Shown in pieces: positions 1 through 54,094 of a DNA stretch of 54,094 bases (position 1 is the stretch's first letter; each line of letters opens with the position of its first letter). Source of the DNA: Alphaproteobacteria bacterium. GTDB taxonomy: Bacteria; Pseudomonadota; Alphaproteobacteria; Sphingomonadales; Sphingomonadaceae. The position numbers were made by a program, and so were the translations under genes. The stretch covers positions 1 to 54,094 of the forward strand of contig JAUIJI010000003.1 of assembly GCA_030431435.1 (NCBI GenBank), read 5' to 3'. The notes below the pieces were generated by a model that ran no database searches, was not told where the DNA came from, and saw only the letters and a program-made list of their open reading frames with translations.

Positions 1-53
1 TCGTTCCAATTTGACATTTAGTCCATTTCATAATGGGCGACCGAGGAGAGACC

Positions 54-1172
54 ATGACGACCCCCGCACGCGCCGCCATTTGCCGTGGAAATACCCAGCC
101 TTTCAGCATCGAGGAAGTCGAGCTGGATGACCTGAAGCCCGACGAACTGCGGGTGCGCGTGGTGGCCTGCGGCGTATGCCATACCGATATGGCCGTGCGC
201 GATGCACAGTTGCCCGTGCCGCATCCCGTGGTGCTGGGCCACGAAGGCGCTGGCATTGTCGAGGAAGTGGGCAGCGCCGTCACCGTCGCCAAGCCGGGGG
301 ACCGGGTGGTGATGAGCTTCAACAGCTGCGGTTCCTGCCCCAGCTGCGATATCGACGCGCCGACCTATTGCTACAACTTCTTCCCGCACAACTGGTCAGG
401 CACGCGCGCGGACGGTTCGCCCACCATGTTCATGGGCGGTGAAAAGATGAATGCGAACTTCTTCGGCCAGTCGAGCTTCGCCACTCACGCCATCGCGCAT
501 GAGGCGAACACGGTAAAGGTGGCCGACAGCGCGAAGGATATCCCGCTCGAACGCATCGCCCCCATCGGTTGCGGGCTGATGACCGGCGCGGGCGCAGTGC
601 TGCGCTCGATGAAGGTGCGCGCGGGAATGCCCATCGCCGTGTTCGGCGCGGGCACCGTGGGCATGGCCGCGATTATGGCTGCCAAGATCGCCGGCGCAAA
701 CCCGATCATCGCGGTGGACGTGAATGACAGCCGCCTTGAGCTGGCAAAGGAACTGGGCGCGACCCATGCCTTCAACGCGAAGGATGGCGCGAATGACAAG
801 ATCAGGGAACTGGTGCCGCAGGGCCTCGGCTATATGTTCGACACCACCGGCATCAACACGGTGATCCAGGACGCGTGGAACCTGCTCGCCCCGATGGGCA
901 TTTGCGGCATCGTCGGCGCATCTGACCCGGCTGACAACCTCACCTTCAACGAAGCCGCCTTCATGGGCGGCGGCCGCCGCGTCATGGGCATCCTGGGCGG
1001 CGACAGCGATGTCGGCCCCTTCCTCAACGAATTGCTCGATTATCACGTGAAGGGCCAGTTCCCCTTCGAAAAGCTGATCGGCTATTTCGATTTCAACGAA
1101 ATCAACGAAGCGATCGAAGCGAGCGAGAACGGCACCGTGGTCAAACCGGTGCTGCGCATTTCACCGGAGTAA
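54..1172 (+). CDS. Zinc-dependent NAD(P) alcohol dehydrogenase
   Basis: 372 residues. A medium-chain dehydrogenase that oxidises primary or aryl alcohols with NAD(P) in the cytoplasm. The catalytic zinc site is visible as CGVCHTD (39-45), GHEGAG (62-67) and a later Cys in IGCGLMTG. The structural zinc lobe is a four-Cys cluster near residues 93-108 (C-x2-C-x2-C-x7-C), and the Rossmann motif GAGTVG is near residue 196. The closest described families are aryl/benzyl alcohol dehydrogenases; the substrate is not deducible. I chose ATG 54 because GAGGAG sits just before it; an in-frame ATG at 33 has no ribosome site. It opens a tight plus-strand operon: the next gene starts 6 bases after this stop. 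Confidence 0.9.
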   Translation: MTTPARAAICRGNTQPFSIEEVELDDLKPDELRVRVVACGVCHTDMAVRDAQLPVPHPVVLGHEGAGIVEEVGSAVTVAKPGDRVVMSFNSCGSCPSCDIDAPTYCYNFFPHNWSGTRADGSPTMFMGGEKMNANFFGQSSFATHAIAHEANTVKVADSAKDIPLERIAPIGCGLMTGAGAVLRSMKVRAGMPIAVFGAGTVGMAAIMAAKIAGANPIIAVDVNDSRLELAKELGATHAFNAKDGANDKIRELVPQGLGYMFDTTGINTVIQDAWNLLAPMGICGIVGASDPADNLTFNEAAFMGGGRRVMGILGGDSDVGPFLNELLDYHVKGQFPFEKLIGYFDFNEINEAIEASENGTVVKPVLRISPE

Positions 1173-1177
1173 GCGCC

Positions 1178-2071
1178 ATGATCACCCGCCTCCTTGCCCT
1201 TGTCGCCCTGTTACTGGCAGCTCCCGCTGTCGCCCAGGACCAGGCCGACCAGCCGCCCTTGACCGTACAGGTCCTGCGCACCAGCGAAGGATCCCTTCAT
1301 GTCAATTCGGCGCTGATCATGGGCGAGCGGGAGGCGGTGCTGGTGGACCCGCCCTTCACCCTTGCCGATGCCCACCGTGTGACCGGCATGGTGCTCGACA
1401 GTGGCAAGACTCTGACGCACATTTTCATCACCCACGACCATCCCGACCATTTCTTCGCGATGGAAGTGCTGGCCGATGCCTTTCCCGATGCCGAGATCGT
1501 GGCGCATGAAACGGTGGTGGCGGACATCTGGCGATCTCTGCCCTTCAAGGTGGCCCGCTGGAGCCCCGGCCTTGGTGACAACGGCCCCGTTCACCCCACG
1601 GCACCGGCTGCGCTGGAAAGCGATGTCATCATGCTGGAAGGCCACGAGTTGCGCGTGCTCGGCCCGATGCAGGGCGACCACCACCATTCCACCGCATTGT
1701 GGGTGCCGGAAATCCGCGCCCTGCTGCCGGGAGACCTTGCGTTCAACGAAGTCCATCTGTGGCTGGGCGAACATACGCCCGAACAGGTGGCCGCATGGCG
1801 CGCGTCGATGGACGAGCTGATGGCACTCGATGCAGACATCGTGGTGGCTGGCCATGCCCGCCCCGGCCTGCCCGATGATGCCAGCAGCCTCACCTTTACC
1901 GCCAGCTATCTCGATGCTTGGCCCGGATTTGTCGCAGCCTCCTCCAGCGCCGCGGAAATGCAGCAGATGGTGCGCGAGGCTTTCCCGACGACGATCGACG
2001 TGCTCGACAATTTCATCCTGGTAAACTCGACCGAAGTGGCCAAGGGCGAACAGCCGATCTGGGAAGAATAG
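1178..2071 (+). CDS. Secreted MBL-fold metallo-hydrolase
   Basis: 297 residues. The first 19-20 residues form a signal peptide ending APAVA-Q, so the protein is probably periplasmic. The metallo-beta-lactamase motif HxHxDH is at 86-91 (HDHPDH). Further ligand motifs follow: GDHHHS, a PGD loop, and a final AGHA. The family hydrolyses esters, thioesters or lactones, or acts on sulfur compounds; nothing here fixes the substrate. It lies 5 bases after the alcohol dehydrogenase and 11 bases before the next dehydrogenase, so all three are likely co-transcribed. The pairing suggests a periplasmic hydrolytic step that releases an alcohol for oxidation inside, which is inference. Confidence 0.85.
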   Translation: MITRLLALVALLLAAPAVAQDQADQPPLTVQVLRTSEGSLHVNSALIMGEREAVLVDPPFTLADAHRVTGMVLDSGKTLTHIFITHDHPDHFFAMEVLADAFPDAEIVAHETVVADIWRSLPFKVARWSPGLGDNGPVHPTAPAALESDVIMLEGHELRVLGPMQGDHHHSTALWVPEIRALLPGDLAFNEVHLWLGEHTPEQVAAWRASMDELMALDADIVVAGHARPGLPDDASSLTFTASYLDAWPGFVAASSSAAEMQQMVREAFPTTIDVLDNFILVNSTEVAKGEQPIWEE

Positions 2072-2082
2072 GAATTGCACCG

Positions 2083-3084
2083 ATGAAAGCCGTTACCTTC
2101 CAGGGCCTTCACACCCCCCTCGCCTTCGAGGAGATTGCCGATCCCGTACCGGGCGAAGGCGAGCTGGTGGTGAAAGTGGGCCGCTGCGGCATTTGCGGCA
2201 GCGACCTGCACATGACCGAGGACGCAGCTTACGGCTGCCAGCATGGCGATGTGCTGGGACATGAATTTGCCGGTGAAGTGGTCGCGCTGGGCAAGGGTAC
2301 CACGGGGCAGAAGGTGGGCGATCTGGTTTCGGTTATTCCGCTCAGGAGCTGTGGGCATTGCGAGCAGTGCCGCAGGGGCACCGTGCAATGGTGCACCGGC
2401 TTCGGCCTGCAAGGCGGCGGCTATGCCGAATATGCCGTCACCCGCCCCAACCAGTGCGTCACCCTGCCGACAGACCTGACGCTGGCTGATGGCGCGATCA
2501 TAGAGCCGCTGGCGGTGGCGCTGCACGGCATCAACCTGTCAGGCATGAGGACGGGCGACAAGGTGCTGGTGCTTGGCGCCGGCCCCATCGGCCTTGCCGT
2601 GGCCTTCTGGGCAAAGCGTTATGGCGCAGGGCGCGTGGCGGTGCAGGATATCTCCGACTGGCAGGAGAAGCGCGCGCTCGACATGGGCGCGGATGTCTTC
2701 GTGGTCGATCCCGAAAACCCGGTCGAGAGCGCCGTACAGGGCCTTGGCGGCGAGGCGGATTTCGTCTTCGAATGTGTCGGTGTCCCCGGCCTGATCGACC
2801 AGTCGGTGAAGCAGGTGCGTCCCGATGGCACAATCGTGCTGCTGGGCCTGTGCACCAAGCCCGATACGCTGCACACCTTCCCCATGTTGTCGAAGCAGGT
2901 GAAGCTCGTCACCTCGGCATTCTTCACCGTGCAGGAATACGAAGCCTCGCTCGCCGCGCTGGAACAGGGCGCCATCGAGCCGCGCCTGCTGGTGACGGAT
3001 ACGATCACGCTCACCGACACGCCCGAGGTTTTCGAAAGCCTCAAGAAGCGCACCAGCCAGTGCAAGGTGATGATCGCGCCCTGA
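2083..3084 (+). CDS. Zinc-binding dehydrogenase, butanediol/polyol dehydrogenase-like
   Basis: 333 residues, medium-chain dehydrogenase family. CGICGSD (35-41) and GHE (59-61) are the catalytic zinc signatures. Cys 90, 93, 96 and 104 form the structural zinc lobe. A GAGPIG nucleotide-binding motif lies near residue 165. The CGICGSDLH form is typical of sorbitol, threonine and 2,3-butanediol dehydrogenases rather than simple alcohol dehydrogenases. A diol or acyloin substrate would fit the acetoin-dehydrogenase-like E1 genes on the other strand, but this is inference. ATG 2083 was chosen because the family begins MKA and an AGGAA lies just upstream; a longer frame overlaps the preceding gene. 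Confidence 0.88.
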   Translation: MKAVTFQGLHTPLAFEEIADPVPGEGELVVKVGRCGICGSDLHMTEDAAYGCQHGDVLGHEFAGEVVALGKGTTGQKVGDLVSVIPLRSCGHCEQCRRGTVQWCTGFGLQGGGYAEYAVTRPNQCVTLPTDLTLADGAIIEPLAVALHGINLSGMRTGDKVLVLGAGPIGLAVAFWAKRYGAGRVAVQDISDWQEKRALDMGADVFVVDPENPVESAVQGLGGEADFVFECVGVPGLIDQSVKQVRPDGTIVLLGLCTKPDTLHTFPMLSKQVKLVTSAFFTVQEYEASLAALEQGAIEPRLLVTDTITLTDTPEVFESLKKRTSQCKVMIAP

Positions 3085-3149
3085 TGATCGCGTCCACACG
3101 GACCATGTGACCACTGGCCAAGCCGGCACGCCTCGGCCATAGGCAGGCA

Positions 3150-4514
3150 ATGTCGGAACGGGCCAGACTTACACGCGGATCGATCGCCCGCCACCTTGTC
3201 GAACAAACCGCGCCGCTGATCATCGGCGTTACCGCGATGATGTCCATCGGCCTTGTCGATGCCTATTTCATCGGCCGCCTTGGCGCGACCGAGCTTGCCG
3301 CGATGAGCTTCGTCTTCCCCGTCACTGCCGCGCTTACCAGCCTTGGCGTAGGCGTGATGGCGGGCACCAGTTCGGTTGTCAGCCGTGCCATCGGCGCGGG
3401 CGAGGATGATCGGGCCAGCCGCTGTGCTGCGCTGGGCATATTGCTGGGGCTTGTGACAGGCATCGTCGTGGCCGGGGCGCTGGTGCTGTTCCACGATCAG
3501 CTTTTCACGCTGCTGCGCGCCGATGGCGCGATCCTGCGCCAGATCGGGCTCTACATGCTGCCCTATGCGCTGGGCTTCCCCTTGCTGCTCACCATTACCG
3601 GGATGAACGGGGTGCTGCGGGCGCAAGGCGCGGCCCGGCGCAGCACCATGGTCTCGCTCAGCTTTGCCCTTGCCAACTGGGTGCTCGACCCGATCCTGAT
3701 TGACGGCGCTTTCGGCTTTGCCGGCTTCGGCATTGCCGGCGCTGCCTATGCCACCATCGGCGGCTGGCTGCTGGGCCTCGGGGTTGCATGGTGGAACGTG
3801 CAGCGCGGCGAGATACCGTTCCAGCCGTCGGCCTTGCGCGGAGCACATGTCGCGCGCGGCATCAAGGATGTGTTGCGCGTGGCGGTGCCCGCTTCCTTTA
3901 CCAATTCGATCAATCCGGTCGGCCTTGCGGTGATGACCGGATTCCTTGCCAGCGCGGGCGATGCGGCGGTGGGCGGCTTTGGCGTGGGCGGCCGGTTGCA
4001 GACCATGGCGGTTGTGCCATTGCTCGGCCTGTCAGGTTCCATCGGTGCCATCGTCGGCCAGAACTGGGGTGCGCAGCGATATGATCGCGCCCGCCTTGCC
4101 ATGGTGCAGGCGGGCGGATTCTGCGTGGTGTACGGACTGCTGGCGGCAACCGTGCTCTATTTCGCGCGCGGCTGGTTTGCAGAACTCTTCAGCGATGATG
4201 CGGCAACGGTTGCGGCCACCATGCGCTATCTCGAGATATCCGTCTGGGGCTATGCTGCCTATGGCCTGTTCATCATGGGCAACGGCAGCTTCAACGCGAT
4301 CGATCATGCCTCTACCGCCCTCTCGCTCTCGCTGGCGCGCGTCCTGCTGGTGATGGTGCCCTTTGCCCTGGTGTTCCAGCCCATGTGGGGCGCGGATGCG
4401 GTCTATGGGGCAGAGCTGGCCGCCAACCTGATTGGCGGCGCGGTGTCGATGCTGATGGCGTGGTATTTCCTGCACCACCGGCGCAAGGACGGGCCAGCGG
4501 CCTCGGCAGCCTGA
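3150..4514 (+). CDS. MATE family efflux transporter
   Basis: 454 residues, the usual MATE length, with about twelve hydrophobic segments spread evenly. The two halves each begin with a similar pattern (near 20-60 and 235-275), as expected for the duplicated MATE fold. MATE proteins export organic cations and drugs in exchange for sodium or protons across the inner membrane. It follows the dehydrogenase after a 65-base gap and may share its transcript, in which case it could export a pathway intermediate; that is inference. It converges with the next minus-strand SDR with only 8 bases between the stops and no obvious terminator. Substrate unknown. Confidence 0.88.
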   Translation: MSERARLTRGSIARHLVEQTAPLIIGVTAMMSIGLVDAYFIGRLGATELAAMSFVFPVTAALTSLGVGVMAGTSSVVSRAIGAGEDDRASRCAALGILLGLVTGIVVAGALVLFHDQLFTLLRADGAILRQIGLYMLPYALGFPLLLTITGMNGVLRAQGAARRSTMVSLSFALANWVLDPILIDGAFGFAGFGIAGAAYATIGGWLLGLGVAWWNVQRGEIPFQPSALRGAHVARGIKDVLRVAVPASFTNSINPVGLAVMTGFLASAGDAAVGGFGVGGRLQTMAVVPLLGLSGSIGAIVGQNWGAQRYDRARLAMVQAGGFCVVYGLLAATVLYFARGWFAELFSDDAATVAATMRYLEISVWGYAAYGLFIMGNGSFNAIDHASTALSLSLARVLLVMVPFALVFQPMWGADAVYGAELAANLIGGAVSMLMAWYFLHHRRKDGPAASAA

Positions 4515-4522
4515 GCGCGGTA

Positions 4523-5296
4523 TCAGCTGACGGTCAGCCCGCCATCCACCACCAGCGGATGGCCGGTCATGTAGCTGCTTTCATCCGAGGCGAGGAAGGC
4601 CACCGCCCTGGCGATATCATCCAGCGAAGCGAGCCGCTTGACCGGCACCATGTCCGCAAACGGGCTGGTGTCGGGAGCGCCGAGATTATGGACAATATCG
4701 GTCAGCATGCGGCTGTCGACAAAGCCGGGATGGATCGAATTGACCCGCACACCATAGTCCGCCGCTTCCAGCGCCGCCGTGCGCGTCAGGCCCAGCACCG
4801 CGTGCTTGGACATGATGTAGCCCGACATGTTGGCAGAACCGATCAGCCCGGCAATTGACGAGGTGTTGATCACCGAACCGCTCTTCTGCTCGCGCATGAC
4901 CGGCAGGACATATTTCAGGCCAAGGAACACGCCGAGCACATTGACGCCGAAGATCTTCTCGAACTCTGCCGTCGGGTAATCGGGGATCGATGCCTGCGCC
5001 CCTTCGATACCGGCATTGTTGAAGAAGATATCGATGCGGCCGAAGCGCTCCACCGCCGCATCGACATAGGCCTTTACGTCCTCTTCCTTGCTCACATCTG
5101 CGCTGAGCAGGAGGAAGTCGTCGCTGCCGGAAAAGCTCTCCTCCAGCGCGCTGCAATCGGCCTTGGGATGCTCCACAGCCACGATCCTGTCACCGCGACT
5201 GGCAAGCAGTTTCGCCGTGGCATGGCCGATATTGCCGGCAGCGCCGGTTATCAGCGCGACCTTGCCATCCAGCGCGCCGCTCACCTGGCCGGTCAC
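4523..5296 (-). CDS. SDR family oxidoreductase
   Basis: 257 residues, a classical short-chain dehydrogenase. The N-terminal cofactor motif reads TGAAGNIG, a slight variant of TGxxxGxG, followed by NNAG and the catalytic Ser ... Tyr-x-x-x-Lys, seen as YIMSK. The C-terminal part ends with the family hallmark of an MTG turn and VDGG. It is the last gene of the minus-strand run E1 alpha, E1 beta, lipoyl protein, isomerase, SDR, SDR. Its start overlaps the stop of the preceding SDR by 4 bases, so the two are translationally coupled and probably act on the same substrate class. The actual alcohol or ketone is unknown. Confidence 0.9.
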   Translation of the reverse strand: MTGQVSGALDGKVALITGAAGNIGHATAKLLASRGDRIVAVEHPKADCSALEESFSGSDDFLLLSADVSKEEDVKAYVDAAVERFGRIDIFFNNAGIEGAQASIPDYPTAEFEKIFGVNVLGVFLGLKYVLPVMREQKSGSVINTSSIAGLIGSANMSGYIMSKHAVLGLTRTAALEAADYGVRVNSIHPGFVDSRMLTDIVHNLGAPDTSPFADMVPVKRLASLDDIARAVAFLASDESSYMTGHPLVVDGGLTVS

Positions 5297-6120
5297 TTGA
5301 AGGTTCCGAGCAGGACCCCGCCATCGATCGGTATTTCAACGCCGGTCACGAAGTCCGAAGCATCGGAAGCGAGGAACAGCGCCAGCGGCTTCACCTGATC
5401 GACTTCGCCCATGTGGCCCATCGGGACATAGGCACCCATCGCCTTGCGAGCTTCGGGATTGGCGAGATAGCCGCCGCCGATATTGGTGACGATCATGCCG
5501 GGAGAGATCGAATTGACGCGGATCTTGAACTCGGCCAGCTCCTGCGCAACCTGCCGCACGAGGTGCGAGAGGCCGGCCTTGGAGGCCATGTAGCCCGTGG
5601 CAATCGTGGGGAATGTCTTGGTCGATGCGACGGAGGAGGTAACCACAATCGAACCCGGCTTGCCCAGCGCCTTCATCGCCCGCGCCGCTTCAGCGATGGT
5701 GTAGGCCGTGCCGTTCAGATTGACATCGATGATCTTGGACCAGCTGGAATCGACCAGATTCTCGATCGAACCATCGGGATTGCGTTCGTGTGCGGCGCCA
5801 TTCCAGAAACCGGGACCGTCACCGATACCGGCATTGGCGAAAACCGCGTCGAGACTGCCATTGCGCTCTACGTGTTCTTCGATGGCCTTGCGCGTATCGG
5901 CTGCATCGCTGACGTCGAGCTGGCGGGCCACGACATCCCAGCCCAGATCGCGCATGCGCGCGGCCTCTGTCTCGATATTCTCCTTCGAACGGCCGCTGAT
6001 CGTTACGCTGGCACCGCTTTCCGCAACGGCCTCGGCATAGCCAAGGCCAAGGCCCGAACCGCCGCCGGTCACGAAAACCGACTTGCCCGTCATATCGAAC
6101 TTGCCCAGTACCGAATTCAT
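5293..6120 (-). CDS. SDR family oxidoreductase
   Basis: 275 residues, classical SDR. The cofactor loop reads TGGGSGLG, the NAG motif appears as NAGIG, and the catalytic pair is Tyr-Met-Ala-Ser-Lys preceded by a TSS serine. The protein is longer than its neighbour because of an insertion after the NAG motif. It starts 64 bases after the stop of the TIM-barrel gene, with a GAGGAGAGATGCG leader giving a clear ribosome site. A 7-bp hairpin (6138-6144 with 6152-6158) sits in that gap and could tune expression between the two halves of the operon. Substrate unknown; probably part of the same catabolic route. Confidence 0.9.
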   Translation of the reverse strand: MNSVLGKFDMTGKSVFVTGGGSGLGLGYAEAVAESGASVTISGRSKENIETEAARMRDLGWDVVARQLDVSDAADTRKAIEEHVERNGSLDAVFANAGIGDGPGFWNGAAHERNPDGSIENLVDSSWSKIIDVNLNGTAYTIAEAARAMKALGKPGSIVVTSSVASTKTFPTIATGYMASKAGLSHLVRQVAQELAEFKIRVNSISPGMIVTNIGGGYLANPEARKAMGAYVPMGHMGEVDQVKPLALFLASDASDFVTGVEIPIDGGVLLGTFK

Positions 6121-6137
6121 CGCATCTCTCCTCTTGC

Positions 6138-6158
6138 CGCCCGCGCCATCTGCGGGCG
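6138..6158 (-). other. Intercistronic hairpin
   Basis: A CGCCCGC / GCGGGCG inverted repeat with a 7-base loop sits between the TIM-barrel gene and the downstream SDR. There is no T tract, so it is not a standard terminator. It could stabilise or separate the mRNA segments. Confidence 0.4.
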
Positions 6159-6184
6159 CGTGGTCGGTGCATGTGTTCAGGGCG

Positions 6185-7066
6185 CTATTTGGCCTTCCAG
6201 CTTGCCCGCGCGGCGTTGATCACCTCGCTGGCCTTGCCGAAGCTCACCTCGGCCAGTGTTTCGAGCGGCCAGTAACGCATATATTCGTTGATCACCTCGA
6301 CGCCGACGGGGCCGTCATAGCCGGCGTTCCACACGGCATGCAGGAAGCCCTCGATATCGAATTCGCCATCGCCGGGAAGCAGGCGGCGGTTGATCACCGT
6401 ATCCTCGAACTTCAGCGGCGCGCCGCGGAAACCATCATTTATCTCCACAGCCACCACGATGTCGCTACCGCCCAGCTTGGTCTCCAGCTCGTCAAAGCCG
6501 ATACCGCAACGCTGGACGTGGAGATTATCGACCATGATACCGCCGTTCTTAGCGCCAGAATCCCGCACCAGCTTCAGCACCAGGTCGAGCGAAGGCAGGC
6601 TGGAAAACTGCTTCGGCAGCATTTCGAACACGACATTGGTGCCAACCTCTGCCGCCTCGGCGCACAGCTCGGCAAAGGCCGGGGTCATCTGCTCGACGGA
6701 AACGTCGTGATTGTCGAGATCGGCGATCTTGATATGACGGCCACCCAGTTGCTGCGCGGCATCGAGCAGCAAGGCGCGCCACTTGTCCGATTCCACGCGG
6801 CGTTCATCCGTGCGGAACCATTCGTTCAGCCACTCTATCTCGACATGGACGATGCCGTTGTCGTCGAGCATCCGGCGCACGTCGGCAAGGCTGGTGTGCT
6901 CCTTGATGGCGGCAATATCGGTGTGCCAGAAGCCCATGCCGGTAAATCCGGCGCGGGCCGCGGTTTCGATGCGGGTCCTGATATCGGCGGCGCAAACATC
7001 GGGGCCGGTTGGCGCCGTGCCTTCAGCCAGCGTCCAGAACGAGCCCAGTATGGGGACTTCAGACAT
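6185..7066 (-). CDS. Sugar phosphate isomerase/epimerase (TIM barrel) family protein
   Basis: 293 residues. The protein matches the AP-endonuclease-2-like TIM barrel superfamily that includes IolE, hydroxypyruvate isomerase and related enzymes. Visible features are GFTGMGFW near the start, alternating hydrophobic strands ending in acidic or His residues (HVEIEW, IKIADLDNHD, GIMVDNLHVQ), and a late PVGVEVINEY. These supply the usual metal-binding Glu, Asp and His residues. Reaction and substrate cannot be named. ATG 7066 is chosen over a longer in-frame start because GGAGAG lies just upstream and the upstream extension reads as the non-coding strand of the lipoyl gene. It follows the lipoyl gene by 37 bases. 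Confidence 0.8.
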   Translation of the reverse strand: MSEVPILGSFWTLAEGTAPTGPDVCAADIRTRIETAARAGFTGMGFWHTDIAAIKEHTSLADVRRMLDDNGIVHVEIEWLNEWFRTDERRVESDKWRALLLDAAQQLGGRHIKIADLDNHDVSVEQMTPAFAELCAEAAEVGTNVVFEMLPKQFSSLPSLDLVLKLVRDSGAKNGGIMVDNLHVQRCGIGFDELETKLGGSDIVVAVEINDGFRGAPLKFEDTVINRRLLPGDGEFDIEGFLHAVWNAGYDGPVGVEVINEYMRYWPLETLAEVSFGKASEVINAARASWKAK

Positions 7067-7103
7067 TCGACTCTCCGTTCTTTTTTGAAATCGAAGGCGG
7101 GCG

Positions 7104-7346
7104 TCAGCCCTCGGTTTCCACCACGCAGACAGCCTCGCCCACTTCGGCGATCTCGTCTTCCGGCACGAGGATCTCGACCATGGTGCCATCGCCCACGGCT
7201 TCCACCACCTGCGTCACCTTCTCGGTCTCGATCTCGTACAGGCCATCGCCTTCCTTGATCGGATCGCCGGGCTGCTTGAGCCACTTCACGATCGTGGCCT
7301 CTTCCATGTTCATGCCATAGCGCGGCAGTTTCAGCTTGATCTTCAT
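7104..7346 (-). CDS. Stand-alone lipoyl/biotinyl carrier domain protein
   Basis: 80 residues, one complete lipoyl domain and nothing else. The modification site is ETEKV with Lys 43, and the surrounding pattern (LPRYGMNMEEATIVKW, then GDPIKEG) is that of the E2 N-terminal domain of acetoin and pyruvate dehydrogenases. There is no peripheral-subunit-binding or acyltransferase domain. Its start overlaps the E1 beta stop by 4 bases, so it is made with the E1 subunits and probably receives the acyl group from them. The catalytic E2 domain and E3 must come from elsewhere or be dispensed with; none is seen in the window. Confidence 0.9.
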   Translation of the reverse strand: MKIKLKLPRYGMNMEEATIVKWLKQPGDPIKEGDGLYEIETEKVTQVVEAVGDGTMVEILVPEDEIAEVGEAVCVVETEG

Positions 7347-8332
7347 GCGCCTGCTCCTGCCATTTCACCGGTGATCGATTTGACTGCGGCCACGATCTTC
7401 TCGGGCGTGGGAAAGATCGCCATTTCGGCAACCCCGGCATAGGGCATGGACACATTCGGCACTGTCACGCGCTTGATCGGTGCCTTCAGGTCACCAAAGC
7501 ACTTGTCCGCCATGACCGCGGCGATGTGCGATGCGGCGCTGCAACGATCCTTCGCCTCGTCCACCAGCACCAGGCGGCCTGTCTTGCTGACCGAAGCTGC
7601 GATGCCGTCCTCATCCAGCGGCACCAGCGTGCGCGGATCGACCACTTCGGCGGAGATACCATCCTCTTCCAGCTTCTTGGCGGCGCGCAAGGCGGGGCGC
7701 ACCATGGTGCCGATGGCACAGATGGTCACGTCGCTGCCTTCCTTGTGCACTGCCGCCTTGCCGAAGGGCACGAGGTATTCGCCCTCGGGGACTTCGCCGC
7801 TGTCTCCGCCGCGCCCGCTTGCTTCAAGGAAGAAGGTCGGGTTGTTGCCACGAATGGCGGTAGTCAGCAGCCCCTTGGCATCGGCCGGGGTGGCCGGTGT
7901 CACCACATTGACGCCGCCGATGTTCATCAGCGTGGGATAGGGCGTATCGGAATGCTGCCCGGCCAGCGAGCGGCCTCCGCCATAACCCGCAATCACGGTA
8001 ATCGGCAGGTCCATCTGCCCGCCCGTCATCATTCGCAGCTTGGCCATCTGGTGGGCGATGGCATCCATGCCGGTGTAGACGAAGTTGCCGAACATCAGGT
8101 GCAGGATTACCCTGCGGCCTGCCGCAGCGGCACCCACGGCCATGCCGGTGAGCGAGTTTTCGCAGATCGGTGTGTTGTACACCCGTTCCGGTCCGAAGGT
8201 CTTGTAGACCTCGCGCGTGTCACCGAAGATCGCCAGTTCCACGTCCTCGCCGAACAGGACGATATTCTTGTCGCGTTCCATCTCGTCGAGGAACACCTGG
8301 TTGATTGCCTGGATATAGCGTTGTTTTGCCAT
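7343..8332 (-). CDS. 2-oxoacid/acetoin dehydrogenase E1 component, beta subunit
   Basis: 329 residues, the usual length for E1 beta of branched-chain oxoacid, pyruvate or acetoin dehydrogenases. It holds the transketolase pyrimidine-binding domain (early GEDVELAIFGDT, then CENSLTGMAVGAAAAG) and the C-terminal transketolase domain (VVDPRTLVPLDEDGI). It pairs with the E1 alpha gene 12 bases upstream to form an alpha2-beta2 thiamine diphosphate enzyme that cleaves a 2-oxoacid or acyloin and passes the acyl or aldehyde unit to a lipoyl lysine. The adjacent single lipoyl domain is the likely acceptor. Acetoin-type E1 is favoured over pyruvate E1 by the diol-dehydrogenase-like neighbour, but that is inference. 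Confidence 0.9.
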   Translation of the reverse strand: MAKQRYIQAINQVFLDEMERDKNIVLFGEDVELAIFGDTREVYKTFGPERVYNTPICENSLTGMAVGAAAAGRRVILHLMFGNFVYTGMDAIAHQMAKLRMMTGGQMDLPITVIAGYGGGRSLAGQHSDTPYPTLMNIGGVNVVTPATPADAKGLLTTAIRGNNPTFFLEASGRGGDSGEVPEGEYLVPFGKAAVHKEGSDVTICAIGTMVRPALRAAKKLEEDGISAEVVDPRTLVPLDEDGIAASVSKTGRLVLVDEAKDRCSAASHIAAVMADKCFGDLKAPIKRVTVPNVSMPYAGVAEMAIFPTPEKIVAAVKSITGEMAGAGA

Positions 8333-8344
8333 GATTGGTGCTCC

Positions 8345-9355
8345 TTACGGACGTTGGCCGTCAAAGGTAATTTCGTGGATCAGCTCGGGATCGGCATCCT
8401 CGCTCGCCATGGCGAACTCCACTGCCTCTTCAACCTGGCTGCTGATGCGCGCCTCGATCTCGTCAAGGTCGCCCTGCGAAGCGCCGCCTTCGGACAGAAG
8501 CCTGCTGGCAAAGCGCAGGATGGGGTCCTTGTCGGCCGTGGTCCAGGCGTCAATCTCCTCCTGGGTGCGATAGGAATAGCCGCCAAGGAAAGCGTCTTCG
8601 GCTTCAAGGTGGCCGCGGATGCGATAGGTCTTGCATTCGATGAAGCTCGGGCCTTCGCCGGCACGGGCGCGGTCAACCGCTTCCTGCATGGCTTCCTGCA
8701 CCGCGATAACGTCGTTGCCGTCCACCGTGACGGCGGGCATGCCCACGGCGCGGGCACGATCCGTCTGTTCGCCTGCCGTCACCTTGTCGGTGATGGTGAA
8801 TTCGGACAGGCCGTTGTTCTCCAGCACCCAGATCACCGGGAACTTCCACACGGCAGACATGTTGAGGCATTCCATCAACACGCCCTGGTTGGCAGCGCCA
8901 TCGCCGAACAGGCAGACCGACACGGCTTTTTCCTTGCCGACCTTGATGCCCATGCCTGCACCATTGGCGATGGCGATACCGCCGCCGACGATGCCGTTGG
9001 CACCCAGGATACCCTTGCTGACATCGGCCACGTGCATGGAACCGCCCATGCCCTTGCAGATGCCGGTGCGCTTGCCCCAGAGCTCTGCAAACATCGCCTT
9101 CACATCACCGCCCTTGGCCAGGAAATGGCCGTGGCCGCGATGGGTGCTGGTGATGAAGTCGCTATCGCCCAGCACCGAACAGGCGCCTACGCCGGATGCT
9201 TCCTGGCCGATATAGAGGTGCACGCCGCCCGGCAGTTCGCCAGCCTGCGCGGCCTTGCCGATCCGTTCTTCAGCGCGGCGGATAAGCAGCATGCGTTCAT
9301 ACAGCGCCAGCCATTCAGCGCGGCGCTGTTCATCCACATTGGATAGTTCAGTCAC
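8345..9355 (-). CDS. Thiamine-dependent dehydrogenase E1 component, alpha subunit
   Basis: 336 residues. The thiamine diphosphate motif is clear: GDGAANQG followed about 25 residues later by ENN. HRGHGHFLAKG and the GMGGSMH loop are typical of AcoA/PdhA-type E1 alpha. I chose GTG 9355 because a GGAGAG ribosome site lies just upstream and the protein then starts like its family; ATG 9382 and 9418 would extend it through an operator-like region. It is the first gene of the minus-strand catabolic operon. Two dyads (9371-9387 and around 9397-9427) lie directly before it and suggest a dedicated regulator, which is not evident nearby. Confidence 0.9.
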   Translation of the reverse strand: MTELSNVDEQRRAEWLALYERMLLIRRAEERIGKAAQAGELPGGVHLYIGQEASGVGACSVLGDSDFITSTHRGHGHFLAKGGDVKAMFAELWGKRTGICKGMGGSMHVADVSKGILGANGIVGGGIAIANGAGMGIKVGKEKAVSVCLFGDGAANQGVLMECLNMSAVWKFPVIWVLENNGLSEFTITDKVTAGEQTDRARAVGMPAVTVDGNDVIAVQEAMQEAVDRARAGEGPSFIECKTYRIRGHLEAEDAFLGGYSYRTQEEIDAWTTADKDPILRFASRLLSEGGASQGDLDEIEARISSQVEEAVEFAMASEDADPELIHEITFDGQRP

Positions 9356-9370
9356 TCTTCTCTCTCCCCG

Positions 9371-9387
9371 GCGCGATAACATCGCGC
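9371..9387 (-). promoter_or_regulatory. Operator-like dyad before E1 alpha
   Basis: GCGCGAT-AAC-ATCGCGC is a perfect 7-bp inverted repeat with a 3-base spacer, ending 16 bases upstream of the GTG start. It may be a repressor site or a leader hairpin; no binding protein is identified. Confidence 0.4.
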
Positions 9388-9396
9388 AAGCGCGGG

Positions 9397-9427
9397 CCAA
9401 ATTTGACCCGCTGACCAAATTGATTCC
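9397..9427 (-). promoter_or_regulatory. Repeated CCAAATTTGACC-like motif upstream of the E1 operon
   Basis: CCAAATTTGACC (9397-9408) lies inside a larger imperfect palindrome and is followed by a related ACCAAATTGA (9414-9423). A similar CCAATTTGACA occurs at bases 6-16, upstream of the alcohol dehydrogenase. Both catabolic runs could therefore share one regulator. No protein is assigned. Confidence 0.35.
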
Positions 9428-9492
9428 TCGATCTACCTATTCGGACCATCGCCGCAGTGACAAGCACAATCTGCGTAAACTGGCCGTTCGCC

Positions 9493-9858
9493 CTAGCTTG
9501 CAGCTTGGGGGTTTTCCCGCAGCCGCATTTCGATCTCGCGAAGCGCCTCGCCTTTCGCGCTGCCTTCCACTGCGGCGGACAGACGGCGATAGGCTGCCAG
9601 GACCTGTTGGCCAGATTCGCTCAGGCTCGCGCCCGCACGTTGCCCGCCGCCCGGGCGGGTTTCGACAAGCGGATTTTCGAAGCAGCGATTCATGACATCC
9701 ACCAGCAGCCAGGCACGACGGTAGCTCATGCCAAGCCGCCGTGCGGCAGCCGAGATGGAGCCGGTTTCGCAGATCGCATCAAGCAGGTCGGCCTTGCCCG
9801 GGCCGATCGCAATTTCATCCCCGCAATACAGCTGGAGCTTGAGCTTGAGCCGGGCCAT
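9493..9858 (-). CDS. ModE-type winged-helix DNA-binding protein (DNA-binding domain only)
   Basis: 121 residues matching the N-terminal DNA-binding domain of the molybdate regulator ModE: KADLLDAICETGSISAAARRLGMSYRRAW is the LysR-like winged helix, followed by the wing with TRPGGGQRAGASLSE. Full ModE is about 260 residues with two molybdate-binding (TOBE/MOP) domains; these are missing, and no MOP-like sequence follows. It lies between the E1 operon and phyR and ends 19 bases short of neither gene's coding region overlapping, so it is likely transcribed downstream of phyR on the same strand. A ModE-box-like dyad precedes modA about 37 kb away, which makes modABC the candidate target. How it would sense molybdenum is unclear. 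Confidence 0.85.
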   Translation of the reverse strand: MARLKLKLQLYCGDEIAIGPGKADLLDAICETGSISAAARRLGMSYRRAWLLVDVMNRCFENPLVETRPGGGQRAGASLSESGQQVLAAYRRLSAAVEGSAKGEALREIEMRLRENPQAAS

Positions 9859-9877
9859 CGCCGCGCCTCGCCCTTGG

Positions 9878-10672
9878 TCAGTTCAGCGGATGGCTGGACC
9901 CGAAGAACAAGGCCTGGCTGATTGCAGCACGCACTGTATCTTCCTGGAAAGGCTTGGTGATGAGATAGGTAGGCTCTTGCCGGTCCCCGGTAAGCAATCG
10001 CTCGGGATATGCCGTGATGAAGATCACCGGCACTGTGGCATTCTCGAGGATATCGTCCACCGCATCGAGGCCGCTGGAACCGTCTGCCAGCTGGATATCG
10101 GCGAGCACCAGCCCCGGCGTCTTTTCAGCCACCACTTCCTGCGCCTGCGTGCGCGTGGCAGCCGTTCCGCAAATCTCGTGGCCGAGCGAGCGGACGAGGT
10201 CCTCAAGCTGCATCGAGATGAGCGGCTCGTCCTCGATGATGAGTACACTGGTGGAGCTTTCTTTCTCGATCTCGGCAACGGCTTCGCGAACCAGCGAATC
10301 CACGTCATCAGCCGGGACGCCCATGATCTCGGCAGCTTCATCAGAGGTGAAATCCTCAACCGTTGTCAGCAGCAGGGCCTGCCTGTTGAGCGGCGTGACC
10401 TTACCCAGCTGGTCCTGCGCGCCAGCCTCGTGAGGAGAGGTAAGCGATGGCACCCCGGCCACTTCAAGGTGGGCACTGGCCCACAGCTTGTTGAACGCGG
10501 CATAAAGCGGCACGCGGCCACCGCGCAGGCTTTCAGCCACGCCCTCATCGCTGAGGGCTGCTTCCAGCGTCTGCTTTACAAAGGCATCGCCGCTGGCCTG
10601 CGATCCGGTAAGCGCGCGGGCATAGCGGCGGAGATATGGAAGATGGGCGGCGACTTCGGCACCGATTGACAT
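9878..10672 (-). CDS. phyR: PhyR, general stress response anti-anti-sigma response regulator
   Basis: 264 residues. The N-terminal part (about 1-135) is the sigma-like domain that mimics EcfG: a sigma2-like helix set (HLPYLRRYARALTG) and a sigma4-like helix-turn-helix (FTSDEAAEIMGVPADDV). The C-terminal part (about 141-258) is a receiver domain with acidic pocket IIEDEP, phosphoacceptor Asp 192 (ADIQLADG), switch Thr in FITAYPE and Lys in TKPF. Phosphorylated PhyR binds NepR and frees EcfG. In many relatives phyR sits beside nepR-ecfG, but here they are about 39 kb apart. ATG 10672 has an AAGGGAAA ribosome site; a perfect EcfG-type promoter lies 34 bases upstream of it, so the gene is likely auto-activated. 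Confidence 0.95.
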   Translation of the reverse strand: MSIGAEVAAHLPYLRRYARALTGSQASGDAFVKQTLEAALSDEGVAESLRGGRVPLYAAFNKLWASAHLEVAGVPSLTSPHEAGAQDQLGKVTPLNRQALLLTTVEDFTSDEAAEIMGVPADDVDSLVREAVAEIEKESSTSVLIIEDEPLISMQLEDLVRSLGHEICGTAATRTQAQEVVAEKTPGLVLADIQLADGSSGLDAVDDILENATVPVIFITAYPERLLTGDRQEPTYLITKPFQEDTVRAAISQALFFGSSHPLN

Positions 10673-10705
10673 GCGGTTTCCCTTCCCGGTTGATTCAGGC
10701 GTTAT

Positions 10706-10730
10706 AACGCGGTTGTTCGCGACCGGTTCC
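10706..10730 (-). promoter_or_regulatory. EcfG-type promoter of phyR
   Basis: On the minus strand it reads GGAAC, a 16-base spacer, then CGTT, an exact match to the EcfG consensus. It ends 34 bases before the phyR ATG, a normal distance for a transcription start in the leader. A nearby plus-strand GGAAC at 10743 has no matching -10 element. Confidence 0.85.
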
Positions 10731-10853
10731 TGAACTCTCGCAGGAACCGCAACCTCGCCGCCAGCAAAGACAGGGCTCGCGGTGAATAGCAAGTCCCGAT
10801 CTGGCAGTTCCTGGCGCTTTGGCTGGTGGCCGGAAAAATTTTTTCAGAGCGCC

Positions 10854-10878
10854 GGAACCGAATTTTAGGAGGGACGTT
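10854..10878 (+). promoter_or_regulatory. EcfG-type promoter of a non-coding transcript
   Basis: GGAAC (10854-10858), 16-base spacer, CGTT (10875-10878) on the plus strand. No plus-strand gene lies downstream; instead there are two hairpins, the second a strong terminator. The predicted start is near 10884-10889. Confidence 0.8.
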
Positions 10879-10885
10879 TTCTTCT

Positions 10886-10970
10886 TGTCACCGCCGACAC
10901 CCCCTCCCGTCCAAACGGTGGTGACACGATCCCGAAGGCCCCCCGCTCGCCGACCGAGCGGGGGGCTTTT
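10886..10970 (+). ncRNA. Candidate EcfG-dependent small RNA, GsrN-like
   Basis: A roughly 85-nt transcript is predicted between an EcfG promoter (10854-10878) and an intrinsic terminator (10938-10970). Its 5' hairpin pairs 10887-10896 with 10916-10925 (10 bp, one G-U) and displays a 19-base loop rich in C (CCCCCTCCC in the middle), complementary to GGGAGG-like Shine-Dalgarno sequences. The second hairpin is a perfect 12-bp stem with T residues. There is no ORF with a ribosome site in it. Known precedent: GsrN of Caulobacter is an sRNA under the EcfG-family sigma factor SigT and uses a C-rich loop to bind targets such as katG mRNA. Homology to GsrN is inferred from architecture only, not sequence identity. 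The 5' end is estimated. Confidence 0.72.
10938..10970 (+). terminator. Intrinsic terminator of the small RNA
   Basis: GCCCCCCGCTCG (10938-10949) pairs perfectly with 10955-10966 across a 5-base loop and is followed by TTTT then AATTT. On the minus strand the hairpin is not followed by T residues, so it is directed at plus-strand transcription, where no protein gene lies upstream. Confidence 0.88.
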
Positions 10971-10989
10971 AATTTCGGTCAGGAAAAAC

Positions 10990-11421
10990 TCAGCGCAAAG
11001 CGCCTTTCAGACGCGCGATCAACCCGGTTTTTTTCTGGTTGAGCAGGACATCAGCCAGTTGGCCCGGGTCGTAGGGTTTCTCGAAAACGCAGCCCATGCT
11101 TCTTACGGCCATGGGAATGGAATCCGGTGACCCGGTGGAAAAGGCAATGCGTGGACGGCGTGGGCCGAGCAGGCTGGCAAGTTCCGCCAGCGCCCAGCCA
11201 TCATCACGATCAGCAAGGTGGACATCGAGGATCAGGGCATCGGGGCACATTTTGTCGAGCTGGGCCATCGCATCGGCCATTCGCGTCACGATCTCCACCT
11301 GACCGGCACCGGCATCGATCAACGCAGCTTCGAGCGCAAGACCGAGGATCGCATCATCCTCGACCACCAGCACGCGCGGACCGCGTACCCTGGCCGCCTT
11401 GTCTTTCTTCATCAGTGCCAT
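10990..11421 (-). CDS. Single-domain response regulator, SdrG-like candidate
   Basis: 143 residues, a receiver domain with no output domain. Acidic pocket VVEDDA (19-24), phosphoacceptor Asp 66 (LILDVHLAD), FSTGSPD as the switch-Thr loop, and Lys in FEKPYD are all present, so it should be phosphorylatable. The FSTG loop is close to the FATG motif of single-domain regulators that act in the sphingomonad GSR phosphorelay (for example SdrG), which suggests the same role. An exact EcfG promoter (11462-11486) lies 41 bases upstream of ATG 11421; an in-frame start at 11493 is excluded because it would lie upstream of that promoter. It sits beside phyR and the small RNA. Confidence 0.8.
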   Translation of the reverse strand: MALMKKDKAARVRGPRVLVVEDDAILGLALEAALIDAGAGQVEIVTRMADAMAQLDKMCPDALILDVHLADRDDGWALAELASLLGPRRPRIAFSTGSPDSIPMAVRSMGCVFEKPYDPGQLADVLLNQKKTGLIARLKGALR

Positions 11422-11461
11422 TGCTTGTCCCGCGAGCGGCAGGAACACCACTCGCCAATCC

Positions 11462-11486
11462 AACGCGGAAGCGCCCCTGATGTTCC
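11462..11486 (-). promoter_or_regulatory. EcfG-type promoter of the single-domain response regulator
   Basis: Minus-strand GGAAC, 16-base spacer, CGTT, an exact consensus match 41 bases before ATG 11421 and immediately after the stop of the upstream GNAT-like gene. It decides the start codon of the regulator. Confidence 0.85.
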
Positions 11487-11503
11487 CGCACAACGCACGG
11501 AAA

Positions 11504-12682
11504 TTACAGGGTCTTGGAATAAATCCTGTATTCGCGGTTCTGCCGCGCCTGGATGGCGTCGGCTATGGCGACCATCCCCTGGTTGTCATCAAGGATCCAG
11601 CCGATCTCGGCCCGTTTCGCGCCATGATTGGCAACAGCATAGCGGCGGATATATTCGATCATCATGAAGGCCAGCTGGCTGGCCACGCGCGAGTTCTGGT
11701 ACTTCTTCACCACGCCCATCAGCGGCACGCGGAAGCCCTCACTCTGCGGATTGCGCAGCCACCACAGCAGCTTTGCCCAATTGAACGGGAACAGCTTGCC
11801 GCCCATGTCCTTCAGCTTCACGTTGAGATCGGGCAGGCTCATCATGAAGGCCACCGGCTCGCCATCGATTTCGGCGATCATGTTCGCGCCTTCGATGATG
11901 ATCGGTTTCAGCTTCTTGGCGCCATAGGCCTTCTCTGTCTCGGTGAACGGCACGAAACCCCAATTGCTGGACCACGCCTCGTTGAGGATATCGATAATGA
12001 TCGCCGCATCTCGGTCGAACTGTTTGGTATCGACGTTGCGCACGGTGATCTTGTCGCTCCTCTCGCCGGACTGGACCACGCGGTTGACGATCGGCGGGAA
12101 GCCGTCCGCCACATTGTGCAGGTCATAGGTCAGCAGGCGCTTGGCCACTTGATAACCACCGCTCTCCACCCATGCCTCGTAAGCTGCATTGTCATGCCCC
12201 ATCAGCACCATCGGCGGATGATCATGGCCCAGCGTCAGCAGCCCCGGCTCTTCCCAGATCGACAGGCTGATGGGTCCGAGCACGCGGGTCATGCCCTGCT
12301 CGCGCAGCCAGTCCTCCGCCGCAGCGAACAGCGCGTGCGCCACGGCTTCGTCCTCGGCTTCGAACAGGCCCCACATGCCGGTGCCCGGGCCCATGCCCTG
12401 CTCGACAGGCTGGGTCAGCGCCAGCTCGTCGATATGCGCGGAAATCCGGCCCACGTCCTTGCCGCCGCGGCGGGCGAGGAACAATTGCATGCGGGCATGT
12501 TCGTGAAACGGATTGCGACCGGGCGTCAGCAATTCCACCATGTCCGCACGCAATGGCGGCACCCAGTTGGGGTCATTTGCATTGAGGCGATAAGAGAGAT
12601 CGATAAACCTCGCGAGCTCGCCCTTGCCCGAAACGGGCACAATATCTATTTTACCGGCCACTATCGATACGCCCCCGGGCAT
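11504..12682 (-). CDS. GNAT-superfamily-like protein
   Basis: 392 residues from ATG 12682. An early DPNWVPPL motif followed by HEHARMQLFLARRGGKDVGRI, and a later FMMSLPDLN and AEIGWILDDN, mark a conserved bacterial family of about 380-400 residues usually called GNAT-like N-acetyltransferase; some databases carry misleading nucleotide-hydrolase names. The fold probably contains two acetyltransferase-like halves. Substrate and partners are unknown. A longer frame runs back through the divergent desaturase gene and is not credible; a start a few codons further in (Val 10) is possible. The desaturase is divergent, with 127 bases between the starts. No EcfG site precedes it. Confidence 0.65.
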   Translation of the reverse strand: MPGGVSIVAGKIDIVPVSGKGELARFIDLSYRLNANDPNWVPPLRADMVELLTPGRNPFHEHARMQLFLARRGGKDVGRISAHIDELALTQPVEQGMGPGTGMWGLFEAEDEAVAHALFAAAEDWLREQGMTRVLGPISLSIWEEPGLLTLGHDHPPMVLMGHDNAAYEAWVESGGYQVAKRLLTYDLHNVADGFPPIVNRVVQSGERSDKITVRNVDTKQFDRDAAIIIDILNEAWSSNWGFVPFTETEKAYGAKKLKPIIIEGANMIAEIDGEPVAFMMSLPDLNVKLKDMGGKLFPFNWAKLLWWLRNPQSEGFRVPLMGVVKKYQNSRVASQLAFMMIEYIRRYAVANHGAKRAEIGWILDDNQGMVAIADAIQARQNREYRIYSKTL

Positions 12683-12809
12683 GCATGTTCGTTCATATGC
12701 GGTTCGCTCTGCTTGTGCTTTGGGCGCAATGTCAAGCAAACAGAGGCTGTGAACGGACCTTGATACAGGACAAGGCAGCCCCGCAGGAGTCGCTCCAAGA
12801 CGCAATCCG

Positions 12810-13898
12810 ATGACCGCTCTCGAAACCCTGGAACCTGCCGGAACGGGCACGATGGCCAGCAAGCCGCTGAAGAAGTCCGAAATTGCGGATGACAAGGCGA
12901 TGCTGCGTGCCGCAGCCGAACTGACGCGTGACATCAGCACCGCGCGGCCGGAGATATACTGGCCGGACATGTTGATATCCGCATTCGTGGGATATGCGGC
13001 GCTGGCGGGTGCCATCCTTGCGCCCAGCCTGCCGCTGGCGCTGCTGAGTGCGTTCATCAGCTTCGTGGCGCTCTATCGCGCGCTGCTGTTCATCCACGAG
13101 ATTACCCATTTGCACCGCAATGCCCTGCCCGGTTTCCGCACCGCGTGGAACCTGCTGGTGGGCATCCCCATGCTCACCCCCAGCCTGATGTACGAGCAGG
13201 TGCACACGATCCACCATTCGCGCATGCGCTATGGCACGCCGGAGGACCCGGAGTACCTTCCGCTGGCGCTGATGAAGCCATGGAGCCTGCCGGTCTTTGT
13301 CCTCATTGCCTTGCTCGCCCCCATCGGCCTGCTGATCCGCTGGGGCGTGCTCGCGCCTATCGGGCTTGTTGTTCCGGCGGTGCGCAAATTCGCGTGGGAG
13401 CGCCTGTCCTCGCTTTCGATCAACCCCGATTTCCGCCGCCGCCAGCCTGAAACCGAAGAGCAGCGCCGCTGGTTCGTGTTCCAGCAGGTCGGCGCCAGCA
13501 TCTGGGCGATTTTCCTGCTGACCACACCGTTCTGGCTGGGATGGAAGCCCTTGCTGGTGGCTATGGCGATTGCCTCCACCGTCGCGGTGTTCAACCAGTT
13601 GCGCACCCTCGTGGCCCATCTGTGGGAAAACGATGGCGAGCGCATGACGGTGACGGCGCAATACTTGGATAGCGTCAACGTGCCCAGCTACGTCGCCGGA
13701 TTCTGGGCCCCGGTGGGGCTGCGCTATCACGCCACGCACCACTTGCTGCCGAGCCTGCCCTACCACTCGCTGCACGAGGCGCATAAGCGCATCAGCGCGC
13801 ATCTGGGCGTCGAATCGACCTATCAGGGTGCAATCCACGGCGGCATGGTTCCGCTGGTGGTGAAGATCGCCCGCAGCACCATGGGCAAGCGCGGCTGA
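12810..13898 (+). CDS. Membrane fatty acid desaturase family protein
   Basis: 362 residues. Three His boxes of the di-iron membrane desaturase/hydroxylase family are visible: HEITHLH (96-102), HTIHH (132-136) and HATHH near residue 310. Hydrophobic segments lie near 55-95, 113-128, 170-200 and 230-260. The enzyme should introduce a double bond or hydroxyl group into a membrane lipid acyl chain or a related hydrophobic substrate. It is divergent from the GNAT-like gene and 113 bases from the downstream GMC gene, so it may stand alone. Carotenoid or sphingolipid substrates are possible; none can be chosen from the sequence. Confidence 0.85.
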   Translation: MTALETLEPAGTGTMASKPLKKSEIADDKAMLRAAAELTRDISTARPEIYWPDMLISAFVGYAALAGAILAPSLPLALLSAFISFVALYRALLFIHEITHLHRNALPGFRTAWNLLVGIPMLTPSLMYEQVHTIHHSRMRYGTPEDPEYLPLALMKPWSLPVFVLIALLAPIGLLIRWGVLAPIGLVVPAVRKFAWERLSSLSINPDFRRRQPETEEQRRWFVFQQVGASIWAIFLLTTPFWLGWKPLLVAMAIASTVAVFNQLRTLVAHLWENDGERMTVTAQYLDSVNVPSYVAGFWAPVGLRYHATHHLLPSLPYHSLHEAHKRISAHLGVESTYQGAIHGGMVPLVVKIARSTMGKRG

Positions 13899-14011
13899 AG
13901 CCAAGACTGCCGGAGCTGCGGCATTTGCCAGTTCCCCCTTGATCGCAGCCATGCCAACCTACAAAAGGCGCTCGCAAACGCGGGGTATCCGCATGCGGGT
14001 TGAGGACAAGA

Positions 14012-15622
14012 ATGGCCGATTTCGATTTCGTGATTGTGGGTGCAGGCTCATCGGGCTGTGTGCTGGCTGCGCGTCTTTCAGAAGATCCTTCAGTGCGCGT
14101 GCTGCTGCTCGAAGCCGGCAAGCGCGAGCGCGACCCGCTGCTGTCGATCCCGATCGCCTTCCCGCTGGTAATGGGCAAGCCCGACTACAACTGGAGCTAT
14201 GAAGGCGAGGAAGAGCCATTCGCTGACAACCGCCGCATCCGCCAGCCACGCGGCAAGGCGCTGGGCGGCTCCTCCATGATCAACGGCATGCTCTATGCCC
14301 GCGGCCATCCGCGCGACTATGACGAATGGTGCCAGCTCGGCCTCGAAGGATGGGGCTATGACGATGTGCTGCCCTATTTCAAGAAGTCCGAAAACCACTG
14401 GGGCGAGGCGGATCATTACCACGCCAAGGGCGGGCCGCTGTCAGTGACCAAGCATATCCCCGACGATGTGCTGTTCCCGCGCTTCATCGAAGCGGCACGC
14501 AAGCGTGGCTACAAGGTACAGAAAGACCACCACGGGCCGGACCAGGAAGGCTGGGGTTCGCCTGATATCAACATCCACCAGGGCAGGCGCGGTTCGACTG
14601 CTGCGCGCTTCCTCTATCCCGCGATGAAGCGGCCCAACCTGACGGTCATTTCCGAAGCCCATGCCACGAAGATTGAAGTTGCTGATGGTCGCGCCGTCGC
14701 GGTGCATTACCGGCAAGGTGGCCAGAACAAGCGCGCGGAGGCGAAGCGCGAGATCATCGTCAGCGGCGGGGCTTACAATTCGCCGCAATTGCTGCTGCTG
14801 TCCGGTATCGGCCCTGCCGAAGAAATCCGCGAACACGGCATAGAGGTGGTGCATGACCTGCCCGGTGTCGGCCGCAACCTGCAGGATCACCCCTCTGTCG
14901 CGATGATCTGGAACGCCAAGCGCGAGGCGACGCTCAATCCTGACCTCAGGATGGACCGGATCGCGCTGCAAGGCCTCAAATGGCTGCTCACGGGCAAGGG
15001 GCGGCTGGCCAATATGCCTGTCACCGCCAATGGCTGGATCAAGACGCGGCCGGACCTTGAGCGCCCTGATGCGCAATGCCTGTTCCAGCCGACCACGATC
15101 TTTGCGCGGCCCTGGTTCCCCGGCATCCAGTCGCCTGCGCCCGATGTGGTGGCGATGGCTTGCGTGCTGCTGCGGCCAGAGGGGCGCGGCTGGGTGAAGC
15201 TGCGCAGCGCCGATCCCTTCGACAAGCCGCGCATCCTCAACAATGTCCTGAAGGAAGAGAATGACCGTGCCTTCTTCCATCGGCTGATCCCGCAGATCCG
15301 CGAACTTATCCAGACCTCGCCCTTGAGCGAAGTCGTCACAGGCGAAGTTGCGCCGGGTCCTGACGTGCAGAGCAAGGACGAGATCGATAGCTGGCTGCGA
15401 CAAGCGACCAACACCGCGCTCCACCCCACCAGCAGCTGCGCCATGGGCACAGGCCCAGATGCAGTGTGCGATGCGCAATTGCGGGTGCGCGGGATCGACG
15501 GGCTGCGGGTGGCAGACGCCTCCGTCATGCCGCGCGTTGTCGGCGGCAACACGAACGCCGCCGCGATCATGATCGGCGAGAAGGCGGCAGACCTGATCCT
15601 TGGCAAGACTGTTGCCGCATGA
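14012..15622 (+). CDS. GMC family FAD oxidoreductase (choline dehydrogenase-like)
   Basis: 536 residues, normal GMC length. The FAD-binding VGAGSSGCVLAARL is at the N-terminus, the GMC signature GKALGGSSMINGMLYARG near residue 85, and the catalytic His is in ALHPTSSCAMG followed by NTNAAAIMIGEKAADLI. GMC dehydrogenases oxidise primary alcohols to aldehydes with FAD and pass electrons to a quinone or oxygen. No signal peptide is visible, so it is probably cytoplasmic or membrane-associated. ATG 14012 follows GAGGA at a good distance; a TTG four codons earlier is possible. Its stop overlaps the next GMC start by 4 bases, then an ALDH follows, which fits alcohol to aldehyde to acid oxidation. 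Confidence 0.92.
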   Translation: MADFDFVIVGAGSSGCVLAARLSEDPSVRVLLLEAGKRERDPLLSIPIAFPLVMGKPDYNWSYEGEEEPFADNRRIRQPRGKALGGSSMINGMLYARGHPRDYDEWCQLGLEGWGYDDVLPYFKKSENHWGEADHYHAKGGPLSVTKHIPDDVLFPRFIEAARKRGYKVQKDHHGPDQEGWGSPDINIHQGRRGSTAARFLYPAMKRPNLTVISEAHATKIEVADGRAVAVHYRQGGQNKRAEAKREIIVSGGAYNSPQLLLLSGIGPAEEIREHGIEVVHDLPGVGRNLQDHPSVAMIWNAKREATLNPDLRMDRIALQGLKWLLTGKGRLANMPVTANGWIKTRPDLERPDAQCLFQPTTIFARPWFPGIQSPAPDVVAMACVLLRPEGRGWVKLRSADPFDKPRILNNVLKEENDRAFFHRLIPQIRELIQTSPLSEVVTGEVAPGPDVQSKDEIDSWLRQATNTALHPTSSCAMGTGPDAVCDAQLRVRGIDGLRVADASVMPRVVGGNTNAAAIMIGEKAADLILGKTVAA

Positions 15623-17265
15623 CCTATGATTATATCATCGTCGGCGCTGGCTCGGCGGGCTGCGTGCTCGCCAACAGGCTGACCGAAGACCCGGCAAACA
15701 CAGTCCTGCTCGTCGAGGCGGGCGGCGATCACAAGCACTTCCTGCTCGATATGCCGCTCGGCATGATGCGCGCGCTGTTCAAGCCGGAGTTTACCTGGCG
15801 CTACATGTCGCAGCCGGAACCGCACCTCAACGGAAGGCGGATCATGCTGCCGCGCGGACGGGTGCTCGGCGGCTCCTCCAGCATCAACGGCATGTTCTAC
15901 ATGCGCGGCCATTCGACGGATTTTGATGGCTGGGCGCAGGCCGGTTGCAGCGGCTGGAGCTATGACGAGGTGCTGCCCTACTTCAAGCGCATGGAAACGC
16001 ACTGGAGCGATGATACGCGCTGGCACGGCAAGGACGGGCCGCTGCATGTGGTGCCGGTGCAGACCGAAGGCCGGTTGCACACGCCATTGATGGAAACCGC
16101 TGAGGCGGCAGGCTTTGCCACCAGCGACAACCTGAATGGCGAGCGCGAAGAAGGCTTTGCCCGCGGCGAGCTGACGATCGATGCCAATGGCAGGCGGGCC
16201 AGCACCGCGCGCGCCTATCTCGATCCAGCGATCAAGCGTCCCAACCTCACCGTTGTCACCGGCGCGCTGACGCAGAAGGTCACCTTTGACGGCAAGCACG
16301 CCACCGGCATCGAGTACCTGCGCGATGGCGAGCGCCATTCGGTCACCGCAAACCGTGAAGTCATCCTGAGCGGCGGCAGCTACAATTCCCCGCAATTGCT
16401 GATGCTGTCCGGCATCGGACCTGCCGCGCATTTGCAGGACAAGGGGATCACCGTGCTGCATGACCTGCCCGGGGTTGGCCGCAACCTTTCCGAACACCCG
16501 CGCGTGCCGGTGCATTTCGGACTGCAGAAGCCCGTCAGCTTCTTGAACGAGCTGCGCGCGGACAAGGTTGCGCTATCCGTGCTGAAATGGCGGTTGTTTG
16601 GCACCGGTCCCTTCGCCAGCCAGTTGAACAGCTGCAACATCGTGATCCGCACGCGGCCCGAACTGGCGCGGCCCGATATCCAGCTTTGGTCCAACCCCGT
16701 CCGCATGGATGCGCAGATCTGGTTTCCCTTCTTCAAGAAGCGGCAGGAGGACAAGATCACGGCTGACGTCATCCTGCTGCATCCGCAAAGCCGCGGCTGG
16801 CTGGAGCTCGCCTCGCCCGATCCCGCCGATTTCCCGGAAATCACGCTCAACAATTTCTCTGATCCGGCAGACCTGCAGACGGCGCGCGACGGCATCCGCA
16901 TCGCCCGCAAGATCTATCGCACCGAGCCGCAAGCGAGCCTGACCGGAGAGGAAGTCCTGCCCGGAGAGCACCTGCAAAGCGATGAGGAACTCGACAGCCA
17001 TATCCGCGCCATGTCCGAAGTGACGCAGCACCCGGTCGGCACCTGCAGCATGGGCACGGGCTCCAACGCGGTGGTCGATCCGCAGTTGCGGGTGCAGGGC
17101 ATTGCAGGCCTGCGCGTTGTCGATGCCTCGATCATGCCCACCGTTCCGGGTGGCAATACCAATGCCCCCACGATTATGCTGGCCGAAAAGGCCGCTGACA
17201 TGATTCTCGGCAAGGCGCCCCTGCCCGCCGAGGATCACCGCCGCCAACTTCAAGAATCCCACTGA
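15619..17265 (+). CDS. GMC family FAD oxidoreductase, tandem paralogue
   Basis: 548 residues. The N-terminal [17 protein letters not shown] motif, the [17 protein letters not shown] signature and the catalytic [11 protein letters not shown] match the gene just upstream closely, so the two look like an old tandem duplication, with visible divergence in the substrate half. ATG 15619 overlaps the previous stop (ATGA), giving translational coupling, and the frame further upstream reads into the preceding gene. The C-terminus has an extra tail of about 15 residues after the [17 protein letters not shown] motif. It may oxidise the same alcohol series or the second end of a diol. The ALDH starts 13 bases later. 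Confidence 0.92.
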
Positions 17266-17278
17266 CGAGGAAGAACCA

Positions 17279-18805
17279 ATGACCCCGCCTCCCATGCCCG
17301 TCGACACGTCGATCCTGCCCGACCTCAAGGCCGATCTCGCCGCCAAGCCGCGCGAGCTTTTCATCAACGGCGAATTCGTACCCGCAAAATCGGGTGAAAC
17401 CTTTGACGTGATCGACCCTGCAACAGGGCAGGTATTCGCGCAGGCGGCTTCCGGCGGGGCAGAGGACGTGGACCTTGCCGTGCAGGCTGCGCGCAAGTGT
17501 TTCGACAGCGGCGCATGGTCAGCCATGCCGCCTGCCCAGCGCGCACGGATCATGATGAAACTGGCCGAACTGATCGAGGCCAATGCCAGCCGCATCGCGC
17601 TCACCGAAACGCTCGACAACGGCATGCCGTTGATGATGGGCTATTTCGGGGCGGTCATGGCTGCCTCGGAAACGCTGCGCTACAACGCCGGCTGGTGCAC
17701 CAAGATCGGCGGAGAGACCTTCACCCCGTCACATCCCGGAGAATGGCACGGCTTCACCCAGCGCGAACCGGTGGGCGTGGTCGGCGGTATCGTGCCGTGG
17801 AACTTCCCCTTCGTCATGGGCGTCGCCAAGATGGCGCAGGCACTGGCGGCCGGCTGCACAATCGTGCTCAAGCCCGCCGAACAGACCCCGCTCAGCACCG
17901 TGATCCTGGGCGAACTGATCGCCGAAGCGGGATTCCCAGAAGGCACGGTGAATATCGTGACCGGCTTTGGCGCAACCGCTGGCGCGGCACTGGTCGAGCA
18001 TGAACAGGTGGACAAGATCTCCTTCACCGGGTCCACCGTGACCGGCAAGCAGATCGTCAAGGCCTGCACCGGGAACCTGAAGCGGGTTACGCTGGAACTG
18101 GGCGGCAAGTCTCCGGTCATCATCTTCGACGATGCCAACCTTGCCAAGGCGATCCCGGCAGCGGCGATGGGCATCTTCGGCAATGCCGGGCAGGTCTGTG
18201 CTGCAGGTTCGCGCCTGTTCGTGCATGAAAAGGTGCGCGACCAGGTGCTCGAAGGCGTCACCGCCATGGCCAAGGGCCTCAAGGTCGGCTCCGGCCTCGA
18301 TCCGGCATCGCAAATGGGCCCGCTGGTCAGCGATGCACAGTTTGCCCGCGTCACCGGCTATATCGAAAGCGCCCTGTCCGAAGGTGCGAAGGTCCATGTC
18401 GGCGGGGAGAAGGCGAGTGTGGAAGGCAGCGAGGGCGGCTATTTCATCCAGCCGACCGTGCTCACCGATACGGTAGCAGGCATGAAGGCGGTGGAAGAGG
18501 AAATCTTCGGCCCCGTTCTCGCCACCATGACCTTTGGCGATGACGATCTGGAAACCATCGCAGCAGCAGCCAACAACACGCAATATGGCCTCAACGCATC
18601 GGTCTTCACGCAGGACATCACGCGCGGCCTGAAGATGGCCAAGCGCATCAAGTCCGGCATGGTGAACATCAATGGCGCAGGCGGCGGACCTGACCCGGCG
18701 ATGCCGTTGGGCGGCTTCAAGCAGTCCGGCTGGGGCCGCGAGAACGGCCGCGCCGGGGTGGAAGCCTTTACCGAGGTCAAGTCCGTTACGGTCAACCTCG
18801 GCTGA
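17279..18805 (+). CDS. NAD(P)-dependent aldehyde dehydrogenase
   Basis: 508 residues. The aldehyde dehydrogenase superfamily signatures are all present: PWNFPFVM, KPAEQTPLS, FTGSTVTGK, the general base Glu in LELGGKSPVI and the catalytic Cys in GQVCAAGSR. It oxidises an aldehyde to the acid and closely follows two GMC oxidoreductases, so it most likely takes their product. An N-terminal extension of about 20 residues precedes the core. GAGGAAGAACC gives a strong ribosome site. The next gene, a SnoaL-like protein, begins 22 bases after the stop, so a four-gene operon is likely (GMC, GMC, ALDH, SnoaL-like). Aldehyde range unknown. Confidence 0.93.
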   Translation: MTPPPMPVDTSILPDLKADLAAKPRELFINGEFVPAKSGETFDVIDPATGQVFAQAASGGAEDVDLAVQAARKCFDSGAWSAMPPAQRARIMMKLAELIEANASRIALTETLDNGMPLMMGYFGAVMAASETLRYNAGWCTKIGGETFTPSHPGEWHGFTQREPVGVVGGIVPWNFPFVMGVAKMAQALAAGCTIVLKPAEQTPLSTVILGELIAEAGFPEGTVNIVTGFGATAGAALVEHEQVDKISFTGSTVTGKQIVKACTGNLKRVTLELGGKSPVIIFDDANLAKAIPAAAMGIFGNAGQVCAAGSRLFVHEKVRDQVLEGVTAMAKGLKVGSGLDPASQMGPLVSDAQFARVTGYIESALSEGAKVHVGGEKASVEGSEGGYFIQPTVLTDTVAGMKAVEEEIFGPVLATMTFGDDDLETIAAAANNTQYGLNASVFTQDITRGLKMAKRIKSGMVNINGAGGGPDPAMPLGGFKQSGWGRENGRAGVEAFTEVKSVTVNLG

Positions 18806-18827
18806 TCCGGCTCCAGGGAGAGATTTG

Positions 18828-19364
18828 ATGACACAGACTTACGATGTGCAATATGCGGTCGACCGGGCGGCGATCGAGGACCTGATGGCGCGTTATCTGT
18901 TCGCGCTGGACTGGAACGATTTCGATACCTTCGCGGCCACTTTCACCGAGGATGCCGTGTTTGATTATGCCCGCGGCACGCTTGAAGGGCGCGACAACAT
19001 CGTGGCGACCATCAAGGAGTTCAAGGAACGGATTGTGGAGATCTATCGCGATGGCGACGGCAATCCCGGCGTGCTGCGTCACGTGCTGGGGCAAACAGTC
19101 ATCCGCGTGGAGGGGGACCGGGCCTGGACCCGCGCCTTTTGGTGGGAAGCTTCCAACGGCGGCCCTCGCAACGAGCATGACCGGCTGACCCCCGAATTTG
19201 GCAGCTTCGGCATTTATGATGACGAGCTGGTGAAGCAGGATGGCCAGTGGCTGTTCAGCAAGCGCCGCATCCTAAACGAGTTCCTGCCGGGCCGCGAATC
19301 CGGCAAGGAGAACCCGGTATTGGGCATGGACGCTGCAGCCGCTGGTGCAGTGGCTGGTGGTTGA
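18828..19364 (+). CDS. SnoaL-like / NTF2-fold protein
   Basis: 178 residues. The N-terminal AIEDLMARYLFALDWNDFDTFAATFTEDAVFDY is characteristic of the SnoaL-like branch of the NTF2 fold, which holds small dehydratases, isomerases and dioxygenase-like subunits. The central Gly-Arg-Asp-Asn-Ile turn and the later W-x-F segments agree. Catalytic residues are not obvious enough to assign a reaction. ATG 18828 has AGGGAGAG upstream. As last gene after the two GMC and the ALDH genes it may act on a related intermediate. Such proteins are common in sphingomonad catabolic clusters. It converges with phosphoglucomutase 21 bases away. Confidence 0.75.
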   Translation: MTQTYDVQYAVDRAAIEDLMARYLFALDWNDFDTFAATFTEDAVFDYARGTLEGRDNIVATIKEFKERIVEIYRDGDGNPGVLRHVLGQTVIRVEGDRAWTRAFWWEASNGGPRNEHDRLTPEFGSFGIYDDELVKQDGQWLFSKRRILNEFLPGRESGKENPVLGMDAAAAGAVAGG

Positions 19365-19385
19365 TCCCGCCTGACGTCCAGCAGA

Positions 19386-21029
<1,644 letters not shown>

Positions 21030-21082
21030 TCAGTTTCGGGGCGATGTCGGCAAGACCACAAACCAACGCGAAGGCAATCGGC

Positions 21083-22195
21083 CTATTCCTCGGTTCGGAT
21101 CAGCACTGTTTCTCCCACCAGGAAGAACAGCACGAAGGGTGACCACGCCGCAAGCAGCGGCGGGTAGCCCCCGAAATTGCCCATCGCCAGGGCGGCATTC
21201 TCGACCACGAAATAGGCAAAGCCCAGCGCCATGCCGATCACCGCGCGGGCGAAGAGCTTGCCCGATCGTGCGAGGCCGAAGCCTGCCACCGCGCCCAGCA
21301 GCGGCATCAGGAAGGCTGCGAGCGGCCCGGATATCTTGTGCCACCAGCGCCCTTCAAGCTCCGCCGTGCGGCGCCCGGCGGCCTTCAGTGCAGCGATACT
21401 GTCTGACAATTCGGACAAGGTCTCGGCATCGGGATCGACACGGCGCAGCAGCACTTGGTCCAGCGTGGTGCCTTCAGCCACAAGCAGCGGCTCATCCATC
21501 TGCACGGTGCGGGTGGTCACGACATCGAACACTTCGGCGTTTTCAACCAGCCAGCCCGGTTGCGCGAAGGTGGCGCGGTTTCCCGTTACCTGCCGGGCAA
21601 TCATGCCGTTGTCATCGCGTTCGTAGAAGGTGACATCGGTAAGCACGATATCCTCTGCCCGGCCCGCCATCTGGCGCGCCATCAGCACATCGTTGCCATC
21701 GTTGAAATAGACGTTCAGCCGCACATCCGGGTCTTCCGGGATCACGCCATAGTCAACATCCTGCCACGCCTTTAGCGTCGCCGTGGCGCGCGTCACCACC
21801 CGCTCGTTGAAGACAAAGCTGACGCCGGAAACGACCAGCCCTGTCAGCAGCAGCGGCGCGAGGATCTGGTGCGCGGAAAGGCCTGCCGCCTTCATCGCGG
21901 TGACTTCCGAATTCTGGTTGAGGCCCGCCAGTGTGATGATGGTGGCGAGCAGCACCGAGTTGTGCAGGAAGGTTTCCACCAGCTGTGGCAGGCGCAGCGA
22001 GGCGTAGCGCCAGACATCGGCTTGCGTATTGCCCTCCACGGCAAGGATATCGCCCGACCGGCCCAGCAGGTCGAGCATCAGCAGCACCAGCACCAGCATC
22101 ACCAGCACCGCCAGGATGCGCACGATGAACATCTTGGCGAGGTAGAAAGTCAGCCGCCGGGAGGGGAAGAAATCAAGCAACAAGGACCGGGTCAT
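21083..22195 (-). CDS. lptG: LptG, LPS export permease
   Basis: 370 residues, inner-membrane permease of the YjgP/YjgQ family. The topology fits: N-terminal helices (LAKMFIVRILAVLVMLVLVLL; RLPQLVETFLHNSVLLATIITL; LSAHQILAPLLLTGLVVSGVSFVF), a large periplasmic beta-jellyroll from about 125 to 280, and C-terminal helices. With LptF and LptB it extracts lipopolysaccharide from the inner membrane and drives it across the periplasm. The start overlaps the end of lptF by 23 bases, typical of the pair. In this family the order lptF-lptG is usual and supports both calls. LptB is not in the window. Confidence 0.9.
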   Translation of the reverse strand: MTRSLLLDFFPSRRLTFYLAKMFIVRILAVLVMLVLVLLMLDLLGRSGDILAVEGNTQADVWRYASLRLPQLVETFLHNSVLLATIITLAGLNQNSEVTAMKAAGLSAHQILAPLLLTGLVVSGVSFVFNERVVTRATATLKAWQDVDYGVIPEDPDVRLNVYFNDGNDVLMARQMAGRAEDIVLTDVTFYERDDNGMIARQVTGNRATFAQPGWLVENAEVFDVVTTRTVQMDEPLLVAEGTTLDQVLLRRVDPDAETLSELSDSIAALKAAGRRTAELEGRWWHKISGPLAAFLMPLLGAVAGFGLARSGKLFARAVIGMALGFAYFVVENAALAMGNFGGYPPLLAAWSPFVLFFLVGETVLIRTEE

Positions 22196-23438
22196 CCGTT
22201 TCAGAAGCAGCGGTCACGCCATTGCGGCGCTTGCGGCCAAACAGCTTCTTCACCCGCTTGGCAAGCTTGCCATAGACGTTCTCCAGCGCGCCGATCGGCT
22301 GGCCGCCGGGCACGAAGGCGATCTGGTAATACATCCAGGCGATCAGCACGAAGAGCACCGCGAACGGCCCCCACAAGGCCAGGAAAGGATCGATCCGTCC
22401 AAGCTGGGCCACATCCTCCCCGTACTGGTTGATCTTGTGATAGGCGACCACGATCACGATCGACAGGAAGATGCCCAGCGCCGATGTCGATCGCTTGGGC
22501 GGCACCGCGAGCGCCACTGCCAGCAGCGGCAGCATGATCATCATCACCACTTCGACCATGCGATAGTTGAAATTGGCGAGGCTTCCGGTTCGTTCCTCTA
22601 TCGAGGAATCCGGGCTCCAGCCGATCTCCAGCAGTTCGGGCAGGATATACTCGCGCTCGTCCTCACCCCGATCGCGGAAACGTTCCAGGGCGGGCAGGTC
22701 TATCGGCAGATCGTGCTGGCTGAAGCTGAGCACGCGCGGCGTGCCGTTGGGCACGTCATGCACGATGGTGCCATCGGTCAGCCGCAGGATAATGGTGTTG
22801 CGATCCTCGCGATTGGCCAGGAAACGCCCTTCGCGCGCAGAGATCGACAGGACCTGCCCCTTGTCATTGGCGACACGGGCAAAAATGCCGATCAATTCGC
22901 GCCCATCATCGCGGCTTTCCTCGATGCGCAAGGCCATGCGATCCTCGATCGTGTTGAATTCACCCACCTTGATCGAAGCGCCCAGCGCGCCCGAGCGCAG
23001 CTCGAACTCCATTTCCTCATAGGCAAAACGCGCCTTGGGCTGGAGATAGCCGACTATGGCGAAATTCAGCCCCATCAGCGCAATCGTCATCAGATAGGGG
23101 ACGCGCAGCAGGCGGGTGTAGGACCAGCCCACCGCGCGCATGACATCCAGCTCGCTCGATATTGCCAGCTTGCGGAAGGCGAAGAGGATGCCAAGCATCA
23201 GGCCAAGCGGGATCGCCAGTCCGGCATATTCCGGGATGAGGTTGAGCAGCATCTCGAAGACGACGTTGATCGGCCCGCCTTCGGTGGCCACGAAATCGAA
23301 CAGCCGCAGCATCTTCTCTAGCAGAAGCAGGCTGGCTGCGAGCAGGAAGACGCCAAGCATCGGGACCAGCACCAGCCGGAAGATGTAACGGTCAACAGAC
23401 GTGATGAAGTTCGACAAGGGGCTACTCGAAGGGTTCAA
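22173..23438 (-). CDS. lptF: LptF, LPS export permease
   Basis: 421 residues, YjgP/YjgQ family. SVDRYIFRLVLVPMLGVFLLAASLLL opens the first helix, followed by the NLIPEYAGLAIPLGLMLGIL pair, a periplasmic region near 140-280, and C-terminal helices ending in an Arg/Lys-rich tail. It works with LptG. The start is uncertain: no ATG precedes the first helix; TTG 23438 and TTG 23417 are both possible and neither has a strong ribosome site. The C-terminal tail of about 50 residues (KRVKKLFGRKRRN) extends beyond the usual LptF length. It overlaps lptG, so the two are translated together. Confidence 0.88.
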   Translation of the reverse strand: MNPSSSPLSNFITSVDRYIFRLVLVPMLGVFLLAASLLLLEKMLRLFDFVATEGGPINVVFEMLLNLIPEYAGLAIPLGLMLGILFAFRKLAISSELDVMRAVGWSYTRLLRVPYLMTIALMGLNFAIVGYLQPKARFAYEEMEFELRSGALGASIKVGEFNTIEDRMALRIEESRDDGRELIGIFARVANDKGQVLSISAREGRFLANREDRNTIILRLTDGTIVHDVPNGTPRVLSFSQHDLPIDLPALERFRDRGEDEREYILPELLEIGWSPDSSIEERTGSLANFNYRMVEVVMMIMLPLLAVALAVPPKRSTSALGIFLSIVIVVAYHKINQYGEDVAQLGRIDPFLALWGPFAVLFVLIAWMYYQIAFVPGGQPIGALENVYGKLAKRVKKLFGRKRRNGVTAASETDDPVLVA

Positions 23439-23528
23439 CGACCAGGTTGTTCAACGGCCCTTAGCGAAGAATGGGTCCAAGGTCATGCCCGATATGTCGA
23501 TTTCGGCAGACGGCCGGTTTTGCCGCGA

Positions 23529-23948
23529 TCAGGCCTTTTCCAGCGTGCATTGCAGCGGGTGCTGGTTTTCGCGGGCACAGTCCATCACCTGGTTCACCTT
23601 GGTTTCCGCCACTTCATAGGGAAAGATGCCGCAGACGCCCACGCCGCGCTGGTGGACATGGAGCATGACGCGGGTGGCCTGTTCCAGATCCATGCGGAAG
23701 AAGCGCTTCAGCACCATCACGACGAATTCCATCGGCGTATAGTCGTCGTTCAGCATCAGCACCTTGTACTGGCTGGGCTTCTTGGGCTTGGCGCGGGTCT
23801 TGGTGGCGATGCCCACCTGGCCACCGCCCTTGCCGTCCCCCTCATCGCCCTCGCCTTCATCAGCGCCGACCGGGGCAAGCGCGCAGATTTCCAGCGCACG
23901 CGGGTCAGCCTCGGCGGGCTCGATAGTGTCGGCAATGCGGGTCATCAC
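23529..23948 (-). CDS. clpS: ClpS, adaptor of the ClpAP protease
   Basis: 139 residues. The adaptor core is clear: [23 protein letters not shown], then [28 protein letters not shown], which form the N-degron pocket and ClpA contact. ClpS delivers N-end-rule substrates to ClpAP. The N-terminal 60 residues are Gly/Glu/Asp-rich and disordered, longer than in E. coli (106 residues), which is common in alphaproteobacteria. ATG 23948 or 23945 are both possible. clpA is not adjacent in the window. lptF lies 90 bases beyond its stop in the same direction. Confidence 0.93.
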
Positions 23949-24025
23949 GCAGCCAGATATCGTATCGCCGGCCTGTGGTGCAAGATGGCGGGCAAATTTT
24001 GATGGTTTATGGAGGTTTGCTCCAT

Positions 24026-24065
24026 CAAAAAAGAAAAGGGCCGGACAGTCTGAACTGTCCGGCCC
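24026..24065 (-). terminator. Intrinsic terminator of the phasin gene
   Basis: GGGCCGGACAGT (24038-24049) pairs perfectly with 24054-24065 across a 4-base loop. On the minus strand the hairpin is followed by a T-rich run (CTTTTCTTTTTT, read from 24037 to 24026). It closes the phasin transcript before clpS. Confidence 0.9.
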
Positions 24066-24131
24066 GTTCCGTGTCGCCGGGGGGAGAGGAGAGAGAGCCC
24101 GGCGAGGGAATTTCTTGTGTCGTTGCCGCGA

Positions 24132-24968
24132 TCAGGCAGCCTTCGACATCTTTTCGACAGCCACGTTCACGCGGGCCGAGATCGGAGCGACCGCATCGTT
24201 GGCCAGCTTCATCGCTGCTTCGGTGTTCTTCGAAGTGGTGGCAACCATCGCATCGAAGTTGCGACGCATGATCTTGCCCTGCAGCTGGAACAGCTCGGTC
24301 GGGCTCTTCACGGCGGCCATTTCCTTCATGTCGGCGGTCAGCGTTTCGTAAGCCGACTTCGCTTCGTCAGCATAGGTCTTGCCCATGTCCTGCATGCCGG
24401 CAGCCATGATCTTGCCGCTTTCGACAACAGCTTCGACATTGCCCTTGGCCGCTTCGGTCATTTCCGAAACCATGCTGGTGCCCTTGTCGTAAGCCTCCTG
24501 CGCCTTTGCCTGCATTTCGGTGACGGCTTCGTTCATCGACTTGCTCATCATCGCGGTGAAATCGGTAGTCTTGGTAGCCATGATCTTTTCCTTCAATTCG
24601 GTAACTGTGGGTGCTGCGGCTTTCGCGGGTGCGGGCTTTGCGGGTGCCTTCTTCGCGGCCGCAGGCTTGGTCCTGCGCGTATTCGTGGTTTTCTTGGCCG
24701 CTGCCGGTTTCGGCTTGGCGGCTGCCTTTTTCTTTGCCGCTGGCGCTGCAGGTTTCGGCTTGGGTGCGGCCTTCTTGGCAGCCGGCTTCTTGGCCGTTGC
24801 CGGCTTGGCTGCGGGCTTTTCAGCCTCTGCCGCTTTCGCCACCGGAGCCGGTGCCTCTGCCGGAGCAGGCTTTTCCGCCTCAGGAGCGGTGGCCGCCGGC
24901 TTCACATTGGACGCGGCTTCGGCATAGGCCTTCTCGGCGTCGCCAGAACTGTCCTTCGTGTCAGCCAT
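24132..24968 (-). CDS. phaP: Phasin family protein (PHA granule-associated) with Ala/Lys/Pro-rich N-terminal part
   Basis: 278 residues. The C-terminal 150 residues form a phasin: long amphipathic helices with TDFTAMMSKSMNEAV, then VVESGKIMAAGMQDMGKTY and LFQLQGKIMRRNFDAMVATTSKN. They coat polyhydroxyalkanoate granules. The N-terminal 130 residues are Ala/Pro/Lys-rich, resembling histone H1 tails and the basic part of PhaF-type phasins that bind DNA; this could tie granules to the nucleoid, which is inference. ATG 24968 follows a strong GAGGAAA; an internal ATG near 24580 (MATKTTDF) could give a short form. Its own terminator lies downstream. Several palindromes stand upstream (24989-25066). 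Confidence 0.88.
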   Translation of the reverse strand: MADTKDSSGDAEKAYAEAASNVKPAATAPEAEKPAPAEAPAPVAKAAEAEKPAAKPATAKKPAAKKAAPKPKPAAPAAKKKAAAKPKPAAAKKTTNTRRTKPAAAKKAPAKPAPAKAAAPTVTELKEKIMATKTTDFTAMMSKSMNEAVTEMQAKAQEAYDKGTSMVSEMTEAAKGNVEAVVESGKIMAAGMQDMGKTYADEAKSAYETLTADMKEMAAVKSPTELFQLQGKIMRRNFDAMVATTSKNTEAAMKLANDAVAPISARVNVAVEKMSKAA

Positions 24969-24988
24969 GTTTCCTCGCTTCGTCTGCA

Positions 24989-25066
24989 TTGCTTGCAACA
25001 GCTTTATGTTGCGATGCACAAATTAGCATTCGCAGATGCGAAGTCAAGGATTTTTGTGCAGTGCAC
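24989..25066 (-). promoter_or_regulatory. Cluster of TGC/GCA dyads upstream of phasin
   Basis: Three exact palindromes, TTGC-TT-GCAA (24989-24998), TTCGCA-GA-TGCGAA (25029-25042) and GTGCA-G-TGCAC (25056-25066), lie in 80 bases upstream of the phasin ATG. PhaR-family repressors of other PHA producers recognise TGC/GCA-rich dyads, so these are candidate PhaR sites; phaR itself is not in the window. Confidence 0.4.
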
Positions 25067-25110
25067 CATAATTTCGCAAATGCGGCAGGAGGGAGGCCGC
25101 CAGATGTCCG

Positions 25111-26226
25111 TCAGTCGACCGGGACCACGAGATTTGGCGAGCCGGAATTGGCGAATACGAGATCGGCCACGCCATCGCCTGTCATGTCTCCGACGGCCAC
25201 GCCATAGGTACTCACCGCACCGCCAGGCAGCGGAACCGCGGAGAACCGGCCTGTGCCATCATTGACCAGTGCAAGATTGCCGCCATTGGTGCCCAGAACG
25301 AGGTCAGCCGATCCATCCCGGTCGAGATCTGCGCGGGCGAGGCTCATCACGCCATCCTCACCCGTGTAGACCTCGCGCGGCAGGGCAAAGCCGAGTGCTC
25401 CATCTCCCGAGTGCAGATTCAGCGCGCCCGATGTCGACGCGAGCAGCAGGTCGAGCACACCGTCCCCGTCAAAATCGGCCATCACTGCCGCGCGATTGTC
25501 CCCTGTGGTACCGGCAATTTCGTGTACGGAAAAATGGCCCGATCCGTCATTCTCGAGGAGCAGGCTGGCATTGCCGTCGCGCCGCGCGACCACGACATCG
25601 ACATCGCCATCACCGTCGGCATCGGCGAAATCACCGCCGGTGGCACCGCTTCCCGGCGTGGCGATCTCCTCAACCGGAGCAAATCCCCCAATGCCATTGC
25701 CGGCGAGCCACAGCAGCGGACCGCCTCTGCGCAGGACCAGCACATCGGCCAGGCCGTCGCCATTTCCGTCGAACACCAGAGCGCCGCGGGCTGCACCGCC
25801 CGTGTCGGGAACATCGCCTGCCTCGGTGAAATTCGCGACACCATCATTGAGGAACAGCCGCACGGGCAGTTCATCGCGCACCACGGCTGCATCCATGTCA
25901 CCGTCGCCATCAAGGTCGAGCGCAGCAATAGTGTAACTGGCCGAAGGATTTGCACCCAGCGGGCGCGCCTCAAGCAAGCGGCCATCGCCAAGGTTGAGAT
26001 ACGCAAAGTCCGGCTCTGCCCAGTGCCGCCCGTTGGCTGTCAGCACATCAAGGTCCCCGTCGTTGTCGAGATCAGCCAGCGTCACATCTGCCGTCATGTG
26101 CCGGGCAATGTCGAACTGGGTAAAGACCATATCCATTTCGCCATCAGGCTGTGCTTGCAGCGCAGCGGAAGGAACCAGGGCGAAAACGGGAAGAGCGGAC
26201 AACAGCAGGGGTTTGCGAAGCATCAT
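25111..26226 (-). CDS. Secreted FG-GAP/VCBS repeat protein, coupled to phaC
   Basis: 371 residues. A signal peptide (PLLLSALPVFALVPSAALQAQ) is followed by seven or so FG-GAP/VCBS repeats with the calcium-binding DxDxDGxxD pattern (DLDNDGDLDVL, DLDGDGDMDAA, DGNGDGLADV, DADGDGDVDVV, DFDGDGVLDLL, DLDRDGSADL, DMTGDGVADLV). It should fold as a calcium-stabilised beta-propeller outside the cytoplasm. Its start overlaps the phaC stop (ATGA, 26223-26226), so translation is coupled to a cytoplasmic polymer synthase, an odd pairing. An ATG 3 bases further in is possible. Function unknown; scaffold or binding roles are typical of the fold. Confidence 0.85.
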   Translation of the reverse strand: MMLRKPLLLSALPVFALVPSAALQAQPDGEMDMVFTQFDIARHMTADVTLADLDNDGDLDVLTANGRHWAEPDFAYLNLGDGRLLEARPLGANPSASYTIAALDLDGDGDMDAAVVRDELPVRLFLNDGVANFTEAGDVPDTGGAARGALVFDGNGDGLADVLVLRRGGPLLWLAGNGIGGFAPVEEIATPGSGATGGDFADADGDGDVDVVVARRDGNASLLLENDGSGHFSVHEIAGTTGDNRAAVMADFDGDGVLDLLLASTSGALNLHSGDGALGFALPREVYTGEDGVMSLARADLDRDGSADLVLGTNGGNLALVNDGTGRFSAVPLPGGAVSTYGVAVGDMTGDGVADLVFANSGSPNLVVPVD

Positions 26227-28118
26227 CGCATCCTTACATAACGTCCCGGTGCATCCTCTATCGCCGGATTGGATTTTGATCCAGCCTTGCGACGCCCCTT
26301 CGCCTTGACGCGGTCCGGCGCAAGGCCGGTGATCCAGTCCTTCCAGTCCGGCCACCAACTGCCGGGATGCTCGGTCGCCTTCGCGACATAGTCCTCCAGC
26401 GTTTCCGCATCCTGCGGGCCGATCCAGTACTGGTACTTGCCCGACGATGGCGGGTTCACAACGCCGGCGATATGGCCGCTGCCTGCCAGCACGAAGCGCA
26501 CCGGCCCTTTCAGCGTCCGGTTCAGGCGGAACACGCTTTCAGGCGGGGCTATGTGATCTTCGCGCCCAGCCTGCACATAGGCGGGAGTCTTCACCAGCGA
26601 GAGGTCGATCTTCGTCCCGTCCGCCTCCAGCGCATCGGGCACCACCAGCTTGTTGTCGCGATAGCAGTTCTGCAAATAGGCCGCGTGCCATTTGGCAGGC
26701 AGGTTGGTGACATCGCCATTCCAGAACAGCAGGTCAAACGCGGGGTATTCCTTGCCCAGCAGGTAATGATTGACGACGTAGTTCCAGATCAGGTCGCTGC
26801 CGCGCAGCAGATTGAAGGTCGCAGCCATGTAGCGCCCGTCTAGATAACCGCCCTGGCTCGCCTGCTTGACGAGGTCGAGCATGTTGTCATCGGTGAACAG
26901 CTTCAATTCACCGGCATGTTCGAAATCGACTTGCGCGGTGAGGAAGGTCGCGCTGGCCACCTTGTCTGCCTCGCCGCGCCGCGCCAGCACAGCGAGCGTT
27001 GCCGCAAGCGTGGTCCCGGCAACGCAATAGCCGAGTGTGTGCACGGCGGGCACCTTCAGCCGATCGCGCACGAAATCGATCGCTTCGATCTGGGCGCGCA
27101 CGTAATCGTCCCAGCCGATATGGGCGAGGCTCTCATCCGCTGATCGCCACGAAACCAGCACCACGGTAAGACCCTGCTCCACCGCCCATTTGACGAAGCT
27201 CTTCTTCGGGTTGAGGTCGAGGATGTAGAAGCGGTTGATCCATGGCGGGAAGATCAGCAGCGGCACTTCCAGCACCTCATCGGTGGCGGGCGTGTACTGG
27301 ATCAGCTGGAACAACTCGGTCTCGTAAATCACCTTGCCGGGCGTCGCCGCCACATTCTCACCCAGCACGAACTTGCTGGTGTCGGTGTGGGTCAGCTGGC
27401 CCTTCTCGAGGTCAGCCGCCAGACGCTCCATGCCCTTGACGAGGTTCTCACCCTGGCTCTCGATAGTCTGTTCCAGCACCACCGGGTTCATCATCGGGAA
27501 GTTTGCCGGGCTCATCGCATCGAGCGTGGCGCGGGTGGCGAAGCGCAACTGTTCGCGCTCCTCTTCATCGAGGCCCTGAACGCTATCGACTGCTTCGGCG
27601 ATCCTGTCCGCCAGCAGCAGGTACGTCTGGTGGATCAGGGCGAAGGCGGGCTGCTCGCGCCATGCAGGATCATCGAAGCGACGGTCAAAGCGGGGAAAAT
27701 GCGGGTCTTTGCCTTCTGCCCGCGCATCCTCCTCCTCACCCTCGGGCGTGAAATGGGCAAGAATCTGTTGCCACAGCGCGGCGCCTTCCTCTGCCAGCAT
27801 CTGCTGCTTTTCGGGATCGAGAGCAGGCACCTGGCTGTACCACGCCTGCATCATCGCCATCCATTGCCCGGGATCGGCCATGAACGGGGCAAGGTAACTC
27901 GTCCCGTCCTCGTTCTCTCTGGTGTTGAGCTGCAGCCATGTATTCTGGAATTCGAGGATCGAAGCGCCAAGTGCGTCGATGTCCTGCTTGTCCGGCAGCG
28001 ATTCCACCGCTTGAGGGACGAATGCCTGCATCACCTGTCGCGCGGCTTCGCCCTGTATCCGCAGCATCTCGGTAAAAATGTCGGCGACGTCTTCGTCTAC
28101 CTGATTCTTCTTGGCCAT
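26223..28118 (-). CDS. phaC: Class I poly(3-hydroxyalkanoate) synthase
   Basis: 631 residues, a bit longer than the usual class I length of about 590. The catalytic triad is visible: Cys in the lipase-like box GYCVAG near residue 335, Asp in REDHIAPP, and His in GSGHIAGVVNPP. The N-terminal domain (NFPMMNPVVLEQTIESQGENLVKGM) matches PhaC. It polymerises 3-hydroxyacyl-CoA into storage granules, with the phasin on the same strand nearby. No PhaE is needed for class I. The C-terminal tail is Arg/Lys-rich. It is the first gene of a two-gene transcript with the FG-GAP protein. The start is ATG 28118. Confidence 0.94.
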   Translation of the reverse strand: MAKKNQVDEDVADIFTEMLRIQGEAARQVMQAFVPQAVESLPDKQDIDALGASILEFQNTWLQLNTRENEDGTSYLAPFMADPGQWMAMMQAWYSQVPALDPEKQQMLAEEGAALWQQILAHFTPEGEEEDARAEGKDPHFPRFDRRFDDPAWREQPAFALIHQTYLLLADRIAEAVDSVQGLDEEEREQLRFATRATLDAMSPANFPMMNPVVLEQTIESQGENLVKGMERLAADLEKGQLTHTDTSKFVLGENVAATPGKVIYETELFQLIQYTPATDEVLEVPLLIFPPWINRFYILDLNPKKSFVKWAVEQGLTVVLVSWRSADESLAHIGWDDYVRAQIEAIDFVRDRLKVPAVHTLGYCVAGTTLAATLAVLARRGEADKVASATFLTAQVDFEHAGELKLFTDDNMLDLVKQASQGGYLDGRYMAATFNLLRGSDLIWNYVVNHYLLGKEYPAFDLLFWNGDVTNLPAKWHAAYLQNCYRDNKLVVPDALEADGTKIDLSLVKTPAYVQAGREDHIAPPESVFRLNRTLKGPVRFVLAGSGHIAGVVNPPSSGKYQYWIGPQDAETLEDYVAKATEHPGSWWPDWKDWITGLAPDRVKAKGRRKAGSKSNPAIEDAPGRYVRMR

Positions 28119-28294
28119 GCGCGCACCATAGGCCGCGAAAATGAGATTTGGGAGACAAAGCGGGGCGAGGCGAATAAGGGGCGCTTGGGGACCGAGTCAC
28201 CCGTCAAAACCACGCGTTGCGAAAGTGACTGGATTCCGCCACAATTCGCCAGCGGGTGCGACAATCGCTCCGCCAATCTGAAACGAAGGAAGAA

Positions 28295-29494
28295 ATGGAC
28301 ACCGAATTCTACCGCATCAAGCGCCTGCCGCCCTATGTCATCGCCGAAGTGAATGCGATGCGAGCGGCCGCGCGAGCGGAAGGGCGGGACATTATCGACC
28401 TTGGCATGGGCAATCCTGACCAGCCGCCGCCGCAGCACGTGATCGACAAGCTGTGCGAGGTGGCTCAGAACCCCGATGCTCACGGCTATTCGCAGTCAAA
28501 GGGCATTCCCGGGCTGCGCAAGGCACAGGCGAATTATTACCAGCGCCGCTTCGGAGTAGAACTCGATCCCGAAAGCGAGGTTGTGGTCACGCTGGGTTCC
28601 AAGGAAGGCCTCGCCAGCCTTGCCACCGCGATCACCGCGCCGGGTGACACGATCATGGCACCCAACCCGAGCTACCCGATCCACACCTTCGGCTTTATCA
28701 TTGCCGGGGCATCGATCCGCTCGGTGCCAACCACGCCTGACCAGCATTACTGGGACGAACTGGAAGCGGCGATGAACTTCACCGTGCCGCGGCCGACGAT
28801 CCTGGTCGTCAACTTCCCGTCGAACCCGACGGCTGAAGTGGTTGACCTGGAATTCTATAAGAAGCTGGTTGACTGGGCGAAGTTCCACAAGGTGTGGATC
28901 CTGTCGGACCTCGCCTATTCAGAGCTTTATTACGACGGCAAGCCGACGCCTTCGATCCTGCAGGTTCCGGGAGCGAAGGACGTGGCGATCGAGTTTACCT
29001 CGCTGTCCAAGACCTATGGCATGGCCGGATGGCGGATGGGCTTTGCGGTCGGCAACAAGACGCTGATCAGCGCGCTGACGCGGGTGAAGAGCTATATCGA
29101 TTATGGCGCCTTCACACCCATCCAGGCCGCCGCCTGCGCCGCGCTGAATGGTCCGCAGGACTGTGTCGAGCAAACCCGGCTGATGTATCACAAGCGCCGC
29201 GACGTGATGGTCGAGGCCTTTGGCCGCGCCGGTTGGGACATTCCCCCGCCGCCCGCCTCCATGTTCGCCTGGGCACCGCTTCCGGCGGCGCTGAAGGACA
29301 TGGGCAGCATGGAGTTTTCCAAGCAGCTGCTCACCCATGCCGAAGTCGCTGTTGCGCCAGGCGTCGGCTATGGCGAGGACGGCGAAGGCTATGTCCGCAT
29401 CGGCATGGTCGAGAACGAACAGCGCCTGCGCCAGGCAGCACGCAACATCAAGCGCTACCTGCAAAGCATGGGCGTGAACTCCTCGGCCGCCTGA
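28295..29494 (+). CDS. PLP-dependent aminotransferase, AlaC-like
   Basis: 399 residues, class I/II fold. The N-terminal EFYRIKRLPPYVIAEVN and LGMGNPDQPPPQHV, the cofactor-binding Lys in SLSKTYGMAGWRMG and the Arg in GEGYVRIGMVEN match the AlaC/LL-diaminopimelate-like aminotransferase subfamily, which makes alanine from pyruvate and glutamate. Substrate choice between alanine and related amino acids is not settled by sequence. ATG 28295 is preceded by AGGAAGAA at a good distance; a longer frame has no ribosome site. It is divergent from phaC, with 176 bases between the starts. A hairpin follows it (29519-29544). Confidence 0.88.
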   Translation: MDTEFYRIKRLPPYVIAEVNAMRAAARAEGRDIIDLGMGNPDQPPPQHVIDKLCEVAQNPDAHGYSQSKGIPGLRKAQANYYQRRFGVELDPESEVVVTLGSKEGLASLATAITAPGDTIMAPNPSYPIHTFGFIIAGASIRSVPTTPDQHYWDELEAAMNFTVPRPTILVVNFPSNPTAEVVDLEFYKKLVDWAKFHKVWILSDLAYSELYYDGKPTPSILQVPGAKDVAIEFTSLSKTYGMAGWRMGFAVGNKTLISALTRVKSYIDYGAFTPIQAAACAALNGPQDCVEQTRLMYHKRRDVMVEAFGRAGWDIPPPPASMFAWAPLPAALKDMGSMEFSKQLLTHAEVAVAPGVGYGEDGEGYVRIGMVENEQRLRQAARNIKRYLQSMGVNSSAA

Positions 29495-29518
29495 TCTGCC
29501 GCCTTTGGAGATGTGTGA

Positions 29519-29544
29519 CCGGCGGTCAGTTTATTGGCCGCCGG
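29519..29544 (+). terminator. Possible terminator hairpin after the aminotransferase
   Basis: CCGGCGG pairs with CCGCCGG across a 12-base AT-rich loop. No T tract follows, so termination may be factor-dependent. Confidence 0.35.
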
Positions 29545-29619
29545 AGCATAATACTGACTTGCAATATTTGGAAAATCCCTTTGGCATGGCTGCTCGCATA
29601 AACGGTCGGGAGTGGCACA

Positions 29620-30351
29620 TTGACGACATTCGGATGGGTTGCGCCGTCCAGAGAGCCGCCTGACCACTGGGACATGCGGCTGGTCGGCTGGGACCTGTGC
29701 CATGGCCACCGCGCCAGCCGCGCCGATTGCAAGCATGTGCTGGTCTGTGATGTCCGGGAGATCAGTCCGGCACAACGCGTCAGCATGGCACTGGCAGACC
29801 GGCCCGCATGGCGTCTGATCCTGCTCGGTGTCGAGGACGCGGCCGAGCGTGCGCAATTGCTCACCATCGGGTGCGCAGAGGCACTGCCTGCCGCCACATC
29901 CCTGCGCGAACTGGCAGCGCGGGCCAAGCGGGTAGATGACATGTTCGGCATGTTGCCGCGATGGCGCGTGGTGGGGCCGGTAACGCTCGATCTGTTTCAC
30001 CGCGATGCCCGCAAGGGCTCGCGCTGGCTGCACCTGCACCCGCGCGAATTCGGCGTTTTGTGGCGATTGGCGGACAAGCCGGGAGAACGGATCACGCGCG
30101 CGCAATTGCTGAAGGATGTGTGGCGCATTAATCACGATCCGGAGACCAACAGCGTTGAAGTCCACGTCTCGCGGCTGCGCTCCAAGCTCGCCGCTGCCGG
30201 GTGCGACAGGCTGGTCGAAACGGTGCCCGAAGGCGGCTACCGGCTGGCGCGCGACATCCCCTTCATGCTTGCCGGTAGCGATGATGAGGCCGATGCGCTG
30301 GACCGGTACCTGCGCGAGGTGGACTGGGCCCACGATCGCGCCCACGGCTGA
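29620..30351 (+). CDS. OmpR/PhoB-type winged-helix regulator with degenerate N-terminal domain
   Basis: 243 residues from TTG 29620, which follows a GGGAG site. Residues about 120-225 are a PhoB-type DNA-binding domain: HPREFGVLWRLADKPGERITRAQLLKDVW, then VEVHVSRLRSKL and TVPEGGYRL. The N-terminal part aligns in size with a receiver domain (RPAWRLILLGVEDAAERAQLLTIGCAEALPAATSLRELAARAKRV looks like the beta4 to alpha5 stretch), but the acidic pocket and phosphoacceptor Asp are absent, so it is a pseudo-receiver at best. No kinase is adjacent. It may respond to a ligand or partner. The start is not certain; ATG-equivalents further in are possible. Confidence 0.75.
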   Translation: MTTFGWVAPSREPPDHWDMRLVGWDLCHGHRASRADCKHVLVCDVREISPAQRVSMALADRPAWRLILLGVEDAAERAQLLTIGCAEALPAATSLRELAARAKRVDDMFGMLPRWRVVGPVTLDLFHRDARKGSRWLHLHPREFGVLWRLADKPGERITRAQLLKDVWRINHDPETNSVEVHVSRLRSKLAAAGCDRLVETVPEGGYRLARDIPFMLAGSDDEADALDRYLREVDWAHDRAHG

Positions 30352-30441
30352 GTTCGCGACAAATCCACACAAATGACAACTGGATTAGCAGTGCTGCTGT
30401 CTATATCGTCCCTCGCCTGAGTTGGTGGGAGAGGATCAACA

Positions 30442-31875
30442 ATGGCCAGCGCACCGGGCAGAACGCTCGACGTATCGACATATTTGCAGGAGCAACCCTT
30501 CGGCCGTTACCATGTGACGCTGCTGATCCTGTGCTCGCTTGTCACATTCTTTGACGGGCAGGATTTCACCGCCCTTCCCTATGCCCTGCCTTATCTGCGC
30601 GACGAGTGGGCGATAGACGACCAGACAACGGCGCTGATCACCTCTGCGGCATTCCTCGGGCAGATGATCGGCTCGCTGTTCGGCTCCTACCTCGGCGATG
30701 TATTCGGGCGCCGACCCGTGATCATCGCTTCCACCATCGGCAGCGCTGTCCTCACCACGGCTGTCGGCTTTGCCCAGTCGCCCGAACAGCTGATGGTGCT
30801 GCGCTTTGTTTCAGGCCTTGCCATTGGCGGCTTGCTGGCCCCGGTCTGGGCGCTGGGTATCGAGAGCATGCCCAAGTCGATGCGCGCCACCAGCGTGACC
30901 ATCATCATGCTGGGCTTCAGCTTCGGCGCATCGTCTGCCGCACCCATCGCCAACTGGACCGCGCCGGTGCTGGGCTGGCAAGGCATCTTCTGGGTCTGCG
31001 GTGCGATGACCGGCGTCTTCGCGCTGGTGCTGATTTTCATGCTGCCCGAATCCACCCGCTGGATGGTGGCCACGCAGCAGGACAAGTCCCGCATCACGCC
31101 CATGCTTGCGCGTTTCAATCCTGCCTTTGATCGTGATGCTTATGACAGCTTCTACCTGTCTGACGAGCGCAAGGTCCGAACCAACGAGAACCGGGATGTG
31201 AACGCCTTCTTCCGCCAGGCGGCGAATGTCTTCCTGCGTTTCCGCGAACTCTTCGTGGGCAAGCTCGCCCTGATCACCGTCTTCATCTGGGCAGCCTATT
31301 TCTTCTCCAGCATCGCGATCTACCTGAAGAATGCCTACGGCGTGCTGTTCATGGAGAACCTGGGCATCCTCAGGCAGGATGCCGCATGGCTGGCTGGCGC
31401 AAGCGGCATTGTCGGCGCTATCGGCGGCGTGGTGCTGCTGTCCTTCACCGAAAAGCGTGGCCCCGGCTGGATCGCCCTCGCCCCGCTGATTGGCATTCCC
31501 ATCGTGCTGCTGGTCGGCTTCGGCTATGTCTCCGGCGGCTTCGAGCTGATGGCCGTATTGCTGATAGGCGCGATCTTCGTGGGCGCAGGCCATGCAGCGG
31601 TGATCTCGATCACCTCGATCTATTACCCCAGCGCGGTGCGCGCTTTCGGCGGCGGCTGGGCTAGCTTCATGGCCAAGTTCGGCGCTGTGGCCGCACCCTT
31701 CATCGGCTCCAGCGCCGGTTTCCTGCAAGGCGCGTCGGGCGCGCGCGAGGGCTATGTCTTCACCGCTTTCTGCATGGCCGGGATCGTGGTCTTCGTGCTG
31801 CTGCTGGCCAATGTCGCCAAGGGCCTGAAGGACGAGCCGGAACCCGCAAAGACTTCCGCACAGCCCGCAGAATAG
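30442..31875 (+). CDS. MFS transporter, sugar/aromatic acid type
   Basis: 477 residues with 12 predicted membrane segments in two halves. The conserved loop after helix 2, GSYLGDVFGRRP, and the second-half equivalent are those of the proton-symporting major facilitator superfamily. ALGIESMPKSMRATSV is typical of the aromatic-acid/sugar-acid branch. It likely imports an organic acid across the inner membrane. GGGAGAGGATCAACA gives a strong ribosome site. The IlvD/Edd-type dehydratase starts 12 bases after its stop, so transporter and enzyme form one operon and the transported compound is likely a sugar acid, by inference. Confidence 0.88.
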   Translation: MASAPGRTLDVSTYLQEQPFGRYHVTLLILCSLVTFFDGQDFTALPYALPYLRDEWAIDDQTTALITSAAFLGQMIGSLFGSYLGDVFGRRPVIIASTIGSAVLTTAVGFAQSPEQLMVLRFVSGLAIGGLLAPVWALGIESMPKSMRATSVTIIMLGFSFGASSAAPIANWTAPVLGWQGIFWVCGAMTGVFALVLIFMLPESTRWMVATQQDKSRITPMLARFNPAFDRDAYDSFYLSDERKVRTNENRDVNAFFRQAANVFLRFRELFVGKLALITVFIWAAYFFSSIAIYLKNAYGVLFMENLGILRQDAAWLAGASGIVGAIGGVVLLSFTEKRGPGWIALAPLIGIPIVLLVGFGYVSGGFELMAVLLIGAIFVGAGHAAVISITSIYYPSAVRAFGGGWASFMAKFGAVAAPFIGSSAGFLQGASGAREGYVFTAFCMAGIVVFVLLLANVAKGLKDEPEPAKTSAQPAE

Positions 31876-31887
31876 GACCTTTACGCC

Positions 31888-33546
31888 ATGCACAAGCTGC
31901 GCAGCCTCTCCGCCAATTCGCCGGGCCGCCGCGCCAACTGGAAAGCGCTCGGCCTGTCGAAGGAGGATATGGAGAAGCCCAAGATCGCGGTGGTCAATTC
32001 CTCCAGCGAGCTGGCGATCTGCTATGCCCATCTCGATGGCATTGCCAAAATCGTGAAGGAGGAAATCCGCAAGGCCGGCGGCGTTCCTTTCGAAGTGCGC
32101 ACTGCCGCCCCGTCTGACTTCATCACGGGCGCAGGGCGCGCAGGCTCCTATATCCTTGCGGGCCGCGACATCATCGCCAATGATATCGAGGTGCAGGTGG
32201 AAGCCGCCATGCTCGATGGCATGATCTGCCTCACCAGTTGCGACAAGACGCCGCCCGGCCATCTGATGGCCGCCGCGCGTCTCAACATCCCCACCATCCT
32301 CGTGATCGGCGGATACCAGCAGGCCGGCGCAATCGATGGCGAACCGGTGGACGTGGAGGACGTGTGGTCAGGCTCTGTCGGTGAGCGCTTCGGTGCAAAG
32401 CCCAAATTCCCCATCGCCGACATGGCCGAGAATGCCATCATGGGCCCGGGCGTCTGCGCCGGGATGGCGACTGCCAACACCATGCATTCGGTGGTCGAAG
32501 CACTCGGCATGACGCTTCCCGGCAATGCGCCGGTGCGTGCCAATTCACCCAAGATGCAGGACAATGCCCGCGCCTGTGCGCGCCGCATCGTGGAGATGGT
32601 GGAAGAGCAGCTGCTGCCGCGCGACATCATGACCGCGGGCGCCTTCCGCAATGCCGTGGCCACGGTGCTTGCTGTTTCCGGCTCGATCAACGCGATCAAG
32701 CACTTGCAGGCCACCGCCGTCGAAGCCGAGAGCGACATCGACATCTTCACCATGTGGGAGGAGATGAGCGACGTGCCCGTGCTCTCGCCCGTTCGGCCCA
32801 CCGGCGATATCCGCATCGAACAGTTCGAGGATGCAGGCGGCGCGCGCGCTATCCTGAAACGCCTGTTGCCGCGCATCCACGGCGATGCCCTCACCTGCAC
32901 CGGCAAGACGCTGGCCCAGAACCTCGAAGGCTGGGAGATACCCGGCCCCGAGGTAATCCAGCCGCTCGACGCACCGTTCAGCGAAGGGCCGAGCATCGCC
33001 ATTCTCAAAGGCAATTTTGCTGATACCGCCGTCGTGCGCCTCGGCATCCGCGACGGTTCGCGACCCGAGGAGTTCACCGGCCCGGCCCGCGTGTTCGAAA
33101 GCACGGCGGAATGCCTGCAGGGTATCGAGGACGGCAAGGTCAAGGAAGGCGACGTCGTCATCGCCCGCAACCAGGGCCTCAAGGGCGGCCCCGCCATGGG
33201 TGGCAGCGCTTCGCTCGTGATCTTCGCGCTCGATGCGGCGGGCCTTGCCAAGACCACCGCTTTCGTGACTGACGGCCAGTTGTCCGGCCTATGCCTCAAG
33301 GGCCTGACCGTGGCCGAAGTCGCTCCGGAAGCGGCGACCGGCGGCCCCATCGGCAAGGTTCAGGACGGGGACGTGATTACCATCTCCGTCGCCAACCGCA
33401 GCATCGATCTCGACGTGGCCGCAGAGGAACTTGCCGCCCGCGATGCCCCCGGGTACCGGCAACCAGCCCCCGGCTATCTCGGCAATTTCCGGCAGGATGT
33501 GCGGGGAATGGAAACCGGCGGTGTGCTGCTGCCGGAAAAGGACTGA
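31888..33546 (+). CDS. IlvD/Edd family dehydratase
   Basis: 552 residues. This is the iron-sulfur dehydratase family of dihydroxy-acid, phosphogluconate and sugar-acid dehydratases. Cys in LAICYAHL, SCDKTPP and GPGVCAGMATANTM are the three cluster ligands. DGQLSGLCLKG corresponds to the C-terminal serine loop. The protein is clearly diverged from core IlvD (NSSSELAICYAH in place of the usual motif, and GGYQQAG where most have GGPM), so a sugar acid or other hydroxyacid is more likely than the branched-chain precursor. It follows an MFS gene and converges with an FAD oxidoreductase. Product: a 2-oxoacid by loss of water. Confidence 0.87.
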   Translation: MHKLRSLSANSPGRRANWKALGLSKEDMEKPKIAVVNSSSELAICYAHLDGIAKIVKEEIRKAGGVPFEVRTAAPSDFITGAGRAGSYILAGRDIIANDIEVQVEAAMLDGMICLTSCDKTPPGHLMAAARLNIPTILVIGGYQQAGAIDGEPVDVEDVWSGSVGERFGAKPKFPIADMAENAIMGPGVCAGMATANTMHSVVEALGMTLPGNAPVRANSPKMQDNARACARRIVEMVEEQLLPRDIMTAGAFRNAVATVLAVSGSINAIKHLQATAVEAESDIDIFTMWEEMSDVPVLSPVRPTGDIRIEQFEDAGGARAILKRLLPRIHGDALTCTGKTLAQNLEGWEIPGPEVIQPLDAPFSEGPSIAILKGNFADTAVVRLGIRDGSRPEEFTGPARVFESTAECLQGIEDGKVKEGDVVIARNQGLKGGPAMGGSASLVIFALDAAGLAKTTAFVTDGQLSGLCLKGLTVAEVAPEAATGGPIGKVQDGDVITISVANRSIDLDVAAEELAARDAPGYRQPAPGYLGNFRQDVRGMETGGVLLPEKD

Positions 33547-33552
33547 GCGCCC

Positions 33553-35031
33553 CTACTCCGCCGGAACCGCCTCGCCGCGCGCAGCCTTCACCGCAGCATC
33601 GTCATGCAAATGCGCGCCCTGTTCGCGCAGCAGCTTGCGGATCGCGTCCACATCCACCGCGCGCGGCTGTACGCCCTGATCTGCTGCAAGCGCCGCACCC
33701 ACGCCTGCCGCATGGCCGGTCAGCCAGCATTGCGGTATCTCGCGCATGAAGCCGTGGGAATTGGCATCGCAACTGATATGCCGCCCGCCGACCAGAAGGC
33801 CATCAAGGTTGCGCGGCACGATCGAGCCATAGGGCACGCTGACCACCGGGAATTTCGGACTGATCGAGGGCGATACGCCCACCTCGTCTGCCACCGGCGT
33901 GCCATTGCCCCAGTCCTTGCGCTCGATCCGGCCAAGCCCCGCCAGCCGCCGCGTGTGGCGTACGCCCAGCTGCTGCGCGCTTTGCAGCGAATAGACATTC
34001 TCGAAACCGGGCGCGTGTTTGCGGAAGAACTGGCAATGCCCCTCCATCAGACGGTGGCTGCGGATCTCGACCTCGGTCTGGTCATCCACGTCGAGCGCGG
34101 ACAAGCCGCTCTGTCGCGGCCCCAGGAACAGCGCGATATCGGGCCGCCAGCTGACATAAGGCGTCTGGAAATAGCCCAGCTCCTCGCGCCCGCGCTCCAT
34201 GAAGGCGCGCAGCTCGTCAGGATGGTGGACCTTCCAGTCAATCCAGCGGTCCATGTTCACCCCGCCCAGCACCCAGCCGGTGTTCATCGAATGGTGGACG
34301 TCGCCTTCCTCGATATCGGTATCGAACTCGGCCCCGGCGCGCGCGAACATGTCACCATCGCCCGTGGTATCGACCACCACCTTGGCGAGCAGCGCATTGC
34401 GGCCCTGCTTGCTTTCGAAGATCACGCCCTTCGCCGCGCCATCCTCCACCAGCGGGCGCGCGGCCCATGCGTGGAAGACGATGCGCACGCCCGCTTCCAG
34501 CAGCATCTCCTGGTTGTTGAGCTTCATCCGCTCCGGATCGAGCGTAGGCGCCCATTGCACGATGCCGTGGAAGGCGGTGGTGCGGTTGGACCAGTATGCG
34601 AACTTGTCATGGTCCTGGCTGCCCCAGTCCTCCTTGGGCGGACCGGCCACGGCTTCGGGCGGCATGCGGTCGATGAAGTGGCGGGCATAGCCCTGGATCA
34701 CGTGGTTGCCCTGCCAGTCAGTCATGCGGTCGATCCACATCACGAGGCCGCCTGTCGAAAGCCCGCCAAGGCAGTTGTAGCGCTCCACCAAAGTCACGTC
34801 CGCGCCGGCCTTCGCCGCAGCCCATGCAGCCGCACATCCCGCAGGCCCGCCGCCGATCACCGCGACATCGCATGTGTGGTAGATATCGATCTCCCGCGCA
34901 TCCTCGCGGATCGTCCCGCTGCCATTGGGCGGCGGAAGGTTTCGCGCGTTGGATTCGAACACGTCAGAGCCGAGGAAACGCTCCTCGCTATGTCCCTCGA
35001 CCCGGCTCATCTTCACGTCATTATTGGCCAT
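33553..35031 (-). CDS. FAD-dependent oxidoreductase
   Basis: 492 residues. The N-terminal dinucleotide-binding loop reads AVIGGGPAGCAAAWAAAKAG, followed by ERYNCLGGLSTGGLVMW, and the C-terminal part has GSIVPRNLDGLLVGGRHISCD. The arrangement is that of the FAD_oxidored family (about 450-550 residues), which oxidises or dehydrogenates small hydroxy compounds. ATG 35031 is chosen; longer frames would run through tRNA-Cys and have no credible ribosome site. It converges with the IlvD-type dehydratase (stops 6 bases apart). A related pathway role is possible but unproven. Confidence 0.82.
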   Translation of the reverse strand: MANNDVKMSRVEGHSEERFLGSDVFESNARNLPPPNGSGTIREDAREIDIYHTCDVAVIGGGPAGCAAAWAAAKAGADVTLVERYNCLGGLSTGGLVMWIDRMTDWQGNHVIQGYARHFIDRMPPEAVAGPPKEDWGSQDHDKFAYWSNRTTAFHGIVQWAPTLDPERMKLNNQEMLLEAGVRIVFHAWAARPLVEDGAAKGVIFESKQGRNALLAKVVVDTTGDGDMFARAGAEFDTDIEEGDVHHSMNTGWVLGGVNMDRWIDWKVHHPDELRAFMERGREELGYFQTPYVSWRPDIALFLGPRQSGLSALDVDDQTEVEIRSHRLMEGHCQFFRKHAPGFENVYSLQSAQQLGVRHTRRLAGLGRIERKDWGNGTPVADEVGVSPSISPKFPVVSVPYGSIVPRNLDGLLVGGRHISCDANSHGFMREIPQCWLTGHAAGVGAALAADQGVQPRAVDVDAIRKLLREQGAHLHDDAAVKAARGEAVPAE

Positions 35032-35152
35032 GACCCAGCGATCTATCTTTCCTGCTGCAAGGCGGCAAGCGATGCCGCGTCGCGGACTGTAACGAAATGA
35101 TTGCATCGCCCCCCGGCTTTCGCTACTTGCCCGCCTCCTCATTGGGGAAAGA

Positions 35153-35226
35153 GGCCCGATGGCGGAGTGGTTACGCAGAGGACTGCAAATCCTTGCACGC
35201 CGGTTCGATTCCGGCTCGGGCCTCCA
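35153..35226 (+). tRNA. tRNA-Cys (GCA)
   Basis: A 74-base cloverleaf including an encoded CCA. The acceptor GGCCCGA (35153-35159) pairs with 35216-35222, the T arm reads GCCGGTTCGATTCCGGC, and the anticodon GCA is at 35185-35187. It excludes long upstream starts for the divergent FAD oxidoreductase. Confidence 0.96.
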
Positions 35227-35253
35227 CACAGTTTGCGCGGGAACGCGTGAAGG

Positions 35254-35329
35254 GCCGCTTTAGCTCAGTTGGTAGAGCACATCATTCGTAATGATGGGGT
35301 CACTGGTTCGAGTCCAGTAAGCGGCACCA
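35254..35329 (+). tRNA. tRNA-Thr (CGT)
   Basis: A 76-base cloverleaf with encoded CCA. The acceptor GCCGCTT (35254-35260) pairs with AAGCGGC (35319-35325), the D arm has AGCTCAGTTGGTAGAGC, and the anticodon CGT is at 35287-35289. It lies 27 bases after tRNA-Cys, so the two are probably co-transcribed. Confidence 0.96.
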
Positions 35330-35398
35330 CCACCGGCAGGGATCACGGCATTGCGCCCCGCCGCACGCCCAACCCCGCCCGCAACAGGAGCATGTGGA

Positions 35399-36076
35399 AT
35401 GACCCGGCAGGCCCAGCCAGACAAGCCAGAGCAGGCCGACCGCCCGATCCTCACCCCGCCGGGTGACGAGAAGCGCGTGCTGCTGCATTCCTGCTGCGCG
35501 CCCTGTTCGGGCGAGGTGATGGAAGCGATGACCGCCAGCGGCATCGATTACACCATCTTCTTCTACAACCCGAACATCCACCCCAAGGAAGAATACCTCC
35601 TGCGCAAGGAGGAGAACATCCGCTTTGCCGAGGAGCACAACGTGCCCTTCGTCGATGCCGATTACGACACGCAGAACTGGTTCAAGCGCGCCAAGGGCAT
35701 GGAGTGGGAGCCGGAACGCGGCGCGCGCTGCACCATGTGCTTCGACATGCGCTTCGAACGCACCGCCCTCTATGCGCATGAGAACGGCTTTCCCGTGATC
35801 ACCTCCTCGCTCGGCATCTCGCGCTGGAAGAACATGAACCAGATCAACGATTGCGGCGAGCGCGCGGCGGCGCATTATGACGGCATCACCTACTGGACCT
35901 TCAACTGGCGCAAGGGCGGCGGCGCGGCGCGGATGATCGAGATTTCCAAGCGCGAGCGCTTCTACCAGCAGGAATATTGCGGCTGCGTCTATTCGCTGCG
36001 CGACACCAACGCCCACCGCGAATCCCAGGGCCGCCCGGCGATCGAAATCGGCAAGCAGTATTACGGCGACGAATAG
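35399..36076 (+). CDS. queH: Epoxyqueuosine reductase QueH
   Basis: 225 residues. Family marks are [11 protein letters not shown] near residue 48, [24 protein letters not shown], and [11 protein letters not shown]; these Cys residues hold the iron-sulfur cluster and the second metal used to reduce epoxyqueuosine in tRNA to queuosine. QueH (formerly DUF208) replaces the unrelated QueG. ATG 35399 is chosen because GGAGCATGTGGA precedes it; the longer frame runs back towards tRNA-Thr. Its location beside tRNA genes is suggestive but queuosine is made on other tRNAs. Residues 1-30 are a variable extension. Confidence 0.9.
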
Positions 36077-36539
36077 ACTGGGGCTTTTGATCCCCGTGCC
36101 TCCCCTCCCCTTGGGGAGCGTTCGGAGGTGGGAATACCACGCCCGACAAATGACGATTCCCCCTCTCGGATATCCTCCGCGCGCAACGCCTCGCTGACCC
36201 GAAACCACCACTCCACCCGTCGCAAACCATGCACGGATGGAACGCATGGAACACGGTTCTGAAGAGGAAATCCCCCCGCCCGAAAACGCGCTGTCCGGCG
36301 CGCGGTTTGCACGCGTTTGCGAGGCGGATTTCAGGACAGGACAGAAGCAGGCCATCCACCGCCGCTAGCAGGCGGGTGGGGTGTAGGACATTGGGGAGGT
36401 GCCAGCTTCATTGGGGACATGCTAATGCGTGTTTCCGCTACTGAGGTCGATGCGGATGTCTGGCGGCGCGAGTTAAGTATACTGTCCCCGAAATTCGTGA
36501 AGACCTTGAGCGGCTGAAGGAGGGGTCGGGATTGCAAAT
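36077..36539 (+). other. Gene-free stretch with scattered repeats and remnants
   Basis: 463 bases between queH and the lipoprotein gene. A C/T-rich imperfect hairpin near 36097-36140 resembles the small palindromic elements common in sphingomonads. A 43-codon frame (36237-36368) has no ribosome site and I do not call it. From 36440 the composition is mixed and a RAYT-type repeat lies at 36473-36496, followed by a truncated reading frame. Confidence 0.5.
36473..36496 (-). repeat. RAYT-type repeat, inverted copy
   Basis: TTAAGTATACTGTCCCCG followed by AAATTC, the reverse complement of the tandem units at 36921-37001 with one mismatch. It forms the left edge of the lipoprotein module. Confidence 0.75.
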
Positions 36540-36543
36540 ATGA
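36497..36543 (+). pseudogene. Truncated C-terminal coding remnant
   Basis: In-frame sequence ending REDLERLKEGSGLQI and a stop at 36541-36543 overlaps the lipoprotein ATG by ATGA. It has a protein-like tail but its 5' part is replaced by the repeat at 36473-36496, so it looks like the end of a gene cut by that repeat. Confidence 0.4.
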
Positions 36544-36899
36544 AAGAACTCAATTGCCATGTCCGGTTTTTCGTCGCGTTCTTGGTGGTTTTCAGCCTGT
36601 CAGGCTGTATAAGTGACCAAGGCGAGTTCTATTATAGTGATGGGAAATTGACCATAGACTTGAGGAATTTGGAGCGCGAAGACGTGTGCGTAAATGGCGC
36701 AATGATATTGAAGAAGGACAAGTCGAGCAATAGAGTGGACTTGTTTTACAGCTTTCCGGCTGACGAAATTGGCGTTACCTGTTTGCAGCTTGCGGAGATT
36801 GTTCCTTCGGATTTCGATGCACGGAGGTTTGACTACTTTGCTGATTTCGACACTGGAGATCGTGGGAAAAGGTATTCTCTGAAACTGGAATTCCGGTAG
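36540..36899 (+). CDS. Small hypothetical lipoprotein
   Basis: 119 residues. The N-terminus has a charged start, a hydrophobic stretch (FFVAFLVVFSL) and a lipobox LSGC with Cys near residue 22, so it is exported and lipid-anchored. The mature part is about 95 residues, polar, with several Tyr and Asp and no recognised domain. Codon use and composition are AT-richer than the surrounding genes, as with the DUF4272 gene, which suggests acquisition. AAGGAGG lies at 36517-36523. It is bracketed by RAYT-type repeats (36473-36496 and 36921-37001). Function unknown; a small immunity-type lipoprotein is one possibility. Confidence 0.7.
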   Translation: MKELNCHVRFFVAFLVVFSLSGCISDQGEFYYSDGKLTIDLRNLEREDVCVNGAMILKKDKSSNRVDLFYSFPADEIGVTCLQLAEIVPSDFDARRFDYFADFDTGDRGKRYSLKLEFR

Positions 36900-36920
36900 T
36901 GGAATAGGGTAGTCAGGGGA

Positions 36921-37001
36921 GGAATTCCGGGGAGACAGGGAATTCCGGGGACGGAATTCCGGGGACAGTACTTCGGAATTCCGGGGACAGTATACTTAAT
37001 T
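36921..37001 (+). repeat. Four tandem RAYT-type repeat units
   Basis: Units begin GGAATTCCGGGG at 36921, 36939, 36953 and 36975. The third and last continue ACAGTA, and the last runs on to CTTAATT. The last full unit (36975-37001, 27 bases) is the left partner of an inverted copy after the transposase. Confidence 0.85.
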
Positions 37002-37034
37002 GACGGGCTTCAGCTGGTCGCATAATCTGCGGCC

Positions 37035-37745
37035 ATGGCTCGCCTTGCCCGTATCGTCATTCCTCAGGTTCCCCATCACATCACGCAGCGCGGAAATCGT
37101 CGGTTGCCGGTGTTCTTCTCCGATGACGACCGGCGCGAATATCTCCGGCTTGTCGCAGAGGCGGCTGATGCTGCGGGGACCAGCTGTCTGGCGTGGTGCC
37201 TGATGGACAATCATGTCCACCTGATCCTTGTCCCGCAAAGTGAAGACGGCTTGCGCGCAACGCTGGGCGAGGCGCATCGGCGTTACACGCGTATGGTCAA
37301 CTTTCGCGAAGGATGGCGCGGTCACCTGTTCCAGGGGCGCTTTGCCAGCTACCCCATGGACGATGCTCACCTGGTAGCGGCTGTGCGCTATGTCGAGACC
37401 AATCCGGTCGCGGCGGGAATGGTTGAACGCGCCGAAGACTGGCACTGGTCAAGCGCAAGAAGCCACATACAGGGACGCAGGACAGGCGAGGACCCGTTGA
37501 CGGATATGTCTGCGCTCAAAGGAGTGGCGCGGAACTGGCGCGCGATGCTCCGCCATGGACTGGACGCAGGCGAGCTTGGCCCAACCGGAGAGGCGGCAGC
37601 CGAAGCGATCGAGGCCCGCTTGCGAACCGGCAGGCCGCTGGCGACAGATGAATGGATCGCAGCACAAGAGCAATCGACCGGCCTGCGCCTCCGGCGATCA
37701 AAGCCCGGACCGAAGCCGAAGCGCGGGACCGATGTCCAGAATTAG
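37035..37745 (+). CDS. REP-associated tyrosine transposase (RAYT)
   Basis: 236 residues, Y1/IS200-like fold. The N-terminal PHHITQRGNRRLPVFF, the HUH nuclease motif in MDNHVHLILVP (His-x-His), and the catalytic Tyr in VRYVETNPVAAGMV with the following WHWSSARSH are standard RAYT features. It nicks DNA through a 5'-phosphotyrosine link and is thought to mobilise nearby repeat units. ATG 37035 gives the usual MARLAR start. It is flanked by near-identical 27-base inverted copies (36975-37001 and 37740-37766), the right one covering the stop codon. Composition is ordinary GC-rich, unlike the AT-richer genes on both sides. Confidence 0.93.
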   Translation: MARLARIVIPQVPHHITQRGNRRLPVFFSDDDRREYLRLVAEAADAAGTSCLAWCLMDNHVHLILVPQSEDGLRATLGEAHRRYTRMVNFREGWRGHLFQGRFASYPMDDAHLVAAVRYVETNPVAAGMVERAEDWHWSSARSHIQGRRTGEDPLTDMSALKGVARNWRAMLRHGLDAGELGPTGEAAAEAIEARLRTGRPLATDEWIAAQEQSTGLRLRRSKPGPKPKRGTDVQN

Positions 37746-37766
37746 GTATACTGTCCCCGGAATTCC
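37740..37766 (-). repeat. RAYT-type repeat, right inverted copy
   Basis: AATTAGGTATACTGTCCCCG then GAATTCC, the reverse complement of 36975-37001 with one mismatch. It contains the RAYT stop codon, so gene end and repeat are fused. Confidence 0.9.
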
Positions 37767-37770
37767 AGGG

Positions 37771-37894
37771 AGCAGAGTGGGATCACAACAATTATGTGCC
37801 TGACCAAATTGACTTGCGCACAACGGCAAATCATCGTGCGAAAACGAGAAGGGATGGGCCGCGGGGAGGTGGCTACAATCGCTTCCATAGATAA
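37771..37894 (+). pseudogene. C-terminal remnant, toxin-tail-like
   Basis: An open frame of about 40 codons from just after the repeat at 37740-37766 to TAA at 37892-37894, with residues including AEWDHNNYVPDQIDLRTTAN and ending GGGYNRFHR. It has no start. The polar, His/Arg-rich C-terminus is like the end of secreted nuclease-type toxins, but that is a resemblance only. The DUF4272 gene begins 15 bases later, which is the usual toxin-then-immunity order. Confidence 0.4.
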
Positions 37895-37909
37895 ATAGAA
37901 AAAGGTATC

Positions 37910-38548
37910 ATGCCAGTAGATTCCAAGAGAGTAAGGGCACAGGTTGAAGAGGCACTGCGCATTAGGGGTGTTCCACTCCTCTCCCACCTTCCGCTCTTAG
38001 ACAGTCCGTCATTCAGAGACGCAACTGAGGTTGCATGCAAGGTTGTTGGGAGTTTTTGCATTGCAGGATTGGCCAACAATGCAGACCCTTTGTTGCTCCT
38101 AGAATGGTTGGGTGAAGAGAAGGCATTAGATGTTCTTGACCTTCAAGAACATGCTTTGCTCCAGCGGAAATCCTTCACTGACGAGGAGTTGAATGAGGCT
38201 TCCTGGCGAGGTGAATCGATTACAGCGCTTTGCTGGTCGATTGGAATTTTGGAAGAGCTGCCGTGGCCTAGCGATACACCTGACTATGGTGCACTTTTCC
38301 CCTTCATTCCCCCAGAAATCTCAATAGAAAGGTTCTTGGCCACTTCGGAGTTGAGAGGTGCGCAGGATTTGTTCTTCAATCTGGATATGTATTACAATTT
38401 GCATGCGGCCTTTCGTCACCCAGAATTGTGGAACGATTACAATCGAGAATGTGATTTGCTAATTGAAGTGATTGAAGCACGCCGCCAAGTACTTGAATGG
38501 GTCTGCTATCGGTCAAATGGTTGGTATGATTTAAGTTTGGACACCTGA
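37910..38548 (+). CDS. DUF4272 domain-containing protein
   Basis: 212 residues. The pattern SWRGESITALCWSIGILEELPWP near 100 and the final helix with LHAAFRHPELW and REVIEARRQVLEW-like residues fit DUF4272, a small soluble family of unknown function. Composition is AT-richer than the neighbours, with many codons rare in this genome, so the gene looks acquired. AAAAAGG stands before ATG 37910. DUF4272 genes often sit in variable regions beside toxin-like genes. Here a possible toxin remnant ends 15 bases upstream. It is bracketed by repeats at 37740-37766 and 38563-38660. An immunity role is a hypothesis only. Confidence 0.78.
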   Translation: MPVDSKRVRAQVEEALRIRGVPLLSHLPLLDSPSFRDATEVACKVVGSFCIAGLANNADPLLLLEWLGEEKALDVLDLQEHALLQRKSFTDEELNEASWRGESITALCWSIGILEELPWPSDTPDYGALFPFIPPEISIERFLATSELRGAQDLFFNLDMYYNLHAAFRHPELWNDYNRECDLLIEVIEARRQVLEWVCYRSNGWYDLSLDT

Positions 38549-38562
38549 AATAGGAACTACTG

Positions 38563-38660
38563 TTAATTACGGGTTACAGTGACAGTGCACTTAATTGGAT
38601 TACGGTGACAGGGGAATTCCGGGGACAGTATACCTAACTGATTACGGCGTCAGTACACCT
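38563..38660 (+). repeat. Mixed RAYT-type repeat cluster
   Basis: A full unit GGAATTCCGGGGACAGTATA begins at 38613. It is flanked by a second variant built on ATTACGGTGACAGT/GCACTTAATT (38566-38594, 38598-38611) and a degenerate copy (38640-38660). The edge reaches the stop codon of the oxoprolinase (38659-38661). Confidence 0.75.
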
Positions 38661-41600
38661 ACCCCCCATACCCCCCGCCACCCGGCGTCAGCACCTCGAA
38701 CACATCGCCAGCGTCCAGCCTGACCGAAGCCGTTGCGGGCAATTCCTCCACCCCACCACCGCTCCGGATCACGCGGTTCACGCCGCAGGCTCCGTCCTCT
38801 CCGCCCGCCAGGCCGAAGGGCGCGACTGTGCGTCTGCCGGAGAGGATATTCGCCTCCATCGGGGCGAGGAAGCGCACCCTGCGGCGCGTGCCGTCGCCGC
38901 CGTTCCACTCGCCCGCACCGCCTGATCCTTCGCGCACCGCGAATTCCTCCAGCAGAACGGGGAAGCGCATTTCCAAGATCTCGGGATCGGTCAGGCGCGA
39001 GTTGGTCATGTGGGTCTGCACCGCGTCGGCTCCGGCGAAGCCCGGGCCTGCGCCTGCGCCGCCGGCGATCGTCTCGTAATACTGGTGCGCCGCATCGCCG
39101 AAGGTGAAGTTGTTCATCGTGCCCTGGCTGGCCGCCATCGCGTCCATCGCTCCCAGCAGTGCGTCGGTGACCATCTGGCTGGTCTCGACATTGCCCGCCA
39201 CAACGGCGGCGGGATATTCGGGACTGAGCATTGACCTTTCCGGGATATGGATGCTGACGGGGCGCAGGAAGCCGTCGTTCAGCGGCACGGGCAGGTCTGT
39301 CAGGCAGCGGATGGCATAGAGCACGGCGGCGCGCACCACCGAGCTGGGGGCGTTGAAGTTATTGGGCTGCTGCGGGCTGGTGCCGGCGAAGTCGATGTTC
39401 GCACTGCCGCTCTCGCGGTTGACGGCGATGCTGACGGACACTTGCGCGCCATCGTCAAACGCCACCGTGCGCGCGCCGTCCTTCAGCCCGCGCAGCACGT
39501 CGCGCGCGGCGTTTTCGGCATAGTCGAGCAGGTGGCCCATATAGGCGGTGACGACATCCGCGCCGTAGGTGGCGGCCATTTCCACCAGCCGCGCGGCTCC
39601 GCGCTGGCAGGCGGCGAGCTGGGCGGCAAGGTCTGCGATGTTCTGGTCGATATTGCGCGCGGGATGCTCGCCCGAGCCGAGCAGCGCGCGCAGTTCTGCT
39701 TCCAGCAGCTTGCCATCGCGCAGCAGTGGAACGGCGTCGAGCACCACGCCTTCATCACCGATGGTGCGGCTGGTGGAGGGCATGGAGCCGGGCGCGATCC
39801 CGCCCACGTCCGCATGGTGCCCGCGCGCGGCGGTGAAGAAGGCGGGCGTGTTCTCTCCGTCCACGAACACAGGCCGCACCACGGTGATATCGGGCAGGTG
39901 TGTGCCGCCCTGGTATGGCGCGTTCAAGGCATAGGCATCGCCATCGCGCATGGCGCCACCGTGCTTGTCTATCACCGCGCGCACGCTGTCGCCCATGCTG
40001 CCCAGATGCACCGGCATGTGCGGGGCATTGGCGATAAGGTTGCCGCTTGCGTCAAAGATCGCGCAACTGAAATCGAGCCGCTCGCGGATATTGACCGAGC
40101 GCGCCGAGGTTTGCAGCGCGGCGCCCATTTCCTCCGCCAGCCCCATGAACAGCCCGCCGAAGATTTCGAGCCTGACGGGATCGACTTCGGTGGAGATATG
40201 CTCCTCGGCGCGTGCCGCATGGCGGGTGAGGACGAGCATGCCCTCTTGCGCGCTGCGCACTTGCCAGCCGGGTTCGACCACCAGCGTCGCCACCGGGTCG
40301 ATCACCAGCGCGGGGCCTTGCAATTGCTCGCCCGGTGCCAGCGCGGATCGGGGGAGGACGGGGCAATCATGGTCAGCGTCCGCCATGTGGCAGGAGGCGT
40401 GTTCACCGCGTGTCGCCTCGGCCTGATCGGCAAGGTTAAGCGATCCGCCATGCCGGGTGGGCGCGATAGCGGTGGCGCGCAGGCTTTCGACCACCAGCCT
40501 TGCATCGCTGTCATAGCCGAAGCGCTGGCGGTGCGCGGCGGCGAAACTGTCCCGCATGGCGGCGATCTCGGCGAAGGGAACCGCGATGGTCGCCTCCCCG
40601 CCTTCGGGGCGGATATGCGCCTCGCCTTCTATCTGCAGGTCTTCGGCTAAGAGGCCCTGCCCGGTCATGTCCGCCGTGGCGTCCTCCTCCAGCTTCTCGA
40701 AAGCGGCCGACAGTGCTTCGCCCTGAACGTCAGCGAGCGGCAATTGCACCGTCCCCTCGCGCATGGCGCTGCGATCGGCGAGGCCCATGCCATAGGCCGA
40801 CAGCACGCCCGACAGCGGATGAACGAGCACGGTGTCGATCCCAAGAGCGTCCGCCACGAGGCAGGCATGCTGCCCGCCAGCCCCGCCAAAACAGTTGAGC
40901 GCGAAATGCGCCATGTCATGGCCCTTCGCGACAGATATCGAGCGGATCGCATTGGCCATATTGGCGACCGCGATGGCGATGAAACCTTCGGCTGCTTCTT
41001 GCGCACTCATCGCCTCGCCTGTGGCGCTCTCGACAGCGTTCAGCACCTCTTCCATGCGTTTGTGCGCCGCTTGTGGGTCAAGCTTCTGGTTCGCATCCGG
41101 GCCGAACACGGCGGGGAAATGGTCGGGCTGCAGCTTGCCGAGGATGAGGTTGCAATCGGTCACCGTCAGCGGGCCGCCTTGCCGGTAACAGGCAGGCCCG
41201 GGCTGTGCGCCTGCGCTTTCCGGCCCGACAAGGAAGCGCGCGCCATCGAAGCTGCAGATCGACCCGCCGCCCGCCGCCACCGTATGGATCCGCATCATCG
41301 GCGCGCGTACGCGCACGCCAGCCACGCGGTTGTCCGTGTCGCGTTCATATTTGCCTGCAAAAAGAGAGACATCGGTGGAGGTTCCGCCCATGTCGAAGCC
41401 GATCGCCTTGTCGAACCCCGCCTTGCGGCTCGTCTCCGCCATGCCGACGATGCCGCCTGCCGGGCCGGAGAGGATCGCGTCCTTCCCGCGCAGCATGTCC
41501 GCCGCGACCAGCCCGCCATTGCTGGCCATGAACAAGGGCGCCTGCCCTTTGCCCAGCGCCTTCGTCAGCCCCGCCACGTAGCGGCCCAGCACGGGCGAGA

Positions 41601-42231
41601 GGTAGGCATCGACGCAGGTCGTATCAGCGCGCCCGACCAACCTCGCCAGCGGGCTGGTGCGATGGCTTGCCGCGATTTCGGTGAAGCCCACTTCCGCGGC
41701 GATTTGCGCCAGCTGCTCCTCATGCGCGGTGTATTTCCAGCCATGCATCAGCACGATGGCCACGGCGCGTAGCCCCCGGTCATAGGCCGCCTGCATCCCG
41801 GCACGCGCTGCCGTTTCGTCCAACGCCTGAAAGACGGTGCCGTCAGCGCCAACCCGCTCGTCCACCTCCAGCACATCGGCGGGCAAGGGCTCCGGCTTCA
41901 CGATTTCGCGGGCGAAGATATCGGGCCGCTCCTGCGTGCCGATTACCAGCGCATCGGCGAAACCCTTGGTGATCGCGAGCAGCACCGGCTCGCCCTTCCT
42001 TTCGAGCAGGGCGTTGGTGGCCACCGTGGTGCCGATGCGGATATCCGCCTCAGGAAGCGGCCCCTCGGCCACGCCCGTCAACTGGCGGATCGCGGCGACG
42101 GCGGCATCGTCATACTGATCCGGATTTTCGGAAAGGAACTTCGCGGTTTCGGCCACACCATCGGGCCTCAGCGCCACCACATCGGTGAAGGTTCCGCCGC
42201 GATCGATCCAGAAGTGCCATTTTGCCGTCAT
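38659..42231 (-). CDS. Hydantoinase/5-oxoprolinase, HyuA-HyuB fusion
   Basis: 1190 residues. The N-terminal part (about 1-660) is the HyuA-like ATPase half: DRGGTFTDVVAL, then GGTSTDVSLFAG, and NCFGGAGGQHACLVAD. The C-terminal part (about 690-1185) is the HyuB-like half, starting near DPVRLEIFGGLFMGLAEEMGAAL with INIRERLDFSCAIFD-like residues and ending GGGGYGG. Fused forms hydrolyse 5-oxoproline or related cyclic amides with ATP; the natural substrate cannot be fixed. Its stop lies in a RAYT-type repeat. It is divergent from the molybdenum hydroxylase (171 bases between starts), which suggests a shared N-heterocycle or amide pathway. Start ATG 42231. Confidence 0.9.
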   Translation of the reverse strand: MTAKWHFWIDRGGTFTDVVALRPDGVAETAKFLSENPDQYDDAAVAAIRQLTGVAEGPLPEADIRIGTTVATNALLERKGEPVLLAITKGFADALVIGTQERPDIFAREIVKPEPLPADVLEVDERVGADGTVFQALDETAARAGMQAAYDRGLRAVAIVLMHGWKYTAHEEQLAQIAAEVGFTEIAASHRTSPLARLVGRADTTCVDAYLSPVLGRYVAGLTKALGKGQAPLFMASNGGLVAADMLRGKDAILSGPAGGIVGMAETSRKAGFDKAIGFDMGGTSTDVSLFAGKYERDTDNRVAGVRVRAPMMRIHTVAAGGGSICSFDGARFLVGPESAGAQPGPACYRQGGPLTVTDCNLILGKLQPDHFPAVFGPDANQKLDPQAAHKRMEEVLNAVESATGEAMSAQEAAEGFIAIAVANMANAIRSISVAKGHDMAHFALNCFGGAGGQHACLVADALGIDTVLVHPLSGVLSAYGMGLADRSAMREGTVQLPLADVQGEALSAAFEKLEEDATADMTGQGLLAEDLQIEGEAHIRPEGGEATIAVPFAEIAAMRDSFAAAHRQRFGYDSDARLVVESLRATAIAPTRHGGSLNLADQAEATRGEHASCHMADADHDCPVLPRSALAPGEQLQGPALVIDPVATLVVEPGWQVRSAQEGMLVLTRHAARAEEHISTEVDPVRLEIFGGLFMGLAEEMGAALQTSARSVNIRERLDFSCAIFDASGNLIANAPHMPVHLGSMGDSVRAVIDKHGGAMRDGDAYALNAPYQGGTHLPDITVVRPVFVDGENTPAFFTAARGHHADVGGIAPGSMPSTSRTIGDEGVVLDAVPLLRDGKLLEAELRALLGSGEHPARNIDQNIADLAAQLAACQRGAARLVEMAATYGADVVTAYMGHLLDYAENAARDVLRGLKDGARTVAFDDGAQVSVSIAVNRESGSANIDFAGTSPQQPNNFNAPSSVVRAAVLYAIRCLTDLPVPLNDGFLRPVSIHIPERSMLSPEYPAAVVAGNVETSQMVTDALLGAMDAMAASQGTMNNFTFGDAAHQYYETIAGGAGAGPGFAGADAVQTHMTNSRLTDPEILEMRFPVLLEEFAVREGSGGAGEWNGGDGTRRRVRFLAPMEANILSGRRTVAPFGLAGGEDGACGVNRVIRSGGGVEELPATASVRLDAGDVFEVLTPGGGGYGG

Positions 42232-42402
42232 TGGCGCGATCTATGCCCTATCCGGCATATTGCTACAAATTGATGCAAAGCCCCGCCCTTGGTCCACTTG
42301 GCAGAGGCGCGCGCAACGGGTAGTCTGCGTGCACAATGGATCAACTGCGCCCCGCACTGGTAGCGGCGCGCTCGCTCAATTGCGAAACGCAAGGAGACGC
42401 TT

Positions 42403-42876
42403 ATGGCCGTCCGGGTCAAGATTAACGGCGAAACGCGCGACATCGACGCGCCCGAGGATATGCCCCTGCTCTGGGCCCTGCGCCAGGAACTGGGCATGGT
42501 CGGCACCAAGTTCGGTTGCGGCATCGGCATGTGCGGTGCCTGCACCGTGCATGTGGACGGGCAGGCCACGCGCTCCTGCGCCATGCCCATCGGCTCTATC
42601 GGAGATCGCGAGGTTTCGACCATCGAATCGCTCGGTCAGTCACCGGTGGGGCAGGCGTTGCAGCAGGCATGGCTTGACGAGGACGTGATGCAGTGCGGCT
42701 ATTGCCAGGCAGGCCAGCTGATGAACGCGACTGCCTTGCTCAACAGCAATCCCAACCCCACTGACGAGGAAATCGACAACGCCATGCGCGGCAATATCTG
42801 CCGCTGTGCGTGCTACAAGCGGATCCACACCGCGATTGCCGCTGTCGCCCGCAAGGAGGACACGGCCAATGTCTGA
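42403..42876 (+). CDS. [2Fe-2S] subunit of a molybdenum hydroxylase (IorA-like)
   Basis: 157 residues. The plant-type ferredoxin cluster is ligated by GCGIGMCGACTVHVDG and a later Cys, and the second cluster by QCGYCQAGQ and CRCACYKRI. This is the small subunit of isoquinoline 1-oxidoreductase-type enzymes. It passes electrons from the molybdenum site to a partner acceptor. AAGGAGACG precedes ATG 42403. Its last 8 bases overlap the large-subunit start. No medium FAD subunit is adjacent, as expected for the IorAB type. The substrate is probably a heterocycle or an aldehyde. Confidence 0.93.
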   Translation: MAVRVKINGETRDIDAPEDMPLLWALRQELGMVGTKFGCGIGMCGACTVHVDGQATRSCAMPIGSIGDREVSTIESLGQSPVGQALQQAWLDEDVMQCGYCQAGQLMNATALLNSNPNPTDEEIDNAMRGNICRCACYKRIHTAIAAVARKEDTANV

Positions 42877-45091
42877 TACCGCAACCATGGATAGCGGCCC
42901 CGCGCTGGGCCGCCGCGCATTCCTGAAGGTTTCCGCAGCAGCCGGTGGCGGCCTCGCCATCGCTGCCACCATCCCCATGGCCGCCAAGGCCATGGCGCAG
43001 GGCGGACCGGCGGAACTGAACGCCTTCATCACCATCAACCCTGACAACACCATCACCATCATCGGCAAGAACCCGGAGATCGGCCAGGGCATCAAGACCA
43101 TGCTCCCCATGCTGATCGCGGAAGAGCTGGATGCAGACTGGGATATGGTCGCAATCGAGCAGGGCGATACCAACATGGCGAAATACGGCCCGCAGCTGGC
43201 CGGTGGCAGTTTTGCCACGCCGATGAACTGGATGCCCATGCGCCAGACCGGCGCAGCCGCGCGGCACATGTTGTTGCAGGCCGCCGCGCTGCGCTGGGGC
43301 GTGGATATCGCATCGCTTTCCACCGAGCCGAGCGTGGTCGTGCATGCCGCTTCCGGTCGCCGCGCGACCTTTGGCGAACTGGCCGGCGAAGCCGCCACCC
43401 TGCCCGTGCCCGATCCGTCTTCCGTGGCACTGAAGGATGAAGACGATTTCCGCATCATCGGCACGCCGATCGGCGGGATCGACAGCCCCAAGATCGTTCG
43501 CGGTGAGCCGATCTTCGGCGTCGACACCCAGCTCGAAGGCATGGTCTATGCCGCTTACGAGCGCTCTCCCGTGTTCGGCGCGAAGCTGCTTTCGGCCAAT
43601 ACCGAAGCCGCCAAGGCACAGCCCGGCGTGATCGATGCCTTCACCGTCGAAGGCAATGGTAACGCGCAAGAACTGGTCGATGGCGTCGCCGTGATTGCCA
43701 GCAACTGGTGGCTCGCCAACAAGGCGCGTTCGGTGCTCGATGTGCAGTGGGACAATGGCGAATGGGCCAGCCACTCCTCTGCCAAGTATGAAGAAGACGC
43801 CCGCCGCTTCATGGCCGAAGGCAAGCCGCAGGAAGAGCTTTCAGCCAAGGGCGATGTCGACAGCGCCTTTGCATCCGCAGCTCAGGTAGTGGAAGGCGAA
43901 TATTCCTATCCCTTCCTCGCTCACGTTGCGATGGAGCCGATGAACTGCACCGCGCTGGTGAAGGAAGACGGCAGCATCGAGATGTGGGCCCCCAGCCAGA
44001 CACCGCAGGGCGGGCAGACTGCGGTTGCGCAATATCTTGGCGTGGAGCCGGACAAGGTCACCGTCCACATCACCCGCATGGGTGGCGGCTTTGGCCGACG
44101 CCTCACCAACGATTACATGGTGCAGGTGGCGGCTATCGCCAAGCAGATGCCCGGCACGCCGGTGCAGCTGATCTGGAGCCGCGAGGACGACGTCCGCAGC
44201 GATTTCTACCGCCCGTCCGGCTGGCACAAGCTGAGCGCGGCGCTGGACGAGAACGGAAAGATCACCGGACTGAAGGACCACTTCGTGACCTGGGATATCG
44301 ACGGTGGCGCATTCAATCCCGCGCTGATGCCGGTGACGGAATTCCCCTTCAACTATGTCGACAATGTCGATTACTCGCTGACCAAGATGCCCACCGCCGT
44401 GCCTATGGGCGCGCTGCGGGCACCGACGTCGAATGCCATCGCCTTCGTGTTCCAGAGCTTCCTCGATGAGGTGGCGCATGCGCAGGGCAAGGACCTGCCC
44501 ACGCTGATGCTGGAGATCGTCGAAGGGGCCGAGGCGGAGCCTGACACGATGGGCTTTGTCGGCCCGCAACCGGGCTTCAAGCCGCAGCGCCTGCGCGATG
44601 TCACCCGCAAGGTGATGGAGATGGCAAACTGGGGCCAGCCGGTCGCAGAAGGCCGTGCACTGGGCTTTGGCTATTACTGGAGTCATCAGGGTTATTTCGC
44701 CGAGGTAGTGGAAGCCAGCCTTAGCGAGCGCAACCAGGTCCAGGTGCATAATGTCTGGGTCGCCGGCGATGTCGGCAGGCACATCATCAACCCCTATGGC
44801 GCGCTCAACCAGGTCGAAGGCTCTGTCATCGACGGTCTGGGCCAGGCGATGCAGCTGGCAGTGGAGATCGAAGGCGGCGCTGTGAAGCAGTCCAACTTCC
44901 ACAACTACCAGCTGCCGCGCATGCCGATGACGCCGCAGATCCACGTCGACTGGGTGAAAAGCGATCACTCGCCCACCGGCCTTGGCGAACCCGCCCTGCC
45001 CCCGGTTATACCGGCACTGACCAACGCATTGCATGCCCTCACCGGCAAGCGCGTGCGCAGCCTGCCGATCGATACGTCGCTGTTTGCGTGA
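42869..45091 (+). CDS. Molybdopterin-binding subunit of a xanthine dehydrogenase-family enzyme (IorB-like)
   Basis: 740 residues. A twin-arginine signal is visible (GRRAFLK, then a hydrophobic stretch), so the enzyme is exported folded with its partner. The molybdenum-binding motifs GGGFGRR and MGALRAPTSNA and a late active-site Glu in GLGEPALPPV are present. It hydroxylates a carbon next to nitrogen in a ring or an aldehyde carbon. It overlaps the ferredoxin subunit gene, and modABC lies convergent downstream, which supplies molybdate. No XdhC-like maturation factor is found nearby. Natural substrate unknown; the divergent oxoprolinase suggests lactam-type compounds, which is inference. Confidence 0.92.
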   Translation: MSDTATMDSGPALGRRAFLKVSAAAGGGLAIAATIPMAAKAMAQGGPAELNAFITINPDNTITIIGKNPEIGQGIKTMLPMLIAEELDADWDMVAIEQGDTNMAKYGPQLAGGSFATPMNWMPMRQTGAAARHMLLQAAALRWGVDIASLSTEPSVVVHAASGRRATFGELAGEAATLPVPDPSSVALKDEDDFRIIGTPIGGIDSPKIVRGEPIFGVDTQLEGMVYAAYERSPVFGAKLLSANTEAAKAQPGVIDAFTVEGNGNAQELVDGVAVIASNWWLANKARSVLDVQWDNGEWASHSSAKYEEDARRFMAEGKPQEELSAKGDVDSAFASAAQVVEGEYSYPFLAHVAMEPMNCTALVKEDGSIEMWAPSQTPQGGQTAVAQYLGVEPDKVTVHITRMGGGFGRRLTNDYMVQVAAIAKQMPGTPVQLIWSREDDVRSDFYRPSGWHKLSAALDENGKITGLKDHFVTWDIDGGAFNPALMPVTEFPFNYVDNVDYSLTKMPTAVPMGALRAPTSNAIAFVFQSFLDEVAHAQGKDLPTLMLEIVEGAEAEPDTMGFVGPQPGFKPQRLRDVTRKVMEMANWGQPVAEGRALGFGYYWSHQGYFAEVVEASLSERNQVQVHNVWVAGDVGRHIINPYGALNQVEGSVIDGLGQAMQLAVEIEGGAVKQSNFHNYQLPRMPMTPQIHVDWVKSDHSPTGLGEPALPPVIPALTNALHALTGKRVRSLPIDTSLFA

Positions 45092-45099
45092 GGCGAACA

Positions 45100-45211
45100 C
45101 CCCTCCCGCATGCGGGAGGGGCAGCGAGACTTGGCAGCTTGCTGCCTAGTCGCAGCGGGGTGGGCCTTTCGGCCCATGACCACCCCCAACCCCTCCCGCA
45201 AGCGGGAGGGG
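45100..45211 (+). repeat. Composite palindromic element between IorB and modC
   Basis: Two strong hairpins, CCCCTCCCGCATGCGGGAGGGG (split as two 11-base arms, 45100-45121) and CCCCTCCCGC-AA-GCGGGAGGGG (45190-45211), flank GC-rich inner dyads (GGGGTGGG with CCACCCC). The pattern is like the CCCTCCCGC-type intergenic repeats of sphingomonads. It may act as a bidirectional terminator between the convergent genes. Confidence 0.7.
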
Positions 45212-45217
45212 AGTGTT

Positions 45218-45841
45218 CTAATCCAGCGAGACGACGCGGCCTGCCAGCCTGTCCACTTCGGCGGCATCGTGGCTGACGAGCAGCATGGGCAAGCCCAGCT
45301 CGTCACGAATATCCTCGATCAGCTTGCGCATGCGTTCGGCGCGCGGCGCGTCGAGCGAGGCCATTGGCTCATCCAGCAGAAGGAAACGCGGGGCAGCCAG
45401 CAAGGCGCGGCCAATGGCGACGCGGCGCGTTTCTCCGCCTGACAAGTTTGCGGGATAGCGGCCGAGCAGGTCGGCGATGCCGAGCAGATCCACAACCCTG
45501 TCGCGCGCGATCCATCGCTCTGAAGCGGGAGCCAGCTTCTCGCCATAGGCAAGGTTGGCGGCGACTTTCATATGCGGGAACAGCCGCGCATCCTGGAACA
45601 CATATCCGGCACGCCGCTTTTCCGGCTTCAGGTCGATGCCATGCGCGGAATCAAACAGCACCTCGCCCGCAACAGCAATGCGCCCGTGATCGGGCCGCAG
45701 CAATCCGGCGATCGCGTTCAGCACGGTTGTCTTGCCCGCACCCGAAGCGCCAACCAGCGCGGTGAGAACGGCATTGCTCTCAAGGTCCAGCGCCACTTGT
45801 CGCGATCCGAAATCGTGACGCAGGCTGATTTCAAAGAACAT
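45218..45841 (-). CDS. modC: ModC, molybdate ABC transporter ATPase
   Basis: 207 residues. Walker A GASGAGKTT, the signature LSGGETRRVAIGRAL, Walker B LLLDEPMAS and the switch His in VSHDAAEV are all visible. The usual C-terminal MOP domain (ModC is normally about 350 residues) is absent, so the transporter has no built-in molybdate sensor. It powers import of molybdate with ModB. It is the last gene of modABC on the minus strand and overlaps modB by 11 bases. Convergent with IorB, which needs molybdenum cofactor. A related sulfate or tungstate role cannot be excluded. Confidence 0.9.
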   Translation of the reverse strand: MFFEISLRHDFGSRQVALDLESNAVLTALVGASGAGKTTVLNAIAGLLRPDHGRIAVAGEVLFDSAHGIDLKPEKRRAGYVFQDARLFPHMKVAANLAYGEKLAPASERWIARDRVVDLLGIADLLGRYPANLSGGETRRVAIGRALLAAPRFLLLDEPMASLDAPRAERMRKLIEDIRDELGLPMLLVSHDAAEVDRLAGRVVSLD

Positions 45842-46523
45842 GCGCCTGCCTCCCGGCGGATCGCCGCACCAGCATTTCTGACAGCAGTAGCGCCAGCAAT
45901 GAAAGGATGATCGAGATCACCGCCAGCCGCGCCACCTGGCTCTCTGCGCCGGGCAATTGCAGCCCGCTGTAGATCGCCAGCGGCAGCGTACGCGTCTCGC
46001 CCGCGATGTTGCTGGCGAAGGTAATCGTCGCGCCGAATTCACCCAGCGATCGGGCAAAGCCGAGCATCGCGCCTGCGGCGATTCCCGGTAGGCTCAATGG
46101 CAAGGTGATCGTTGCAAAGGCGCGCCAGCGGCTCGCGCCAAGGCTGCGCGCTGCGCCCACCAGCCGCCGGTCCACCGCCTCGATAGACAGACGCATGGCG
46201 CGCACCATAAGCGGCAAGGCCATGACAGCGGCGGCAAGCGCAGCGCCTGTCCAGCTGAACACCAGCGTGATGCCGAAGGCGCTTTCCAGCCAGCTACCGA
46301 TGGGGCCGTTGCGGCCAAAGGCGATCAGCAGCAGCCAGCCCGTCACCACCGGCGGAACCACCAGTGGCAGGTGCACGAGCGCGTCGAGCACGACGAGACC
46401 GGGAAAGCGTCTCCGCGCCAGCACCCACGCCAGGCCATAAGCGACCGGCACGGTCAGCAGCACAGCGACAAGGCTGACCTTGAGCGAGAGACCGACCACC
46501 GCCCATTCGGCTTCGGTCAACAC
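45831..46523 (-). CDS. modB: ModB, molybdate ABC transporter permease
   Basis: 230 residues with about five to six membrane segments. The EAA-type loop for ATPase contact is GAARSLGASRWRAFATITLPLSLPG. It forms the inner-membrane channel for molybdate. The start is GTG 46523, which overlaps modA by 7 bases, so translation is coupled. The length and order match standard modB. It lies between modA and modC, all minus strand. No odd features. Confidence 0.92.
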   Translation of the reverse strand: MLTEAEWAVVGLSLKVSLVAVLLTVPVAYGLAWVLARRRFPGLVVLDALVHLPLVVPPVVTGWLLLIAFGRNGPIGSWLESAFGITLVFSWTGAALAAAVMALPLMVRAMRLSIEAVDRRLVGAARSLGASRWRAFATITLPLSLPGIAAGAMLGFARSLGEFGATITFASNIAGETRTLPLAIYSGLQLPGAESQVARLAVISIILSLLALLLSEMLVRRSAGRQAHVL

Positions 46524-47287
46524 GGCTGCTGCCCTTCAGGCAAAGTGAAGCCATGTGCGCACAGGATGCGCTTCGCCTCTTCGCTGGACAGGGAGGCAAG
46601 GAAACCGGCTGCATCGGGGTGGATCGCCCCAGCCACGAGCGCCGCCGGATATCGGATGGTCATTCCGTCTGGCAACGCATGTGGAAATGCGATGGCAGTG
46701 ACTTGCTCGCTCGCCGCAGCATCGCTGGCGTAGACGATTGCCGCTTCCGCCTCCCCGCGTTCCACCAGTTGCAACGCCGCTCGAACATTCTCTGCGGGGA
46801 CAACCGATGCGGCAACCCCGTCCCATAAACCCGCAGCAATCATCGCGGCCTTGCCATAGCGCCCGGCAGGAACGCTGTCGGGATCAGCCATGGCCAGCTT
46901 GCCGCCATTTGACGGGACCGGCACGCTACCATCCGCAACAGGCTCCCGCACAACATAGACCAGCACATTGCCAGCGATGTCGCTGCGGCTGCCGGAATCG
47001 ATCAGCGCGTGCTCCTCCAGCCAGTCCATCCACTCCGCATCGGCAGAGATCATGACATCGGCAGGCGATCCCGCCGCCAGCTGGCGCGCGAGGGAGGGGG
47101 TTCCGGCAAAGGACAACAAGGATCGCGGGTGCCCCTGCGCTTCCCAGCTGTCGGCCAGCTCCTCCATCACATTGGTCATGCTCGATGGCGCAAGCACCAC
47201 CGGCCCGCGCGCCTCTCCGGACGAACAGGAGGCAAAGGCGAGCGCTGCCAGCAGGCAGCAGGACAGGAAGCGCAAGCGGGAGATCAC
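46517..47287 (-). CDS. modA: ModA, molybdate-binding lipoprotein
   Basis: 256 residues. The N-terminus has a hydrophobic segment and lipobox FASC, so it is a lipid-anchored periplasmic binding protein. ModA features are APSSMTNVMEELADSW, SFAGTPSLARQLAAGSPADVMISAD and the later VERGEAEAAIVYASDA. It hands molybdate to ModBC. The start is GTG 47287, with no ribosome site upstream, and a ModE-box-like dyad sits 10 bases before it; the mRNA may be leaderless. Transcription would then be blocked when the regulator binds. The order modA-modB-modC is standard. Confidence 0.9.
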   Translation of the reverse strand: MISRLRFLSCCLLAALAFASCSSGEARGPVVLAPSSMTNVMEELADSWEAQGHPRSLLSFAGTPSLARQLAAGSPADVMISADAEWMDWLEEHALIDSGSRSDIAGNVLVYVVREPVADGSVPVPSNGGKLAMADPDSVPAGRYGKAAMIAAGLWDGVAASVVPAENVRAALQLVERGEAEAAIVYASDAAASEQVTAIAFPHALPDGMTIRYPAALVAGAIHPDAAGFLASLSSEEAKRILCAHGFTLPEGQQPC

Positions 47288-47296
47288 AATATGCGC

Positions 47297-47318
47297 GCTA
47301 TATACAGCAAGATATAGC
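47297..47318 (-). promoter_or_regulatory. ModE-box-like operator of modABC
   Basis: GCTATAT (47297-47303), an 8-base spacer, then ATATAGC (47312-47318), an exact inverted repeat 10 bases upstream of the modA start. It resembles the E. coli ModE half-sites built on CGxTATAT. A ModE-like DNA-binding protein is encoded at 9493-9858. The position overlaps the likely promoter. Confidence 0.6.
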
Positions 47319-47344
47319 AGGTCCAGCCCGCGCGTCAGTCGGGA

Positions 47345-49048
47345 TCAGCCCTCGAGGTCGGACGTCTTGAGCCGCGAGCGCGCTTCGGCCTTGGCTGCCC
47401 GCATGGCAAATTCGGTCGGCTCGCGCACCGGGATGATCAGCACGCAACGAACGCCTTCCGGCTCGAATTCGAGTTGGACAGGGTTGCGCAGTTCGCTGGC
47501 CACCACACGCTCGATCAGGTCGGTACCAAAGCCGCGACCGCGCTCTTCTGCCACAGGCGGACCATCGCTTTCCTGCCACTCAACCCGCACCAGTTTCGCG
47601 TCGACCATTTCCCAAATGACGCTGACCTTGCCCCCCGGCTGGCTGAGCGCACCATATTTGGCGGCGTTGGTCGCCAGTTCGTGCATGGCCAATCCCAGCG
47701 ACAGGGCATCGTTGGGCGCGAGTTCCACGTCCGGCCCTTCCATGCGGATCGAATGGTCGGCATCCTGCACATAAGGGCGCAGTTCCGCCTGGATCACCGC
47801 AGCAACAGGAGTGGTGCCCCAGTCCGAGCGTGTCAGCAGGTCATGCGTGGCGGAAAGCGCGCGGATGCGTCCGTCAAGGCCATCGGCAAACTCTGCCACA
47901 TCCTCGGCGCGGCGGCGCGTCAGCGCAATGATCGACAGCACATTGGCGAGCGTGTTCTTGACCCGGTGGTTCAGCTCCCGCGTGAGCGAGTTGCGGATCG
48001 ATGCCTGTTCCTCGAACCAGACCAGCGAGGCATCGTCCTCCAACGCCTGCTGCGTCAGCATTCGCACCAGCAACATCAGCAGGCTGGCCACAAGAAGCCC
48101 GAAGATCAGGGTCGCCATCGAAAGCCCTGACAGCACTCCGCTGTTCGCGCGGCTCACCTGCAACACGAAGGGGGCATTGGCGATCGTCACCTGCTGGCGC
48201 GTCTGCTCATGGTCCTCGTTTCCACCCGCCTCGGTGCTGGCCAGCAGGTTCTCGGCATCAGCCGTTCCGTAGAACAGGCGCACGCCATATTGGCCGGCAT
48301 CCTCCAGCTCCAGTGCGCTGGAGAGGAAATCCTGCGCGTTGAACGGGCTGTAGATATATCCGCGCAACTGCCTGCCGCCTGGCGCCGCTTCGAAAACGGG
48401 CATGTAGACGAGGAAGCCGGGACGTTCCTCTCCGCCTTCCTGCTGCAACACCACCTTGCCGCTGGCCGTGGGCCGCGCGGTCCTCTCTGCCTCCAGCATG
48501 GCGTCACGGCGCACCCGCTCGGAGAACATGTCATATCCCAATGCCCGCCGGTTCCGCTCGGTGTCGGGCTGCAACAATGTGACAGGCACCGAATAGGGTT
48601 GGTCGCCCTCTGGCACGGGGTAGAGCTGCACCGGCACGGGCGCCGTTTCGGCAAGCATCTGGTTGAAGCTGGCAATCTCGTTCGGGCGCACCACCGTGGC
48701 CCAGCCAATTCCGTCCGCCCCGCGATAGTCAGCATCAAGCCGCAACTCCGATACGAAGCGGCGGAACTGGTCCGGCTGGATATCACCCACCGAAGCCAGC
48801 AGCGCGGCACCTGCGCGCAAATAGGCGCTGCTGGCATTGGCGCGCCGTTCAAGTGCGGATGCAATCGCCGTGGTGCGGCTGCCAAGCTCGGTTCGCGCTT
48901 GCTGCATTTCGCTGCGTTCGATCGCAAAGATGGATACGATGGTGATGGCAGCGACAAGCAGGAAGATGCCGACAGGGAGCGCGCGCGGATAGCGCACGAG
49001 CCATCTCTTGGTCCTGCTGCGTCTGGCTGCGCGGATGGTCAAGTGCAC
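47345..49048 (-). CDS. CHASE-domain HWE-family sensor histidine kinase (GSR kinase candidate)
   Basis: 567 residues. A first membrane helix is near 23-43, then an external CHASE domain (about 70-270; VGDIQPDQFRRFVSELRLDADYRGADGIGWATVV), a second helix near 300-325, and the HWE/HisKA_2 kinase with phosphoacceptor His in RELNHRVKNTLA, an N box HELATNAAKYGALS, and a late Trp-x-Glu. Kinases of this type phosphorylate PhyR in the GSR. It is divergent from nepR-ecfG and shares an EcfG-type promoter region, which supports that role. GTG 49048 has AGGGAG only one base before it; TTG 49042 has better spacing. Ligand unknown. Confidence 0.88.
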   Translation of the reverse strand: MHLTIRAARRSRTKRWLVRYPRALPVGIFLLVAAITIVSIFAIERSEMQQARTELGSRTTAIASALERRANASSAYLRAGAALLASVGDIQPDQFRRFVSELRLDADYRGADGIGWATVVRPNEIASFNQMLAETAPVPVQLYPVPEGDQPYSVPVTLLQPDTERNRRALGYDMFSERVRRDAMLEAERTARPTASGKVVLQQEGGEERPGFLVYMPVFEAAPGGRQLRGYIYSPFNAQDFLSSALELEDAGQYGVRLFYGTADAENLLASTEAGGNEDHEQTRQQVTIANAPFVLQVSRANSGVLSGLSMATLIFGLLVASLLMLLVRMLTQQALEDDASLVWFEEQASIRNSLTRELNHRVKNTLANVLSIIALTRRRAEDVAEFADGLDGRIRALSATHDLLTRSDWGTTPVAAVIQAELRPYVQDADHSIRMEGPDVELAPNDALSLGLAMHELATNAAKYGALSQPGGKVSVIWEMVDAKLVRVEWQESDGPPVAEERGRGFGTDLIERVVASELRNPVQLEFEPEGVRCVLIIPVREPTEFAMRAAKAEARSRLKTSDLEG

Positions 49049-49143
49049 TCCCTAGCCGGGGCTAAATCACCCCTATCGCCCCTCGAACACCTCGCAGCAA
49101 TCCGCTTTCGAGGCCCAAATTGCATAATCACTTCTCAGTGGCT

Positions 49144-49168
49144 GGAACCGGATCGCTGCTGTTTCGTT
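49144..49168 (+). promoter_or_regulatory. EcfG-type promoter of nepR-ecfG
   Basis: GGAAC (49144-49148), 16-base spacer, CGTT (49165-49168), an exact match. The transcription start is predicted near 49177, about 105 bases before nepR, so EcfG would drive its own operon. It overlaps a minus-strand promoter at 49146-49170. Confidence 0.85.
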
Positions 49169-49170
49169 CC
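49146..49170 (-). promoter_or_regulatory. EcfG-type promoter facing the HWE kinase
   Basis: Minus-strand GGAAC (49170-49166), 16-base spacer, GGTT (49149-49146). The -10 element is GGTT rather than CGTT, but the first base is the less conserved one. It interlocks with the plus-strand site, giving a near-symmetrical bidirectional promoter about 100 bases before the kinase start. Confidence 0.65.
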
Positions 49171-49283
49171 CCAAGCTGTATGAATTGCCGGACAATGGTC
49201 TGGCAAACGATGCCTTGTTGCAACACTGTTGTTCGCGCTAGGCTCGGGATTGCAAGGCAAATTCAACAGATGTTCGAGAGCAC

Positions 49284-49481
49284 ATGACCGATCAAGGAAA
49301 GACCGGAGGCGCCGCAAAACCGGCTGGCGCTGCCAGCAAGGGCGCGGGAGTCGCAGCGAAGGCTGGCGAAAAGCCGGACTGGGCCGATGGCCTGAAGCAG
49401 TTCTACGACTCCGTTGTCGATGAACCCCTGCCTGACGAGTTGAGCGAACTGCTCGCCCGCTTTGACGAAGACGAGGCCTGA
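49284..49481 (+). CDS. nepR: NepR, anti-sigma factor of EcfG
   Basis: 65 residues. The NepR core reads GLKQFYDSVVDEPLPDELSELLARFDED (two helices that grip the sigma factor), after an Ala/Gly/Lys-rich disordered N-terminus. NepR holds EcfG inactive until phosphorylated PhyR binds it. Its stop overlaps the ecfG ATG by one base, so both are made together. There is no clear ribosome site before ATG 49284, so it may be weakly translated. An EcfG promoter lies 116 bases upstream. phyR is elsewhere in the window. Confidence 0.95.
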   Translation: MTDQGKTGGAAKPAGAASKGAGVAAKAGEKPDWADGLKQFYDSVVDEPLPDELSELLARFDEDEA

Positions 49482-50110
49482 TGACCGGCAAGAAAAAGCG
49501 CGAGCTTCCCGAACGGACTGCGGAAGACAAGAAGGCGTTCAAGCGCGAACTGACCGAAGTCGTTCCGCACCTGCGCGCCTTTGCCCGCGGCCTGTGCGGC
49601 AGGCCGGACATGGCGGACGACCTGGTGCAGGAGGCGCTGCTCAAGGCGTGGGCTGCACAGGACCGTTTCGAGCCCGGCACTTCGATGCGTGCGTGGACTT
49701 TCGTGATCCTGCGCAACGCCTATCTTACCGATATGCGCCGCAACCGGTTCCGCGGGGATTATGACGAAGGCGTGGCCGAGCGCATCCTGACCGCACCAGC
49801 TGGACAGGAGGAGCCGATCCACCTGTCAGACCTGCATCGTGCGCTGCTTACCCTGCCACCGGAACGGCGCGAGGCGCTGTTGCTTGTGGGCGCAGGCGGC
49901 TTTTCTTATGAAGAGGCAGCTGACATCTGCGGCTGCGCAGTCGGCACGATCAAGAGCCGCGTAGGCCGTGCTCGCTCGACCATCGCCAGCATGGTGGAAG
50001 AGGGCAAGGTTCCCGAGCGCGCGCTGGAAGACCCGTCTGCCCACCGCGCGATCCTGGAAGAGTTGGACGAGGTGGCTGCAGGCAATGGGGTGACCGAGCC
50101 GACACGCTGA
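49481..50110 (+). CDS. ecfG: EcfG, general stress response ECF sigma factor
   Basis: 209 residues. Sigma region 2 (HLRAFARGLCGRPDMADDLVQEALLKAWAAQDRF, then FVILRNAYLTDMRRN) and region 4 (LPPERREALLLVGAGGFSYEEAADICGCAVGTIKSRVGRARSTI) are clear and match the ECF15 group. An N-terminal extension of about 25 residues and a C-terminal tail of about 25 are usual for it. It directs RNA polymerase to GGAAC-N16-CGTT promoters, of which five candidates are seen in this window. It is freed from NepR by phosphorylated PhyR. The next gene is 72 bases downstream. Confidence 0.96.
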   Translation: MTGKKKRELPERTAEDKKAFKRELTEVVPHLRAFARGLCGRPDMADDLVQEALLKAWAAQDRFEPGTSMRAWTFVILRNAYLTDMRRNRFRGDYDEGVAERILTAPAGQEEPIHLSDLHRALLTLPPERREALLLVGAGGFSYEEAADICGCAVGTIKSRVGRARSTIASMVEEGKVPERALEDPSAHRAILEELDEVAAGNGVTEPTR

Positions 50111-50181
50111 ACCCGGCTTGATCGGGCGCGGATTGCGGTCCATTCTCGGCCAGTTGAAGCTTGGGGGATGGCAGGGCGCCG

Positions 50182-51345
50182 ATGAGTTCCGTGGACAACA
50201 AGGAAAGTGACACAGCCGGCCAGCCGCGCTCGCGCCGCCGCGCCATGACCTTTGCCGCGCAGGAGCTTCGACTGATTTCGGCGCTGGTGGTGCTGCTTGC
50301 CGTGGGCTTGTTCCTTGCCCTGCCCTTCGTACTGTCGATCGGCGCGGTGGTGTTCCTGCCGCTGGTGGCGGCGATCATCCTCACTATCGTGCTTTCACCG
50401 CTGGCTGACAGGCTGGCGGGATGGGGCGTGCCCAATTTCCTCGCCTCGCTGATGGCGCTGATCGCCTTCTTCGCCGTGCTCTCGCTGGCGCTGACCGCAG
50501 TACTTCGTCCCGCCGTTTCGCTTTATGACCAGGTGCCATCCATGATCGCACGAGTGGGTGAGCATTTCAGCCAGCTGCGCGGCAGCCTGGAATGGGTCAC
50601 ACGCCTCAACGAACAGGTCGGGGCGCTGGTTGGCAGCGAAGAAGGGCGCGAAGTGGTGCTGGCGGGGCCATCTTTCCTGCAGGAACTCGCCTTCGCCACG
50701 CCCACCGTGCTGCTAGAGGTACTGCTTACCTTCATGCTTGCATTCTTCATGATCGAGGCGCGCATCCGCTTGCGCCACCGCTTGCTGCTGCAACGCGCTG
50801 CTGTCGATTCCAGCCTCAAGGCTGCGCGCGTCATGCGAGAGGTGCAGGACCGGGTGGCCGCCTATATCCTGACTGTGGGCGTCATTAATCTGGGGGTTGG
50901 TGTTATTGTGGGACTTGGCGCGTGGGCGCTGGGGATGGATGCGCCGGTAATGTGGGGCGGCCTTGCCGCGCTGCTCAACTTCCTGCCCTATATCGGCCCG
51001 CTGCTGATGACGGCGCTGGTCGCGCTGTTCGGCCTCGGCACAGCGGAAGCCCCTCTGCTGGGCCTGATCCCGGCAGCTGCCTATCTGGGCCTGCATACGG
51101 TCGAGGCCAACGTCATCACCCCTGCCGTGCTGGGCGCGCGCTTTACCATGAACCCGGTGCTGATCCTGCTGGCGCTGTCCTATTTCAGCTGGATCTGGGG
51201 CGTGACCGGCGCTCTCTTGTCCGTGCCCATCCTGCTGGCGCTGACCGCGCTGGTCGATCATCTGGGCAAGCCTAACCTGATCGGCTTCCTGTTCGGCGAA
51301 CCGCTGTTTGCCACCAACGTCCTCGAATTGGGTGAGGACGATTAG
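50182..51345 (+). CDS. AI-2E family transporter
   Basis: 387 residues with about eight membrane segments. The PF01594 pattern is visible: two N-terminal helices, a soluble stretch around 110-160, and then GVINLGVGVIVGLGAWALGM, PVMWGGLAALLNFLPYIGPLL, and HTVEANVITPAVLGARFTMNPVLI near the end. The family includes autoinducer-2 exporters and sodium/proton antiporters; function varies, so the name should not be taken as AI-2 export. ATG 50182 follows CAGGGCG; a TTG 21 bases upstream is possible. It lies 72 bases after ecfG and may be read through from that operon. Confidence 0.86.
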   Translation: MSSVDNKESDTAGQPRSRRRAMTFAAQELRLISALVVLLAVGLFLALPFVLSIGAVVFLPLVAAIILTIVLSPLADRLAGWGVPNFLASLMALIAFFAVLSLALTAVLRPAVSLYDQVPSMIARVGEHFSQLRGSLEWVTRLNEQVGALVGSEEGREVVLAGPSFLQELAFATPTVLLEVLLTFMLAFFMIEARIRLRHRLLLQRAAVDSSLKAARVMREVQDRVAAYILTVGVINLGVGVIVGLGAWALGMDAPVMWGGLAALLNFLPYIGPLLMTALVALFGLGTAEAPLLGLIPAAAYLGLHTVEANVITPAVLGARFTMNPVLILLALSYFSWIWGVTGALLSVPILLALTALVDHLGKPNLIGFLFGEPLFATNVLELGEDD

Positions 51346-51446
51346 TTTCCCGGGCTAAGCATTGCCTTTTGCTTCCAAGCCGATAGGCTTGTGCCAATCC
51401 CCGGACCAATCCGGGAATGCACAAAGTTATCTTCTGGAGGGAGACG

Positions 51447-51956
51447 ATGAAGAAAACGACGTTGATGGCACTTGGCGCCAGCCTCGCTCTGGCGGCGGGT
51501 GCGGCCCATGCACAAACCTCTGCCTGGGGCTATTTCGAAGGCGAAAACGGCCTGCTGCAAGCGGGCGTGGGCAATGCCGAAGGCCAGCAGATCATCCTCA
51601 AATGCGACGAGGATGGCGACAACAAGGTCTATGCTGCGATCCATTCGCCAGACAGCCTTGCCGGTGCCCAGCAACGCCCGCCCGCTCGCGACGTGAAGCT
51701 GCAGTTCGATGGCGGACGGATCGTCGACACACGCTTCCGCTTCCACCCCAACACCGCCATCGCGCTCAACAATCGCCGCGAGGCCGTGCTGGCTGACCTG
51801 CTCGGCCCGATGGTAGATGCTGACGAAGTGACGATGTGGCTCGACCCGGAAGATGGTACGGAAATCCGCATGATCTTTACCGTCACCGGCGCGCGCGACG
51901 CGATCAACCGGGTGTTCGAAAGCTGCGGAGACAGCGCCAACCCCGTCGCCAGATAA
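51447..51956 (+). CDS. Small secreted hypothetical protein
   Basis: 169 residues. A clean signal peptide (KKTTLMALGASLALAAGAAHAQ) gives a mature periplasmic protein of about 148 residues. The rest is a mix of short beta strands with conserved-looking LKCDEDGDNKVYAAI and EIRMIFTVTGARDAINRVFESCGD; the two Cys could form a disulfide. No family is recognised with confidence. ATG 51447 has the strong GGAGGGA site, which could pair with the C-rich loop of the small RNA at 10886-10970, though that is only a base-pairing idea. It stands between the AI-2E gene and sodB and shares a bidirectional terminator with the latter. Confidence 0.75.
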   Translation: MKKTTLMALGASLALAAGAAHAQTSAWGYFEGENGLLQAGVGNAEGQQIILKCDEDGDNKVYAAIHSPDSLAGAQQRPPARDVKLQFDGGRIVDTRFRFHPNTAIALNNRREAVLADLLGPMVDADEVTMWLDPEDGTEIRMIFTVTGARDAINRVFESCGDSANPVAR

Positions 51957-51973
51957 AGAGGCGGCAGGAACGA

Positions 51974-52012
51974 AAAAGGCCCGCCTTGCCGTGGTGGCAG
52001 GGCGGGCCTTTT
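51974..52012. terminator. Bidirectional terminator between the secreted protein and sodB
   Basis: AAAAGGCCCGCC (51974-51985) pairs with GGCGGGCCTTTT (52001-52012). A-rich and T-rich flanks suit termination from both sides, and the two neighbouring genes converge here. Confidence 0.88.
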
Positions 52013-52031
52013 GCTTGCGTTGCGAACGCTA

Positions 52032-52643
52032 TCAGGCGGGGTAGGTCCAGGCCGAACCGCGCGCCAGATTGTCGGCTGCGAAATCCCAGTTCAGCAGGTC
52101 GTTCACCACGGCCTTGAGGTAAGCCGGACGAGCATTGCGGTGGTCGATGTAATAGGCGTGCTCCCACACGTCGATCACCAGCAGCGGGTTGAAATCGCTG
52201 TCGGCGATCGTGTCACCGTCATGGGTTTCCTCGATCGAGAGCTTGCCGTCCTTTTCGGCCAGCCACACCCAGCCGCTGGCGAAGTGGCCAGCACCGCGCG
52301 CTTCAAGCTGCGACTTGAGTTCATCCAGCGAGCCGAAAGCAGCATCGATCTTGTCAGCCAGATCACCCGAAGGGCCGTTGGAGGACGGGGTCAGCGAATG
52401 CCAGTAGAAACCGTGGTTCCAGCTCTGCGCGGCATTGTTGAACAGGCCCTGGTTGGAACCGCGGGCTGCAACGATCACCTCTTCCAGGCTCTTGCCGTCA
52501 AGGTCGCCGCCGGCAATCGCATCGTTCATCTTGCTGATGTAGGTGGCGTGGTGCTTGCCATGGTGGAAGCTCAACGTTTCCGCAGAGATAGCGGGTGCGA
52601 GGGCTTCACTGTCATAGGGCAGCGGCAGAAGTTCGAAAGCCAT
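52032..52643 (-). CDS. sodB: Superoxide dismutase, iron type
   Basis: 203 residues. Metal-ligand regions are FHHGKHHATY, QSWNHGFYWH and DVWEHAYYIDHRN, with AAQSWNHGFYW characteristic of the iron form (manganese forms usually read differently there). It turns superoxide into oxygen and peroxide in the cytoplasm. ATG 52643 follows GGAGGATCCCT. Divergent from glmM with 147 bases between starts. No EcfG-type site is found before it, so the GSR does not seem to control it directly. Normal length. Confidence 0.95.
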   Translation of the reverse strand: MAFELLPLPYDSEALAPAISAETLSFHHGKHHATYISKMNDAIAGGDLDGKSLEEVIVAARGSNQGLFNNAAQSWNHGFYWHSLTPSSNGPSGDLADKIDAAFGSLDELKSQLEARGAGHFASGWVWLAEKDGKLSIEETHDGDTIADSDFNPLLVIDVWEHAYYIDHRNARPAYLKAVVNDLLNWDFAADNLARGSAWTYPA

Positions 52644-52790
52644 GAGGGATCCTCCTGTTTAAAAGACGTGTATCCAACCAATGCGCCAGAAGCACAATGG
52701 TTGCAAAACTGTTCAGTGGGCGTGACATTGGCGTTGAGGCGCGCCATTGCAAGCGCAGATTTGCTATTACCTGCCAAAGGACATGATTGA

Positions 52791-54094
52791 ATGGCACGCA
52801 GCTATTTCGGGACCGACGGGATCCGCGGACGCGCCAATGCCGACAAGCTGACCGCCGCCACGGCGATGAAAGTGGGCCAGGCCGCCGGCAAGCACTTCCT
52901 GCGCGGCGACCACCGCCACCGGGTGGTGATCGGCAAGGATACGCGCCTGTCTGGCTACATGATGGAAAACGCGCTGACCGCCGGATTCACCAGCGTGGGC
53001 ATGGATGTGATCCTCACCGGCCCACTGCCGACGCCGGCCGTGGCACTGCTCGCTCGCGAAATGCGGGCAGACCTTGGCGTGATGATTTCCGCCAGCCACA
53101 ACAAGTTTGCCGACAATGGCATCAAGCTGTTCGGCCCGGACGGCTTCAAGCTTTCCGACGAGGACGAAGAGGCAATCGAGGCCGAGATGGGCCGCGAGCA
53201 GGAACTGGCGCAAGCCCAGCACATCGGCCGCGCGCGCCGGATCGACGATGCGCGCGGGCGCTATATCCACGCCGTCAAGCAGTCGCTCTCGGACGATATC
53301 CGGCTCGATGGCCTCAAGATCGTGGTCGATTGCGCGCATGGCGCGGCCTACACCGTGGCCCCGACTGCCATCTGGGAACTGGGTGCCAAGGTCGTGGCGA
53401 TGGGCGTCAGCCCCAATGGCCTCAACATCAATGACGGTGTCGGCTCGACGGATCTTGGCGCAATCAAGGCACGGGTGGTGGACGAAGGCGCGGATATCGG
53501 CATCGCGCTGGATGGCGATGCGGACCGGCTGATCGTGATCGACGAGAAGGGCGAGGAGGTCGATGGCGACCAGATCATGGCGCTGATCGGCACCACCATG
53601 GCGGATCAGGGCTTGCTCAGCCGCGCCGGGATAGTCGCCACGGTCATGTCCAACCTTGGCCTTGAGCGTTTCCTTGCTGACAGGGGGCTGGACCTTATCC
53701 GCACCAAGGTGGGTGATCGTTACGTGCTCGAAGCGATGAAGGCGGGTGGATACAATGTCGGCGGAGAGCAGTCGGGCCACATGATCCTGACTGATCACGC
53801 CACCACCGGCGATGGCACGATTGCCGCGCTGCAGGTGCTCGGCGCGCTGGTGCGCAGCGGCAAGCCCGCTTCCGAATTGCTGCACCTGTTCGATCCGGTG
53901 CCGCAGCTGCTCAAGAACGTGCGCTATGACAGCGGCGATCCGCTGTCTGCCGCATCGGTGAAGGAAGCCATTGCTTCGGCGGAGGCCGACCTTGCCGGAT
54001 CGGGCAGGCTGGTGATCCGCAAGTCCGGCACCGAGCCGCTGATCCGCGTGATGGCAGAAGGCGATGACGAGGCGAAGGTCCACCGCCTGGTGGA
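52791..54094 (+). CDS. glmM: GlmM, phosphoglucosamine mutase (5' part, runs off the window)
   Basis: About 434 codons are present of the usual 445 or so; the 3' end is cut by the window edge. The N-terminal [11 protein letters not shown], the phosphoserine loop [14 protein letters not shown] near residue 100, the magnesium loop DGDADR near residue 243, the sugar-binding GGEQSGH and the final [12 protein letters not shown] appear in order. It turns glucosamine-6-phosphate into glucosamine-1-phosphate for UDP-GlcNAc, and so feeds peptidoglycan and LPS. The start ATG 52791 is the family start. It is the plus-strand neighbour of sodB. Confidence 0.95.

Follow-up and report, generated by a model that had tools for sequence, protein, structure and literature searches.

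We think it probable that a short stretch of DNA beside phyR in a sphingomonad genome encodes a free-standing small RNA of about 85-90 nt, which would be driven by the stress sigma factor EcfG and would act in trans through a C-rich loop. The sequence, structure, conservation, promoter architecture and synteny of this RNA are established here, from a 54-kb window (the whole stretch of DNA that was analysed) of contig JAUIJI010000003.1 in assembly GCA_030431435.1, assigned by GTDB to Sphingomonadaceae; all coordinates are window positions. The gene, at 10854-10970 on the plus strand, comprises a promoter, a hairpin with a C-rich loop and a terminator, and has phyR, divergent, on one side and a receiver gene, convergent, on the other:

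9878-10672, minus strand: phyR, anti-anti-sigma response regulator (Pfam: PhyR sigma-like and receiver domains), divergent from the small RNA
10706-10730, minus strand: EcfG-type phyR promoter, GGAAC-N16-CGTT (motif scan)
10854-10878, plus strand: EcfG-type promoter of the small RNA, with GGAAC at 10854-10858, 16 nt, and CGTT at 10875-10878 (sequence; near the hairpin in relatives too)
10886-10926, plus strand: 5' hairpin of the small RNA, 11 bp, stem 10886-10896/10916-10926 (fold, pair counts)
10897-10915, plus strand: 19-nt loop with CCCCCTCCCGTCCAA, holding the anti-Shine-Dalgarno word CCUCC (fold, alignment)
10927-10936, plus strand: conserved linker CGATCCCGAA (alignment; mean information content 1.65 bits)
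10938-10970, plus strand: intrinsic terminator of the small RNA, core 10938-10949/10955-10966, followed by TTTTAATTT (sequence, fold, pair counts, T run)
10990-11421, minus strand: receiver-only response regulator gene (Pfam), convergent with the small RNA
11462-11486, minus strand: GGAAC-N16-CGTT upstream of the receiver gene (motif scan)
49144-49168, plus strand: GGAAC-N16-CGTT upstream of nepR (motif scan)
49374-49475, plus strand: NepR domain (domain search)

An earlier, sequence-only reading of this region had proposed an exact EcfG promoter, a 19-base C-rich loop and a 12-bp terminator aimed only along the plus strand, and all three hold: the promoter is there letter for letter, the fold returns exactly the loop bounds listed above, and the 12-pair terminator core (16 pairs in the MFE structure) has its T tail on the plus strand, with no T run after the stem on the minus strand. 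The hairpin had been given 10 bp, and here the hairpin stands while its length becomes 11 pairs. The RNA as a whole folds with an MFE of -50.8 kcal/mol (z -7.0), a value that none of 200 shuffles equalled, and its terminator does not figure in the output of a simple terminator scan. Transcription, going by the promoter, probably starts near 10884-10887. The 19-nt loop is the presumed pairing region, and the linker is a possible second pairing or chaperone site.

The setting of the gene is that of the general stress response. GGAAC-N16-CGTT occurs four times in the 54-kb window, once ahead of each of the small RNA, phyR, the receiver gene and nepR, and when the spacing was changed to 14, 15, 17, 18 or 19 the only CGTT sites were one overlapping pair at N19. 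The receiver-only gene has an exact EcfG-type site of its own, and the window therefore has four EcfG-type promoters on genes linked to the general stress response. Among relatives, phyR lies divergent and upstream of the small RNA in all 89 loci (L001-L090 less L089, a chance match), and a GNAT-like gene, mostly together with the receiver gene, is convergent downstream in 86 of the 89, the other three (L028, L085 and L088) being at contig ends.

How widely the element is carried was asked with a DNA search and with a covariance model, R1, built on an alignment (A1) of 83 of 90 loci. From this alignment L089 was dropped as a chance match and L066, L085 and L088 for an unusable T tail or a contig end, L020, L022 and L061 were kept out for their length, and L047, L051, L056 (start too far upstream) and L076 (3' end short) were retained. 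By DNA search, 130 of 298 Sphingomonadaceae genomes (GTDB) matched at E 0.01, weak partial matches included; R1 found the element in 121 of the 298, from 40 of 96 genera, with 118 scoring at least 69 bits and the remainder consisting of two matches cut by contig ends (G263 and G270) and one of 29 bits (G288) that is probably chance. Second matches within a family genome were weak (at most 34 bits). The four full-strength matches among 385 genomes of the class all fall in Sphingomonadaceae, those of 24-30 bits in nine other class genomes are taken as chance, and R1 found nothing in 12 genomes from other families of the order. Within the genus the small RNA is present in 18 of 19 genomes; 14 of these loci were new to the model, and in the 13 where the script could place the element phyR is always divergent and upstream, with a -10 box of CATT in 11 and CGTT in two. 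The named carriers, among the matches listed (80 of 119 stretches), come from genera of Erythrobacteraceae and from Novosphingobium; they include Erythrobacter, Qipengyuania, Altererythrobacter, Porphyrobacter, Croceicoccus, Pontixanthobacter, Tsuneonella, Citromicrobium and Novosphingobium itself.

The earlier suggestion of a sphingomonad counterpart of a known stress RNA thus survives as a conserved RNA at the general stress locus and fails in its pan-sphingomonad reach, because 26 phyR loci from 24 genera of the same family without an R1 match lack an R1-type element even with filters off (best E 0.07, 17 bits). Some of these 26 loci may instead hold an unrelated analogue. A quick PhyR tree built on 89 carriers and 26 non-carriers (115 rows) has a branch, with support 99, that sets all carriers apart from the rest, a result that, given midpoint rooting and long outgroup branches, is compatible with one gain or with other histories outside the sampled rows. 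Two drafts deserve mention in their own right. G685, of the same genus and 98% complete, has no match for the small RNA, NepR or PhyR, so that the general stress core seems to have been lost in this one draft genome; G681, 87% complete, has the small RNA and PhyR and no NepR match.

The promoter is conserved in relatives, mostly with another -10 box than in the window copy. It lay outside the R1 model and was read in 157 distinct loci, identical ones being counted once (some species may occur in both genome sets), all of which have GGAAC before the small RNA, with C[AG]TT at N16-17 in 143. The -10 box is CATT in 129 of the 157 and CGTT in 14, and it is unplaced or another tetramer in 14 more, which include L056 and L076, where the script misplaced the hairpin start. 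The CGTT of the window copy is thus unlike most carriers. On the facing side, C[AG]TT sites at N16-17 directed at phyR occur in 83 of the 157 loci and are CGTT in every one, the other 74 having no such site within the 400 bases examined; a wider phyR-facing pattern, duplicates kept, gave 97 CGTT, 5 GATT, 5 GGTT and 0 CATT, and CGTT is also the -10 box of the nepR promoter in all 17 same-genus loci. Across 19 same-genus genomes the strict word GGGAACC-N15-CGTT is not outstanding genome-wide, because its 30 sites compare with 26 in the reversed control.

The simplest reading, as judged from promoter sequence, is that EcfG would control the small RNA through a conserved non-consensus -10 box. In Sphingopyxis granuli, CATT is reported among the commonest non-consensus EcfG -10 boxes, and the mltA2 promoter, which has it, was seen to be transcribed in vitro; changing this CATT to CGTT raises transcription, and the reverse change in another promoter lowers it (PMC7083833). 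On this account a larger pool of free EcfG may be required for the small RNA of most carriers than for the CGTT core genes, because CATT lowers EcfG transcription in Sphingopyxis. A CATT box does not have to make a promoter weak, however, since some promoters with non-consensus -10 boxes are described in that species as out-transcribing others with CGTT (PMC7083833). In most carriers the CATT box could also be the mark of a different sigma factor, one that reads GGAAC and prefers CATT, in which case the small RNA is real and the CGTT copies represent a shift to EcfG. We consider this unlikely. It draws on the split between the small RNA loci and the phyR-facing sites (CATT in 129 of 157 versus 0 of 83) and on the rarity of GGGAACC-N15-CATT, with 25 sites versus 4 in the reversed control in the 19 same-genus genomes, of which 11 are the small RNA promoter itself; it has to contend with the in vitro use of CATT as an EcfG -10 box in Sphingopyxis granuli (PMC7083833), with the location of the small RNA at phyR, and with the joint absence of small RNA, phyR and nepR from G685.

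If control by EcfG is accepted, the natural comparison is with GsrN, whose transcription is sigma-dependent and which is cleaved to a stable 5' isoform. GsrN (CCNA_R0081) is described in Caulobacter crescentus as a sigma-T RNA of about 100 nt, whose 5' loop holds six cytosines and is proposed to bind G-rich stretches of mRNA; katG mRNA is recovered along with GsrN on purification (PMC5869019). The likenesses are considerable: a promoter for the general stress sigma factor, a C-rich 5' loop that has tandem cytosines and is the most conserved part of the RNA, and a position near ecfG-nepR-phyR, which is typical of predicted GsrN homologs (PMC5869019). Of the traits of the GsrN family, the promoter GGAAC-N15-17-CGTT is exact in the window copy and mostly CATT in its relatives, and the exposed 5' loop with about six cytosines is present in the fold as a C-run of 5-8. 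There are also differences, in that R1 has no full-strength match outside Sphingomonadaceae among the 385 class genomes (the comparison with GsrN being one of features, not of alignment), the loop here continues UCCCGUCCAA and holds CCUCC, and nothing in the loop predictions points to katG as a target. To us the small RNA looks like an independent counterpart of GsrN, alike in plan, and we do not place it within the GsrN sequence family. According to a figure legend of the GsrN paper, Erythrobacter litoralis has no apparent gsrN-like gene (PMC5869019); other Erythrobacter species, among the matches listed, do carry the small RNA described here, and the published remark merits a second look.

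Rfam offers no closer relative: the window copy reached no family threshold, and ten relatives' loci gave no gathering match. The best weak match, at 28.9 bits against a gathering value of 58.8, was RF02344 (ar14), which we take to be the family of NfeR1, and the second, at 26.1 bits against 50, was RF01521, the Caulobacter CC1840 sRNA; both arose with the window copy alone and not with eight relatives' loci, in searches of unequal sensitivity (146 bases with laxer filters for the former, 29 kb searched jointly with E up to 1 for the latter). Like ar14, this RNA has a hairpin with a CUCCUCCC-type loop and then a terminator hairpin, although the Rfam consensus of ar14 has C-rich words in both hairpin loops and this RNA in one; with CC1840 it shares the C-rich 5' loop. 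SmelA075 and SmelA099 of Rhizobiales likewise present an anti-Shine-Dalgarno loop motif on hairpins with varying stems, and they are described with three and four hairpins, each with CCUCCUCCC, against one hairpin here with a longer C-run and UCCCGUCCAA (PMC3927594). The alpha-r8 RNAs (SisA-D) also combine a conserved anti-Shine-Dalgarno seed with a terminator, but their seed, UUUCCUCCCU, is single-stranded and downstream of a weak hairpin, whereas the C-rich word here is inside a hairpin loop; their usual neighbour is a putative N-formylglutamate amidohydrolase gene, in place of phyR and the receiver and GNAT-like genes, and a common promoter motif is given as absent from SisA-D (PMC12559287). 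Seed position and neighbours both place our RNA outside alpha-r8.

The mechanism we have in mind would begin with PhyR releasing EcfG from NepR under general stress, upon which EcfG holoenzyme would transcribe an RNA of about 85-90 nt made up of a 5' hairpin showing the near-invariant loop C5-8 UCCCGUCCAA, the conserved linker and a Rho-independent terminator. The loop would then pair in trans with G-rich or Shine-Dalgarno-like mRNA leaders, lowering, or raising, the translation of chosen mRNAs; GsrN, for its part, raises the translation of katG. Pairing in trans with mRNAs is likely by analogy, because the plan is that of GsrN and because the loop includes CCUCC, complementary to the core Shine-Dalgarno sequence, as do the loops of SmelA075/SmelA099 and the seed of alpha-r8. 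A rather different idea is that of a sponge, in which the C-rich loop would titrate a G-rich small RNA, or the RNA a protein, instead of binding mRNAs, and this we find quite improbable. In its favour, the loop is more constant than a single mRNA partner would require, and the Caulobacter RNA sponge CrfA is reported to pair with anti-Shine-Dalgarno small RNAs (PMC12559287), but in our case the sponge would be on the C-rich side, the opposite of CrfA.

Returning to pairing with mRNAs, target prediction with the loop, proposed earlier as a check, gave no preference for katG leaders: by analogy with GsrN we had a ready candidate, and in one of 19 same-genus leaders only did the true loop beat 95% of shuffled loops, with a median rank of 0.46. 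GACGGGAGG-N-ATG occurs at 18 sites versus 16 in the reversed control across 12 genomes, and GGGAGGGG-N-ATG at 306 versus 55, an enrichment that is expected of any Shine-Dalgarno-like word and is confounded by dispersed palindromes as well. Candidate genes with GGGAGGGG-ATG were followed in five sampled genomes (G014, 33 of 34 places; G690, 15 of 15; G213, 17 of 18; G103, 24 of 31; G689, 11 of 33), and among the 71 open-frame sites of 100 stretches none recurred in at least three of the five, the only clusters being four that are each found in two genomes. Arms of a CCTCCCGC-nn-GCGGGAGG palindrome account for 13 of the 71 sites. As a side observation, REP-like palindromes of the form CCTCCCGC-nn-GCGGGAGGGG before possible start codons supply GGGAGGGG words complementary to the loop (L408, L410, L413-L415, L419, L422-L424 and L426 in G103; L383 in G690; L396 and L405 in G213), and in G691 the exact word GGGAGGGGATCATG occurs 12 times, probably as a mobile or dispersed repeat.

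Conservation is strongest where pairing would take place. The loop core TCCCGTCCAA is unchanged in 154 of the 157 distinct loci, the sides of the hairpin stem average 1.8 and 1.63 bits of information and the terminator arms 1.16 and 1.39, and a T run of at least 4 follows the terminator in 147 of 154 loci. In the alignment 96.2% of pair cells are paired, with changes on both sides in 9 of 17 pairs; the terminator helix supplies most of this covariation (7 of 8 pairs of helix 2), the hairpin helix 1 showing both-side changes in 2 of 9 pairs only and one-sided variation in five more. Five of five covariation measures lie above all 500 shuffles and six slid versions, with the qualification that kinship among sequences can beat shuffles without structure and that the slid control is biased towards a structure that came out of the alignment being tested. 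Together with the R1 matches, these figures are the outcome of the covariance search proposed earlier as a check: loop and stem are conserved in relatives.

The same figures weigh on the idea that the element is a mere terminator or insulator that separates phyR from the convergent gene, or an antisense 3' region of the latter. It does lie between convergent transcripts, and its terminator stem is symmetrical, but the loop (mean 1.85 bits) and hairpin are conserved far above the loop of the terminator (0.42), the flank ahead of the promoter (0.29) and the downstream flank (0.01), the promoter keeps a near-constant spacing, and the plus strand alone has a T tail, all of which makes this very improbable indeed. 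We give hardly any credence to a small protein gene, which has for it only a mechanical TTG ORF overlapping the RNA (103 aa, 10819-11130, plus strand) and against it the paired changes in the stems, the lack in the ORF list of any plus-strand ORF of at least 40 aa starting inside the RNA, and a C-run of 5, 6, 7 or 8 bases (in 7, 75, 69 and 6 of the 157 distinct loci) that breaks any frame across relatives. The claim that no ORF follows the promoter was literally wrong, then, and right in substance, since a C-run shifting by single bases leaves no conserved protein frame and the mechanical ORF begins upstream of the promoter.

Small RNAs with C-rich loops driven by the general stress response are a known kind, and the post-transcriptional arm of this response in alphaproteobacteria is best known from Caulobacter GsrN; as far as could be found, the phyR-linked RNA is unreported in its group, no earlier account having come up in the open literature on general stress response, sphingomonad and anti-Shine-Dalgarno small RNAs (subscription papers were largely outside its scope). 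A separate phyR-linked family in 40 of 96 sampled genera suggests that joining the PhyR-EcfG switch to a C-rich-loop RNA is a recurring design. In a bolder version, tentative and on the whole doubtful, this distinct RNA family would have had one origin, early in the Erythrobacteraceae-Novosphingobium group at about its base, and would have joined phyR, nepR and ecfG as the fourth fixed member of the general stress core; its loop would serve as a broad anti-Shine-Dalgarno brake on translation, and CATT would be held so that the brake engages only at strong EcfG release. If true, this would build into the promoter a threshold between mild and severe stress, an idea made less probable by the Sphingopyxis promoters whose non-consensus -10 boxes out-transcribe CGTT. 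That the -10 boxes differ in a conserved way, mostly CATT for the RNA versus CGTT for the facing phyR, makes promoter tuning within one stress regulon directly testable. A minor observation concerns the shape of the locus itself: in 16 of the 89 loci phyR lies about 1 kb from the small RNA, and in the four of these that were examined (L022, L025, L030 and L081) a gene for a Crp/Fnr-type regulator, judged by eye, stands between the two on the small RNA strand.
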